Shown piece after piece: positions 1 through 51,484 of a stretch of 51,484 nt of DNA (positions are counted from its first letter, which is position 1; the number at the start of each line of letters is the position of its first letter). The notes under the pieces are model-generated. The model searched no databases, had not been told where the DNA came from, and worked only from the letters and a program-made list of their open reading frames with translations. Position numbers and translations under genes: made by a program. Origin of the DNA: Sphaerobacteraceae bacterium (GTDB taxonomy: Bacteria > Chloroflexota > Chloroflexia > Thermomicrobiales > Thermomicrobiaceae); assembly GCA_007695115.1 (NCBI GenBank), contig REEK01000118.1:1-51484 (forward strand), in the 5' to 3' direction.

Positions 1-131
1 GCCAGCAGACCAGCAATTGCCGGCGTGGCGAGGCCCAGAGCGGCCGCACGACGCACGAACTGCCTGCGCGAAAGCGCCACCGACGTCATTGAATCAATAC
101 TCATTGCATCGAACTTATTGAACAGAGACAT
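1..131 (-). CDS. Tat-exported protein, N-terminal fragment (runs off the window)
   Basis: Only the first 43 codons are present; the rest lies before base 1. The start is an ATG at 131 preceded by AGGAGGA (138-144), six bases upstream, a very strong ribosome binding site. The residues contain the twin-arginine motif SRRQFV (21-26) followed by a hydrophobic Ala/Leu-rich segment, so the product is exported folded by the Tat system. Such leaders are common on ABC-transporter solute-binding proteins and on cofactor-bearing oxidoreductases, but the mature domain is not visible and no function can be given. Confidence 0.75.
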   Translation of the reverse strand, partial: MSLFNKFDAMSIDSMTSVALSRRQFVRRAAALGLATPAIAGLL

Positions 132-484
132 TCAAATTCCTCCTCCGCGATGGTCGCTCGCTCTCTGCGAGTCGATCCCATCAACAAACGTTCTTGTGAT
201 GAAGTTCACAACCTCTCGTGCTTTCGAGCCATGCTCGATTTCGCGGCACTGATGCCGCCCTGGCCCCTACCGACGAACGTCCATCAGTCCGAAATGCTCG
301 GATCCGATAGTGCTCCTCGAAGCGAGGAAGCCGCTACTCTCTAACTTTGCCGAACTGTGAATCCGGCTGAGATTCCTTAGCGGGAAGCGTTCTGGATGTC
401 GGTAAACACTGAACCGGTGCCGTGGCAATGGCCCGTTTTTCAGTGCATCCGCCGGTGTCGACACGAGTAACCGGCATCGATGAG

Positions 485-505
485 GACGATCCTCTGAGGA
501 TCGTC
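485..505. repeat. Perfect 10-1-10 inverted repeat
   Basis: GACGATCCTC (485-494) and GAGGATCGTC (496-505) are exact reverse complements around one central base. As RNA this would be an 8-bp stem with a 5-base loop. No T-run follows on either strand, so an operator-like dyad is as likely as a terminator. It lies about 350 bases upstream of the Tat-exported gene. Confidence 0.5.
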
Positions 506-728
506 GTAACTCAGTTCAAAAAACCGTCGGACTGTGTCCAGCGCTTGCAGGATACATCACTATCACCCTCTCAACGTTGGTCCGGCTGTGAGACTCGCCA
601 GGTGAGCAACTCGGCTGAACGCCACCACTACTCATCGGAAGAACCCAACCAACCAGCCGATACCCGCTGATCGTCCCCAACCGATCTCCATCGACCTTCG
701 TCTTCGAGAGTGTGATCAATCCCGAATG

Positions 729-745
729 GTTGCGCCTGGCGCAAC
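729..745. promoter_or_regulatory. Perfect 17-bp palindrome, possible operator
   Basis: GTTGCGCC (729-736), a central T, and GGCGCAAC (738-745) form a perfect 8-1-8 palindrome. With a one-base centre it suits a dimeric DNA-binding protein better than an RNA hairpin. No regulator gene is adjacent. A weaker related dyad, GCGCATGCGC, occurs at 6904-6913 just before the flavin reductase gene. Confidence 0.4.
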
Positions 746-881
746 GAACTCAAGTCAATGAGACTGCGAATTAGGGGACTAAACGAACCGTCTCCGACGG
801 ACGTCACTCCGCCAATACTAACGGATTCTCGGCAAGAAGTGCAAACTACTTGTCATTAATCGCGTGCTCCGAGCGGATTCT

Positions 882-921
882 GCCTGCCGTTTCTGACTGA
901 TTACAGACGCAAACGGCAGGC
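882..921 (-). terminator. Hairpin behind the D-cysteine desulfhydrase-like gene
   Basis: GCCTGCCGTTT (882-892) pairs perfectly with AAACGGCAGGC (911-921), an 11-bp stem with an 18-base loop. It starts 17 bases beyond the stop codon of the minus-strand gene at 939, the expected place for a terminator. No clear T-run follows, so efficiency is uncertain. Confidence 0.55.
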
Positions 922-938
922 CATGACTCCGAATTTCG

Positions 939-1982
939 TCAGTCCAGGTCGGGACCACTGAACGAACCGGCAATTCCATCTGCCTGAGCAAAAAGCGCTG
1001 GCGTACCGCCGGTGTGGTGGAAAATCACCACATCGCTGCTGGTCAGTTTCCCGGTACGGATGTGGTCGATCAATGCCGACATCGTTTTGCCGGTGTATAC
1101 CGGATCGAGCAGTAGGCCCTCAGTGCGCGCCGCAATCTCGATCGCCTCGAGACATCCCTCGTTGGGAATCCCGTAGCTTGGAAGATAGTAGTTATCGTCG
1201 ATAACGATGTCAGACTCGACGAGCCGTACATCACTCCCGATATGCTCTGCAGTAGCGTTGGCCAGCGGAAGCACCACCGAGCGGGTCTTCTCGGCATTCT
1301 GATCACAGGCACTGCCGACCACCGCGAATGGAGCATGCGCCAGTTTCGCCCCCAGAGCCAGCCCGGCATGTGTTCCACCGGACGTACTGCTGGTGGTGTA
1401 CCAGTGTGTCGCGGTCATTGAGTTATCGCGCAGCTGAGTAATCGTCTCGTACACCGCGTTGACGTAGGCGGTTGCTCCGATTGCGTTGGACCCTCCGCCA
1501 GGGATGACATAGGGTCGCTCGCCCTTGTCACGCAGGTCGGCGGCTACCTGATCCATGAAACGCAGACGATCCTGCCAGTCGCCCTGGTACCACTCGATCT
1601 TGGCTCCCATGATGTTATCGAGCAGCAGGTTGCCCTGCGGAGCCTGATCAGGGTCGGTCGACCCGTAATGCTTCGAATACGGCGCGAAGATCAATACGGC
1701 CTTCAATCCGGATTTCCGGGCTGCGGCAGCCGTCTGACGACAGTGGTTCGATTGTGGCGCCCCGGCCGTCATCAGTACGGTCGCGTCCTGCGCCAGCGCA
1801 TCTGCTACCAGGTACTCCAGCTTTCGCGCTTTGTTTCCCCCAAGCGCCAGTCCGGTGAGATCGTCTCGCTTGATCCAGATCTCCGGCCCGCCGAGTTCCG
1901 CGCTCAGATTGGGCGCCGGCTCGAGTGGCGTCGGGAGATGAGCGATATCCACGCGTGGGATGCTTGTCAGTCGCACAGGCAT
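939..1982 (-). CDS. D-cysteine desulfhydrase / ACC deaminase family PLP enzyme
   Basis: A fold-type II PLP enzyme of the D-cysteine desulfhydrase and 1-aminocyclopropane-1-carboxylate deaminase family. Such enzymes release pyruvate and ammonia, with H2S from D-cysteine. Diagnostic stretches are WIKRDDLTG, then GGNKARKLEY with the Schiff-base lysine, then GAPQSNHCRQTAAAA; the glycine-rich phosphate loop SSTSGGTHAG lies near the middle. The C-terminal VIFHHTGGTPALF is typical. The frame is open to a GTG at 2003, but that codon lies inside the stem of the preceding gene's terminator, so I start at the ATG at 1982. A GTG at 1976 has better spacing to GGAAGGA and is an equally good alternative. 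Substrate preference cannot be read from sequence. Confidence 0.85.
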   Translation of the reverse strand: MPVRLTSIPRVDIAHLPTPLEPAPNLSAELGGPEIWIKRDDLTGLALGGNKARKLEYLVADALAQDATVLMTAGAPQSNHCRQTAAAARKSGLKAVLIFAPYSKHYGSTDPDQAPQGNLLLDNIMGAKIEWYQGDWQDRLRFMDQVAADLRDKGERPYVIPGGGSNAIGATAYVNAVYETITQLRDNSMTATHWYTTSSTSGGTHAGLALGAKLAHAPFAVVGSACDQNAEKTRSVVLPLANATAEHIGSDVRLVESDIVIDDNYYLPSYGIPNEGCLEAIEIAARTEGLLLDPVYTGKTMSALIDHIRTGKLTSSDVVIFHHTGGTPALFAQADGIAGSFSGPDLD

Positions 1983-1994
1983 CTTCCTTCCCAG

Positions 1995-2021
1995 AAAAAG
2001 CACCCGCCGAATGGCGGGTGC
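1995..2021 (-). terminator. Intrinsic terminator after fgd
   Basis: GGCGGGTGC and GCACCCGCC form a perfect 9-bp GC-rich stem (2000-2008 with 2013-2021) around a four-base loop. On the minus strand it is followed at once by TTTTT (1999-1995). It lies downstream of the fgd stop at 2103 and directly in front of the D-cysteine desulfhydrase-like gene, which separates the two transcripts or attenuates readthrough. Confidence 0.85.
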
Positions 2022-2102
2022 GCGGTTTCATTCCTGCCGGGAGGATGCTACCCGAACACCATCACAGCGGCAACCGGATCAACGTGTTCGGACAATCGTC
2101 GA

Positions 2103-3107
2103 TCAATATCCGAGATCGCGCAGCTTCGGGAGCACCTTCTCACCGTAGAGCTTGATAAACCGCTCCTGATCCGGACCTGGCGCGTGGAAGACGAGATGCC
2201 GGAATCCCAGATCAAGATACGGCTTGAGTTTCTCGATATGCTCGTCTGGATCCGTAGAGACGATCCAGCGACTGGCAGCCCGTTCAGCCGGCAGCGCATC
2301 GGCCAGCTTCTCCATCTCCATTGGATCTTCGACACCGGTCTTTTCTTCAGGAGACAGCGCCAGAGCACCCCAGTAACGAGTGTCCTCCATCGCTTTATCC
2401 ATATCGGTGTCGAATGAGACTTTCATCTCGATCATCTTTTCGATGTCGTCGTAGTTCCGGCCGGCTTTGTCAGCACCCTCACGAACGCTGGGGAGCAGCT
2501 TTTCGCTGTAGAGCGCCGGGTCCTTACCACTCGTGCAGATGAATCCATCTCCCAGTCGTCCAGCCAGGCGGGATGCTGTGGGTCCGCCACCAGCGATGAA
2601 GATCGGAATCTGCTCGTCCGGGCGATCGTAGATGGTGGCTCCAGCGGTCGTGAAGTATTCGCCATCCCAGTAGACCCGCTCTTCGCTCCAGAGCTTCTTC
2701 ATCAACTCCACGCTCTCGCGCAGCCGTCCGAATCGCTCCTTGAACGCAGGCCATTCCATACCGGTCGCCGGCACTTCATTCAGCGATTCACCAGTACCGA
2801 CGCCAAGAAATACCCGGCCCGGATTCAGACAGGCGATCGTGCCCATTGCCTGAGCCACGATCGACGGATGATATCGGAAGGTCGGGGTGACGACGCTCGT
2901 GCCGAGTTTCACCCGGCTGGTTCGCTCGCCGAGTGCAGCGACCCAGGAGAATGAGAATGGCGAATGTCCGCCTGTGTGTCGCCATGGCTGAAAGTGGTCG
3001 CTGACCACAACGGAATCGAACCCGTTCTCTTCGGCAGCAATTCCAAAATCCAGCATCTCGCGTGGCGCAAATTGCTCAGCCGACGCCTTGTACCCGAGGG
3101 TAAGCAT
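2103..3107 (-). CDS. fgd: F420-dependent glucose-6-phosphate dehydrogenase
   Basis: Oxidises glucose 6-phosphate to 6-phosphogluconolactone while reducing the deazaflavin F420, in the cytoplasm. The 334-residue protein follows the mycobacterial Fgd1 sequence almost block by block from memory: [14 protein letters not shown] at the start, SDHFQPWRH with the catalytic-site Asp37-His38 and Trp42, [10 protein letters not shown] with the glutamate, DGFICTSGK with a phosphate-contacting lysine, MEKLADALP with the second lysine, and [10 protein letters not shown] with the arginine. All known substrate-binding residues are kept, so this is Fgd rather than a generic luciferase-like oxidoreductase. I start at the ATG at 3107 because AAGGGAG lies seven bases ahead; the 23 extra codons upstream have no family match. 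It implies that the organism makes F420. Confidence 0.92.
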
Positions 3108-3203
3108 CGAGGCTCCCTTCTCACAGCATGTGAAAACATATCGCTTGTTGTCCCGCCCCACACAATTAATCCACATTGCATGATTCGGTCCGTTGCTTTG
3201 CTA

Positions 3204-3365
3204 TCAGAACCGGTCGATCCGGAACGAGGCGATCGCGTGCTCACTCCTTCTGGACGCTATCAGATCAGCAATTATTCCCGTCGTCACTTCTGCACCGCGC
3301 CGGATCAGTTCGAGCGCGATTCCAGGACCAATCATGCCGGCATAGACCACGATGACTTTCGACAC
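3204..3365 (-). pseudogene. Remnant of a Rossmann-fold (FAD/NAD-binding) oxidoreductase
   Basis: A 53-codon frame from a GTG at 3365 to a TGA at 3204 encodes SKVIVVYAGMIGPGIALEL followed by IRRGAEV. This is the beta-alpha-beta dinucleotide-binding N-terminus of a DAO-type flavoprotein or of a hydroxyacyl-CoA dehydrogenase-like protein. The first glycine of GxGxxG is replaced by tyrosine, and after IRRGAEVTTG the resemblance stops and the frame closes. No rest of the enzyme is present before fgd at 3107. I read it as the decayed 5' end of a deleted gene. The alternative, a chance match, is unlikely over about 26 residues but possible. Confidence 0.55.
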
Positions 3366-3533
3366 CGAGAAGCTGATTCCTCAGTTCGCGAACAGGTGAC
3401 CCTCAACAGGAACTCTGCGGCCAATCAGCAGGACAGTCAAGAGACTACGATTCACCGCCACAGACCGCCACTACTATGCTAGTCTCTTGAAAGGACACCG
3501 GGATCATTCAACCGAGAGAATTGGAATAAACAC

Positions 3534-4775
3534 GTGAGTCAGCCACCAGCGAAAGCTCAGACCTTCGACATCCAGTGGTCCGGAGACGTGGTCGTGGTCG
3601 GTGCCGGGATTGTCGGGCTTGCCGTGGCCCGCGAGATCCTTCGACGCCAGCCCCAGACGCGCCTTGCCGTTCTCGACAAAGAGTCCGATATCGCACAGCA
3701 CCAGACCGGCCACAACAGCGGCGTCATCCATTCCGGCATCTATTACAAACCCGGTTCCGTCAAAGCGAAGGCGTGCGTTGCCGGTGCCGCACAGTTGATG
3801 CAGTTCTGCGACGAACGCGAGATCCCGTATCAGCGTTGTGGCAAAGTGATCATTGCAACCGAAGAAGAAGAACTCCCCCGTCTCAACGATCTTCTGGAAC
3901 GAGGAAACGCCAACGGTTGCCGCGACCTGCGGATCATCGATGCCGACGAGCTCAAAGAGGTCGAGCCCCACGCAACCGGCATCAAGGCGCTCCTCTCTCC
4001 GAATACCGGCATCGTCGACTACCGTGACGTGGCCCGTGCCTATGCAAGCGATATCAGAAAGAGCTCCGGTCAGATTCTCACCAATCACGAGGTGCTGGCG
4101 CTTCACCAGCGTCCCGAAGGCACGATTCTCGAGACAAGTGGCGGCTACATTCAGGCCAGGCGAGTGGTGACATGTGGTGGACTCTGGGCCGACCGCGTCG
4201 CCCGGTTGACTGGGGCGCCACAAGAGCCGCGGATCGTTCCGTTCCGGGGCGATTACTACATCCTGCGTCACGATCGGCGCCACCTCGTTCGCAGCAATAT
4301 CTATCCCGTTCCGGACCCGCGGTTCCCATTTCTGGGAGTCCATCTGACCCCGAGAATCGATGGCGATATCTGGCTGGGCCCCAACGCGGTACTGGCGTTC
4401 GCCAGAGATGGCTACCGCTTCAGAGACGTGAACTTCGGCGACCTCCGTGAGATGGCAGGATTCACCGGCTTTCTCAAGTTCGCCCGCAATAACTGGCGAA
4501 CCGGAGCCGACGAGATGCTGCGGGATCTGAGCAAGAAACGCTTCCTCGCCTCGCTGCAGCGCTACGTACCGGAACTCCGGATGGAAGATCTGGTTCCGGG
4601 GCCGTCTGGGGTGCGCGCCCAGGCACTCAGCGACGATGGCCAGCTGGTCGACGATTTCATCTTCAGCGAGTCCGACGGTATCCTGCACGTCCGAAACGCT
4701 CCATCGCCAGCGGCGACGTCTTCGCTCGTAATCGGGCAGATGGTCGTCGATCGATTCGAAGAAATGGGAGGCTGA
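3534..4775 (+). CDS. lhgO: L-2-hydroxyglutarate oxidase (FAD-dependent)
   Basis: A 413-residue DAO-superfamily flavoprotein. The FAD-binding VVVVGAGIVGLAVARE occurs at about residues 19-34, followed by the LhgO signature HNSGVIHSGIYYKPGSVKA and KACVAGAAQLMQFC. The family oxidises L-2-hydroxyglutarate to 2-oxoglutarate, passing electrons to the membrane quinone pool, and clears a dead-end metabolite. The C-terminal GPSGVRAQAL with FIFSESDGILHVRNAPSPAATSS is also typical. The start is a GTG with only a weak GA-rich ribosome binding site. A threonine synthase-like gene begins five bases downstream, so the two are co-transcribed. Membrane association is by family knowledge; no membrane span is visible. 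Confidence 0.88.
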   Translation: MSQPPAKAQTFDIQWSGDVVVVGAGIVGLAVAREILRRQPQTRLAVLDKESDIAQHQTGHNSGVIHSGIYYKPGSVKAKACVAGAAQLMQFCDEREIPYQRCGKVIIATEEEELPRLNDLLERGNANGCRDLRIIDADELKEVEPHATGIKALLSPNTGIVDYRDVARAYASDIRKSSGQILTNHEVLALHQRPEGTILETSGGYIQARRVVTCGGLWADRVARLTGAPQEPRIVPFRGDYYILRHDRRHLVRSNIYPVPDPRFPFLGVHLTPRIDGDIWLGPNAVLAFARDGYRFRDVNFGDLREMAGFTGFLKFARNNWRTGADEMLRDLSKKRFLASLQRYVPELRMEDLVPGPSGVRAQALSDDGQLVDDFIFSESDGILHVRNAPSPAATSSLVIGQMVVDRFEEMGG

Positions 4776-4780
4776 CCAGC

Positions 4781-5914
4781 ATGATGCGGCCGTCGTTTGC
4801 CTGGCATTTCAGCTGTGTCGTCTGCGGCACCACTATCCCGGCAGACCATCTCGTTTGGCAATGCCCGCAGTGTTCAGGAGAACTGAGAATAGAAGGGTTG
4901 CCGGGGCAGCTGGATCGCCCCGCGCTGACTGGCCACGGCCTGTGGCGCAGCGCAAGCGTTCTTCCGGTGCCCGCGCCGGATCGTGGAACGATGCTCGGTG
5001 AGGGCGATACGCCGCTGATTTCGGTAGAAATCGATGGCGCTCTGGTGCATCTGAAGCTCGACAGCCTGCTCCCTACCGGCTCGTTCAAGGACCGCGGGGC
5101 AGCGGTGCTCGCCCAATACCTTCAGCTTGTTGGAGCGAAACGAATCATCGTCGACTCATCGGGCAACGCCGCGGCGGCGATGTCCGCGTTCGCTGCGGCA
5201 GCCGGTCTCGAGTGTGTGGTCTATGTCCCGGCCTCTGCCTCGCCCGGTAAGCTCGTGCAGGCCAGAGCCTACGGCGCAGCCGTGATTCCAGTTGAGGGTA
5301 GCCGGGACGACGTCGCCCACGCTGCGCAATCGGCAGCCGCGTCCGACGATTCCGCCAGCTACGCCAGCCACAACTGGCATCCAGTGTTTGTCGAAGGCGT
5401 GAAGACCTGGGCCCATGAGGTTCACTATCAGCTCGGCGGGCGACAACCGGATACGGTGATCGTTCCGACCGGTGGCGGATCTTCATTCGTCGGGGCATGG
5501 CACGGGTTTCGGGAAACGGGAGCATCGATTCCACGGCTGATCGCCGCGCAGCCCGAGGCATGTCACCCGATCGTTCGGGCCTGGCAATCTGGCACATCGA
5601 TCACGTCGATGCCAGCAGAGACAACGATGGCCGAAGGTACGAAGATCGCCCTGCCTTCCCGGCCGGCGCAGATCCTCGAAGCGCTCGGCGATTCAGATGG
5701 AGCGGGTGTCGCAGTGTCCGAGGATGAACTCACCTCAGCCTCAATGCTGCTGTGGAGCATGGGCGTATATGTTGAGCCGACGGCCGCACTCGGTGTCGCA
5801 GCGTTTCGCATCATGAAGCAGCAGGGCGATGTTGAGGAAGGCACAACGGTGGTGATTCATATCACCGGGAATGGACTGAAATCGACCCCGGTCATCGACG
5901 AGGTGCTGTCCTGA
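4781..5914 (+). CDS. Threonine synthase-like PLP enzyme with N-terminal zinc ribbon
   Basis: A 377-residue fold-type II PLP protein. Four cysteines at 12, 15, 28 and 31 form the rubredoxin-like zinc ribbon common on archaeal-type threonine synthases. GEGDTPL is followed by PTGSFKDRG with the PLP lysine at 103, DSSGNAAAAMSAFAA, and the phosphate loop PTGGGSS. Threonine synthase converts O-phosphohomoserine to threonine. At 377 residues it is near the usual length of this subgroup. GGGAGG at the end of lhgO, about 15 bases upstream, serves as ribosome binding site, and the coupling to lhgO is tight. A second Met codon follows immediately. Related PLP lyases share these motifs, so the exact reaction is probable rather than certain. 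Confidence 0.78.
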   Translation: MMRPSFAWHFSCVVCGTTIPADHLVWQCPQCSGELRIEGLPGQLDRPALTGHGLWRSASVLPVPAPDRGTMLGEGDTPLISVEIDGALVHLKLDSLLPTGSFKDRGAAVLAQYLQLVGAKRIIVDSSGNAAAAMSAFAAAAGLECVVYVPASASPGKLVQARAYGAAVIPVEGSRDDVAHAAQSAAASDDSASYASHNWHPVFVEGVKTWAHEVHYQLGGRQPDTVIVPTGGGSSFVGAWHGFRETGASIPRLIAAQPEACHPIVRAWQSGTSITSMPAETTMAEGTKIALPSRPAQILEALGDSDGAGVAVSEDELTSASMLLWSMGVYVEPTAALGVAAFRIMKQQGDVEEGTTVVIHITGNGLKSTPVIDEVLS

Positions 5915-5923
5915 CGTCACGGT

Positions 5924-6838
5924 TCAGTCAGTCGTGGTGAGAAACGCGCTGATTCGCCGCCCAAGAGCCCCTGGCTGGTCTTCCATCAAAAAGTGACTGG
6001 CATTATCGAGCATCAGCACCTCAGGGCCGCCCAGCAACTGACGGATGTCGCTGAAATCCGACATTCCAAACGCAGGGTCACGCCGACCCCAGACTAGCAG
6101 CGACTGACCGTTGTACCCCGGCAAACCTGCACGCCAGCGGTCGAAGTCAGCGGCCGAGACCGGCCGCGACTGATAGAAGCGAGCCAGCGATTGCCCGAAC
6201 CCGCGCTCGAACGGATACCAGTAGCCAGCGAACCAGTCCGGATCAGCCGGATTGACCAAAAACTGGCTGGCCGCCAATCGCAGCATCCAGGGCCTGGCGA
6301 GAATCATCGAGAGTTGCCCCATCCAGGGGATTCGCAATGGCGTTAACAGATCGATCCTCCACCCCGAGCCAATCCATGCTGTCGGACGCAGGCTGGTGTT
6401 GGTGAAAACCACCTTCGGATAGCGATCCGGGCTGCGGGTGATCAACTCGCTGGCAACGAGGCCACCGAAATCATGGGCGACCAGCACTGGTCGTGATTCA
6501 GATCCGAGCAACTGGTTGATTGCCTGCTCGATGAGAGCGGTTATCGTGGCAATGGTGAACGGCCTGTCGGCATCCAGCGAGGAAAGCCCGAACCCGGGAA
6601 GGTCGAGCGCGATCGATCGCCGGTTCTCAGGCATTGCGGGAATGACGTTCCGCCAGATCCACGACCAGGTGGGGATTCCGTGCAGAAAGACGACTGGCGA
6701 CGCGCTGTCTGGTCGCCCGGTCTCTATACAAAAGACCCTGGCGCCATCCAGATGAATGACGGAGCCACCAGCGGCAAATTCCGATGGAGTACGCTCGCAG
6801 ATAGCAGTTCGGCTTGCATGTCTTCGACTCAACCCCAT
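5924..6838 (-). CDS. Alpha/beta hydrolase, haloalkane dehalogenase / epoxide hydrolase subfamily
   Basis: A 304-residue alpha/beta-fold hydrolase. The oxyanion-hole motif HGIPTWSWIWR (53-63) corresponds to the HGNPT-type motif of haloalkane dehalogenases. The nucleophile elbow is AHDFGG with Asp123 instead of serine, which limits the reaction to dehalogenases, epoxide hydrolases and fluoroacetate dehalogenase-like enzymes. LVWGRRDPAFG supplies the acid region and NASHFLMEDQP the catalytic histidine. It has no signal peptide. The start at 6838 has no strong ribosome binding site, and a start some codons further in cannot be excluded. It converges with the threonine synthase-like gene, with only nine bases between the ends. 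Substrate unknown. Confidence 0.8.
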   Translation of the reverse strand: MGLSRRHASRTAICERTPSEFAAGGSVIHLDGARVFCIETGRPDSASPVVFLHGIPTWSWIWRNVIPAMPENRRSIALDLPGFGLSSLDADRPFTIATITALIEQAINQLLGSESRPVLVAHDFGGLVASELITRSPDRYPKVVFTNTSLRPTAWIGSGWRIDLLTPLRIPWMGQLSMILARPWMLRLAASQFLVNPADPDWFAGYWYPFERGFGQSLARFYQSRPVSAADFDRWRAGLPGYNGQSLLVWGRRDPAFGMSDFSDIRQLLGGPEVLMLDNASHFLMEDQPGALGRRISAFLTTTD

Positions 6839-6924
6839 AGCGTCGGCTCAGGCTCTCTGGTCAGAAGGTTTGGAAACCTGTACGGTTAGAAATCGGAACG
6901 TTCGCGCATGCGCAAGGTAACAGG

Positions 6925-7407
6925 ATGATTGACACGAAGGTATTCAAAAACGTAATGGCCCGCATTCCGACTGCCGTGGCAGTCATCACCAGTCGGAGCG
7001 ATTCCGGATTTCACGGGGTGACGGTGTCATCCTTTGGGTCGCTCTCGCTCGACCCACCCCTCGCATACGTGAGCATTCTCAAAGAGATCAACAGTCATGA
7101 TCGTCTGCTCAATGCCGACGGGTTCGTGATCAACGTCCTGGCCCGGGAGCACACGTTCTTTGCCGAGCAATTCTCGGGACAGACGCCGCTGGCGGAACCG
7201 GACTTTGGTGGTGTTCCCCACAAGATCGGACAGATGGGGCTCCCCTTGATCGACGGCTGCGTCTCGTGGATCGAGTGCCGTCACTGGGAACAGCACCCGG
7301 CCGGTGATCATACGTTGTTCATCGGGGAGATCGTCAATATCCAGGCAGGAGAAAGCGACGACCCGCTGGTGTACTTTGACCGCGAGTTTCTCGAACTGTC
7401 CTGGTAG
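6925..7407 (+). CDS. Flavin reductase-like FMN-binding protein
   Basis: A 160-residue split-barrel flavin reductase domain protein. The order MARIPTAVAVITSR, GVTVSSFGSLSLDPPLAYVSI, FVINVLA and the HTLFIGEIV stretch near the C-terminus are all characteristic. Members reduce FMN or FAD with NAD(P)H for partner monooxygenases, or bind flavin themselves; no monooxygenase is adjacent. The length is standard. The start ATG follows AGG with an AAGGTAA further up, a moderate ribosome binding site. It is divergent from the alpha/beta hydrolase gene, and the 86 bases between carry a GCGCATGCGC palindrome (6904-6913) that could be a shared control site. Confidence 0.85.
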   Translation: MIDTKVFKNVMARIPTAVAVITSRSDSGFHGVTVSSFGSLSLDPPLAYVSILKEINSHDRLLNADGFVINVLAREHTFFAEQFSGQTPLAEPDFGGVPHKIGQMGLPLIDGCVSWIECRHWEQHPAGDHTLFIGEIVNIQAGESDDPLVYFDREFLELSW

Positions 7408-7413
7408 TCCGGA

Positions 7414-7776
7414 TCAGAACTGGATACGTATCGCCGCCGAATCGATCGTCCAGCCAATCTCCCGCGCCTCAGCCCGACGCTCGCGCAGTTCCTGCATCTG
7501 TGTGGGAGAGACCCTGATCGGCGTGAGCTTGATGTTCTTGCTCATCTCAACTCGAAGCAACGGCCGAACCTCTTTGAGCGGGGTCAGGTTGAACCGGCGC
7601 TCGGAAACCCGCTCCGCGGGGTTCGAAGCATCATCGTAGCTGATCATCGGGTAATCGAAAGAATCGACGGCGCTCGACTCGACTTCGCGAGCAGGATCGT
7701 TCCGCAAGTGAGCCGGCGTAAGACTCGCTGGTTTGAATGGATTTTCCGGCGGCGGGTGATTCTCATGACTGGGCAT
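7414..7776 (-). CDS. Hypothetical protein, 120 residues
   Basis: I do not recognise this protein. It is hydrophilic, with a Pro/Asn-rich N-terminus, an acidic middle and a basic helical stretch (MQELRERRAEAREIGW) before the end. No signal peptide or membrane segment is present. It is likely real because GGGAGG lies seven bases ahead of the ATG at 7776 and its codon use resembles that of its neighbours. It converges with the flavin reductase gene, with six bases between the stops. Confidence 0.6.
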   Translation of the reverse strand: MPSHENHPPPENPFKPASLTPAHLRNDPAREVESSAVDSFDYPMISYDDASNPAERVSERRFNLTPLKEVRPLLRVEMSKNIKLTPIRVSPTQMQELRERRAEAREIGWTIDSAAIRIQF

Positions 7777-8049
7777 CTCAACCTCCCGGTAGTGCAGTGA
7801 TGAACGGTGAAACGATGGTGCGACGGCCTCGAACAGACGGCTATCGGGAATTGAAACGATCGATGTGCGTTCTCATTAGTGACAAATTCGACACGGTTCG
7901 TATGATTGGGAATAGATATTCGGTTGTCGTTTCCTCGGTCAATGGTACTCTGGAAAGGTCGACATGTGTATCCCGAATGTCGATAGCCTGAGTTGGTCAG
8001 GTTTCCAGTCTCGATCTAACCGCTATTCAGCATCATTGGTGATGAGCAA

Positions 8050-8688
8050 TTGAGCAAGCATCAGGACCAGTCACCAGACACCGCAACCGAAGATGTGAAT
8101 CCGTCTGAGCTCGATCAAGCAGAGGATCCCGAGGAGAATCCGGAATCTGAGTCGCGCGGGAGCAACCTCGGAGCAATCGCCCTGTTGCTACTTGCCGGAT
8201 CGATCGCGCTGTTCGCCTGGGCATGGTCCAACGAACGCGGCGATTCCTCATCCGGGCAAAATGTCGAAGTCGGGCGAGAAGCACCAGATTTCACCCTTCC
8301 CGATCTCGAAGGCAATCAGGTGGCGCTATCCGATCATCGAGGAGAAGTGGTCCTGATCAATTTCTGGGCCACGTGGTGTCCGCCATGTCGTGTTGAAATG
8401 CCTGACATGGAAGCGGTCTATCGCGAGCACAGGGATGAAGGATTCGAGATACTCGGTGTCGATCAGCGTGAACCGAAGGAACTGGTAGAGGAATTCGTCA
8501 CCGATCGCGGGTTCAGCTGGATCTTCCTGCTGGACGAAGACTTCGATGTTTCCCAGGAGTATTCGGCAACGTCGATTCCGCGCAGCATCCTGGTCGATCG
8601 CGATGGGACAGTAGCGCACGTCTGGCGTGGGACACTGACTCGCTCGCAGCTCGAACAGCAGCTGGCACATCTCGGCATTGGTAATTAA
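8050..8688 (+). CDS. TlpA/ResA-type membrane-anchored thioredoxin
   Basis: A 212-residue thiol-disulfide oxidoreductase with the active domain outside the membrane. An acidic cytoplasmic N-terminus is followed by one membrane span (about residues 41-58), then the TlpA domain with APDFTLPDLEG, the active site WATWCPPCR (Cys110 and Cys113) and the cis-proline in SIPRS. Such proteins reduce apocytochrome c or deliver electrons to copper sites. The start appears to be TTG at 8050; the ribosome binding site there is poor, so the exact start is uncertain. A strong hairpin at 8712-8746 separates it from the L,D-transpeptidase gene. A second TlpA protein and CcdA lie 6 kb downstream. Confidence 0.85.
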   Translation: MSKHQDQSPDTATEDVNPSELDQAEDPEENPESESRGSNLGAIALLLLAGSIALFAWAWSNERGDSSSGQNVEVGREAPDFTLPDLEGNQVALSDHRGEVVLINFWATWCPPCRVEMPDMEAVYREHRDEGFEILGVDQREPKELVEEFVTDRGFSWIFLLDEDFDVSQEYSATSIPRSILVDRDGTVAHVWRGTLTRSQLEQQLAHLGIGN

Positions 8689-8711
8689 TTAGCGTCAACA
8701 CAGGAAACCAT

Positions 8712-8746
8712 GTAACGTTTCAGGGCGCTCGCCCGTCAAACGTTAC
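8712..8746 (+). terminator. Two-part hairpin between the thioredoxin and L,D-transpeptidase genes
   Basis: GTAACGTTT (8712-8720) pairs with AAACGTTAC (8738-8746), and inside it GGGC pairs with GCCC. It lies 24 bases after the thioredoxin stop and about 40 before the next start. It lacks a T-run, so it could be a terminator, an mRNA-end stabiliser or a leader structure of the downstream gene. Confidence 0.5.
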
Positions 8747-8787
8747 GTAGGGAACGGGAATACGAACAAGACGCACGAGGGGGCTAC

Positions 8788-9873
8788 GTGTCAAACGAAA
8801 ACGAAATACCATCAGCAAGGACCCAGAACAATTCATCCCTTGGCGCGTCGATGTCGCGTCGAAGTCTGGTGCGACGAGGAGTGGCACTTGGCTTCGCGTT
8901 GCCAGCGATAAGTACGGCACTGGCGGCGTGTATCTCCAGTGAGCGTCAAGATAGTGACGACGATGATCTCTCTGCGGATCCAACCGAACCAGCCGAAGAC
9001 GAGCCATCGCCCGAACCGGAGCCAACGTCGACGCCAGAACCGACTCCAACGCCAGAACCGACGGCGACGCCGGAGCCAACGGCAACGCCAGAACCGACTC
9101 CGACGCCGGAACCAACGCCAACACCAGAGCCGACTCCAACACCGGAGCCATCGGCGCTCGATCAGATCATGGACGATCCTGAGTGGCAAGCTGCCCTGCG
9201 CCCGGATGAAGGTCTGTTTTACGGGGCGGTCACCGGTGATTCCGTCAACATTCGTGCGGAACCTTCAGTCCAGGCAGCGGTGGTCGGCACCACGTTCCGG
9301 CGCCACCCACTGGTTATCTACGATGTCGTCGATGGTGACCCGATCGAGCAGACGATTACCGATGACGAAGGCGAGGCCGAAACGGTTGAAGACACCCGCT
9401 GGTTCCGGATCGGTGAGGGCCGATTCATCACCGCGATCTTCGTGGAGCCTCTCGTCCCAACCGCTCCGCCGGAAGTGTTCGAGGGCAACTGGGTTGATAT
9501 CAACCTGACCACGTTCTATGCGATTGGCTACCGCAACGACACGCCAGTCTACGTCGCGATTATCACAGCAGGACGTGACGGCCGGACTCCAGTCGGGCAG
9601 TATCAGATCAATCGGCGAGTATTCAACGAGACCATGGACTCGGCGACGGTCGGCATCCCTGAGGGCGACCCGGAATACTACTATCTGGAAGACGTGCACT
9701 ACACCCAGTACTTCCGCGCTGGGGGATACGCGATGCACGAGAACTACTGGTCCTCGCCAGCTGCCTATGGCCGATTCTCATCTAACGGCTGTGTCGGACT
9801 GTTCTACAGTGACGCCCAATGGTTCTGGGAGTTTCTGGATATCGGATCGTTTGTCCATATCCATTACGGATAA
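8788..9873 (+). CDS. Tat-exported lipoprotein L,D-transpeptidase (YkuD domain)
   Basis: A 361-residue cell-envelope enzyme that would form 3-3 cross-links or anchor proteins in peptidoglycan. The N-terminus has a twin-arginine motif (SRRSLV, 23-28) and a lipobox LAAC with Cys48, so it is exported folded and lipidated. Then come an acidic segment, about 50 residues of PTPEP/PTATPEP linker, an SH3-like segment (DSVNIRAEPSVQAAVVG), and a C-terminal YkuD domain. The catalytic region has His317 in YAMHENYW and Cys335 in SSNGCVGL. The start is a GTG preceded by GAGGGGG. The linker probably spans the envelope. The HENYW form of the histidine motif, instead of the common HG, is slightly unusual. Confidence 0.85.
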   Translation: MSNENEIPSARTQNNSSLGASMSRRSLVRRGVALGFALPAISTALAACISSERQDSDDDDLSADPTEPAEDEPSPEPEPTSTPEPTPTPEPTATPEPTATPEPTPTPEPTPTPEPTPTPEPSALDQIMDDPEWQAALRPDEGLFYGAVTGDSVNIRAEPSVQAAVVGTTFRRHPLVIYDVVDGDPIEQTITDDEGEAETVEDTRWFRIGEGRFITAIFVEPLVPTAPPEVFEGNWVDINLTTFYAIGYRNDTPVYVAIITAGRDGRTPVGQYQINRRVFNETMDSATVGIPEGDPEYYYLEDVHYTQYFRAGGYAMHENYWSSPAAYGRFSSNGCVGLFYSDAQWFWEFLDIGSFVHIHYG

Positions 9874-9961
9874 CGCGCTGCCACGTCAAAATTCCGGGGG
9901 CCATTCCTGTTTAAAGGGCGGCCTCCGTTGCCCCCACTAACTGATTCGGAATGGTTCGCTC

Positions 9962-10603
9962 ATGTTCCCGACCTGGCCAGATTTTGCCGCAATGGGCCTG
10001 CAGATCGGGAATTATCTTCTCGAGATCGGGCCGTTCATTCTTTTTGGTGCCGTGGTCGCTTCGGCAAAGATCACCCTGCTCGGTCGCTCCGAAAAGACAT
10101 GGACCGGATATCGACTGGTGGCACCGGTTGCGGCAATCCCGCTCGGGATACTCCCGGTTGCTGCTGCCGCGCTGAGATCCTGGTTGATCGCCCGCACGGG
10201 CACCGGCCAGGATGTCGAGCCAACTGAACAGGAGTCAGGCACCTTCAGACGGGCTATAAGTTACGCTGAGGGCCTTGTATTCCCATTCATGATCAGTGCG
10301 GCAATCGGGGCAGCTATCATCGTTATGACGCCAACTGAGCCACTCTGGACGTTACTCTCCGCCGATTCACCCTGGAGACTGATTATTGCGCCGGTTGTCG
10401 CCGGTCTGGTGAAACCACGTGGCGGTTCGGAACTCCCACTGGTTATGGCAATGATTACCAAAGGACTCGACCCTGTCGGTGCCGTTGCGGCGATCCTCGG
10501 GGCAGGTTACCTTCACGCCCGATCGATTCCCCTGGCAATGGTCCATATCGTCGGCGCAGTCGTTATCGGCGCGATCCTCTGGCAAACTGGCTTGAGCCTC
10601 TAG
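9962..10603 (+). CDS. Permease-like membrane protein (DUF318/UPF0718-like, divergent)
   Basis: A 213-residue integral membrane protein with about five hydrophobic spans. LLEIGPFILFGAVVASAK resembles the first repeat of the DUF318 predicted permeases. The later KPRGGSELPLVMAMITKGLDPVGAVAAIL resembles their second repeat, in which a small-residue loop precedes KGL. The cysteine pair that family members often carry in the first repeat is missing. Substrate unknown; DUF318 members have been linked to metal or thiol export. The start at 9962 has a weak ribosome binding site. The assignment rests on motif resemblance only. Confidence 0.5.
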   Translation: MFPTWPDFAAMGLQIGNYLLEIGPFILFGAVVASAKITLLGRSEKTWTGYRLVAPVAAIPLGILPVAAAALRSWLIARTGTGQDVEPTEQESGTFRRAISYAEGLVFPFMISAAIGAAIIVMTPTEPLWTLLSADSPWRLIIAPVVAGLVKPRGGSELPLVMAMITKGLDPVGAVAAILGAGYLHARSIPLAMVHIVGAVVIGAILWQTGLSL

Positions 10604-10619
10604 TCTTCGAGAGCCAACG

Positions 10620-11222
10620 CTATCGGAGATGCCGGACCGTGTACTCAAGTCCACGCTCGAACGGGATCGTTTGCGTCACAACGTCTTCGCGCTGCCGGAT
10701 CAGACTGAGCAGATCCTCGCAATCGTGCGACGTCACGTTGTCGGTTAGCACCACACCACCCGGCCGGACGCGCTCGATCACGTTGTCGAAGTGACGTGGG
10801 TAGTCGTCCTTCTCAGCATCGAGGAAGACCAGGTCGATTGAATCAAACCGGGCGGCGATCTCGCTTCCATCCCCGGTTTCGATGATTGCGGTATCCGCAA
10901 CTCCTGCCTCAACCAGATTAGCATTCGCCTGAGACGCCCGTTCCGGCAGAATTTCCGATCCGACGATCCGTCCACCGTACTCGCGTGCAGCCAGAGCCAG
11001 CCAGATCGTCGAGTAACCGGTCGAAGAGCCGATCTCCACGATCAGACCCGGCTGGAGAGATCGAATGAGCGAGAAGAGAAAAAGTCCGGTCGGTGCGGTA
11101 ACGTTGCGAGTACGTTCGCTAACCGGCAGGCCGCGTTCTCGCTGAGTCGCGTCATCGTCGCGCAATCGTTCCAAGACTTCCAGCGCAGGCGACTGGGCGA
11201 TCCAGTGTTCGGGATACTTCAT
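10620..11222 (-). CDS. Class I SAM-dependent O-methyltransferase (catechol OMT type)
   Basis: A 200-residue O-methyltransferase of the caffeoyl-CoA/catechol family. Motif I is VEIGSSTGYSTIWLA, followed by GSEILPERASQANANL and VFLDAEKDDYPRHFD, with the metal- and substrate-contacting acidic residues, then RPGGVVLTDNV. I start at the ATG at 11222 because AGGGAAGG lies eight bases ahead; the frame stays open 44 codons further but that part has no family match. The product acts in the cytoplasm on an unknown catechol-like substrate. Its ribosome binding site is complementary to the C-rich tract of the predicted small RNA at 18264-18358. Confidence 0.85.
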   Translation of the reverse strand: MKYPEHWIAQSPALEVLERLRDDDATQRERGLPVSERTRNVTAPTGLFLFSLIRSLQPGLIVEIGSSTGYSTIWLALAAREYGGRIVGSEILPERASQANANLVEAGVADTAIIETGDGSEIAARFDSIDLVFLDAEKDDYPRHFDNVIERVRPGGVVLTDNVTSHDCEDLLSLIRQREDVVTQTIPFERGLEYTVRHLR

Positions 11223-11392
11223 TGTGGCACCTTCCCTGATACGATTCGCTGAACCTGTGCGAACGTTCGCCGAGAAACCAGAGTATAATTCGCGGATTAC
11301 CGGCAGTATTCTTGCGATCTCTAACCAGAGCCCGCCGGGCCAGACGCGAACCATACCGCCGGCACAGAGTCCCGGCCGACGAAGGAGCTTGG

Positions 11393-11791
11393 ATGTCCGG
11401 ATACGATCCGAACCGACGACCAGACTACGGACGTGATTACCACGATGATTGGCCTGACCCGGAGGAAATCCGATATCGTCAAGAGGTAGTCTACGGCCGC
11501 ATTGCCAGTGTGGTCTGGTTCATTACCTTCGTAATTCTGTCGATCATTCTCCTGCGAGTCGTCATGCTGATGATTAACGCGAACCGGGAAAACGCGTTCG
11601 TCAGCTGGGTCTACAGCACGAGCGAGTTCTTTGTTCGGCCATTTCTGGGCATAACCAGTGATCCGACCTTCAACGGGTTCGTGTTCGAGATCAACTCTCT
11701 GATCGCAATGCTGATCTACATCCTGCTGATTTACGGCATTCTGCAGCTCGTAAAGGTGGTACTCGATATTACGATGCCGGTCGAGCCGTAA
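11393..11791 (+). CDS. YggT-like small membrane protein
   Basis: A 132-residue protein with a charged, Tyr/Asp-rich cytoplasmic N-terminus and two strong membrane spans (about 50-70 and 107-127). The stretch between them, SEFFVRPFLGI with a later INSLIAMLIYILLIY, matches the spacing of YggT-family proteins, in which a conserved 'RPF' lies between two helices. YggT relatives take part in envelope or osmotic functions; the biochemical role is not settled. The start at 11393 has GAAGGAG eight bases ahead, an excellent ribosome binding site. It converges with the subtilase gene and shares its terminator. Confidence 0.6.
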   Translation: MSGYDPNRRPDYGRDYHDDWPDPEEIRYRQEVVYGRIASVVWFITFVILSIILLRVVMLMINANRENAFVSWVYSTSEFFVRPFLGITSDPTFNGFVFEINSLIAMLIYILLIYGILQLVKVVLDITMPVEP

Positions 11792-11820
11792 ACAGCCAGA
11801 AATTGCCGTCAATAACAGAA

Positions 11821-11846
11821 CGGGCCACTTTCAAGTGGCCCGTTTT
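11821..11846 (+). terminator. Bidirectional intrinsic terminator
   Basis: CGGGCCACTT (11821-11830) and AAGTGGCCCG (11833-11842) form a near-perfect 10-bp stem, followed by TTTT (11843-11846) on the plus strand and preceded by A-rich sequence. It lies between the convergent YggT-like and subtilase genes and can end both. Confidence 0.85.
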
Positions 11847-11880
11847 CCTTATCTCCAGGATTCTTGTGAAACGCGAGCGG

Positions 11881-13944
11881 CTATCGAAGACGATTGATGG
11901 CGTATGCCGACGGATCCTGCAGCGCCGGCCCTTCCGGAACGTCACCGTAGCGCCAGCGGTAGTAGTGTTGCCCGACATTGCCCATCTCGACCTCCCAGCC
12001 AGAATCGTTGGCGGGAGTATAGGTAAGGCATCGCCGCTCGAAACACTGAATCATGACGTCCTGTTCGACACCACCTACAGCAACGCGAGACCAGTACGCT
12101 TCAGTAACCGGTAGACCAGTGGCAAAGTAGGTCGGATTAAATATCTGGCCCTCAACGTATTGCCTCTGCTGGCGAAGGGTTCCCGTACTGTTCAGGTAGT
12201 CCCAGAATACATCGGCTATCGCATACCCCGTGTCCTCAACAAACTCGGAGCGAGTGACGCTGTAGTCTGCTAGAGCTTCATCAGTGCCAACGGTGCCATC
12301 CTGGTCCAGAGTTGCGATGATCACATCATCCTGGCCGGCCCCTTCGGGTTCGAGAATGTCGTTGAACGATGCATAGGTCGGACCGGGGTTGTCGTCCGGG
12401 TCGCCGGCTACGGGTATCTCCGCTGGCTGACGATTCTCGAACTCGGCGTCACCAATCTGAAGCTGGCCGCTTATCAACTCGTTGACGAGCAAACCGTTGG
12501 TCACGAACCACGGATTGGAGCGGTCCCCATACGGGTTCGTAATCTCCATCCGGGATTTGTCGTAATAGGCAACCAGTCTGAATCCATTCTCGGAATCAAC
12601 GTATGGTTCGGGACGAAGGTCGAATGAGTGAGGGCCCCATAGCCAGGTTCGCCGTGTCGCCAGATTGGAGACCGGCTCATCTGCCGGAAGCCACGTTGCA
12701 CCGAACGTTGGCAGGAGCGCTTCACGTAGCGCTGCGTCCACGTCGAGCAGACCGGACCCGGTGCCAACTGTTCCTTCGGCGAAGGTCATCTGAGCGGTCT
12801 CGCGCAACAATGATCGAATTTGATGGACATCGAGTTCCGGATTGACTGAATGAAGTAGCGCAGCGGCTCCGGTCACGATCGGTGTGGAAAATGAAGTTCC
12901 CTGAACCGTTCCGTACACGTTGCCCTGCTCTGGATCATAGACAGTGGTGAACACACCCTGACCAGGTGCAACAAGGTCCGTGACACTCACGCGTGAGGTG
13001 AAACGGGTCAGGTCGGATCCGTCCAGCGTCGAAGCGCCAACCGAGATCGTCGATGGGGAACTGCCCGGAAACGACACTTTGTCTGGCTGATTACCAGAGG
13101 CTGCAACAACGATCACATTGTTCGCCTCGGCGTAGGCGAGCGCCTGTTCCAGCCGACCGCTCTGTGTTTCGGAACCGAGACTCAGGTTGATGACGTTTGC
13201 GCCCATGTCCACCGAGTCTTCAACTGCGATTGCGATACGGCTGATCGGTACACCGTCCGTGTTACCCACTCGCATCGGCAGCAATTGCACGTTCATCGCC
13301 GTGCCAGCCATCCCGATTCCATTGTTTCCTGCCGCAGCGATGATTCCCGCCACCGCCGTGCCGTGGCCAAGATTATCGGTCGTGTCATCGGCGGCAAACC
13401 CGTCGACGTAATTCTTTCCTTCGAGCACTTTGCCCTGAAGATCGGGGTGGTCCGCCCGAATGCCTGAATCAACCACCGAGACGATGACATCCGGGTTTCC
13501 GGAGGAGATTGTCCACGCCTCCGGCAGATTCACCGTTTCTGCCCAGACCTGCTCGTCGAACCGGGCATCGTTGGGAACAAACGAATCCTGAAAGTAGTAC
13601 AGGATATCCGGCTCAATGAAATCAACTGCCGGGTGGTTGCTCAGACGGGCGATAGCGTCCGATGCACGCGTCTGTCCATCGAAGGAGACAACCATCGTGC
13701 GATTGGACGAAACATGCTCACGATGACTGGCATCTCCCATGAACGAGGCAACCGCGCTGCTTCCATGGAAGTGCGCAACATCGTCGTTGAGTTGAATGAT
13801 CCAGTCACTGGTGCTCTCGGTGGTGTTGCCGTCGTCAGTGGACTCGGCCACAACTGAAGCCGGAATGAGCAACGCGAGGGCGAGCAGACTAAGAAGTAGA
13901 AAACGAATGCGTTGTGGCAGCAATTTCGGAAACCTCTGATTCAC
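11881..13944 (-). CDS. Secreted subtilisin-like serine protease (S8) with C-terminal module
   Basis: A 687-residue exported protease. Residues 12-33 are a signal peptide. An I9-type propeptide follows, ending near EPDILYYF. The catalytic domain holds Asp159 (VVDSGIRADHPDL), His194 (NLGHGTAVAG), the oxyanion Asn in AASGNQPD, and Ser351 (GTSFSTPIVTGA). The C-terminal 250 residues are not catalytic. They end in RCLTYTPANDSGW and GNVGQHYYRWRYGD, a short module I recall from many secreted Thermomicrobia-type proteins, perhaps for surface attachment. The ribosome binding site at 13944 is weak. No sorting signal or membrane anchor is seen. Substrate unknown; it probably degrades protein outside the cell. 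Confidence 0.88.
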   Translation of the reverse strand: MNQRFPKLLPQRIRFLLLSLLALALLIPASVVAESTDDGNTTESTSDWIIQLNDDVAHFHGSSAVASFMGDASHREHVSSNRTMVVSFDGQTRASDAIARLSNHPAVDFIEPDILYYFQDSFVPNDARFDEQVWAETVNLPEAWTISSGNPDVIVSVVDSGIRADHPDLQGKVLEGKNYVDGFAADDTTDNLGHGTAVAGIIAAAGNNGIGMAGTAMNVQLLPMRVGNTDGVPISRIAIAVEDSVDMGANVINLSLGSETQSGRLEQALAYAEANNVIVVAASGNQPDKVSFPGSSPSTISVGASTLDGSDLTRFTSRVSVTDLVAPGQGVFTTVYDPEQGNVYGTVQGTSFSTPIVTGAAALLHSVNPELDVHQIRSLLRETAQMTFAEGTVGTGSGLLDVDAALREALLPTFGATWLPADEPVSNLATRRTWLWGPHSFDLRPEPYVDSENGFRLVAYYDKSRMEITNPYGDRSNPWFVTNGLLVNELISGQLQIGDAEFENRQPAEIPVAGDPDDNPGPTYASFNDILEPEGAGQDDVIIATLDQDGTVGTDEALADYSVTRSEFVEDTGYAIADVFWDYLNSTGTLRQQRQYVEGQIFNPTYFATGLPVTEAYWSRVAVGGVEQDVMIQCFERRCLTYTPANDSGWEVEMGNVGQHYYRWRYGDVPEGPALQDPSAYAINRLR

Positions 13945-14228
13945 TGGACGGAAACTGGTTCCTGCACGATCCGAAGAACCATCTGCTCGTATAGATATTC
14001 TACTTGTTCCAGCGCAATGTAACCGCGCTCACAGACGACCGTGGTCCTGCCTTGCAGACTATCTACACACAGAACGAATGAGCGATCGCGCGGTCACAGA
14101 ATCCACACTGGAAGACTGGCAGAATCGTAATTCAGTCAGTGGCTCAGGTACCATTGGGACAGCGTGATTCGCCGGTACGACACGGTAATCACGGTATCTT
14201 CATCATCATGAAGCGAGGTCACCACCAA

Positions 14229-14786
14229 ATGTTTCAGCCCCAGCAATCCCGTCGCCTGATTACGCTCGTTTCAACAATGGTTATCTTTCTTCTTGTCCTC
14301 GCCGCCTGTGGCGATGATTCGGAATCGTCGGGTGGCACTGGAGAACCGGAACATGATTTTGCCTTCGTTGCCTATCAGGGGATCGATGGAGCAGAACCCG
14401 ATGAGGAAATGATGTTCTCGGAACTTTTCGCTGACGGCAGACCTGTTGTGCTCAACTTCTGGGCCGGGCAGTGCCCGCCATGCCGGGCCGAAATGCCGCA
14501 CTTCCAGCAACTCGCCGATGAATTCGAGGACGAATTTACGTTGATCGGAATCGATGTCGGTGTGTTCACCGGTCTCGGTACCGAGCAAAACGCCCTGGAT
14601 CTGCTGGACGAACTCAATATTACCTATCCCACCGGACGAGCCCTGGATCGTGATGCCCTGATGGACTATGGCGTCACAGGCATGCCGACAACTGTCTTCA
14701 TGAGTGGCTCCGGTGAGATCGTCGAGAAGCGCATCGGTCTCATTCTGGAAGACGAAATGCGCGAAAAGCTGGAAGATCTCATCTAG
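14229..14786 (+). CDS. TlpA-type thioredoxin lipoprotein
   Basis: A 185-residue lipoprotein: a basic N-terminus, a hydrophobic stretch and the lipobox LAAC with Cys27. The thioredoxin domain carries WAGQCPPCRAEMP as active site and a cis-proline in GMPTTVF. I start at the ATG at 14229 because GCGAGGT lies nine bases ahead. The frame extends upstream, but only this start places the signal peptide correctly. The gene for CcdA begins 65 bases downstream. CcdA proteins carry electrons across the membrane to such thioredoxins, so the pair most likely reduces disulfides of exported proteins or cytochrome c precursors. Confidence 0.88.
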   Translation: MFQPQQSRRLITLVSTMVIFLLVLAACGDDSESSGGTGEPEHDFAFVAYQGIDGAEPDEEMMFSELFADGRPVVLNFWAGQCPPCRAEMPHFQQLADEFEDEFTLIGIDVGVFTGLGTEQNALDLLDELNITYPTGRALDRDALMDYGVTGMPTTVFMSGSGEIVEKRIGLILEDEMREKLEDLI

Positions 14787-14851
14787 CAACCAGCGGCCGT
14801 TATTCCCGCAGAACTACCTTTCGATCGAAACGTCGGAAATGGTCAGGACGA

Positions 14852-15760
14852 ATGTCCAGCTCAACCCAGAATCAGTCATCATCACTCTCCCGAAGAGATC
14901 TCCTTGCAGTTGGAGCGGTGCTTGCTGCCTTCGCGATCGCGATAGGCGCCGCCTTCGTGACCGGTACCGGTACTGGTCAGGTCACCCGCAGTGTCGAGAA
15001 CATCTCTTTCACCTGGCAGAACTGGCTGGGTGACTTCGGGACGTTGCTTCCCGTCGGGTTCGCGTTCGTTGCCGGAATGGTGGCGGCGGTGAATCCGTGC
15101 GGCTTCGCGATGCTTCCCGCCTATCTCGGGATCTATCTCGGATCGGCCGAGAAGCGGGCCAAATCGGGCGCCGCGTTTTCCGGTGCAATGAGTCGGGCGC
15201 TATGGGTGAGTCTGATGGTAACTGTCGGGTTCATCATTCTCTTCGGAATCGCCGGGATCCTTCTCAGTATCGCGACATCTACAATTGCGCAATATTTGCC
15301 CTGGATGGGATTGGTGATCGGGGCGGTCCTGATCATCGCGGCCGGGCTGATGCTCAGTGGCAAGGTCCTGTATTCCGCGCTCGGAGAGCAATTCGCCGAT
15401 CGAATGGGTAGCAGTGCCAGTCAGGGCGGCAGTCGCGGATACCTGGCCTATGGAATCGGCTATGGAGCGGCATCGCTCAGTTGCACGCTACCGATCTTTA
15501 TGGCGGTCGTCGGCAGCACACTGGCCGTCTCAGGGATCGTTCCGGCAATGGCCCAGTTCGTCCTCTACGCCCTCGGAATGGGTTTCGTGATCACCATGTT
15601 CACCGTCAGCACCGCGATCTTCAAATCCGCTATGCTGGCGAATCTCCGGGGAATCAGCCGGTACGTGCAGCCAGTGAGTAGCGTACTTCTGCTGGTGGCC
15701 GGTGCCTATATCGTGTACTACTGGCTGACACTCGGCGGACTGCTGGAGACGATCATCTAG
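14852..15760 (+). CDS. ccdA: CcdA/DsbD-type transmembrane electron carrier
   Basis: A 302-residue polytopic protein with about seven hydrophobic segments. The two redox cysteines sit in VNPCGFAMLPAYL (Cys83) and ASLSCTLPIF (Cys211), the hallmark pair of the CcdA family. It moves electrons from cytoplasmic thioredoxin to extracytoplasmic thiol proteins. The first hydrophobic segment is preceded by SRRDLL, which looks like a Tat motif but serves here as the start of a membrane span. AGGA precedes the ATG closely. It follows the TlpA lipoprotein gene and both are probably one operon. Confidence 0.88.
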   Translation: MSSSTQNQSSSLSRRDLLAVGAVLAAFAIAIGAAFVTGTGTGQVTRSVENISFTWQNWLGDFGTLLPVGFAFVAGMVAAVNPCGFAMLPAYLGIYLGSAEKRAKSGAAFSGAMSRALWVSLMVTVGFIILFGIAGILLSIATSTIAQYLPWMGLVIGAVLIIAAGLMLSGKVLYSALGEQFADRMGSSASQGGSRGYLAYGIGYGAASLSCTLPIFMAVVGSTLAVSGIVPAMAQFVLYALGMGFVITMFTVSTAIFKSAMLANLRGISRYVQPVSSVLLLVAGAYIVYYWLTLGGLLETII

Positions 15761-15785
15761 ACCAGCACACAGCGAGGGAGAATCG

Positions 15786-16805
15786 ATGCAGATCACCATC
15801 ATCGGCGCGGGAGCCATTGGCGGAACCGTCGGCGCTTTTCTCACTCAGGCAGGCCATGACGTGACGGTCGTCGATATCGTTCGGGAACACGTCGAGCAGA
15901 TCAACCAGCACGGTCTCCGGATCTCGGGCGTCAGAGGCGACCAGCACTACCCCCTTCGTGCGGTCCACACCGACGACCTCGCAGGCACGCTTCATAACGT
16001 CATCCTCGCCGTCAAAGGTCACTTTACCCGTGACGTGGTTACGCAGGTGATCGCCCCACGGCTCGCCGAAGATGGTTATGTCGTCTCTCTCCAGAACGGG
16101 CTCAACGAAGACACCATTGCCGATGTCATCGGACCAGAGCGAACCATCGGCGCATTTGTCCATTTCGGAGCCGATTACCTGGACCCGGGACATGTACAGC
16201 TCGGCCAGGACCAGGATATCTTTCTCGGTGAACTGGATGGTTCCCGGACAGATCGAGTCGAAGAGCTACAGCAGGCGCTCTCTGCAGTCATGCCCACGCA
16301 CATCACTCACGAGATCTACAGCTACCTCTGGGGCAAGCTCGTCTATGGATCGATGGCCTTTGCAGTCTCGACCGTCGACGCTCCAGTCCCGGAAATCCTC
16401 GAAGATGAGCGCGCTCGTCAGATCTGCCTGGCAGCCTGCCGCGAAACGGCACTGGTAGGGCAGGCGCTCGGTCACGATCTCAAACCGATCGGCGCCTTCG
16501 AATCGTCCCAGTTCCTGCCTGACCGCGATGATGCGACCAGCCTGGCTGCTCTGGACCGATTCCGGGCCGAGATGGCCGCCTCAATCAAGCAGCATATGGG
16601 TATCTGGCGAGATCTCAGGATCAAGAAGCGCGCGACCGAGGTCGACGTTCAGTGCGGCGAGGTCGTTCGATACGCCGCGGATGCCGGGATTGATGTGCCG
16701 GTGAATCAGGCGATCGTCAGGACGATTCATGAGATCGAAGACGACGCCAGAGACATGAACTGGAGCAACCTCGACACACTGCTGAGTGCGATCCCCCGCA
16801 AGTGA
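15786..16805 (+). CDS. Ketopantoate reductase family oxidoreductase (ApbA/PanE-like)
   Basis: A 339-residue NADP-dependent dehydrogenase. The N-terminal Rossmann motif ITIIGAGAIGGTVGAFL is followed by the family's VILAVKGHFT (normally VxVK) and SLQNGLNEDTI. YLWGKLVYGS contains the catalytic-site lysine region. The C-terminal half is helical, as in PanE. PanE reduces ketopantoate to pantoate for coenzyme A; many relatives act on other 2-oxo acids. Its context gives no support for pantothenate synthesis, so I keep the family name only. GAGGGAG seven bases ahead marks the start. At 339 residues it is slightly longer than typical PanE. Confidence 0.82.
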   Translation: MQITIIGAGAIGGTVGAFLTQAGHDVTVVDIVREHVEQINQHGLRISGVRGDQHYPLRAVHTDDLAGTLHNVILAVKGHFTRDVVTQVIAPRLAEDGYVVSLQNGLNEDTIADVIGPERTIGAFVHFGADYLDPGHVQLGQDQDIFLGELDGSRTDRVEELQQALSAVMPTHITHEIYSYLWGKLVYGSMAFAVSTVDAPVPEILEDERARQICLAACRETALVGQALGHDLKPIGAFESSQFLPDRDDATSLAALDRFRAEMAASIKQHMGIWRDLRIKKRATEVDVQCGEVVRYAADAGIDVPVNQAIVRTIHEIEDDARDMNWSNLDTLLSAIPRK

Positions 16806-16931
16806 CCGCTCGATGCTCACGCACGTTTGACAACGGGTCACTTCTCGATTCACGCCAATGCTGCTAGACTCTTCTCGTGTACGGACGAGGGCAACGTACA
16901 GGGTGCCCGCTCTGGGGGATGGTGTCGAGTA

Positions 16932-18131
16932 GTGGCGAATCTTCGTGAAGTCGAACGCGTAATTCAGATGTCCCAGCCCCGGGGTCCGGGGTCAGACGAA
17001 GAACGGCAGATGGCAAGCTTTGTCGCCGGGCGACTGGAGCGACTTGGCGTGCCGCACACGCAGATCGATTTCCGAACTGTACGCGGCACGGCCACGCTGT
17101 ATCTCGTGCCGTTTCTGGGAATTCTGGTGAGCATCGGACTGGCGTGGTTCTACCCGCTCGCCGGGTTAATCGGCTCCACGATCTTCGCGCTCATCGCGGT
17201 TCTGGAAGCGACCAACCGGCCGCTCATTTCCCGCATTTTCCGTCTGGACAAAAGCCAGAACGTTCTCGGTCTCATCCCGCATCAACCACCCGAGGGCTTC
17301 GAGGATGCCGATCCACTCCGACAGGTCGTCCTGATTGCGCCACTGGACAGCCCGCGTCTTGGCTGGCTGGATGGCCGGACAATGCGGAATTCGATCCGGG
17401 GGCTGACGCTGCTGGCACTCTTCAGCGTGATGGCGATTCCATTGATGATTGCCGCCTGGCTGTTCCTGGAAGAAGAGCTCCTGCTCTTCCTGGCGGGAAT
17501 TCCCGCATTCATCGTATTCCTCTCGCTGTTCTTCATCATGCAGCGGGATCTTGCTGGGAAAGCCGTACCCGGACGAAACAGCAATGGATCAGGTATCGCG
17601 GCAATGCTGGCGATGGCCGAAGATCTGATGCGACACCCACCGGTCGGCGTGGAGACGCTGCTGGTGTTCACCGGTGCATCGCAATCCGGTTCCGCCGGGA
17701 TGACGAATTTCCTGGGGGAGAACGAGTTCAATCCCGAGACGACCTACTTCATTAGTCTGGAATCTGTGGGACGTGGCCCGATCTGCTTCACTCGTGCCGA
17801 AGGTCCGATCTTCTCCCTGCAGTCATCACCAGGCATGGTACATATTGCCGGAGAGATTGCACTGTCTCACCCGGAACGTCTGATGCGTCCGATCGTTCAC
17901 CGCGGCATCCCAACCGAGCAGTATGCGGCGCTGATCCGTGGCTACCAGGCGATGACCATCATGGGACATCCAGACCCGAAGGAATCAACGGCGCCACCGG
18001 AAGCCGTGGCCGGCGACGAGATCGATCCCTATGAGATCGACAGCGCATGCCTGCTGGTGCACGGTATTATCCGCCGTCTCGACGATGAAGCGGTCTCCGG
18101 GAACGTTCTAGGTATGGATTACCCTGACTGA
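16932..18131 (+). CDS. Membrane M28-fold protein lacking zinc ligands (pseudo-peptidase)
   Basis: A 399-residue protein with the layout of M28 aminopeptidases. It begins with a helical RGPGSDEERQMASFVAGRLERLG cap-like segment, then QNVLGLIP and VVLIAPLDS, where active enzymes have a His-x-Asp-Ser. Here the histidine is Pro137. GRNSNGSGIAAML replaces GxxDNxSGxA, so the bridging aspartate is Ser. TGASQSGSAG replaces the Glu-Glu motif. Four membrane spans are inserted, two near 56-91 and two in the middle. The zinc site is therefore lost, and a non-enzymatic role is likely. The start is a GTG at 16932 with GGGGGATGG ten bases ahead; the frame is open 35 codons further. Partner unknown. Confidence 0.7.
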   Translation: MANLREVERVIQMSQPRGPGSDEERQMASFVAGRLERLGVPHTQIDFRTVRGTATLYLVPFLGILVSIGLAWFYPLAGLIGSTIFALIAVLEATNRPLISRIFRLDKSQNVLGLIPHQPPEGFEDADPLRQVVLIAPLDSPRLGWLDGRTMRNSIRGLTLLALFSVMAIPLMIAAWLFLEEELLLFLAGIPAFIVFLSLFFIMQRDLAGKAVPGRNSNGSGIAAMLAMAEDLMRHPPVGVETLLVFTGASQSGSAGMTNFLGENEFNPETTYFISLESVGRGPICFTRAEGPIFSLQSSPGMVHIAGEIALSHPERLMRPIVHRGIPTEQYAALIRGYQAMTIMGHPDPKESTAPPEAVAGDEIDPYEIDSACLLVHGIIRRLDDEAVSGNVLGMDYPD

Positions 18132-18158
18132 TTTTCCACTTCAACAATGGAAGAATTG

Positions 18159-18190
18159 CCGTGTTCATGGGCTTTTCGTCCATGGCACGG
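18159..18190 (+). terminator. Hairpin after the M28-like gene
   Basis: CCGTG-TT-CATGG (18159-18170) pairs with CCATG-G-CACGG (18180-18190), an interrupted 10-bp stem starting 28 bases beyond the stop. No T-run follows, so it is a modest terminator candidate. Confidence 0.5.
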
Positions 18191-18228
18191 TATGTGCATC
18201 ATAAATACATAACAGGTTATCATAACAC

Positions 18229-18257
18229 TTGACAGGCTTATGTAAACCTGATAAAAA
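18229..18257 (+). promoter_or_regulatory. Near-consensus sigma-70 promoter with overlapping tandem dyads
   Basis: TTGACA (18229-18234) is a perfect -35 box. After exactly 17 bases comes TAAAAA (18252-18257) as -10. The spacer is an imperfect palindrome, CAGGcTTAtgTAAaCCTG (18233-18250), and a similar unit beginning CAGGTTAT lies exactly 20 bases upstream (18213), with an 11-bp perfect core GTTATCATAAC. Two dyads two helical turns apart, one between the promoter boxes, suggest repressor sites. The promoter lies in the most AT-rich stretch seen in this window. Transcription would begin near 18264. Confidence 0.7.
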
Positions 18258-18263
18258 TAAGTA

Positions 18264-18358
18264 TCGGAGCGTAGCCGCCCTGCTACGTTTCGAGACCCAA
18301 TCCCTTCCCTTCCCTTGACGCGGAGCGCATTCGTCCCCCAGCGCTCCGCGTCGCTTTT
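18264..18358 (+). ncRNA. Candidate C-rich small RNA, about 95 nucleotides
   Basis: A self-contained transcription unit with no ORF: the promoter above, then a terminator ending at 18358. The predicted RNA starts with a 6-bp hairpin (CGTAGC 18270-18275 with GCTACG 18282-18287, loop CGCCCT). It continues with a single-stranded tract of three CCCTT repeats (18302-18316), and ends in a 12-bp terminator stem whose loop contains CCCCC. Pyrimidine tracts of this kind are known from small RNAs that pair with Shine-Dalgarno sequences. Alternatively the unit is the attenuated leader of chaB, which starts 92 bases later. Supported by sequence layout only. Confidence 0.55.
18317..18358 (+). terminator. 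Strong intrinsic terminator
   Basis: GACGCGGAGCGC (18317-18328) and GCGCTCCGCGTC (18341-18352) form a perfect 12-bp GC-rich stem around the loop ATTCGTCCCCCA, followed by GCTTTT (18353-18358). It stands 92 bases before the chaB start and so ends a transcript that contains no gene. Confidence 0.85.
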
Positions 18359-18450
18359 AACTCGACAATCCTCAACCCATCTCGAATCCCGGCATACCTT
18401 CTGCGTTCCAGCCTCTCAACGGCTGAGTTGCTGGAAAGGCAGGAATCCCA

Positions 18451-18663
18451 ATGCCGTACAACAAACGCTCGGAACTGCCGGATCAGGTAAAGGACAACGT
18501 CCCGCCACACGCGCAGGACATCTACAAGGAAGCGTTCAACAACGCGATCGATCAGTACGATGGCGACGAGGAACGTGCCCACGCTACTGCATGGGCAGCC
18601 GTGAAGCAGAAGTACGAGAAGGATGAAGACTCCGGACGCTGGAAGCGCAAGGACAACGACTAG
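18451..18663 (+). CDS. chaB: ChaB family protein
   Basis: A complete 70-residue ChaB-domain protein: MPYNKRSELPDQVKDNVPPHAQDIY is split by the family pattern 'P..vr..LP..AqeiY..Afn.A...y' and ends in ATAWAAVKQKYEK. The family was named as a regulator of the E. coli cation antiporter ChaA, but its biochemical role is unclear; ChaB homologues are often single genes in other phyla. AGGA six bases ahead of the ATG is a good ribosome binding site. Its TAG stop is shared base for base, on the other strand, with the stop of the convergent MFS gene. Confidence 0.88.
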   Translation: MPYNKRSELPDQVKDNVPPHAQDIYKEAFNNAIDQYDGDEERAHATAWAAVKQKYEKDEDSGRWKRKDND

Positions 18664-19880
18664 CCCGATGACGAATGGGCGCTGGCGGCAACAGGTCGGC
18701 CAGGTTCATCAGGTTCGTCCTGATAACCGGAAACGTAGAGCGCGATGAACGAGACAATCGTGGCAAGAAACGCGACACTGGTCAGCGCGATACCCAGCCC
18801 GGTGACGCCGCCAAGTGCCAGACCGATCGAACCGGAACCGATACCGACCAGCGCGCCGGTACCTCCGGCGAGCTCGTTCCAGGACATCGCAGCCCCGCGC
18901 GAATGACCGGCCAGCCGGATTACGGCGATGGTGCCGGTGCTTTCCTGGGCGGCGATCACGATCTGGAATACGAATACTGCCGGGATCATCAACACGAGCG
19001 GAAGCTCGTTGATGAGCATCAATGCCAGCAGAATGACCGCGATGACACCTCCCCAAACCAGGATCCTGAACGTCTTCAGCCAGTGCAGCAGAACACCGGA
19101 CAGCACACTGGAAAGAAAGAACATCACCCCCACGCCGGACATGATGAACCCGATCACGCCGAGCGACAGATCGTAGCGCTGAATCATCACGGTACTGAGA
19201 AACGTCAGAATCGCCGCGAGCTGGGCAAACCGCAGGAGGTTGCTGGCCAGCATGATCAGCAGCGGTTTTCTGCCGAGAATCGCTTTGTATCGCTGAATGA
19301 AGCCGAGATCCGAATCCGCGGACTTCGGCAACCTGTAGTTCGGGACGACCAGCGCAGACAGCAGGAACGCAACTAGCGTTACCCCGGCGGCCACCATCAT
19401 CCCGGCTTGCCAACCAAGTCGCTCGGCCACGTTTCCGACAGCAGGAGCAACCAGAATGGACGCAAAGGCAATCGAGCCAATGATTAGCCCCATTAGCCGG
19501 TTGAGTTGCCGGCCGCCGATGTAATCGCTCGGTATCGCCAGAAGTGAGCCGAAGATCTGCATCATCGCCGCACCATTCAGCACGAAAAAGATGATTGTGC
19601 CTGGAACGTTGTTCAGTGTGATCAGAATCACTACGCCGACGAGCCCACATCCGAACCCGGAAAGCAGGATCCATTTTCTGGGGAACCGGTCAATCAATGG
19701 CGCAACGATCAGCGCCGCGATGATGGAAGACAGGTTCTCGATTGTTCGCAGACCCCCCAGCGCCGCAACGTCGAGTCCGATCCCCTCGGCCGCGGGAACG
19801 AAAACCACGCCGAAACTATTGGTATTGCTGACTGAGGCGAGTGCCAGGAGACAGACAACGAGCAGGAGCGAACGCGGCAT
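18660..19880 (-). CDS. MFS transporter, second of a coupled paralogous pair
   Basis: A 406-residue major facilitator with about 12 hydrophobic spans. The typical cytoplasmic loop motif after helix 2 appears as APLIDRFPRKWILL. I start at the ATG at 19880, because AGGGAG lies eight bases ahead and the N-terminus then aligns with its neighbour (MPRSLL against MPRQIL, both followed by NTNSFG). The upstream gene's TGA is separated from this ATG by one base, so translation is coupled. Both proteins share most loop motifs, for example SDYIGGRQLNRLMGLIIG against SDYVTGRGLNRVMGLIIG, so they come from a tandem duplication. Substrate unknown. Confidence 0.85.
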   Translation of the reverse strand: MPRSLLLVVCLLALASVSNTNSFGVVFVPAAEGIGLDVAALGGLRTIENLSSIIAALIVAPLIDRFPRKWILLSGFGCGLVGVVILITLNNVPGTIIFFVLNGAAMMQIFGSLLAIPSDYIGGRQLNRLMGLIIGSIAFASILVAPAVGNVAERLGWQAGMMVAAGVTLVAFLLSALVVPNYRLPKSADSDLGFIQRYKAILGRKPLLIMLASNLLRFAQLAAILTFLSTVMIQRYDLSLGVIGFIMSGVGVMFFLSSVLSGVLLHWLKTFRILVWGGVIAVILLALMLINELPLVLMIPAVFVFQIVIAAQESTGTIAVIRLAGHSRGAAMSWNELAGGTGALVGIGSGSIGLALGGVTGLGIALTSVAFLATIVSFIALYVSGYQDEPDEPGRPVAASAHSSSG

Positions 19881-19881
19881 A

Positions 19882-21099
19882 TCAGGCTCCCTGCTGCGCT
19901 GGGCGGACCTGGGTTGGGCCAGGGGCATCATCTTCATCGGTGTACTCAGCAAGGTGCAGCGCCACGCGCGCGACGATCGCTCCGAGAACCGCCACCACGC
20001 CGAGCACGATTCCCAGACCAGTCACACCCGCAACTGCAAGACCGATCGATCCGAGCCCGATACCGGCCAGCGACCCTGTAGCTGCGGCTAGCTCGTTCCA
20101 GGACATGGCAGCTCCCCGTGCCCAGGGGGATACGCGTAGTACCGCGATCGTTCCAGTGTTGATCTGGGCAGCAACCAGCCCGATGATCAGGATGATTCCC
20201 GGAAGTGTCAGCCACAGCGGTGCGTTAGCGATCAGGACCGCGCTCATGAGCGCGGCATTGATCAGGCTGCCCCATACCAGCACCCGGCGCGTCTTCAAGA
20301 GGTGCAGATACATCCCGCATCCGGCAGAGAACGTGAAAAAGACCACGCCGATCGCGGCGAAGACCAGCCCGATGCGTCCGAGGGACATATCGAACCGGAG
20401 AATCAGGATCGTGCTGGTGAAGGTCATCATTCCGCCCATCTGCGCAAAGCGGAACAGATTGTTGCCCAGCATCAGCAGCAGGGGCGTCTGCCCGAAGACG
20501 ACCCTGTAGCGCTGCAGCAGGCTAACAGCTGGACCCGAAGGCGCGTCCAGGCGATACGTTGGAACGATCAGCAGGACGACCAGGAACGCAATCGCGGTCA
20601 CCGACGAACTGACCAGCATCCCTGCCTCCCAGCTCACCCGCTCGGAGACATTGCCAACGATCGGCGCAATAAGAATCGAGGTGAATGCCACGCAGCCGAT
20701 AATGAGCCCCATGACCCGGTTCAGGCCACGGCCAGTCACGTAGTCGCTCGGCATTGCGGTCAGCGAACCGAGGATCAGCATGATCGATGCGCCGTTGAGC
20801 ATGAAGTACAGAGCGGCGCCGGTGGTTGAGGACGTAAGAACGAGCGTCAGCGAGGCGATCGTTGCCGCACCATAGCCGAGGAGCATGACATGTTTTCGGG
20901 GAAACCGGTCAATCTGAGGAGCAACCAGAATGGCTACGACGATCGAGACGGCGTTTTCCAGGGTACGCAAGCCACCCAGCGCGGCAACTGACAGGCCAAG
21001 CCCGTCTGCCGCCCGGGCCAGAAGGAGCCCGAAGCTGTTTGTATTGCTGGTCGCAGCGACTGCCAGAATGCAGGCTGCGATCAATATCTGACGTGGCAT
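19882..21099 (-). CDS. MFS transporter, first of a coupled paralogous pair
   Basis: A 405-residue major facilitator with about 12 spans, the upstream partner of the gene at 18660-19880. It carries APQIDRFPRKHVML after helix 2, RGLNRVMGLIIG in the first half and ARGAAMSWNELAAATGSLAGIGLGSIG in the last third, all mirrored in the paralogue. Both lack an obvious drug-exporter signature, so the substrate is open. Each is a full-length carrier; the pair could act separately or as a heterodimer. The start at 21099 has GAGCGGG ahead. Confidence 0.85.
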   Translation of the reverse strand: MPRQILIAACILAVAATSNTNSFGLLLARAADGLGLSVAALGGLRTLENAVSIVVAILVAPQIDRFPRKHVMLLGYGAATIASLTLVLTSSTTGAALYFMLNGASIMLILGSLTAMPSDYVTGRGLNRVMGLIIGCVAFTSILIAPIVGNVSERVSWEAGMLVSSSVTAIAFLVVLLIVPTYRLDAPSGPAVSLLQRYRVVFGQTPLLLMLGNNLFRFAQMGGMMTFTSTILILRFDMSLGRIGLVFAAIGVVFFTFSAGCGMYLHLLKTRRVLVWGSLINAALMSAVLIANAPLWLTLPGIILIIGLVAAQINTGTIAVLRVSPWARGAAMSWNELAAATGSLAGIGLGSIGLAVAGVTGLGIVLGVVAVLGAIVARVALHLAEYTDEDDAPGPTQVRPAQQGA

Positions 21100-21148
21100 T
21101 GGACCCGCTCGTCATACCTAATGCGATCATCGCTATTGATTCATGAGA

Positions 21149-21174
21149 ACGGGAGGGCTGAATCGCCCTCCCGT
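21149..21174 (-). terminator. Strong hairpin after the M20 amidohydrolase gene
   Basis: ACGGGAGGGC (21149-21158) and GCCCTCCCGT (21165-21174) make a perfect 10-bp stem with a six-base loop, 28 bases beyond the amidohydrolase stop and 50 before the MFS start. On the minus strand the following bases are TCTCAT rather than a T-run. Confidence 0.7.
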
Positions 21175-21201
21175 CGAGTTCACGGACACTAGCCTACCAG
21201 C

Positions 21202-22551
21202 TTAGCGTTGCGGACCGACACTCGAACCATCGAAGGACTCTTCGTTCACGATGTTCCGCATGAACGCGAGGTACTCGTCCTTGGTCATCGGTGGCTTGTC
21301 GCGCTCCAGAATCTCCTTCGCGCCACTGGCGTCACCATAGAGCAGGTCGATGGTGGTCATCGCCATCAGCTTGGCTGGCAGCAGATAGGCGTGCTCCTTG
21401 TTGGTAATACGCCAGTCGCTCCCGTGTCCGGCACCAGCGAACCCGCCGACGCTCGGGTGAAGGGTAGGCATGATCTGGGCGAGGTCACCCATGTCGGTCG
21501 AGCCGGTCTTATGGCCGGTCTCTTCCCACTGATCCTCACCGAACATCGTCAGGAAGTTGTCTTTGAAGTAGTCGACCATGCCCCGGTTGTTGACCAGCGG
21601 CATGTAGCCCGGGATCGTCTCGATCTCCACCGTGGCGCCCATCGCAACGGCACCGGCCCGAAGTGCTCGATCGACTTTGAACGAGGCATCCTCGATCGCT
21701 TCCGCGGTCTTACCCCGGACCATCGATTCGAATCGGACATCGTTCGGAATCACGTTCACCAGATCACCACCACGGGTGAGGATCGGGTGAATGCGGATGG
21801 CATCGTCATCGTAATAGGTCTCTCGCTGGGCGTTGATTGCCGAGAGCGCCAGGTTGGCGGCGTAAAGCGAGTTGATGCCACGCTGCGGAGCGCCACCAGC
21901 GTGGGAAGCACGCCCAACGAACTTGGCCTGCTTACCAATGAAGCCGTTGTTCGATGCGGAAACGGTGCCCATGCCGTCGATGTTGTCGTGGCTGGCCGCG
22001 TGAACCATCATCGCCATGTCGACATCATCGAACGCACCCAGAGCGACCAGTTCGCTCTTGCCACCGAGGAACTCGAGCTTGCCTGCCTTTCGCAGCTCGT
22101 TCCGATAGTCGATCTCCACATACTCCTCGGCGGGAACCGCCATGAAGGAGACGCGCCCGGCGAGTTCCGGGAAGGCGTTGGCGTTCATCAGGCCCATCGC
22201 GGTCCCGATCATCGCCGCGATCTGCGCGTTGTGACCGCAACAGTGCGCTGCGCCGGTGTTCGGATCAGCGTGTTCATGATCGGCGACGAGGACGGAATCC
22301 AGCTCACCCAGAACCGCCACGGTCGGCCCGGCGTTACCGGTGTTGACCATGGTCTTTACGCCGGTGATGGCCAGTCCGGACTCATACTCGAGCTCGAGGA
22401 AGTCAAACACCTCCTGCACGACTTTCGACGTCTTGAACTCTTTGAAGCCGAGTTCTGGCTGATGGAAAATCGTCTCACCTATCTCGATGATGCGATCTGC
22501 ATGGCGATCGATCTCTTCGCACACGCGACGTTTCAAGTCCTCTTTGGACAT
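21202..22551 (-). CDS. M20 family amidohydrolase (AbgB/IAA-amino acid hydrolase type)
   Basis: A 449-residue metal-dependent amidohydrolase. Family marks are IFHQPELGFKEFKTS, AVLGELDSV, GAAHCCGHNAQIAAMIG with the metal-binding Cys-Gly-His, VPAEEYVE with the catalytic glutamates, a dimerisation lid with RASHAGGAPQRGINSLYAANLALSAI, and GSTDMGDLAQIMPTLHPSVGG near the end. Relatives cleave p-aminobenzoyl-glutamate, indole-acetyl amino acids or N-acyl amino acids. The EEYVE spacing and GSTDMGD suggest the AbgB branch. GGGAGGA precedes the ATG by seven bases. Cytoplasmic, no leader. Confidence 0.88.
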   Translation of the reverse strand: MSKEDLKRRVCEEIDRHADRIIEIGETIFHQPELGFKEFKTSKVVQEVFDFLELEYESGLAITGVKTMVNTGNAGPTVAVLGELDSVLVADHEHADPNTGAAHCCGHNAQIAAMIGTAMGLMNANAFPELAGRVSFMAVPAEEYVEIDYRNELRKAGKLEFLGGKSELVALGAFDDVDMAMMVHAASHDNIDGMGTVSASNNGFIGKQAKFVGRASHAGGAPQRGINSLYAANLALSAINAQRETYYDDDAIRIHPILTRGGDLVNVIPNDVRFESMVRGKTAEAIEDASFKVDRALRAGAVAMGATVEIETIPGYMPLVNNRGMVDYFKDNFLTMFGEDQWEETGHKTGSTDMGDLAQIMPTLHPSVGGFAGAGHGSDWRITNKEHAYLLPAKLMAMTTIDLLYGDASGAKEILERDKPPMTKDEYLAFMRNIVNEESFDGSSVGPQR

Positions 22552-22662
22552 TCCTCATCCTCCCACTTGTTGAATGATGCGTCTGGTTCCCCTGCGCTAC
22601 GGCAGGATCACGTCCGGCCCATTGTAAACGTGATTCGGGAATTGTCGCGCCCCTGACCGGGA

Positions 22663-24741
22663 TTATCGATGAACAGGCTCGGGCACTGCCGTCCCGGAAT
22701 CTCCCTCGGCAATGAGCGGCGGCGGGGGAATCGGTTCTTCCTCCTGGTTCCGGAGCCAGCCCTGAATCAGGTGATAGATCCCTGCCGAGTTGCGAATCGG
22801 CTTCTCGGGAGGGCTCCAGTGGGACGGATGAATGATGAAGGCGCTGGTCTGATCGCCGCCCAGACCGCCATGCGAACCGACGAGGTCTTCGAATGCGGCA
22901 ACCTCGTCCGCCTGTGGGAAGTAGGTGCTATTGATCAGCAGGTCACCGATATTGCTGAACTCATCCAGTCGGCGCAACTGGTCTCCCGCGTCCTCGCCGA
23001 ACGACGCCAGTGGATCGACACCATCAACTTGAGACGTTTCGAGATAGTTGATGCCCTGTCGACCGATCACCACCGGACCATACAGCGATGATCGCACCAG
23101 CACGAACCCAATCCCGGGATGCCCCACCAGCGTGGAGATCAATCTCGGGAAACGCACCGTCAGTTCTTCCAGCGACAATCGCCCGGGCGTATCGGTGAAG
23201 TACACGAGGCCCAGGTTTCCCGAGGTACAGACGACGACTTCCGAAGTCGGATGCTCCACGGGCGTCCGAGGTGGACCAAACTCGACGTAGCCTTCGGTGG
23301 TTCGTCGCCGGAACACACGTCTGGCAGTCCGCCCGGCCACGCTTTCGACCTGAATCGCCTGAGACAGCAATGCGTTGAGATGCGCCCAGCTCTCATCTTC
23401 AGCCGGCGGACCAACAACCTGTTCCTGTCCATCGAGGGCGCGATCTACCAGCGTCTCCAGATTGAATCCATAGCGCTGTGAAAATGTGGCGCCGGAACTC
23501 TGCCCATGATCGGAGAGCAGTACGAACTGATACGGTCGTGGGGCTCGTCGGGCCGCCCGATCCAGCGCGGCGAGCCCTTCGTCGAAGTGCTGCAACGTTC
23601 GGAGGGAGTCGGTGTGCAATGGACCAGCATGATGGGCCACCACGTCGTAGCCAAGGAACGTGCTGTAGACGATCGGTGTTCCGCTGAGCATGTCCTCGAT
23701 GAGCAGGTAGAGATTCAACTCGCGGAGGAACACGTTCGTCACGGCCCGCGAGATTGGGAAGATCCCGCCGCGGGTGTGCGGAAATGGAGACCGCCGCAGC
23801 CGTTCTCGCCAGTACTGGCCGATCTCCCGGATCGCCTCCCAGACCATCAACACAAGCGTCCGGGAGAAGCTGTACGGATTGAGGAATAATAGATAATACC
23901 CATAGCTTCGCTGGCGCATGGCCCCCGGTCGATCGAGTAGCGAGCTCATGGTCATCGCCGAATGCGGCGCATCGCCGGAAACCAGATTCGTCAGGCTCGA
24001 TCCATCATTCACCAGCAAGCCGGTTCCATCCGAAAGGCGGTCGTGAATCTCTGCCGCGGCCCACGGACGGTTTGAGATCATCCAGCGCTGATCCTTCTTC
24101 TCGTACCACCGAAAGGCGGGAATGTTTTCGTTTCGTCCGTAGAGAATCCCGGCCTGGCTCGACGATGTCTGCGATGGCAACCCGCATTCCCATGGCGTCA
24201 TCTGAAATCGTTCCGACCCCAGCCAGTTGGCGAGGGTCGGCATATATCCCCGTTCGAGCGCCATGTTCAGCGCCCGCTCCGAGAGCCCGTCGATCTCAAC
24301 AATAATCAGGCCGGGCTGATCGGTGCGCTCCTCCGGCACGGTTCGGCGAGCAAAACTGAGGATCACGTTCCGGTAGAACGACTCATCGTCATTGATCGAC
24401 AACAGCCCGGTCACGATCGTATTGATCAGCGCGATGCCGAGAACGGTCCAGATCGCCGAAATCAGGTCCGCAACCTGGAGCCCAGGGAGGACAAGATCAG
24501 CCAGCAGGACGATGATCGCATTCAATACCAGTGAGAACAGTCCGAGGGTCAGCACCGTGAACGGCAGGGTAACGACCAACAGGAAGGGTCGAACCAGGGC
24601 ATTGAGCAACCCGATCACCGCGATGGCCCAGATCGCCCACACCCAGCTCGACAGTTCGAGCCCGGTCACCACTGGGGCAAGCATCCAGAGCGCGAGTGCA
24701 TCAATCGCCCAGATGACGACGATTCTGCGTGCGAGGTGCAT
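22663..24741 (-). CDS. Fusion: holin-like membrane domain plus alkaline phosphatase-superfamily domain
   Basis: A 692-residue two-part protein. Residues 1-115 contain four membrane spans in the phage-holin-4_2/YvlD pattern, with GLLNALVRPFLLVVTLPFTVLTLGLF split at its centre by the conserved RPF. From about 145 it is a type I phosphodiesterase/nucleotide pyrophosphatase domain: metal-binding Asp151 in VEIDGL, nucleophile region GLPSQTSSSQAG, GYDVVAHHAGP, and LSDHGQSSG as second metal site. The enzyme would hydrolyse phosphate esters or diesters at the membrane. The topology, with short loops, places the catalytic domain on one side. The ribosome binding site of the ATG at 24741 is weak. Substrate unknown. 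Confidence 0.82.
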   Translation of the reverse strand: MHLARRIVVIWAIDALALWMLAPVVTGLELSSWVWAIWAIAVIGLLNALVRPFLLVVTLPFTVLTLGLFSLVLNAIIVLLADLVLPGLQVADLISAIWTVLGIALINTIVTGLLSINDDESFYRNVILSFARRTVPEERTDQPGLIIVEIDGLSERALNMALERGYMPTLANWLGSERFQMTPWECGLPSQTSSSQAGILYGRNENIPAFRWYEKKDQRWMISNRPWAAAEIHDRLSDGTGLLVNDGSSLTNLVSGDAPHSAMTMSSLLDRPGAMRQRSYGYYLLFLNPYSFSRTLVLMVWEAIREIGQYWRERLRRSPFPHTRGGIFPISRAVTNVFLRELNLYLLIEDMLSGTPIVYSTFLGYDVVAHHAGPLHTDSLRTLQHFDEGLAALDRAARRAPRPYQFVLLSDHGQSSGATFSQRYGFNLETLVDRALDGQEQVVGPPAEDESWAHLNALLSQAIQVESVAGRTARRVFRRRTTEGYVEFGPPRTPVEHPTSEVVVCTSGNLGLVYFTDTPGRLSLEELTVRFPRLISTLVGHPGIGFVLVRSSLYGPVVIGRQGINYLETSQVDGVDPLASFGEDAGDQLRRLDEFSNIGDLLINSTYFPQADEVAAFEDLVGSHGGLGGDQTSAFIIHPSHWSPPEKPIRNSAGIYHLIQGWLRNQEEEPIPPPPLIAEGDSGTAVPEPVHR

Positions 24742-24753
24742 CGATACGGCCGA

Positions 24754-25578
24754 TCAGCTGATCCTGTGCGGAAACTCCAGTCGATCTCCTGGCTTCACAA
24801 CCCGCACGTCGACATCGGGAGCGTGAAGTCTGGCTGCTCGGACGAACTCGCGAGGAGGGCGTGTCAGGAAGTCTGGACGAGTCCACTTGAGCCCGATGGG
24901 ACAGAGCGTACCCCAGTGAATCGGTATAGCAAGTCGAGGTTGCAACATTGTCAGCGCCTGAGCAGCCCGTTGTGGGTCCATATGACCATCTCCCAGAGAT
25001 GGCCCCCATCCCCAGACCGGTAGCAGCGCCACATCAAGGGTTTGCGCCAGGCTGGACATCTCATCAAAGAGGTCCGTATCTCCAGCAAAGTAAACTGTTG
25101 AACTTCCGTGAATCAGATAACCGACCGCTTCGCCCTTTGGGCCGAATAGCGGGCGGCCACCATCGTGATCTGCCGGAGTTGCCTCGATAACCACCCGGTC
25201 GACTGGGATCTTCTCTCCCGGCCGCAGTTCGATCACATTGTTCAGCCCGGCCCGGCGCAACACCGACGCCGAACCTCGCGGGCCAATCACCCGAGTCGCG
25301 GACGGGATCTTGCGCAACGATGGGAGGTCGAGGTGATCAAAGTGCATATGAGATATCAGCACCACATCAGGTGTCTCGAACTCCGCCCGATTCCGGAATC
25401 TCATTGCCCGCCGAAGATGTGCCGTGCGCTGCCGGAGCAATGGATCGGTCAACACCGTCAACCCATCGATCTCAATCATCGTCGTAGCATGACCGAGGTA
25501 GGACACGCGCGGTTTCAGGAGTGGGATCGAAGACGATCCAGACGGAAGAGTTAGAGTTGAAGGCGAAACCGGGATCAT
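24754..25578 (-). CDS. MBL-fold metal-dependent hydrolase (UlaG/NAPE-PLD-like)
   Basis: A 274-residue metallo-beta-lactamase-fold protein. It has VSYLGHATTMIEIDG and TDPLL at the start, the metal motif SHMHFDHLD, GPRGSASVL, a later FAGDTDLFDE and an IPIHWGTL end, the pattern of the UlaG and N-acyl-phosphatidylethanolamine phospholipase D-like subgroup. The usual HxHxDH is complete. It may hydrolyse a phosphoester or lactone; substrate unknown. I start at the ATG at 25578, with TTGGAG about ten bases ahead; a TTG 57 bases upstream is possible. It precedes the holin-phosphatase gene by 12 bases and probably shares its transcript. Confidence 0.8.
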   Translation of the reverse strand: MIPVSPSTLTLPSGSSSIPLLKPRVSYLGHATTMIEIDGLTVLTDPLLRQRTAHLRRAMRFRNRAEFETPDVVLISHMHFDHLDLPSLRKIPSATRVIGPRGSASVLRRAGLNNVIELRPGEKIPVDRVVIEATPADHDGGRPLFGPKGEAVGYLIHGSSTVYFAGDTDLFDEMSSLAQTLDVALLPVWGWGPSLGDGHMDPQRAAQALTMLQPRLAIPIHWGTLCPIGLKWTRPDFLTRPPREFVRAARLHAPDVDVRVVKPGDRLEFPHRIS

Positions 25579-25716
25579 TGCTGGCAAGCTCCAAGAGTGA
25601 ATGCAGGTGGCAAGCGAATGTTTGTTCTTCTCCAAGTGTACTATCTCACTCTTGCCCTCACTCTGTCCGAAAAGTCAGCCGATTCCACCATCAATTGACC
25701 TGGGCTGTTCCGCATC

Positions 25717-25753
25717 GCGAAATCCTGCTAGGATTAACCCGGCAAGATTTCGC
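25717..25753. promoter_or_regulatory. Inverted repeat between divergent genes
   Basis: GCGAAATC (25717-25724) and GATTTCGC (25746-25753) are exact reverse complements separated by 21 bases, with an inner TGC/GCA continuing the pairing. It lies between the divergent MBL-fold gene and a small membrane protein gene, 42 bases ahead of the latter, and could be an operator for either. Confidence 0.35.
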
Positions 25754-25794
25754 AACGTGAACAGTCTAGTTGGACAGGTTGGTTAGTCAGAACC

Positions 25795-26154
25795 ATGGAG
25801 CATCAAACGGAACAATCACCAGTTGCACCATTTCCAGGCAACGTACTTGTAGCTGGTTGTGGGTTCATCGTCACCGGGGCTGGCTGGGGACTTTTTGGCT
25901 ATCTGGAGGGTGATCTCGCAGCAACGTCGAGCGCAGGAGTGTTCTTCACCATGGCGGTGCTGCACATTCTGACGGGCGTTTTGATTTTTTCGAGGCAGTC
26001 ACTCGCAGTTCCCGCAGGGTTCGGCCTTGCAATCATCGGGTTCGGAATCGCCGCGATTCAACCCCAGTTCGTTCTCATGTTCACGAATGTTGTCATCATT
26101 GCGCTTCTATTCCTTGCACGGAGCGACGTCGCTCATCGGCAGGAAGCAGCCTGA
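25795..26154 (+). CDS. Small four-span membrane protein, unknown
   Basis: A 119-residue hydrophobic protein with four predicted spans (about 18-38, 46-64, 70-86 and 90-106) and short polar ends. No family is recognised. The ribosome binding site before the ATG at 25795 is poor. The regular spacing of spans supports a real membrane protein. The Lrp-type regulator gene follows after about 175 bases. Confidence 0.5.
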   Translation: MEHQTEQSPVAPFPGNVLVAGCGFIVTGAGWGLFGYLEGDLAATSSAGVFFTMAVLHILTGVLIFSRQSLAVPAGFGLAIIGFGIAAIQPQFVLMFTNVVIIALLFLARSDVAHRQEAA

Positions 26155-26330
26155 CGCGTGCGATCTCGTTGATCGTCTCGTGGACACGGCAACGCACATC
26201 TGGTCGATTCGCTCGCAGATGAGCTATGCGATCAGGACCGGGACATCAGGTCTCAGCCGATTCGGCAACGAATCAGTTGAACGTATAGTCATCCGACCAG
26301 TCACTCGGCTAAGGAATGGAAGGTGCCCCC

Positions 26331-26849
26331 ATGACCAGATCAATTGATCAGATCGACAGGTCCATCATCGTCTGTCTTCAGGAAGATAGCCGCCGTCCAA
26401 GTGCGGAGATTGCCCGGACTCTTGGCATCGCCGAGCGGACTGTCCGCGCCCGGATCGATCGACTCGTCCAGGATGGCGTGGTCCACCTGGCAGCTATCGT
26501 CAATCCTCGCGCGATCGGCTACGAGGTCACCGCAGACGTCTTCCTCGAAGTTGAGCTTGGCAAGGTGCAGGCAGTGGCCGACGAGGTCGCTGAGGTCGAG
26601 GAAGTCTGCTACGTCGGACTGACCACCGGAGACCGTGACATCAGCCTCCAGGTCCACGCACCGAGCATCGACGCGCTGTACGATTTCGTCTCCGAACGCC
26701 TCAACCGGCTCCCCGGAGTGCTGCGCAGCAAGACATTCGTTATCCCACGCGTCAACAAGCAGTTGCCAGATTGGCGACTTCCGCGTAATCTGCCGGCACG
26801 AACCGCACCTTTTCGAGCAGTTGCGGCAAGCAGTTCCGGGAACGAGTAG
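26331..26849 (+). CDS. Lrp/AsnC family transcriptional regulator
   Basis: A 172-residue Lrp-type regulator. An N-terminal helix-turn-helix (IDRSIIVCLQEDSRRPSA followed by EIARTLGIAERTVRARIDRL) is followed by a ligand-binding RAM domain with VQAVADEVAEVEEVCYVGLTTGDRDISLQVHA, the usual effector region. I start at the ATG at 26331, with GAAGGTG seven bases ahead. These regulators sense amino acids. The aminotransferase gene begins 72 bases downstream in the same direction, the likely target. No clear operator was found. Confidence 0.88.
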   Translation: MTRSIDQIDRSIIVCLQEDSRRPSAEIARTLGIAERTVRARIDRLVQDGVVHLAAIVNPRAIGYEVTADVFLEVELGKVQAVADEVAEVEEVCYVGLTTGDRDISLQVHAPSIDALYDFVSERLNRLPGVLRSKTFVIPRVNKQLPDWRLPRNLPARTAPFRAVAASSSGNE

Positions 26850-26921
26850 AAGCTCGCCAGCGTAGACGGCGCAGAATCCCGGACTGGTCTGCTCGCAACG
26901 GACAAGGAAACGGATTTTGCA

Positions 26922-28214
26922 ATGGCTCAGCGCAGCGAACGACAAATGCAGCAACTCGAACTGGCCGAGCAGGTTATGGGTGGCTGCCCGGGCGGGTTCA
27001 GATTGCCGCCGGATCAGGCTATCGTTGTCCAGCGCGGTCTCGGCAGCAAGGTCTGGGATATTGATGGACGAGAATTCATCGATTACCTGCTAGGCTCTGG
27101 ACCAATGCTGATCGGCCACGCTCACCCGGCTGTCGTCGAGGCCGTACAACATCAGGCAAGCCTCGGCTCCACCTTCTACACCCTCAATGAGCCCGCAATC
27201 GAACTCGCCGATCGGCTAGTCTCTGCGATTCCCTGTGCCCAATCCGTGAAATACGTCAGCACCGGGACTGAAGCAACATTGCACGCGCTTCGCATCGCCC
27301 GGACCTTCACTGGCCGTCCGCTGATCCTGAAGTTCGAAGGCGGATTTCACGGTGTCCACGATTACTCGATGATGAGCAGCATGTCGCCTCGCCAGACCGA
27401 GTACCCGAAACCAATTCCGGACTCTCACGGTATTCCGGCGGCACTTGAAGCAGACGTTCTGGTATCCCGCTGGAACGACATCGAGATGACCGAGCGAATC
27501 CTCACTGAATATCACGGGAAAATCGCCGCAGTGATCTGTGAACCACTCCAGCGGGCGCTGATTCCAGCCCCGGGATTCATGCAGGCGCTCCGGGAGCTGA
27601 CACTCCGATCTGACACATTGCTGATCTTCGACGAGATCGTCACCGGGTTCAGGCTTGCCTACGGTGGTGCTCAGGAGAAATACGGCGTGGTTCCAGACCT
27701 GGCGACCTATGGTAAAGCGATCGCCGGTGGATATCCACTCGCTGCGATTGGCGGTCGCAGAGAGATCATGGACGTGACCAGACCCGAGCGTCGCGGCAAA
27801 GAGCCTCTGGCACATCTCGGGGGCACGATGAACGGCAATCCGCTCGCGGCTTCTGCCGGACTCGCCACGCTGAACATACTCAATCAGGACGGCGTCTACG
27901 AGCAGCTCTATCGCATCCCGGAATTGCTGAAACAGGGATTGCGTGACATTGCCGAAAAACATGGAGAGACGATCCAGATCGCTGGAGAGGGCCCCGTATT
28001 CCAGATCTTTTTCACCGACGCAGAGCCGGGAGACTATCCCGCAGTGCTCCAGAGCGATCGCGCACGGGCACGCCAGTTCGGACTGAATCTGATCGATGAG
28101 GGTCTCTTCCTCAACCCGGGAGAAAAGTTCTACGTCTCCCTCGCCCATGACGAAGACGACGTCCAGAAGACGCTCGAAGCCGCCGACGCCGCGATGTCCC
28201 GGCTGAGCGCCTGA
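26922..28214 (+). CDS. Class III aminotransferase, glutamate-1-semialdehyde aminomutase-like
   Basis: A 430-residue PLP enzyme. Family marks are DIDGREFIDYLLGSGPMLIGHAHP (here interrupted after GSGP), STGTEATLHALRIARTFTG, FEGGFHGVHDYSM, LLIFDEIVTGFRLAYGGAQ, and TYGKAIAGGYPLAAIGG with the PLP lysine. This is the GSAM branch, and GSAM proper makes 5-aminolevulinate for heme. No other heme gene is nearby, and an Lrp regulator precedes it, so it may instead be an amino-acid or amine aminotransferase of the same branch. No signal peptide. It ends 18 bases before the convergent parB stop. Confidence 0.82.
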   Translation: MAQRSERQMQQLELAEQVMGGCPGGFRLPPDQAIVVQRGLGSKVWDIDGREFIDYLLGSGPMLIGHAHPAVVEAVQHQASLGSTFYTLNEPAIELADRLVSAIPCAQSVKYVSTGTEATLHALRIARTFTGRPLILKFEGGFHGVHDYSMMSSMSPRQTEYPKPIPDSHGIPAALEADVLVSRWNDIEMTERILTEYHGKIAAVICEPLQRALIPAPGFMQALRELTLRSDTLLIFDEIVTGFRLAYGGAQEKYGVVPDLATYGKAIAGGYPLAAIGGRREIMDVTRPERRGKEPLAHLGGTMNGNPLAASAGLATLNILNQDGVYEQLYRIPELLKQGLRDIAEKHGETIQIAGEGPVFQIFFTDAEPGDYPAVLQSDRARARQFGLNLIDEGLFLNPGEKFYVSLAHDEDDVQKTLEAADAAMSRLSA

Positions 28215-28232
28215 ACCGGGCACCAGCCTGAT

Positions 28233-29210
28233 CTAATCACGCTGGTTCATTGCCATGTCAATCAAACGCTTGAGCGCCCGGAGCTGACGAGGGGATAGCT
28301 GATCGCGTTGCCCGGACGAGGCAATGCGACCCAGATCGATGCCGAGCTGCTCGATTCGGCGGTCAAGCTCGTTGGGTGACGTCGCCGCAACATCGGCCAG
28401 CGCCCGTGCCATCGCATCATCGCTCGATTCCGGCTCGTCGGTGGGCACAAATGGGGCCGAAGTCCCCATCGACTGAATCATCGATTTGAGGTCCGGTGGA
28501 TCCATCTCCAGATAGTGATCATCCTGCCGGAGCTTCCGGCTGATTTGCTGCGCCTGACGCTCGGCGAGACCATCTTCGATCATCGTCGCCAGCGTTTCCT
28601 GGGCATCCGGGGAAAGGCCCTGTAGCGGACGGGTCTGCTTCTCGGAAAGCGAACCAGTCTTGATGCGCTCCTGCACCGAATGAATCAGTTTCTCGGTGCC
28701 AAGGAGTTGAAACAGGCGGCTTCTTCGAATACCGACCGCCTCGGCCACCCGTTCCCAGGGGGCATCATCCATCTGGCGCTTCAGCAGGCGAAGTGCTGCG
28801 GCGCGGTCGACGGCGTTGAGATCCTCTCGAACCACATTTTCCATGAGCTGCTGAATTAGTCGCCGGTCGTCCGGAACATCACGCACGATAGCCGGCATTT
28901 CGGTCAATCCCGCACGTCGGGATGCCCGCCATCGACGCTCGCCGTGAATGATGATGTACTGATCCGCGGATTCCTCGTACCGGACGGCAATCGGTTGCAG
29001 GACGCCCTCCCGACGGATCGATTCCGCCAGCTCATCCAGCGCTTCGTCATCGAACGACTGGCGAGGCTGATCCGGATCGGGCTGAATGCGATCGATCGCG
29101 ATTGTCTTGGCATCGACCAGGTCACGAACCCCGACAGCCCGGGGCGACGTATCCTGAAACAGTGAATCAACGGTGAACTTGCGTCGTCCGCGACGGTTTT
29201 CACTACTCAT
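28233..29210 (-). CDS. parB: ParB/Spo0J-type chromosome partition protein
   Basis: A 325-residue ParB. The N-terminal CTPase/ParB domain contains IQPDPDQPRQSFDDEALDELAESI split by the usual pattern, then EGVLQPIAVR and IIHGERRWRASRRAGL with GERRW at about 90-94. The helix-turn-helix is the stretch APWERVAEAVGIRRSRLFQLL. The C-terminal part is an unremarkable helical dimerisation region. ParB spreads from parS sites and binds ParA. It overlaps the 3' end of parA by eight bases. No consensus parS (TGTTTCACGTGAAACA) was seen in the window. Confidence 0.92.
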   Translation of the reverse strand: MSSENRRGRRKFTVDSLFQDTSPRAVGVRDLVDAKTIAIDRIQPDPDQPRQSFDDEALDELAESIRREGVLQPIAVRYEESADQYIIIHGERRWRASRRAGLTEMPAIVRDVPDDRRLIQQLMENVVREDLNAVDRAAALRLLKRQMDDAPWERVAEAVGIRRSRLFQLLGTEKLIHSVQERIKTGSLSEKQTRPLQGLSPDAQETLATMIEDGLAERQAQQISRKLRQDDHYLEMDPPDLKSMIQSMGTSAPFVPTDEPESSDDAMARALADVAATSPNELDRRIEQLGIDLGRIASSGQRDQLSPRQLRALKRLIDMAMNQRD

Positions 29211-29988
29211 GGTCAGCCTTCCCGGCGATCTGTTCCTCTAGCGCCGCAGCAGCACTTCGATAGGCGTGCGACAGTGGAGAGTTCGGCATGTACTGGAGTA
29301 TCGAGGTGTGATCGACGATCGATTCGGCGCTCTTGACCGACAGCGGAATCGACGGCAACAACCGGATGTGCGGGAACTGCTCGCGCAGCATGTCGATCAT
29401 ATCCGATGCAAGCCTGGATGAATGATGCACCTTCGTGGGAAGGAATCCGGCAATCGACAGCCGTGGGTTCAATCTATTGATACGGTCAACCGTCTCAAAC
29501 AGCCGTCGTAGCACCATCAGCGACAGCGGATGCGGCTCGATCGGGATTACCAGCGTGTCTGCCGAGATGAGCACATTGATGCTGAGAATGTTCAACGATG
29601 GCGGGCTGTCGATAACAATGAGATCGTACGCACTGAGCGCCGCATCATCCAGAACGTTCTGCAGACGTCGCTCTCGCTCCAGTTCGTTGAGGAGCTCGAG
29701 CTCCGCGGCGGCGAGATCCGGATGGCTGGGAATGAGATCCATGCCCGGCACTGTGGACGGCTGGATAACCCGCGAGAGCGGGATGTCAGGATCTGACAAC
29801 AAGTCATAGATCGACCATTCCAGGCCAAGCACATCCACGCCGAGCGCCATAGTGAGGCTGGCTTGCGGGTCGAGATCGAGCGCCAGAACCCGGCGGCCCC
29901 GTTCCACGAGCGCGGCCCCGACGTTGAGGGTGCTGGTGGTCTTGGCAGTGCCACCCTTCTGATTGAAAAAGGCCACGATCGTCGGCAA
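29203..29988 (-). CDS. parA: ParA/Soj-type partition ATPase
   Basis: A 261-residue Walker-type ATPase with deviant Walker A KGGTAKTT (11-18), LDLDPQASLT as switch I, and VIDSPPSLNILSINVL as Walker B. It segregates ParB-bound DNA over the nucleoid. No N-terminal DNA-binding extension is present, so it is of the Soj (chromosomal) or type Ib short-ParA kind. It directly precedes parB. The start at 29988 is preceded by AGGAGCCCAGCTTTGCCG, with the AGGAG 13 bases ahead. Located outside a dnaA/gidB neighbourhood as far as this window shows. Confidence 0.92.
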   Translation of the reverse strand: MPTIVAFFNQKGGTAKTTSTLNVGAALVERGRRVLALDLDPQASLTMALGVDVLGLEWSIYDLLSDPDIPLSRVIQPSTVPGMDLIPSHPDLAAAELELLNELERERRLQNVLDDAALSAYDLIVIDSPPSLNILSINVLISADTLVIPIEPHPLSLMVLRRLFETVDRINRLNPRLSIAGFLPTKVHHSSRLASDMIDMLREQFPHIRLLPSIPLSVKSAESIVDHTSILQYMPNSPLSHAYRSAAAALEEQIAGKADHE

Positions 29989-30246
29989 AGCTGGGCTCCT
30001 GACTCTTCCGGGTATCGTTCCGCATCGACACGAAGATTAGCAAAGCATCACCAGTCATCCAACACTGGTGTATCGAGCTGATGATTGAATAGACACTCCA
30101 GCCTTCGTATCGCAGGATCCAACCCTCGCCTGCTTTAAGCTAGATTTCAGGAAGATTCACCCCTGTTACCGGGTGCGCATAAGTCAGCAAGCGGGTAGAA
30201 TTGGCCGGAGTATACTGCAGGATCTGGTACCGGGGAGACTTTCATC
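29989..30246. other. Intergenic region between divergent parA and sortase genes
   Basis: About 260 bases holding promoters for both directions. A TATACT hexamer (30211-30216) lies about 30 bases before the sortase start, but no matching -35 box was seen 17 bases upstream. Nothing coding was recognised. Confidence 0.4.
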
Positions 30247-31113
30247 GTGGCAACAACAACCGGCAGGCTCGACAGATCGAATCTTGACTACGCCCGGCCA
30301 CCAAGACGAGCTGCGGTTCCGTTGAGTGGGCTGATGATTCTCTTTTCCATCCTCATGTTCGGCTCTGCTATCGCTATTCCTGCGTCACGTGCGATGCAGG
30401 AAGCAGATATGCGTGACCGCCTGGCATCGGTCGCTACCACCGGCGACGAGCAAGACGATGACGAAGCCGAAGGTGGTAGCGGGAGCGGTGCACCCCCCCT
30501 GCCGGTAATTGCCGAGCTCGATGGCTCGGATGATGATCGCAACGATGCCCCCAATCCGGTTGAACTGGTTTCCGACGCCAACGAGACTGACCGCGCCTCG
30601 AAACTCGAAGACCTGAACTCCAGCGGCCAGCACGAGCAGGACGACGCCAAAGAGCAACGGGCTCCGAAGCCGACTCAAATCCGCGTACCAGACCTGGAAA
30701 TCGATGCTGAAATCCATCAGGTCGGATACGACATCATTGAAGTCGAGGGCCAGCGAGTCCGGGAGTGGCAGGTTGCTTCATACGCAGCTGGACACCACAA
30801 GACATCTGCACGACCCGGTGAGAATGGGAACATCGTCGTAACCGGTCACAACGATTTCGAAGGCGAAGTCTTCCGAACGCTCGAATTTGCCGAGCACGGG
30901 CAGGAAGTAATCATCGAGACCGAAGAAGGCGAACAGAAGTACGTTATCGAAGAGATCCATATGCGGCGTGAGATCGGGGCATCGCTCGAAGAGCGACTCG
31001 AAACCGGTCGATTCATGGCAGATATGCCAGAGGAACGACTGACGCTGATTACCTGCTGGCCATATGGCATCAATGATCACCGTATTGTGGTGGTCGCCGT
31101 GCCGGTGGACTAA
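30247..31113 (+). CDS. Sortase (class E/F-like transpeptidase)
   Basis: A 288-residue membrane-anchored sortase. One membrane span (28-47) is followed by an acidic, low-complexity stretch of about 90 residues and a sortase domain. The catalytic residues are His201 (VVTGHNDFEG), Cys270 (LTLITCWPYG) and Arg279 (DHRIVVVAVPVD). The single N-terminal anchor and TLITC motif fit housekeeping-like sortases of GC-rich bacteria. It joins proteins with a sorting signal to the wall or to one another; no LPxTG-type substrate is found in the window. GTG start with GGGGAGA about nine bases ahead. The kinase gene follows in the same direction, 161 bases on. Confidence 0.85.
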   Translation: MATTTGRLDRSNLDYARPPRRAAVPLSGLMILFSILMFGSAIAIPASRAMQEADMRDRLASVATTGDEQDDDEAEGGSGSGAPPLPVIAELDGSDDDRNDAPNPVELVSDANETDRASKLEDLNSSGQHEQDDAKEQRAPKPTQIRVPDLEIDAEIHQVGYDIIEVEGQRVREWQVASYAAGHHKTSARPGENGNIVVTGHNDFEGEVFRTLEFAEHGQEVIIETEEGEQKYVIEEIHMRREIGASLEERLETGRFMADMPEERLTLITCWPYGINDHRIVVVAVPVD

Positions 31114-31274
31114 ATCATCGACCATCGACCCGTCTGAATACGCCTGAACATGCGTGGGGCGTTTGCCCCGCGCATTTATAATGTTTGTGAGTTTCGACCG
31201 GAGCGGTTAGCTGCTGGGGACACCGTTCCGCCGATAGTTCGCATCATCTTGCAAGTCACCAGTGAGGAGTGACC

Positions 31275-33032
31275 GTGTCCGAGACACCTGATCTCGTCGC
31301 AGGCAGGTACCGACTGGATCGCCATCTTGGTCAGGGGAGCTTTGCCGAGACGTACCTGGCGGAAGACACGACGCTGAGCCGCCCGGTTGCCATCAAGATT
31401 CTCCGCTCACAATTCGCCAATGATGAACGCTACGCACTCCGCTTCGAGCGTGAGGCACGCGCTGCTGCTGCTGTCCGGCACGTCAATATCGTGGACGTCT
31501 TCGACTATGGTCAGGATGGCGCCACACTCTTCCTGGTTATGGAGTGGGTTGACGGCCCGAACCTGAAGGAGTTCATGCGCGGGCAAGGCCAGTTGACTCC
31601 AGAGGACGCTACCCGGATGATGCGGGACGTGCTCCAGGGGCTGCAGGCCATCCATGAAGCGGGCATCGTCCATCGCGATGTCAAACCACAGAACGTGCTG
31701 GTTGACCCGAACGGAACCGGCAAAATCTCGGACTTCGGCATTGCCCGCGGGGCGCGTGATTCCGGGCTGACTGATACCGGTATGGCCCTCGGAACGGCAG
31801 CCTATATGGCTCCAGAGCAGGCCAGGGCCGGTGACGTAGTACCCGAGTCAGATCTCTATGCAGCCGGCGTCATCCTGTTTGAGATGCTGACCGGGCGACT
31901 CCCCTTTCCGGGTGAGAATCCGCTGCAAGTCATGTATCAACATGTTAACGAGCAGCCACCTGATCCGCGAGAACTGAATCCCTCGATCCCGAATGGCCTG
32001 GCGCTGGTCATCATGAAGGCGATGGCCAAAGAACCAGAAGACCGGTTCTCCACGGCGTCCGAGATGCTGGCAGCAATCGAACAGCCGCCATCCAGCGAAG
32101 AAGCGACTCGTATTATGGCGGCAGCCGCCGCCAGTCAGACCCGGGTGATGCCGGGGCAGACTGCAGCCAATCAGGGAGGGGGTAGACGCCCTCCACCTCG
32201 TCGGCCACGGCGCAAGCCGAACAAGTCACCACGCTGGCCAATATTTCTGGTTGCCGGAATGTTGATCCTGTTTGCGATCATCGGGATCTGGTATCTCGCA
32301 ACCCGCGAATCGGTCGTACCTGACGATCCGACGCCGACACCGATCGTTACGGTAACGGTTGAACCAACGGAAACGCCGGAACCGACGGCGACTCCAGTAC
32401 CAGACGCAACGGCGACCCCGGTTCCTACGCCGGAACCGACTCCGACTCCGACTGCGACGCCAGAACCAACGCCGGAGCCGACACCGTCCCCTGAGCCAAC
32501 GCCGACGCTCGAGCCGGACCCGGAGCCAACGCCAACTCCGGATCCAGAAGAAGACTCGGGTGTCGGCACGGAAATGCAGAGTTTGGCGTTCAACGCGATG
32601 GTGCTCGGATCACCGTCTTCGAGTTTTCAGGGCACCGATTTCGAAGGGTCGTTCCAGCCGGAGAACTGGAATGAACTGCCTGATCAATCGACCTTCCTGT
32701 ACAGCCAGTTGACTGACTTTTCAACTGGTGAAGCGACGTTTGTCTCGGAGACGAACGCTGGCGGGATCTTCGTGGGAATCGAAGTCACCGCGCTGACTGG
32801 TGGTCCCGAGGAAGAGTTGCCCATCGAAATCTGGATCAATGATGACATGGTCTACCGTGGAACCAGCCCGTTCGATACGGACAGCACCAACACCATACGA
32901 TGGTGGTATCGAGAGAATAGTGCTATCCAGTCGGGTGAAAACACGGTCCAGATCATGAACATGGCCGAGCAGGGTGGGGTGGGCGAGTTCCCCTGGTTGC
33001 TGATCGAAGAGGTCACCGTCCACTACCGGTAG
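31275..33032 (+). CDS. Membrane Ser/Thr protein kinase with extracellular domain
   Basis: A 585-residue PknB-type kinase. The catalytic domain holds the glycine loop GQGSFAETY (19-27), Lys41, Glu60, HRDVKPQN with Asp135, and DFG with Asp153. All catalytic residues are present, so it is active. A Pro/Arg-rich juxtamembrane stretch precedes the membrane span (about 317-336). Outside are about 80 residues of PTPEP-type linker and a 150-residue beta-rich domain of unknown ligand, which replaces the PASTA repeats of classic PknB. It may sense wall state or a glycan. I start at the GTG at 31275 with AGGAG five bases ahead; a GTG six bases upstream is possible. Confidence 0.9.
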
Positions 33033-33063
33033 CCAGCCAGAACATTCAATCGGGCATACAGAA

Positions 33064-33085
33064 GGGCGACCCGAGTGGTCGCCCT
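33064..33085 (+). terminator. Bidirectional hairpin between kinase and fabF
   Basis: GGGCGACC (33064-33071) and GGTCGCCC (33077-33084) form a perfect 8-bp stem with a five-base loop, followed by TCTT. It stands 32 bases after the kinase stop and 35 bases before the convergent fabF stop and can serve both. Confidence 0.75.
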
Positions 33086-33118
33086 CTTCCATCATCAATT
33101 GATATGGCGCGCTGCTGA

Positions 33119-34357
33119 TCAACCGTCGTAGCGCTGGAAGACCGCCACGACGTTCTGCCCGCCAAACCCGAATGCATTGGCGATAGAGACATCAACGTGA
33201 TGCTCCCGGGCAGTGTTCGGCACGTAGTCCAGATCGCACTCCGGATCCGGCGTCTCGTGGTTGATCGTTGGTGGGAGCACCCCATCCTTGATCGCCATCA
33301 CCGAGGCCAGTCCACCGATCGCCCCGGCCGCACCAACCAGGTGCCCCACCATGCTCTTCGGGGAGCTCGTCGGCAGCTTGTAGGCGTAATCTCCGAAAAC
33401 AGTCTTGATCGCTGCCGTTTCAGAGACATCGTTCAACGGCGTGCTGGTGCCGTGTGCCGAGATGTAATCAACATCTTCAGGATTGAGTTTCGCTGACTTC
33501 AGGGCCAGCTTCATCGCCCGAGCCGCGCCCGAGCCACCCGGAAGTGGTGCGCTGATGTGGAACGCATCACCCGTAATCGCTCCGCCAGTCAGTTCACAGT
33601 AGATGCGGGCTCCGCGCTTTTTGGCATGCTCTTCAGTCTCCAGCACCATGATGCCGGCACCTTCGCCAAACACGAATCCATCACGGTCCTTGTCGAACGG
33701 TCGGCTGGCATGTTCCGGATCGTCGTTCCGCTTGGAGAGAGCACCCATGTTTCCGAATGCCGCGATCGACACTGGATCCATGGCGGCTTCCGTCCCGCCG
33801 GAGATCATGACGTCGACCTCGCCAAGCTGCAGCATTCGCAGGGCATCAACAAACGCCTGATTTCCTGCAGCACACGCGGCAACTGAGGCCTGAATTGGTC
33901 CGTGAATACCAAATCGGATCGAAACCTGGCAGGCGGCCATGTTCGAGGCAAACATCGGAATAAAGAATGGGCTCACCCGGCTCGGGCTCTTGTGATGAAA
34001 GTTGAGCACTTCTCGCGTGAGTGTGGGAATACCACCACCGCCCGTGTTTACCATGACGCCGATGTTTTCGCTGTTTTCCTCGGTAATCTCGAGACCTGAA
34101 TCACGGATTGCCTCACCGGCCGCGGCCACAGCGAACTGGGCGAAACGGTCCATTCGGCGAGCAGCCTTGAAGTCCATGTGCTCTTTCGGATCAAAACCCT
34201 TGACTTCAGCAGCAATCTGCACGTCGAGGATCTCGGGATCAAACGCAGTAATGCGCGTGACTCCATTTACGCCGTTGACCAGATTCTCCCAGAAGTCAGG
34301 CAGGCTATTGCCGATTGGCGATAGAGCACCCATTCCGGTTACGACAACTCGATGCAC
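33119..34357 (-). CDS. fabF: Beta-ketoacyl-ACP synthase II
   Basis: A 412-residue condensing enzyme of fatty acid synthesis. The active-site cysteine is Cys162 in SVAACAAGNQA, and the two histidines are in SAHGTSTPLND and SMVGHLVGAAG. It elongates acyl-ACP with malonyl-ACP in the cytoplasm. N-terminal RVVVTGMGALSPIGN and C-terminal NAFGFGGQNV are typical. The start at 34357 follows a GGGAGG about nine bases ahead. Upstream in the same direction is fabD, 33 bases away; acpP and fabG, which usually lie between or near them, are absent. Confidence 0.93.
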   Translation of the reverse strand: MHRVVVTGMGALSPIGNSLPDFWENLVNGVNGVTRITAFDPEILDVQIAAEVKGFDPKEHMDFKAARRMDRFAQFAVAAAGEAIRDSGLEITEENSENIGVMVNTGGGGIPTLTREVLNFHHKSPSRVSPFFIPMFASNMAACQVSIRFGIHGPIQASVAACAAGNQAFVDALRMLQLGEVDVMISGGTEAAMDPVSIAAFGNMGALSKRNDDPEHASRPFDKDRDGFVFGEGAGIMVLETEEHAKKRGARIYCELTGGAITGDAFHISAPLPGGSGAARAMKLALKSAKLNPEDVDYISAHGTSTPLNDVSETAAIKTVFGDYAYKLPTSSPKSMVGHLVGAAGAIGGLASVMAIKDGVLPPTINHETPDPECDLDYVPNTAREHHVDVSIANAFGFGGQNVVAVFQRYDG

Positions 34358-34390
34358 GTGAACTCAACCTCCCTGGCCATGCAGCCGGAG

Positions 34391-35347
34391 CTACTCCTGG
34401 CCGTACACACCGTAGTCTTTTGCACTCAGTGTCTGAACATCCCGGCGAATCCGACGGATTAGTCCGCTCAACACCTGGCCCGGGCCGACTTCCAGAAATG
34501 TCGTGACACCACCGTTTAGCATCTCTTTAACAGAACTGGACCATTGTACCGGCATCAGCACCTGCTGTGACAGCTCGTGTCGCACATCGTCTACCGTCGT
34601 CAGAATCTGACCAGTAATGTTGGCGACAACCGGCACTTCCGGATCACGCAGCGGCACTTTTGCAATCAGATCATTCAGTTGCCTGGCAGCACGCTCCATA
34701 AGCGGAGAGTGGGACGCGATAGAGATACCGAGCCGGATCGTCCGGCGGGCTCCTCGCTCCTCGGCGAGCTCCATTGCCCGCTCCAGCGCAGCGATCTCAC
34801 CCGAGATAACCGACTGTCCGGGGCAATTGTCGTTCGCCAGTACCACGATGCCGACTTCGCCAGCCTCGCGACAGACCTGCTCGAGGGGTTCTCGATCGAG
34901 TCCGATCACAGCAGCCATTCCACCAGGTCGCTCTTCGCCACTCTGCTTCATCAATCGTCCACGCTCACGGACGAGGATCAGTGCATCGCGAAAATCGATA
35001 GCACCGGCGGCAACGAGCGCGGTGAACTCGCCGAGGCTGTGGCCTGCAACGTATACCGGAGCAATTGATCTGCCCAGCACGCGCGAGCGTTCACGAAGCG
35101 CTTCGAGATAGGCAACGCTTACCGTAAAGATCGCCGGTTGGGCATTTATCGTGTCTTCCAGTTCATCGGCCGGGCCGTTGAAGCACATCGATGAAATCGA
35201 AAACCCGAGAACATCGTCCGCCTGATTGAAAATCCGGCGCGCAGCATCGGAGACCTCGTAGACTCGCTGTCCCATGCCAACGTATTGACTTCCCTGTCCA
35301 GGGAACACCCAGGCTATGCGCTGAGCGATGTTATCTGTGGCATTCAT
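34391..35347 (-). CDS. fabD: Malonyl-CoA:ACP transacylase
   Basis: A 318-residue transacylase that loads malonyl groups on ACP. It begins with the FPGQGSQYVGMG signature, and the active-site serine is Ser104 in AGHSLGE; QSVISG, SIASHSPLM with the second catalytic histidine, and the C-terminal EVGPGQVLSGL complete the family pattern. I start at the ATG at 35347, with GGGAG eight bases ahead; the frame extends 26 codons upstream without family similarity. It precedes fabF in an operon-like pair. Confidence 0.92.
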   Translation of the reverse strand: MNATDNIAQRIAWVFPGQGSQYVGMGQRVYEVSDAARRIFNQADDVLGFSISSMCFNGPADELEDTINAQPAIFTVSVAYLEALRERSRVLGRSIAPVYVAGHSLGEFTALVAAGAIDFRDALILVRERGRLMKQSGEERPGGMAAVIGLDREPLEQVCREAGEVGIVVLANDNCPGQSVISGEIAALERAMELAEERGARRTIRLGISIASHSPLMERAARQLNDLIAKVPLRDPEVPVVANITGQILTTVDDVRHELSQQVLMPVQWSSSVKEMLNGGVTTFLEVGPGQVLSGLIRRIRRDVQTLSAKDYGVYGQE

Positions 35348-35423
35348 CGCGTTGCTCCCTGCATCCCTCCGATGCAACACAGAGTGTTGAACATGATCAA
35401 CTTGAACAGTCATATACGCGAAC

Positions 35424-35466
35424 AACCGGCAAACTGCGGAATGATACCACGCAGAAAATGCCGGTT
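35424..35466 (-). terminator. Long hairpin after ftsH
   Basis: AACCGGCA (35424-35431) pairs with TGCCGGTT (35459-35466), and inside it CTGCG pairs with CGCAG. It starts 31 bases beyond the ftsH stop. On the minus strand the stem is followed by GTTCGCG, so there is no T-run. It separates ftsH from fabD. Confidence 0.6.
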
Positions 35467-35496
35467 ATCGCATAAGCTACGGTTCAACCACTCGGA

Positions 35497-37518
35497 CTAC
35501 GATCCAGTATTCGGGCCCTCACCATCAGTGCGAGACATGTCCGCAACCGCGGTGGATTCACCTTCATCAGCGAACACTGCATGTGGTCCGAGAAGCTCGA
35601 ACAGACCATCACGATCGACTGTCTCATCCTCGATCAGCTTATCGGCAAGCGAATCGAGTTTATCCCGGTGATTTCGCAGAAGGGTCTCCGCCTGGTCCAT
35701 GGCATCGTAGAGAATCTTCTGAACAGCTTCATCAGCACGATCAACCGTCTTCTCGCCAACTTCGCGATCCTGCCCCATCTCCCGACCAAGGAACACGTGT
35801 TGTTCGCCCATCCCCAGGAAGATCGGGCCGATCTCCTCGCTCATGCCCCAGAGTCCGACCATTCGTCGGGCGAGCATCGTGGCTTCCTTCAGGTCATTCT
35901 GCGCACCGGTCGTGATCTCATTGAAGACCATCCGCTCAGCGGCCCGGCCACCCATGATCACAACCAGTCGACCGAGAAGGTAGCTTCGGGAATAGTTGAA
36001 TCGATCCTCTTCCGGTGCCTGAATCGTGACACCAAGCGCCCGGCCCCGGGGAACGATCGTCACCTTCCGAAGCGGATCAGCTCCGGGCGAGAAGTGAGCA
36101 CAGATTGCGTGTCCACCTTCATGGTAGGCAACCACTCGCTTCTCGTGCTCGTTCATGACCATCGATCGCTCGGTGCCGAGGATGATCTTGTCCAGCGCGA
36201 GATCGAAGTCGTCTTTCTGGACAATCTTCTTATCTCGACGGGCGGCCATCAGTGCCGCCTCGTTGACGAGGTTCGCCAGATCGGCGCCCGCAAAGCCCGG
36301 CGTAGCCGAGGCAATCAAGCCCAGATCAAGGTTCTCATCGACCGGGATACCCCGTGTGTGAATCTTCAGAATCGCTTCACGTCCTCGCTTGTCCGGCAAA
36401 CCGACCGTCACCTGGCGGTCAAACCGGCCCGGGCGGAGCAGCGCGGGATCGAGCACGTCAGGGCGGTTCGTCGCAGCGACGACGATCACATCCTCGTGCG
36501 GATCGAATCCGTCCATCTCGACCAGCAACTGATTAAGGGTCTGCTCACGCTCGTCGTTACCACCACCAACACCGGCAAACCGCTGGCGTCCAACAGCGTC
36601 GAGCTCGTCAACGAAGATGATGGCTGGGGAGTTCGTCTTGGCCTTCTCGAAGAGGTCACGAACACGACTCGCACCAACACCGACGAACATCTCGACGAAT
36701 TCTGACGCGCTCACACTGAAGAATGGAACATTCGCTTCACCGGCTACTGCTTTCGCCAGCAGCGTCTTACCGGTACCTGGTGGGCCAACCAGCAGGATAC
36801 CCCGCGGCAGCCGGGCACCGATGTTGTGGAACTTGGCCGGATCCTTGAGGTACTGGACCAGCTCCTCGAGCTCAGCTTTTGATTCTTCTTCACCAGCAAC
36901 ATCGGCGAACGTCAGCTTGGGACGTTCGGGGTCATACTGCTTGGCCTTGGACTTCCCGAAGCTGAAGACATTCTGTTGCCCACGCGACATGCTTCTGCCG
37001 ATGAAGAAGAGAATGACAATGAACAGCAGGAGCGGGATCGCAAGGAACAGCAATGAGCCAAACATACCGTCAGACGACGGCTCGGCTGTCACTGAAACGT
37101 TATTCTCAGTCGCGAAAGCGACGAAGTCTGGCTGTGTGTTCTCGGGAACAGCGGATTCGAAGTAGACGCTCTGGGTGATGTCGTCCGATTCCGCCCCGGA
37201 TGGCAGTGAATCCTCCGGTGTATAGATCTGACCTTCGTACTCCTGCATCTCCATGGCGAATTCGCCGGAGACGTCTTCGCTCTCCATGGTGATCTGGCTG
37301 ACATTGCCAGCCTCAACCTGTTGGCGAAGCTCTGAGTACGAAATACTAATCGTCGGATCACCGGACGGCCAGAAATACGCATAGGCACTGTAGGCAAACA
37401 GCGAGATCAGCAGCGCCCACAGTATCCAGATAGGAAAGCTCGGACGAGTTTTCTGCTCGCCCTCTTCCCCGCCGGACTTCTTCTGCCGGCTGGATTGATC
37501 GTCACGATTGTTCATCAA
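35497..37518 (-). CDS. ftsH: ATP-dependent zinc metalloprotease FtsH
   Basis: A 673-residue membrane AAA+ protease that degrades damaged and regulatory proteins. Two membrane spans (about 29-49 and 153-173) enclose an external domain of about 100 residues. The AAA module has Walker A GPPGTGKT (Lys251), [14 protein letters not shown], and the second region of homology [20 protein letters not shown]. The zinc site is HEGGH (466-470); the usual form is HEAGH, and both keep HExxH. The external part, rich in acidic residues, is family-variable. The start has a ribosome binding site of moderate strength (GGGG), and a second ATG follows directly. Confidence 0.93.
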
Positions 37519-37682
37519 GGTAGGGAACCCCTTCGGACGGTGCGTTTAGCGTCAATAGATCATGCAGATGAATGGGAACGAAGGGTTATCGGACTCGCCG
37601 GTCACACCGCTCCCCGTTCATACTACCAATTCTAACGTTTCGGGGAATGAAATGCGGGGGAATCCTGTACTTAACCGAACGA

Positions 37683-37706
37683 GGCAGCCGCTCTGCAACG
37701 GCTGCC
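37683..37706 (+). repeat. GC-rich hairpin before a possible leader ORF
   Basis: GGCAGCCG (37683-37690) and CGGCTGCC (37699-37706) form a perfect 8-bp stem with loop CTCTGCAA. No T-run follows. An AGGAGG motif (37716-37721) and ATG lie directly downstream, so it could be part of an mRNA leader. Confidence 0.45.
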
Positions 37707-37723
37707 CCGCACGTGAGGAGGAG

Positions 37724-37807
37724 ATGAGTCTAGTGTGCAATTTGGCGAAACCAGCTTCACGGTATGTCCGGACTCTGGCTCGAAACGTAATCGTGAACGG
37801 CGTATAA
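37724..37807 (+). CDS. Possible 27-residue leader peptide ORF
   Basis: An ATG at 37724 preceded by AGGAGG opens a 27-codon frame ending in TAA. The product, basic and without recognised features, starts MSLVCNLAKPASRYVRTL. The spacing between AGGAGG and ATG is only two bases, which is short. It may be a translated leader acting on metG about 320 bases downstream, or chance. Confidence 0.25.
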   Translation: MSLVCNLAKPASRYVRTLARNVIVNGV

Positions 37808-38130
37808 CGCTATTCTGACGGTTATGGATTCAATTGTCCAGTCCAAATGCAGTACGATTTTCTACCGAAGCGTAGACAAATAGTCCTGCGTCCCGTTGCT
37901 TTCCCGACTCCGACACCAATTCGTCCATCCGAATCTCTTTCGGAGTGGATCGTGTCAGGACTCGAAAAGCGGTGTCTGAATTAATGACGCACGAACTGTG
38001 CAACGGTTTCGCAGGACGCGTTATCCGCACGGAAACCGGGGTGATCAGTAGAGTTACCGTGGTATCCTTTTGGCTGAAATTCTGCGGAAATTCGTCAGTG
38101 TTGACCAATCGGCTGATTAAGGAAGTTGCT

Positions 38131-39726
38131 GTGTCCGGTGAAGCCCGATCGCGATATTACATCACGACCTCTATCCCATATGTGAACGCACCGCCGCATA
38201 TCGGGCATGCCCTCGAGATGGTCCAGACAGACGTGTTCGCCCGGTACCATCGGTTGCTGGACATCGACACCCGCTTTCTTACTGGTACCGACGAGAACTC
38301 GTTGAAGAACGTGCAGGCTGCCGAGAGCGAGGGAATCACCACCCGAGAGCTGGTCGATCGTAATGCTCAGGGGTTTTTCGACTTGCTCGATCTGCTGCAC
38401 GTCAACAACGATGACTTCATCCGCACCGCGGTCGATCCACGTCACTTCGCCGGAGCAGCCCACTTCTGGAAGAAACTGGAAGAGAAGGGCGACCTTTACA
38501 AGAAGTCCTACGAGGGTCTCTACTGCGTTGGCTGCGAACAGTTCTACACCGAGGCTGAACTCGTCGACGGACTCTGCCCGGACCACGGTGTTCGCCCGGA
38601 CCTGATTCAGGAAGAGAACTACTTCTTCCGGCTTTCCAGTTATCAGGATGAACTCCTCGAGTTCATCGACTCCGGACGTATGCGGATCATTCCTGAGAGC
38701 CGGCGCAACGAAGTGCGCTCCTTTGTCGCCCAGGGGCTGGATGACCTGAGTGTGTCGCGATCACGGGAACGTGCCAGAGGATGGGGCGTCCCGGTTCCTG
38801 GCGATCCGGATCAGGTGATGTATGTCTGGGTCGATGCACTGGCCAATTACATCACCGCGCTCGGATACGGACAGGACGATGAGCTCTACGACAAGTTCTG
38901 GGTCAACAGCCCGGACCGCGTTCATTGCATCGGCAAGGGCATTCTCCGGTTCCATGCGGTCTACTGGCCCGCAATGCTGCTCTCAGCTGGTGAACCACTG
39001 CCAACCACGGTGTTTGTGCATGGTTACCTGACGATCGCTGGCGGAAAGATCAGCAAATCGTTGGGCAACACCGTTGATCCAGTCGAGTTGTGCGCCAGCT
39101 ACGGAGCCGACGCGGTTCGCTACTGGCTCCTTCGAGAGGTTCCGGCCACGCTCGATGCCGATTACACCAACGACAAGCTCGAGCGGCGCTACAACGCCGA
39201 TCTGGCCAACGATCTCGGCAACCTGCTGAATAGAACGATCAGTATGGTGGGTCGCTATCGCAAGGGCATGGTGCCGGCTGTCAACACGACGCTGGACGAG
39301 AGCAAGGATCTCAAGGCGATCGCCGAGGCTTTGCCGGATCAGCTCCACGAGGCGATGGGCAAGAACTACGACCCCCAGGCCGCGCTGGCAGCGATCAACC
39401 AGCTCGTGGTTCGCGCCAACCGGTACGTCGAAGAGATGGCTCCATGGGCAGTCTCGAAAGAAGAGCGCAACGGTGATGCATCCGCCACGGCAAAGCTGGA
39501 TGAGACGCTCTCCCACCTTGTCGAATCATTGCGGATTACCTGCCATGCGATCCGACCGTTCCTGCCAGCCGCATCTCACCGGATGTCCGAGCAGCTCGGG
39601 TTCGAGTTGATCGACAATGGCTGGACTAATGCGCTGAAGTGGGGTGCCGAACCTCGCGTGGAACGTGTCGAAAAGGCGAAGCCAATCTTCCCTCGCATCG
39701 AGACCGAGGCAGCAGTCGCTGAATAG
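38131..39726 (+). CDS. metG: Methionyl-tRNA synthetase
   Basis: A 531-residue class I synthetase that charges tRNA-Met. It starts YYITTSIPYVNAPPHIGH with HIGH at 23-26. A single zinc knuckle (CVGC and a later LCPDH) and KISKS in AGGKISKSLGNTV follow; the anticodon-binding domain has NDLGNLLNRT. It has no C-terminal tRNA-binding (EMAP) domain. The length resembles the Thermus type. I start at the GTG at 38131, with AAGGA seven bases ahead; the frame is open for 62 codons upstream but they do not resemble MetRS. Confidence 0.93.
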   Translation: MSGEARSRYYITTSIPYVNAPPHIGHALEMVQTDVFARYHRLLDIDTRFLTGTDENSLKNVQAAESEGITTRELVDRNAQGFFDLLDLLHVNNDDFIRTAVDPRHFAGAAHFWKKLEEKGDLYKKSYEGLYCVGCEQFYTEAELVDGLCPDHGVRPDLIQEENYFFRLSSYQDELLEFIDSGRMRIIPESRRNEVRSFVAQGLDDLSVSRSRERARGWGVPVPGDPDQVMYVWVDALANYITALGYGQDDELYDKFWVNSPDRVHCIGKGILRFHAVYWPAMLLSAGEPLPTTVFVHGYLTIAGGKISKSLGNTVDPVELCASYGADAVRYWLLREVPATLDADYTNDKLERRYNADLANDLGNLLNRTISMVGRYRKGMVPAVNTTLDESKDLKAIAEALPDQLHEAMGKNYDPQAALAAINQLVVRANRYVEEMAPWAVSKEERNGDASATAKLDETLSHLVESLRITCHAIRPFLPAASHRMSEQLGFELIDNGWTNALKWGAEPRVERVEKAKPIFPRIETEAAVAE

Positions 39727-39757
39727 TCAGCGCGCCCGTCGAGTCTCAAGCAACCAC

Positions 39758-39804
39758 CAATACCAGTAACTCCGGTCTCCAGATGCCGAGGGTTACTGGT
39801 ATTG
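39758..39804 (+). terminator. Hairpin shared by metG and the convergent MFS gene
   Basis: CAATACCAGTAAC (39758-39770) and GTTACTGGTATTG (39792-39804) are exact reverse complements, a 13-bp stem around a 21-base loop. It lies between the metG stop at 39726 and the MFS stop at 39811, so it can terminate both directions. Confidence 0.7.
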
Positions 39805-39810
39805 CTCTGT

Positions 39811-41082
39811 CTAGCGGCTTTCCCGCGCCCTGGAGAGCACCCCACGGTACAACACCAGGGTGATCACCAGCGCGGCAGTAGCGAGACCAGCGAGGCCTCC
39901 GATCGTCCAGGCCGGACCGATCCAGGAGCTCATTGTCCCGGTCAGCAGGATGCCGATCGGGCCAGTACCGATCGCCATAGCCAGCACGCCCATCGCCCTC
40001 GCACGCATCTCGGGGTCAACGGAACTGGCAATGAGGACCGGCTGCATCGCCCCGAATGCTCCCGCGCACGCCCCGATGGTCAGCTGAAGGACAAGCGACA
40101 GCGGGAAACTGGTGGACATTGCCAGCCCGACGAGGCCGATCGAAGAGAGCGTTGCGCCACCGGCAAAGTATCGCAAGGCGGTGGATGGTCGACTCCTGAA
40201 TGTCAGATACCCCGCAACCAGCGCCGATCCCACTCCCGCCGCTCCCGAGAGCATTCCCATTCGGCCGGGCCCGACCTCGAGAATGTCACCAGCAACCAGC
40301 GCAATCAGATGCTGATACGGAAAGACGAGCAGGTTCATGATTACCGTAATGATCAGGACCACTCGGATGACTGGCACTTCCATCGCGGCAACCCAACCGC
40401 TTCGAATCAGCTGCAACATGGGGATCGTCGACGCCACAACGGTTCGTCGCAACGTGCCGCTACGTTGGAGATACATCAACGCGACGATTCCGAGCCCGAA
40501 CATCGCGGTCAGAAACGCGTAGGCTGCCGGGGCACCACCAACCCCTAGCAGAACGCCCGCAACTACCGGAGAAACGATCTTTCCGCCCTGCAGCGAAAGC
40601 GCCTCGAGTGACATCGCGCTGCCAGTATTCTCAGGCCGGTTGAGCTCGGTAATGAGCGCCCGTCTTGCGGCGAAATCCGCAGCCCAGGCGCAGCCAATGA
40701 TCGTCGAAAGTACGCAGACGACCCAGAGAATCTCTAATCCGGCCAGAAAGAGGAGACAGAAGCCGAGCGATGCCAGCATACCCGCGACCTGAATCACTCC
40801 CAGCACGGCGAGTCGCGGAAAGCGATCGGCCAGGGTCCCAAAGATCAGACCGAGAATCAGCATCGGCAAGGTGCGGAAGAACGCTACCAGACCAACGGCA
40901 GCGGCAGAACCGGTGAAGGACAGCACGACCCAACCGGTAATGGTGATCTCCATCCAGTGAGCCTGGTAGTAAAGAAGACCTGTATACCAGAGTCGCCGGT
41001 ACCCATCGGCAAAGAGTACATCTGGAAGCAGACGAGCTAGCCATCCCGCCGCTCCGCCGGTATGACCTCCACCCGGTTTCAT
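39811..41082 (-). CDS. MFS transporter, EntS/MFS_3-like
   Basis: A 423-residue major facilitator with about 12 spans. FFRTLPMLILGLIFGTLADRFPR is the cytoplasmic loop of helices 2-3 and resembles the enterobactin-exporter/MFS_3 group, as does AADFAARRALITEL. It is not a close relative of the two coupled carriers at 18660-21099. An N-terminal Gly-rich stretch of about 15 residues precedes the first span. Substrate unknown; export of a small molecule is likely. Confidence 0.82.
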   Translation of the reverse strand: MKPGGGHTGGAAGWLARLLPDVLFADGYRRLWYTGLLYYQAHWMEITITGWVVLSFTGSAAAVGLVAFFRTLPMLILGLIFGTLADRFPRLAVLGVIQVAGMLASLGFCLLFLAGLEILWVVCVLSTIIGCAWAADFAARRALITELNRPENTGSAMSLEALSLQGGKIVSPVVAGVLLGVGGAPAAYAFLTAMFGLGIVALMYLQRSGTLRRTVVASTIPMLQLIRSGWVAAMEVPVIRVVLIITVIMNLLVFPYQHLIALVAGDILEVGPGRMGMLSGAAGVGSALVAGYLTFRSRPSTALRYFAGGATLSSIGLVGLAMSTSFPLSLVLQLTIGACAGAFGAMQPVLIASSVDPEMRARAMGVLAMAIGTGPIGILLTGTMSSWIGPAWTIGGLAGLATAALVITLVLYRGVLSRARESR

Positions 41083-41148
41083 AGATATGCAATCCGATCA
41101 GCCAGTGTCCCGCGCTCGTAATAATCGAACGCCTTGTCCCGTCGCCGA

Positions 41149-42018
41149 CTACTCACCTGACGGCATCATGCTGGTTGAGACAGTCCCGCGCGTCCGCCAG
41201 CGTCCCTCATTCACCATGGTGAGAAACATCTCGATCGCCTGATTGAACATCGCTGGCTCTTCCAGATTGATCGTGTGTCCGCTCTGCGGCAGGACAATCA
41301 GTCCGGAGGTGGGAATCTTCCGGCGCATGAAGATGGCGGGCTCCACGCAAGGCTCGTCTTCATCCCCGATGATGATCATTGTCGGGACGGTCAGGCTGGT
41401 CAACTGCTCTTCCAGCGAGAAGATCGTCGGCCGCTTCAACTGAACTTCCTGCATCATATTGGCGGAACCGACGGCCGAATGCTCGGCGAGCTGCTCCCGG
41501 AAAAGCTCCCACCCTCGTGGATCTTTCTCCAGGAATGGCGTTCGGGTTGGCGCATAGGCATAGATCTCCGCGAACTCAGGCATCGTGCGTGTCGAAAGCA
41601 GCTCGACGATGCGCGCCACGTCCGCTTCGAACTGGGGGCGATCGACACTCCCGGTCCCCGCACCAGCCACCACCGCACTCAGGCATCGCTCCGGATAGGC
41701 CAGCGCGAAGTGCAGCGTGACACTGCCGCCCATCGAGAGCCCGACGACGTGTGCGCGCTCGATCTCAAGATGGTCCAGCAGTGCTCGAAGGTCCTCGACC
41801 AGGATGTCCTGAGAGTAGCTCCCCCGATCCTCTGGCACTTCCGAGGGTGGAAATCCGCGATAGTTCCAGGTCACGCACTGATAGTCACTGGAGAATGCAT
41901 CAATTTGCGGCTTCCAGCTTCGCGAATCGCCAGCAAATTCATGGCTGAAGACGAGCGGTGGCCCGGTTCCCGTCACCTCATAGTGAATTGACACACCGTT
42001 GATCTGCGCAGTTGGCAT
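41149..42018 (-). CDS. Alpha/beta hydrolase (serine nucleophile)
   Basis: A 289-residue alpha/beta-fold hydrolase. HEFAGDSRSWKPQID holds the oxyanion-hole loop, VVGLSMGG the nucleophile serine, GDEDEPC the acid residue region, and LPQSGHTINLE the catalytic histidine. It resembles the 3-oxoadipate enol-lactonase/esterase group, with no leader. I start at the ATG at 42018, with GGGGAGGGAG eight bases ahead. It lies in a run of minus-strand genes between the MFS carrier and the acetamidase/formamidase, perhaps a degradation cassette. Substrate unknown. Confidence 0.82.
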   Translation of the reverse strand: MPTAQINGVSIHYEVTGTGPPLVFSHEFAGDSRSWKPQIDAFSSDYQCVTWNYRGFPPSEVPEDRGSYSQDILVEDLRALLDHLEIERAHVVGLSMGGSVTLHFALAYPERCLSAVVAGAGTGSVDRPQFEADVARIVELLSTRTMPEFAEIYAYAPTRTPFLEKDPRGWELFREQLAEHSAVGSANMMQEVQLKRPTIFSLEEQLTSLTVPTMIIIGDEDEPCVEPAIFMRRKIPTSGLIVLPQSGHTINLEEPAMFNQAIEMFLTMVNEGRWRTRGTVSTSMMPSGE

Positions 42019-42058
42019 CGCTGACTCCCTCCCCGTCAATCAAAACGTCCCACAGGCG

Positions 42059-42976
42059 CTACTTCGCGAGCTGCTCCAGCCACGACTTGCGGATTTTGGC
42101 GACCACGGTGTAGGCGGGATCGAACACATTGGCGATCTCGTACTCGATCGTCTGGCCAAGAATAATCGATGCCGATTCCGTGTCGAGGTTGTAGTCTGCT
42201 TCCAGCCACCGCAACAGCTCGGTCGTTGCGTACTGCAGCGCCTCATCGAGCGGACGAGCGTTCCCGAAGGCCATGAGTTCCACATCGTTCTCGGTTCGCG
42301 GCCAGATGATGTTCGAATTCTTGACGACACGGGCGGTGAACTGGACGTCCATGGAAATCTCGACCCCGGTGCCGACAATCTCACCGTCACCTTGAACGGC
42401 ATGTCCGTCTCCGAGGTGGAAGAGACCGCCCGGCTCGGCCACCGGGAAATAGACCGTCACTCCGGCGACGTGTCCACGATAATCCATGTTGCCGCCGTTG
42501 ACGTAGGATGTGGCAGTGGAGATCGCCTGCTTGCGCGGTGGCGCAACACCGAAACACCCGATCATCGGCACCATCGGCACGGTGTACCCGTTGATGGGTG
42601 ACTGCTCATCGGTCAGCGTAACCGTGCCCTTGTCGACATCGACATCCCAGTTGACTTCCCGCTTCGGAGGCAAGGTTCGCACGAACGCCGGCTCCAGAAT
42701 CCGCTCGGCGATCAGCGCTCCGGTAAAGCCGCGTCGACGGTTCGGAACGATCTTGTCGAAGGTAATCGCCAGCGCATCGCCGGGTTCGGCTCCTTCGACA
42801 TAGAACGGTCCCGTCTGCGGGTTTCCACGCTCGGCCACGATCGTGTCGCTGGCATCTCCTCCGCGAGCATCGATCGTGGTGGTCACGACCGTGTCTCCAT
42901 CAGCGATTCGGAGCACCGGTTCATGCGCAGCCATCGTGATGTGATAATCGGTAGGTGTAAAGGTGTGCGTTGCCAA
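42059..42976 (-). CDS. Acetamidase/formamidase family protein
   Basis: A 305-residue amidohydrolase of the acetamidase/formamidase family. Marks are VLRIADGDTVVTTTID, NPQTGPFYVEGAEPGDALAI, MIGCFGVAP, NGGNMDYRGHVAGVTVYFPV and LFHLGDGHAVQGDGE with the HxxxGDxHxxQGDGE metal site. It cleaves formamide or short amides to ammonia and acid. The start is a TTG at 42976, with GGGGAGGA seven bases ahead. The adjacent alpha/beta hydrolase may act on the same substrate class, which is inference. Confidence 0.88.
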   Translation of the reverse strand: MATHTFTPTDYHITMAAHEPVLRIADGDTVVTTTIDARGGDASDTIVAERGNPQTGPFYVEGAEPGDALAITFDKIVPNRRRGFTGALIAERILEPAFVRTLPPKREVNWDVDVDKGTVTLTDEQSPINGYTVPMVPMIGCFGVAPPRKQAISTATSYVNGGNMDYRGHVAGVTVYFPVAEPGGLFHLGDGHAVQGDGEIVGTGVEISMDVQFTARVVKNSNIIWPRTENDVELMAFGNARPLDEALQYATTELLRWLEADYNLDTESASIILGQTIEYEIANVFDPAYTVVAKIRKSWLEQLAK

Positions 42977-43056
42977 GAGCTTTCCTCCCCGTCAGAACTG
43001 ATCAATGCAGGCAGTATAGGGGAAGATTGAAATTTCCGGGTCAGGATGGTGGCGAA

Positions 43057-43611
43057 TCAGGCGATACCGTGCAGCCTGTTGGCCCAGTCAGTCCGGTCTC
43101 CACCCGGATCATATGGATGCGGCAGAGGCACACCGAATCGGTCATGAAGCGCGAAGACATCATGGTAGTCGGAATCGTTCAGTTCATATCCGGTGTGGTA
43201 CCGGACAAGAATTTCCGCGTTGAGGCAGCGGACAAAACGCCCGGCAATCGTTCCGTCTCCACTGAAGCAGCCGACCTCATACTCCAGTCCGCCTGGTCCG
43301 TAGACCGGAATCCCATAGCGGTCGAGGCGCGTTGTGGTCAGGTCGACCAGATGGACATCGATGCGATCGCCATCTGGATCGACCAGTTCCCAGTTGAACG
43401 CAGTGTGGGAGACATCGACCTGGAAGCGCCGACTGGCGACGACTTCGTTGAAGCGCTCCAGCTGTGTGTGGGGGATCACCACGTCCAGATCATTGTGAGG
43501 CCGGGTTTGCTCCCCGAGCAGCGCATCCACGGCCCATCCGCCATCGACCCAGACTTCGATCCCGTGTGACTCCAGTTCGTCGAGTAGGCGAACGACGGTC
43601 GATGCTTCCAC
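43057..43611 (-). CDS. Nucleotidyltransferase of the LnuA/ANT(2'')-like family
   Basis: A 184-residue nucleotidyltransferase-fold protein. VWVDGGWAVDALLGEQTRPHNDLDVVI is characteristic of lincosamide and aminoglycoside-2'' nucleotidyltransferases, with metal-binding Asp41 and Asp43. A later aspartate stretch (RIDVHLVDL) and the C-terminal helical DYHDVFALHDRF fit the same group. Many environmental members have no proven antibiotic substrate, so I do not call it a resistance gene. The start is a GTG at 43611 with GGGGAT five bases ahead. It follows the RidA gene by 13 bases. Confidence 0.75.
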   Translation of the reverse strand: MEASTVVRLLDELESHGIEVWVDGGWAVDALLGEQTRPHNDLDVVIPHTQLERFNEVVASRRFQVDVSHTAFNWELVDPDGDRIDVHLVDLTTTRLDRYGIPVYGPGGLEYEVGCFSGDGTIAGRFVRCLNAEILVRYHTGYELNDSDYHDVFALHDRFGVPLPHPYDPGGDRTDWANRLHGIA

Positions 43612-43624
43612 CAGATCCCCGGCT

Positions 43625-44104
43625 CTAGTTGAATTCGAGCTCAGCGGCGATGATCACCGGAACGTTGTTCGGCAGCGCGGCAACACCGATCGACGAGCGC
43701 GCGTGATCACCGATCTCCCGATCGAACAACTCGAGAATCAGGTCGGAGAAGCCGTTCATCACCAGGGTGGTCTTGCCATAGCCAGAATCGGCATTGACAT
43801 AGCCATGAACCATCATCCAGGCGGCGATTCGATCCAGGTCTCCGAGCTCCCGCTGCAGATCGCCCAGCATGGAGAGCGCAATCTTGCGGGCGGCTTCCTG
43901 TCCCTGTTCGAGCGAAACCTCAGACGGAACCTTGCCCCACGGGCCAGCGTAGCCACCGTCGGCATCACGGGGGCCCTGGCCAGCGATGAAGATTCGGTTG
44001 CCGCGCATTCGCAACCGGGTAAATGGAGTGGGGAAATCCGGTCGCGGCTCCGACTTTGGCGGCAGAATCAACCCGCGCTCCGCAATCCGCGTTTCAACCT
44101 TCAT
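43625..44104 (-). CDS. RidA (YjgF/YER057c/UK114) family protein
   Basis: A 159-residue RidA-type protein. FTRLRMRGNRIFIAGQGPRDADGG, AARKIALSMLGDL, and ARSSIGVAALPNNVPVIIAAELEF with the conserved arginine mark the family. RidA proteins deaminate reactive enamines and imines made by PLP enzymes. The N-terminus is about 30 residues longer than E. coli RidA, as in the larger RidA subgroups. AGAAGGAAG lies just ahead of the ATG. It is the third gene of a minus-strand run with SRPBCC, zinc-ribbon and nucleotidyltransferase genes. Confidence 0.88.
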   Translation of the reverse strand: MKVETRIAERGLILPPKSEPRPDFPTPFTRLRMRGNRIFIAGQGPRDADGGYAGPWGKVPSEVSLEQGQEAARKIALSMLGDLQRELGDLDRIAAWMMVHGYVNADSGYGKTTLVMNGFSDLILELFDREIGDHARSSIGVAALPNNVPVIIAAELEFN

Positions 44105-44125
44105 CGCTTCCTTCTCTCTGTCCTG

Positions 44126-44911
44126 CTAACTCAATCCGAAGATCATCTGCCCGGGTCGCACGTGAACACTCTGGACCGAAACGTTCTGCTCCTCGACCAC
44201 CGACGCCATTTCCCGATTCAGCGCGTCGTCGATCTGACTGGAGCCTACGACGAATCCGAGCGCGCCATCGATCGTCGAATCGGCGACCACCGGCACTCCG
44301 TCGCGCGTCGTCAATGAGCCATGATAGGTCCCGTTCATCCCGTAAGCCCGGAATCGGACGGTAACGGTACCTTCACCAAGATCGATGCGGACATCACTTG
44401 CCGGGCTGAACGCATCCGGATTGTTCCGAACCCGCTCGTTGAGTTCGCCTTCGGTCAGGGTCCATGTCTGATTGCCTTGCGGTTCGGACGGAGTCTCGGG
44501 CACCTCGATATCTGGATCGCCATCGTCGTCACCGGCAAATGGCGCCACCCCGGCGATTCGATCGCCCAGCCCGTCGCCAAGACGCTGCGATGTATCTCCG
44601 CTGCTCAGCCAGGCTGCAGCCGAGATCACCACGATCGTGATAATCAGCAGGGCTATCAGCCCGCCGATCGCGCGGGCTCCTGGCCCGGTCGCCGCAGATC
44701 GCTGCCTGCGCTGACGTCGCGGCGGCGGAGCCCCGTAGGCAGGTGCCGGCTCAGCAGCAAGCGCCTCGCGAGGAGCGTAGCTCGAATTCGGGCGTGATCC
44801 TGGTTGCTCAGGGCGTGTGCGACGTGCCGCGCGTCGGGTAAACGGTGCGCGACAACTGGCGCACTGGCTGGCACCCAATTCATTCCGTGTATTGCACCTG
44901 GGGCAGATCAT
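44126..44911 (-). CDS. Zinc-ribbon membrane protein with LmeA/DUF2993-like external domain
   Basis: A 261-residue protein. Four cysteines (CPRC near 3-6 and CASC near 17-20) form a zinc ribbon; a Pro/Arg-rich linker leads to one membrane span (about 81-102). The outer part contains TLTEGELNERVR and GEGTVTVRFRAYG followed by VVADSTIDGALGF, a repeated-beta pattern as in the LmeA/DUF2993 phospholipid-binding proteins. I infer a cell-envelope lipid-binding role, not proven. No clear ribosome binding site, apart from GGAAT before the ATG at 44911. Confidence 0.6.
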   Translation of the reverse strand: MICPRCNTRNELGASQCASCRAPFTRRAARRTRPEQPGSRPNSSYAPREALAAEPAPAYGAPPPRRQRRQRSAATGPGARAIGGLIALLIITIVVISAAAWLSSGDTSQRLGDGLGDRIAGVAPFAGDDDGDPDIEVPETPSEPQGNQTWTLTEGELNERVRNNPDAFSPASDVRIDLGEGTVTVRFRAYGMNGTYHGSLTTRDGVPVVADSTIDGALGFVVGSSQIDDALNREMASVVEEQNVSVQSVHVRPGQMIFGLS

Positions 44912-44970
44912 TCCGGAACCTCGAATCTGTCAACATGCTCTGGTGAAATGACGATCGAACGATAACCCGC

Positions 44971-45429
44971 CTAATGGTACGGCATCGAACGTTCGACGTA
45001 CCGGCTGAGCCGCTCCACAACCTCGTCGGCCTCCGTCTGCAGTCTCCGGTGCATCGTTCCCGTGAGAAGAAACCGCCCGGGTAGCCAGAACCCGGGAGTC
45101 GCAGAGAACTCGACTCTCAGCTGGCTGTTCGGGCCGTCTGGCTCAAGTGACATCCGGGTCTGGACGGCCGAGAGCCATGGTTTCCGTACTGAGTCTATCT
45201 TGATGTGCGACAGCATCGCGTACTCGACCACCTGATGATCTCCGCGATAGAGCATCCTGCCCATCTGTCCGGTTGCCCGCCAGGACATCCCTTCAACGGT
45301 GATCGCTCGATCAGCGTCTGTGCCGTGCAGCCCCGGGTACCATCGATACCAGTCAGACACACGAGTCAGATGTCTCCAGACAGCCTCCCGGCTCGTCTTG
45401 ATAGTTCCGATCGCGGAAACATGAATCAC
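44971..45429 (-). CDS. SRPBCC (polyketide cyclase/START-like) protein
   Basis: A 152-residue helix-grip fold protein. It begins IHVSAIGTIKTSREAVWRHLTRVSDWYRW, the usual beta-strand, then helix with an aromatic-rich loop, and closes with LLTGTMHRRLQTEADEVVERL as the C-terminal helix. The family binds hydrophobic ligands in a central pocket and does not reveal function by sequence. The start is a GTG at 45429, with GAGGGAG about ten bases ahead. Confidence 0.72.
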   Translation of the reverse strand: MIHVSAIGTIKTSREAVWRHLTRVSDWYRWYPGLHGTDADRAITVEGMSWRATGQMGRMLYRGDHQVVEYAMLSHIKIDSVRKPWLSAVQTRMSLEPDGPNSQLRVEFSATPGFWLPGRFLLTGTMHRRLQTEADEVVERLSRYVERSMPYH

Positions 45430-45648
45430 CCGGAAACTCCCTCGTCGTCTCTATCGTGCTGACGGCCCGATGGCCCTGAGCGCGAGATTCACGCCGACAC
45501 AGTCTACACGGGTGCGTGGCTCAGCGCACCTGGCGCAAGAATTACGCGAAACCTCGCATGCCAACTTCGGCCTCACCCGTTACACTCACTCCCTGAATCG
45601 AACCGGTGCGAGCCGAGACGGTACACCTGCCAGCAGATTGCGAAGACA

Positions 45649-46608
45649 ATGCGAATCACGTCACTGCTTCAAATGTTGATGCTGGGAACGATCTGGGGCT
45701 CGTCCTACCTGATGATCCGTGTTGCGGTCGAAGGGCTGTCACCGTTCACCCTGGTTTCGATTCGCCTCTTCTTCGGCGCCATGTTTCTGTTCTCGATCAT
45801 CTGGATCTGGAAGCTGGCAATTCCCAGAAGCCGGACGCTCTGGATGCACCTCGTGGTCATGGCGATCATCGGCAATGCGATTCCGTGGACGTTGATCAGC
45901 TGGGCTGGTCAGCATATCGATTCCGGGCTATCAGCAGTGCTCAACTCCACGACGCCCCTGTTTACCATTCTCTTTACCGTGGCGGCCTTCAACTCAGAAC
46001 GTTTGACCTGGCCGCGATTCGGGGGTGTGGTGATCGGGTTCGCGGGCGTGGCCACGCTGACAGGCGCCGGTGTCACCGATCTGACCTCTGCGTCGATCCA
46101 GGCACAACTCGCTGTGCTTTTCTCCAGTATCTGCTATGGACTGGCGTTCGCCTACGCCCGACGCTACATCCGGGCCGAGCCGATTGTGCTGGCTGGCATG
46201 CAGATCCTGCTGGCATTTCTGATCATCACACCGTTTGCGATTGCATTCGGGAACCCGACAGCATCCAGCCTGTCACCAGCCATCGTGCTCTCGGCAATCG
46301 GACTTGGGCTCCTGCCGTCCGGTGTTGCCTACATCCTGTACTACCGTCTGATCCGTGATGTTGGCGCAACCATGGCCTCATACTCAACGTATCTGATTCC
46401 CGTGATCGGTCTGGTGCTTGGCTGGCTGATTCTCGACGAGCAGGTCGGCTTGCAGAGTATTGCCGGCGTGGTTCTGATCCTCAGTGGACTGGCACTGGCA
46501 ACAATTCTGCATCGAGATGCTGGGCCGGCTCAACAGGAAACTCCCCCACCAGAAGCGAGGGAGTCGATCGCCAGCTATTCAGCGGAAAACGATAGAACGG
46601 TGAGCTAG
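45649..46608 (+). CDS. EamA/DMT-superfamily transporter
   Basis: A 319-residue protein with ten membrane spans in two EamA repeats. The first contains LGTIWGSSYLMIRVAVEGLSPFTLVSIR and the second ICYGLAFAYARRYI; the usual YLIPVIGLVLGWLILDEQ sits in the last third. EamA carriers export metabolites, often amino acids or nucleotide-related molecules. The ribosome binding site is weak. Its stop and that of the convergent YciI gene are one CTAG. Confidence 0.85.
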   Translation: MRITSLLQMLMLGTIWGSSYLMIRVAVEGLSPFTLVSIRLFFGAMFLFSIIWIWKLAIPRSRTLWMHLVVMAIIGNAIPWTLISWAGQHIDSGLSAVLNSTTPLFTILFTVAAFNSERLTWPRFGGVVIGFAGVATLTGAGVTDLTSASIQAQLAVLFSSICYGLAFAYARRYIRAEPIVLAGMQILLAFLIITPFAIAFGNPTASSLSPAIVLSAIGLGLLPSGVAYILYYRLIRDVGATMASYSTYLIPVIGLVLGWLILDEQVGLQSIAGVVLILSGLALATILHRDAGPAQQETPPPEARESIASYSAENDRTVS

Positions 46609-46865
46609 AAGACCTGCTTCCACGGCTTGATGGCGTAGGATGCGAAGATGCCAGCCTCATGGAAGGGATCGGCTTCGATCAGATCGATCGCTTCCTGCTC
46701 TGTCTCCACATCATAGACGATCAGCGAACCGCTATCGTCCGTGAATGGGCCAGCCGTGTGCAGTTTGCCCTGGGCGTGGAGACTCCCAAGATACTCGCGA
46801 TGATCCGGGCGAATCTCAGAGATCTTCTCTTTGTTGTCGTATCGAAAGACCGTAGCGAACAGCAT
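46605..46865 (-). CDS. YciI-like protein
   Basis: An 86-residue dimeric alpha+beta barrel protein. RPDHREYLGSLHAQGKLHTAGPF and IEADPFHEAGIFASYAIKPWKQVF are characteristic of YciI, whose function is unknown; a histidine in HREYL and an aspartate in ADPF are the conserved pocket residues. I start at the ATG at 46865, with GAGAGGA six bases ahead. It lies last in the pst-phoU direction, with 68 bases after phoU. The stop shares CTAG with the EamA gene. Confidence 0.85.
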   Translation of the reverse strand: MLFATVFRYDNKEKISEIRPDHREYLGSLHAQGKLHTAGPFTDDSGSLIVYDVETEQEAIDLIEADPFHEAGIFASYAIKPWKQVF

Positions 46866-46933
46866 GCGTTGTCCTCTCTGGGGCTCATCATCAGCGTCAA
46901 TCAACTCAGCGTATCGCAACCGCCGGTCCGCGG

Positions 46934-47620
46934 CTAATCCGGATCAACCCGGCCTGGAAGGGCCCGAGGATCGCCAGTAATCACGAACGCGGTGCGCTCG
47001 CAGACGTTGGTCACTCGATCAGCAATACGCTCGAGATTGTGGGCTGCCCAGAGAAGCTGGGTTGCGCGCTCGATGGTGCCCGGATCTTCAAGCATGAACG
47101 TCAACAGCTCTCGATACACCTGCTGGTAGAGGTTGTCGACATCGTCATCCTCGTGCCAGATCTCCCGGCACTTCTCCAGATCCTGATCGATGAACGCTTC
47201 CAGACTGCGATGCAGCATACTGGTGGAGATCTCCGCCATACGAGGAATATCGACCAGCGGCTTCAGCGGCGGTTGATCCGCCGATGACAGTGCGATCTTG
47301 GCGATGCCCTCAGCGTAGTCACCCATGCGTTCCAGTTCGGCAATAATGAACAGTGCCGCTGCCAGACCGCGCAGATCAGACGCCATCGGCTGCTGGGTGG
47401 CGATCAAGAGCAGGATCTGCTCTTCAACCTCATAGGTGCGATCGTCAATAAGCCGATCATCATCGATCACGCTCCTGGCGATCTCCGGATCACGACGTTT
47501 GAGCGCGTCCACCGACCGCTCGATCGATTTCTCAGCCATGCTGCCGAGCAATAGAATATCTTCTCGTACTCGCTGCAGTTGCCGATCAAAATATGACCGG
47601 CTGTGAGATGCGGTCTCCAT
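46934..47620 (-). CDS. phoU: Phosphate-uptake signalling protein PhoU
   Basis: A 228-residue two-domain helical protein. It keeps the family's repeated pattern: LGSMAEKSIERSVDALKRRD, IARSVIDDDRLIDDRTYEVEEQIL, then LERMGDYAEGIAKIA, and in the second half LLWAAHNLERIADRVTNVCERTAFV. PhoU links the Pst transporter to the phosphate-responsive kinase and acts near the membrane. It lies 15 bases behind the second pstB and is the usual last gene of the pst operon. Confidence 0.92.
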   Translation of the reverse strand: METASHSRSYFDRQLQRVREDILLLGSMAEKSIERSVDALKRRDPEIARSVIDDDRLIDDRTYEVEEQILLLIATQQPMASDLRGLAAALFIIAELERMGDYAEGIAKIALSSADQPPLKPLVDIPRMAEISTSMLHRSLEAFIDQDLEKCREIWHEDDDVDNLYQQVYRELLTFMLEDPGTIERATQLLWAAHNLERIADRVTNVCERTAFVITGDPRALPGRVDPD

Positions 47621-47635
47621 AGCTGGGACTCCGAT

Positions 47636-48484
47636 CTAGCCAATGCGTCCGGTAATGTAATCCTCTGTTCGCGAATCGACCGGATTGGTGAAAATGCGGC
47701 CCGTCGGGCCGACCTCGACGACAACTCCAGCGCGATCCTCATCCATCGTCATATACGCGGTGGTATGTGACACTCTGGCGGCTTGCTGCATGTTGTGCGT
47801 AACGACGATTATTGTAAACGTTTTCGCCAGTTCGCGCATAAGTTCTTCGACGTTGTGCGTCGCAATCGGATCCAGCGCCGAGGTCGGTTCGTCCATCAGA
47901 ATGACCTCTGGCTCGACGGCAATTGCCCGGGCGATACAGAGTCGTTGCTGCTGACCACCGGAGAGAGACAGCGCCGAGCTATCCAGCCGCTCGTGCACTT
48001 CATCCCACAGGCCGGCCTTCTTCAGCGAGCTCTCGACCCGGTCCTGTCGCTCGCTCTTCGAGAGTTTTCCAAGAAATCGCAACCCGTAGGCCACGTTGTC
48101 GAAAATCGTCTTCTCGAACGGATTCGGACGCTGGAAGACCATTCCAATTCGCCGGCGCACCATGATCGGGTCCACGTTGTCGCCATAGATCGGCTCACCA
48201 TCCAGCGTTACCTGACCGGTAATTCGAGTGCCAGGAATCGCGTCGTGCATCCGGTTGAGCGTTCTCAGCAACGTCGATTTACCGGACCCGGACGAGCCGA
48301 TTAGCGCACTGACTCTCGTAGTCGGAAACTTCAGGGATATGTCTCGAACCGCCCGGAAGTTGCCATAGTACACGTTGAGATCCCGCGTCTCGATCTTGAT
48401 CGACTCCGAGTCACTTCTCGAATCCTGATCGAGGGTTGCGGAGACCTCGAAGCGTCGCTCCATGTTCGGGCGCTCGTCTGACAT
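47636..48484 (-). CDS. pstB: Phosphate ABC transporter ATPase, second copy
   Basis: A 282-residue PstB. Walker [24 protein letters not shown] with the Q-loop, [36 protein letters not shown] (signature, Walker B and D-loop) and [12 protein letters not shown] as H-loop. I start at the ATG at 48484, with GGGAGAGGA about six bases ahead. A GTG 21 bases upstream overlaps the stop of the first pstB. The N-terminus is longer than in the first copy by an acidic, 30-residue stretch. Two PstB genes for one PstCA channel also occur in Bacillus. Confidence 0.9.
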
Positions 48485-48504
48485 CCTCCGGTCCTCTCCC
48501 GTCA

Positions 48505-49326
48505 CTAGCCGTAGCGGCCGGTGATGTAGTCTTCGGTCTTCGGATTGGCGGGAGTCGTAAAGATCTCGCTGGTCGGGCCAGCCTCGGCAACCACCCCGGC
48601 ACCACGATCACCCAGCGTCATGAACACCGTGTGATCTGATACGCGGCCTGCCTGCTGCATATTGTGGGTGACGATAATGATGGTGTAGTCGCTGGCCAGT
48701 TGCTTCACCAACTCTTCAATGCGCAACGTCGCAATCGGGTCCAGTGCCGAGGCGGGCTCATCCATGAGGATCACCTCTGGCTCCACGGCCAGTGAACGGG
48801 CCAGACAGAGGCGTTGCTGCTGTCCGCCGGAGAGCTTGATCGCCGGATCGTTCAGACGATCCTTGACTTCATCCCAGAGTGCCGTCAGGCGGAGAGATCG
48901 TTCGACCGCTTCGGCACACTCACGTTTGCTGGCGCCATCGAGCTCCAGACCGATCGTGACGTTCTGAGCAATCGTCCGCCCGCGCAACGGGTTCGGCTGC
49001 TGGAAGACCATTCCGATCCGCCGCCGGACAATGATCGGGTCCACCTCCGGATCGAAGATGTCTTCTCCATCGAGCCAGACGTTGCCCTCGTTCCGGGCAG
49101 CCGGGAGCGTCTCATGCAATCGGTTCAACGATCTGAGAAACGTCGACTTGCCGCAGCCGGACGGACCGATGATCGCCGTAACCTGCTGGCGAGGGATCGG
49201 CAGCGTGATCGGCTCGATTGCCATCGATTCACCGTAGTACGCCGTCAGTCCTTCCACCCGGAGATGGGCGGGCTGATCATCCGGCATTCTGATGAACTGT
49301 CGTGTTGCACCTGTTTCTGACACCAT
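48505..49326 (-). CDS. pstB: Phosphate ABC transporter ATPase, first copy
   Basis: A 273-residue PstB that couples ATP hydrolysis to phosphate import through PstC/PstA. Walker [11 protein letters not shown]-loop [43 protein letters not shown] and [12 protein letters not shown]. Both copies have complete catalytic motifs. It follows pstA by five bases. The start at 49326 has AGCAGG close ahead; GTG is the second codon. The two PstB copies differ mostly in the helical subdomain and N-terminus, which suggests a heterodimer. Confidence 0.9.
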
Positions 49327-49331
49327 GCCTG

Positions 49332-50204
49332 CTATCTCGACAATCGCTTGCGTGTCGCCAGTCGTACGCTGATATTGGTGATAAGAACGATGACCACGAG
49401 CAACAGCGCCGCACCCCAGGCCTGATCATTCATCTCGGTAAACGGTTGCTCCGTATAGCGATAGGCGAGCAACGGTAGCGCCTGCATCGGCTCGAAGATG
49501 CTGTACGCCAGATTGTTGTTGCCCAGCACGGTAACCAGCAGCGGGGCGGTCTCTCCGGCAGCCCGGGCCAGTGCCAGCAGGATACCGGTCACGATGCCGC
49601 TGAATGCCATTGGAATCACCACAGTAAGCGTGGTCCACCACTTCGGTGCCCCCAGCGCCACGGCGGCTTCCCGCGAGGCATCCGGAACGAGTCGAAGCAT
49701 CTCCTCAGTGGTCCGGGTAATGATCGGCACCATCAGTACCACCAGGGCAATGCTCCCTGCCAGCGCCGAGAACTGTTGGGTCCGCTGGACGATGAGGATG
49801 TACGCCGTCACCCCGACGACGATCGACGGCATAGCGGTCAGCACATCGGTACAGAACCGGATGATGGTCGACGATCGGTTGCCAGGATATTCGGCCAGAT
49901 AGATTCCGGCCATGATCCCGAGCGGAACAGCGATCAGCAGAGCTACGCCAACGATGATCATTGTCCCGACGATCGCGTGGAGCACGCCACCCACCTGTAC
50001 CGTTCCCTCACCGAGGGTTACCGGTCGGTACGTTTCGGTGAAAAACTCGACGCCCCATGCACCGATGCCCTGTTGAAAGACGTAGGACAGGATCAACACC
50101 AGTGGGATCAGCGCAACGCCGGTCGACCCGATCGTCAGGATCAGCATGAACCGGTTGATCATCGTCCGGCTGCGATAGCGCTTCATGGTGCGGGCTGGCT
50201 GCAT
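49332..50204 (-). CDS. pstA: Phosphate ABC transporter permease PstA
   Basis: A 290-residue permease with six spans. GIMAGIYLAEYPGN, FCTDVLTAMPSIVVGVTAYIL, and the EAA loop EAAVALGAPKWWTTLTVVIPMAFSGIVTGILLALARAAGETAPLLVT (seen in parts) are characteristic. It forms the channel with PstC. The ATG at 50204 has GGGGGG nine bases ahead. It starts three bases after the pstC stop and ends five bases before pstB. Confidence 0.92.
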   Translation of the reverse strand: MQPARTMKRYRSRTMINRFMLILTIGSTGVALIPLVLILSYVFQQGIGAWGVEFFTETYRPVTLGEGTVQVGGVLHAIVGTMIIVGVALLIAVPLGIMAGIYLAEYPGNRSSTIIRFCTDVLTAMPSIVVGVTAYILIVQRTQQFSALAGSIALVVLMVPIITRTTEEMLRLVPDASREAAVALGAPKWWTTLTVVIPMAFSGIVTGILLALARAAGETAPLLVTVLGNNNLAYSIFEPMQALPLLAYRYTEQPFTEMNDQAWGAALLLVVIVLITNISVRLATRKRLSR

Positions 50205-50207
50205 GGT

Positions 50208-51182
50208 CTACTGCCCCCCGCTCTGCCGTGAGACGTTCCAGACCAGCAGACGGGCGATCGAATTGGCAACCAGCGTAATCAGGAACAGCACCAGCGCCAT
50301 CAGAATCAGCGAGCTCGCGTGGAGATCGGATTCCGTAGTGGGAAGCTGACTGGCAATCTGTGCGGCAGCCGTGGTGGCTGGCTGAAACAGCGAGGACTCG
50401 ATTCTCGGCATGTTGCCGATCACCATCAGCGCGGCCATCGTCTCCCCGAGCGCGCGGCCCAGGCCGAGCATCATGCCGCCAACGATACCGGCACGAGCAT
50501 AGGGCAACTGGGCGTGGCGAATCACTTCCCAGCGGGTTGCTCCCAGCGCAAGCATCGCTTCTTTCTGATGGGTCGGCACCACTGTCAGTACATCGCGAGA
50601 GACCGCCGCAATCGTCGGCAGAATCATGATCGCCAGAATCATCCCGGCTACCAGCAGTCCACGCCCAACGGCCACCGGTCCCGCAAAAAGCGGAATGTAC
50701 TCACCAACCGTCTCGGACAGGGGCGACGCGATGAATGTACGGTAGAAGGGTATGAGAACGAATACACCCCACATGCCGTAGACGACACTGGGAATTGCGG
50801 CGAGAAGCTCCACCATCAGTGAGAGCGGAGCGCGCAATCGATTCGGGCAAAGATCGCTGAGAAAGACACCGATCATGATCGCTGGCGGTGCAGCCAGCAC
50901 GAGCGCGATCATCGAGGAGACCACGGTACCGTAGATTGCCGGCGCAGCGCCGAACTCTCCGGCAACCGGATTCCATGAGGTACTGGTAATGAAGCCAATG
51001 ATCCCGAAGGTATCGCGGGCTTCCTCGGAGCCATCCCAGGTCACCGCGACGATAATAACCAGCAACGCAACGACGAGAAGCGCAAACCCGAGCGCTACCA
51101 GCCAGAAGATCAGATCACCGTGCTGCAGTCGCTGCCGGAGGCGTAACCCTCCAGAACCAGAGAACGCGTCGGTCAAGGCCAC
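50208..51182 (-). CDS. pstC: Phosphate ABC transporter permease PstC
   Basis: A 324-residue permease. GVFLSDLCPNRLRAP, ELLAAIPSVVYGMWGVFVLIPFY, MILPTIAAVSRDVL and the EAA-type loop with EAMLALGATRWEVI and GRALGETMAALMVIGN are diagnostic for PstC. It is the membrane partner of PstA. I start at the GTG at 51182, with GGGGGAGGA eight bases ahead; an ATG at 51239 in the same frame lacks this. The phosphate-binding lipoprotein PstS, normally upstream, is not in view. Confidence 0.9.
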   Translation of the reverse strand: MALTDAFSGSGGLRLRQRLQHGDLIFWLVALGFALLVVALLVIIVAVTWDGSEEARDTFGIIGFITSTSWNPVAGEFGAAPAIYGTVVSSMIALVLAAPPAIMIGVFLSDLCPNRLRAPLSLMVELLAAIPSVVYGMWGVFVLIPFYRTFIASPLSETVGEYIPLFAGPVAVGRGLLVAGMILAIMILPTIAAVSRDVLTVVPTHQKEAMLALGATRWEVIRHAQLPYARAGIVGGMMLGLGRALGETMAALMVIGNMPRIESSLFQPATTAAAQIASQLPTTESDLHASSLILMALVLFLITLVANSIARLLVWNVSRQSGGQ

Positions 51183-51430
51183 GCGCGGATTCCTCCCCCT
51201 CACGACACCAACGCCGTCGTGCCGCGGACATCTTAACACTTGTGTAGGAAATGTTGCGACAGAAGGTGCTGATCGTTGGGGTTGCTCGAAGCCGGGCTAA
51301 GAGAACGCGAAATCGCCACCGACCGCGACTTTCGGCAGCAGGGCGAATGATCTCGCAGAGACTTCAATGTTCAAGCGAGAGTTGCTAGCTGCGTTCAGAA
51401 CCAGAGGGTTGGCCGATAATCCCGCCCATC
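51183..51430. other. Region upstream of pstC
   Basis: About 250 bases in front of the phosphate operon, without coding sequence. It should contain the pst promoter and perhaps PHO-box-like repeats; a CTTAACACTTGTG stretch (51232-51244) is the most AT-rich part, but no consensus element could be fixed. Confidence 0.35.
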
Positions 51431-51484
51431 TCACGCCCCTTCTGGCCGGGTGAAGACGGTCTCACCGTCGACTTCGATCTGCTC
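51431..51484 (-). CDS. C-terminal end of an unknown gene (runs off the window)
   Basis: On the minus strand a frame enters from the window edge and ends at TGA (51431-51433), giving EQIEVDGETVFTRPEGA. Seventeen residues are too few to identify. The codon use resembles that of its neighbours. It is upstream of pstC; a PstS C-terminus is not suggested by these residues. Confidence 0.35.
   Translation of the reverse strand, partial: EQIEVDGETVFTRPEGA

Follow-up and report, generated by a model that had tools for sequence, protein, structure and literature searches.

A conserved, putative small-RNA gene with an invariant C-rich tract in Thermomicrobiaceae-type bacteria

The locus and its predicted transcript

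The window, by which is meant the whole 51,484-nucleotide stretch of DNA that was analysed, comes from a genome of Thermomicrobiaceae type (family f1) whose named relatives are Sphaerobacter, Thermomicrobium and Thermalbibacter. Between a 434-aa open reading frame that ends at 18131 and the gene chaB lies a non-coding interval in which the sequence-only reading had recognized a TTGACA-N17-TAAAAA promoter, a 5' hairpin, an unpaired CCCTT tract, a 12-bp GC stem and a CCCCC loop. All of these are present at the places given for them, and the features are as follows.

18229-18234, plus strand: -35 element TTGACA, from reading of the sequence
18252-18257, plus strand: -10 element TAAAAA, with a 17-nt spacer from TTGACA
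18229..18257, plus strand: whole promoter, with an extended -10 (TG 1 nt 5' of the -10)
18264..18293, plus strand: 5' hairpin of 12 bp with loop CGCCCU (folding prediction)
18294..18315, plus strand: unpaired C-rich tract, the proposed seed, containing CCCTTCCCTTCCCTT
18296-18317, plus strand: invariant 22-letter stretch CCCAATCCCTTCCCTTCCCTTG, the same letters in 18 genomes
18316..18358, plus strand: terminator hairpin of 13 bp and short U tail, with the C-rich loop AUUCGUCCCCCA (CCCCC)
18451..18663, plus strand: chaB, the downstream neighbour, outside the small-RNA gene (Pfam ChaB, E 1.2e-24)

The 5' end of the small RNA is predicted at about 18264, and the motif CCCUU occurs three times in the tract. 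The terminator hairpin proper (18316-18353) includes the perfect 12-bp GACGCGGAGCGC/GCGCUCCGCGUC and is followed directly by CUUUUA; its T-run comprises four T only and begins 1 nt past the stem, while 5-7 T are the usual number in relatives from genera g3 and g6. This terminator is absent from the output of a simple terminator scan, whose allowed loop length it exceeds. Compared with dinucleotide shuffles the element folds with z = -8.0, a value that none of 200 shuffles equalled. No conserved open reading frame was seen inside the element.

Conservation of the stems and tract, and sibling elements

When 101 relatives were searched at the DNA level, the element turned up in 18 of the 21 genomes of the family, counted as sequences and not as independent events, in six genera and with E-values from 1e-63 to 4e-12; the three genomes without it are incomplete assemblies (62-87% complete). 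Loss of the stems and of the C-rich tract in close relatives, which had been envisaged as a finding against the gene, is thus not what these genomes display. When the complement of the tract was searched for with one mismatch allowed, the tract was located in all 14 good-quality family genomes, and the element's own site was perfect. Alignment of the 18 carriers revealed CCCAATCCCTTCCCTTCCCTTG as 22 consecutive invariant columns with zero substitutions.

Unlike the tract, the 5' hairpin is made of letters that mostly differ between genera. Across the two stems, 97.6% of alignment cells fall in standard pairs, compared to 31-52% in slid versions of the alignment, and changes on both sides of a pair account for 17 cells against a shuffle mean of 4.9, a number reached by none of 500 shuffles. 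Compensatory changes are found in three of the five outer pairs of the 5' hairpin, where 94% of cells are paired; column pair 3/35, for instance, is C-G, G-C or U-A depending on the genome. Folding of single sequences gave a hairpin, about 22 unpaired bases and a second hairpin in every species folded. Nearly all species have C-rich apical loops in both hairpins (the 5' loop of G008 is the exception), and most relatives have CCCCC in the 5' loop where the window has CGCCCU.

A covariance model made from the 18 carriers, an approach that the sequence-only reading had recommended, recovers the primary copy and also siblings of the same design on contig 5 of the window's own genome and in G001, G008 and G010. 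The contig 5 sibling, CCGGGCGTCTATCCCAACGCCC AAACCCAATCCCTTCCCTCCTG ACGCCCCGGTTCCCCCACCGGGGCGT, is kept in two sister genomes; at this locus (L125:4880-4960) the sequence upstream of it, GTAACC...GGATTATC or, in the sister genomes, GGATTGTC, resembles a promoter for an alternative (ECF-type) sigma factor, whereas the main copy has one of the sigma-70 type. A pattern search added two more elements, arranged in tandem behind two csbD genes, both in the own genome (L174, contig 45) and in G002 (L180, contig 76). These have TCCCTTCCCC in a C-rich hairpin loop followed by a terminator, with nearly identical stems, and are candidate 3'-UTR-derived small RNAs. Siblings, which are present in Sphaerobacter and others too, remain C-rich without the exact repeat, and do not preserve four G3 tracts.

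Many further weak matches to the covariance model or pattern proved to be coding DNA or a tRNA end. An element in G031, from another family of the same order, is not conserved in 40 relatives; exact copies of the tract in records from Acidobacteria, Bacteroidetes and Bathyarchaeota lack comparable flanking hairpins and are attributed to chance. Evidence for the putative small-RNA class beyond the family is weak.

Known RNA families, the proposed seed and start-codon complementarity

Rfam at threshold places no family in the window or around the element. The nearest same-strand model is sX13 (RF02232), which at 17.4 bits and E 0.18 falls short of its gathering score of 50; the LhrC model gave no match at its gathering score or at E up to 10, nor did the 6C model at E up to 5 in four carriers or up to 10 in the window. 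The earlier statement that no small RNA of this class is described in Chloroflexota agrees with Rfam and with the open-licence papers searched, in which we found neither a Chloroflexota small RNA of such type nor a conserved family of base-pairing-type small RNAs in Thermomicrobia or Chloroflexota. We regard the predicted small RNA as a new RNA family, one whose functional kind is already known.

That kind includes several well-studied examples. The 6C (B11) small RNA of Actinobacteria, mycobacteria among them, is cited as acting via the C-rich-motif kind of pairing (Mai et al. 2019, a reference in PMC12395582). It resembles the present RNA in its hairpins with C-rich loops and is also associated with multiple targets, Hfq-less genomes and high G+C. 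A conserved CCCUU linker is not known from 6C. LhrC, of which there are several copies per Listeria monocytogenes genome, bears CU-rich motifs in its 5' loop, single-stranded linker and terminator loop, and blocks the Shine-Dalgarno region without requiring Hfq (PMC4132741). CU-rich motifs occupy three equivalent places in the present RNA, a likeness of architecture only; its linker, in contrast, is 22 nt long, invariant and built with CCCTT x3, the phylum is a different one, and the own-genome copies have diverged, unlike the five close homologs of LhrC. The sX13 RNA of Xanthomonas directs C4/C5 loop motifs against G-rich motifs near the starts of its targets and is Hfq-independent (PMC3771888); it shares C-rich motifs in hairpin loops with the present RNA but consists of three hairpins and lacks a long unpaired C-rich linker. 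In Firmicutes, RsaE/RoxS and further small RNAs with a UCCC motif use it as their seed against Shine-Dalgarno regions (PMC4132741, PMC5419742). Rfam scans returned no match to these for the present RNA. Their seed is also shorter than the 22-nt tract.

Because this architecture and an invariant unpaired tract are typical of base-pairing small RNAs, we read the element as one of them, and consider it probable that it encodes a stand-alone small RNA, about 95 nt long and acting in trans, which uses a C-rich seed to repress mRNAs at their Shine-Dalgarno regions. As its conserved sequence suggests, the RNA would be transcribed from its own promoter and end at its own terminator hairpin, exposing three C-rich elements: the 5' loop, the unpaired linker and the terminator loop. 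The invariant linker would be the main seed and would pair with G-rich sequences, mostly Shine-Dalgarno regions; such pairing would block the start of translation by ribosomes and the mRNA would be repressed. We infer transcription, pairing and repression in this scheme, and likewise independence from Hfq, the last because no Hfq gene was detected in the family (none above the curated cut-off in 21 genomes, with E. coli and B. subtilis controls matched).

The target side was approached with 1598 ORF starts from three genomes, the starts being called by a simple script and the own genome being sampled. Complements to the tract of at least 8 nt lie before 33 starts versus 5 internal coding controls (1598 each), and those of at least 9 nt before 16 of 1598 starts versus 0 of 1598 controls. 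Shuffled tracts of the same composition, however, yield means of 26 and 7, respectively; of 300 shuffles, 26 attain a count of 16 or more at the longer length. Target prediction at ribosome binding sites, as put forward in the sequence-only reading, thus shows enrichment over internal controls, but shuffles do comparably well. At 7-8 nt, shuffled tracts find about as many matches in start regions as the real tract, and for that reason the three targets named there are rejected as evidence: the GGGAAGG and GAAGGGA sites before the genes at 11222 and 1982 and before fgd do exist (11230-, 1986- and 3114-). The first 976 genes contained an excess of 9-14-nt matches to the tract that was not replicated in 622 new genes, in a test fixed in advance. 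Among the best predicted start regions are those with a 14-nt site (G005_173) and an 11-nt site (G000_186). No conserved target across genera was found among the few ortholog pairs compared. Start regions are purine-rich, and many C/U-rich RNAs are therefore able to bind there. An anti-Shine-Dalgarno role is made plausible by the architecture and the start-codon enrichment, and what is supported for the predicted RNA is the capability rather than the specificity, since shuffled tracts are nearly equal and the excess of long matches failed replication.

The same near-equality of shuffled tracts would suit a different reading of a real and conserved small RNA, namely that its C-rich tract is the site of an RNA-binding protein, as decoy or cofactor, and not a seed for mRNA; three CCCUU repeats and complete invariance, including the linkers between the repeats, would also be in keeping with a protein site. 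The C-rich loops of both hairpins, on the other hand, recall pairing RNAs of the LhrC/sX13 kind, and siblings that are C-rich without the exact repeat are better explained by G-rich targets than by a single protein site. We therefore give the protein site a modest chance at most, well behind a seed for mRNAs.

Several other stretches of complementarity deserve mention in their own right. Two enolase-superfamily genes and a mannonate-dehydratase-like gene, which rank with the strongest matches in the own genome, have ribosome binding sites with 9-11-nt complements to the tract. Sugar-acid catabolism as a target set is a weak lead, because that genome has 24 matches to the domain family concerned (MR_MLE_C, enolase superfamily; contigs 5 and 64). 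In two Sphaerobacter-type genomes a perfect 22-nt complement to the small RNA, extending into the terminator-stem sequence (L063:834-855, L062:946-967), precedes a beta-lactamase-fold gene by about 240 nt, and Thermomicrobium-type genomes have a 27-nt complement with mismatches upstream of a secreted-protein gene; for both kinds the distance to the start codon is about 170-260 nt. On the minus strand of L060:850-990 and L061:850-990, from two species, a well-conserved and apparently structured non-coding region (GTTAGAGATAGTGGGTGCAGTCGA ... CTAGACACCCGGCGA.AACGCTGGTAGACTGCGCC) precedes the gene for a secreted DUF4815-type protein, and matches no bacterial Rfam family.

Promoter, neighbouring genes and wider meaning

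A sigma-70-type promoter with 17-18 nt spacing precedes the element in 18 of 18 carriers, at a near-constant distance. Its best score in carriers is 8-10 of 12; 4.4% of random 60-mers score 8 or more. The spacer (18235-18251) holds TTATGTAAA in the window, and the relatives' version, TTATGTCAA, extends the motif to five genera (window, L003-L019); it looks like an operator within the promoter. The promoter spacer of genus g6 has TTCTGTCGA or the inverse, TCGACAGAA.

The genes that flank the element vary by genus, and either strand may carry the next gene. chaB, also close downstream in G001 and G008, went undetected in genera g3, g4 and g6, all of which carry the small RNA. Because the element persists despite changes of neighbour and the apparent loss of chaB, we take it to be an independent small-RNA gene, neither a chaB leader nor the 3' UTR of one gene. 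What is found is what is expected of a stand-alone trans-encoded small RNA: a promoter, a predicted terminator, no conserved ORF and independence from neighbours. Conservation, compensatory changes, the preserved promoter and the exchange of neighbours strongly support the proposal of a small-RNA gene that has a promoter and a terminator of its own.

These observations bear on readings in which the element belongs to something else. In the window chaB follows on the same strand, its start 93 nt downstream, and one could imagine a cis-acting leader or attenuator whose hairpin stops transcription ahead of chaB until a signal relieves it, but the element is kept in genera without detected chaB, the next gene elsewhere is unrelated or on the opposite strand, conservation peaks in the unpaired tract, and folding predicts no antiterminator that would compete; the distribution of the element already contradicts such a leader, to which we accord very little probability. 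It is similarly improbable that the element is the 3' end of the upstream mRNA (the 434-aa ORF) with a 3'-UTR hairpin and an accidental promoter: that gene shares the element's strand in the window and 3' regions are where the csbD siblings are found, but the promoter keeps its fixed distance in all 18 carriers even though the gene upstream is exchanged or points the other way. Nor is there much to commend a DNA-level element in which the template-strand GGGAAGGGAAGGGATTGGG, a directly readable G-quadruplex motif of four G3 tracts that is invariant in 18 genomes, is the conserved unit, for a quadruplex needs neither invariant 2-3-nt loops nor compensated flanking hairpins nor a promoter, and siblings have not kept the four G3 tracts.

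Comparison of sequences establishes a conserved gene with a conserved structure, an invariant unpaired tract, independence from its neighbours and sibling elements. More tentatively, and with the odds rather against it, the small RNA and its diverged siblings, the csbD 3' hairpins included, may together constitute, in Thermomicrobia, a translational brake that spans the family and works without Hfq, with a 22-nt seed that is held constant in six genera by many ribosome binding sites at once. Sphaerobacter, Thermomicrobium and Thermalbibacter are named hosts in which this could be tested. If true, it would mean that C-rich, Hfq-free, Shine-Dalgarno-directed small RNAs arose in another phylum, thermophiles included.
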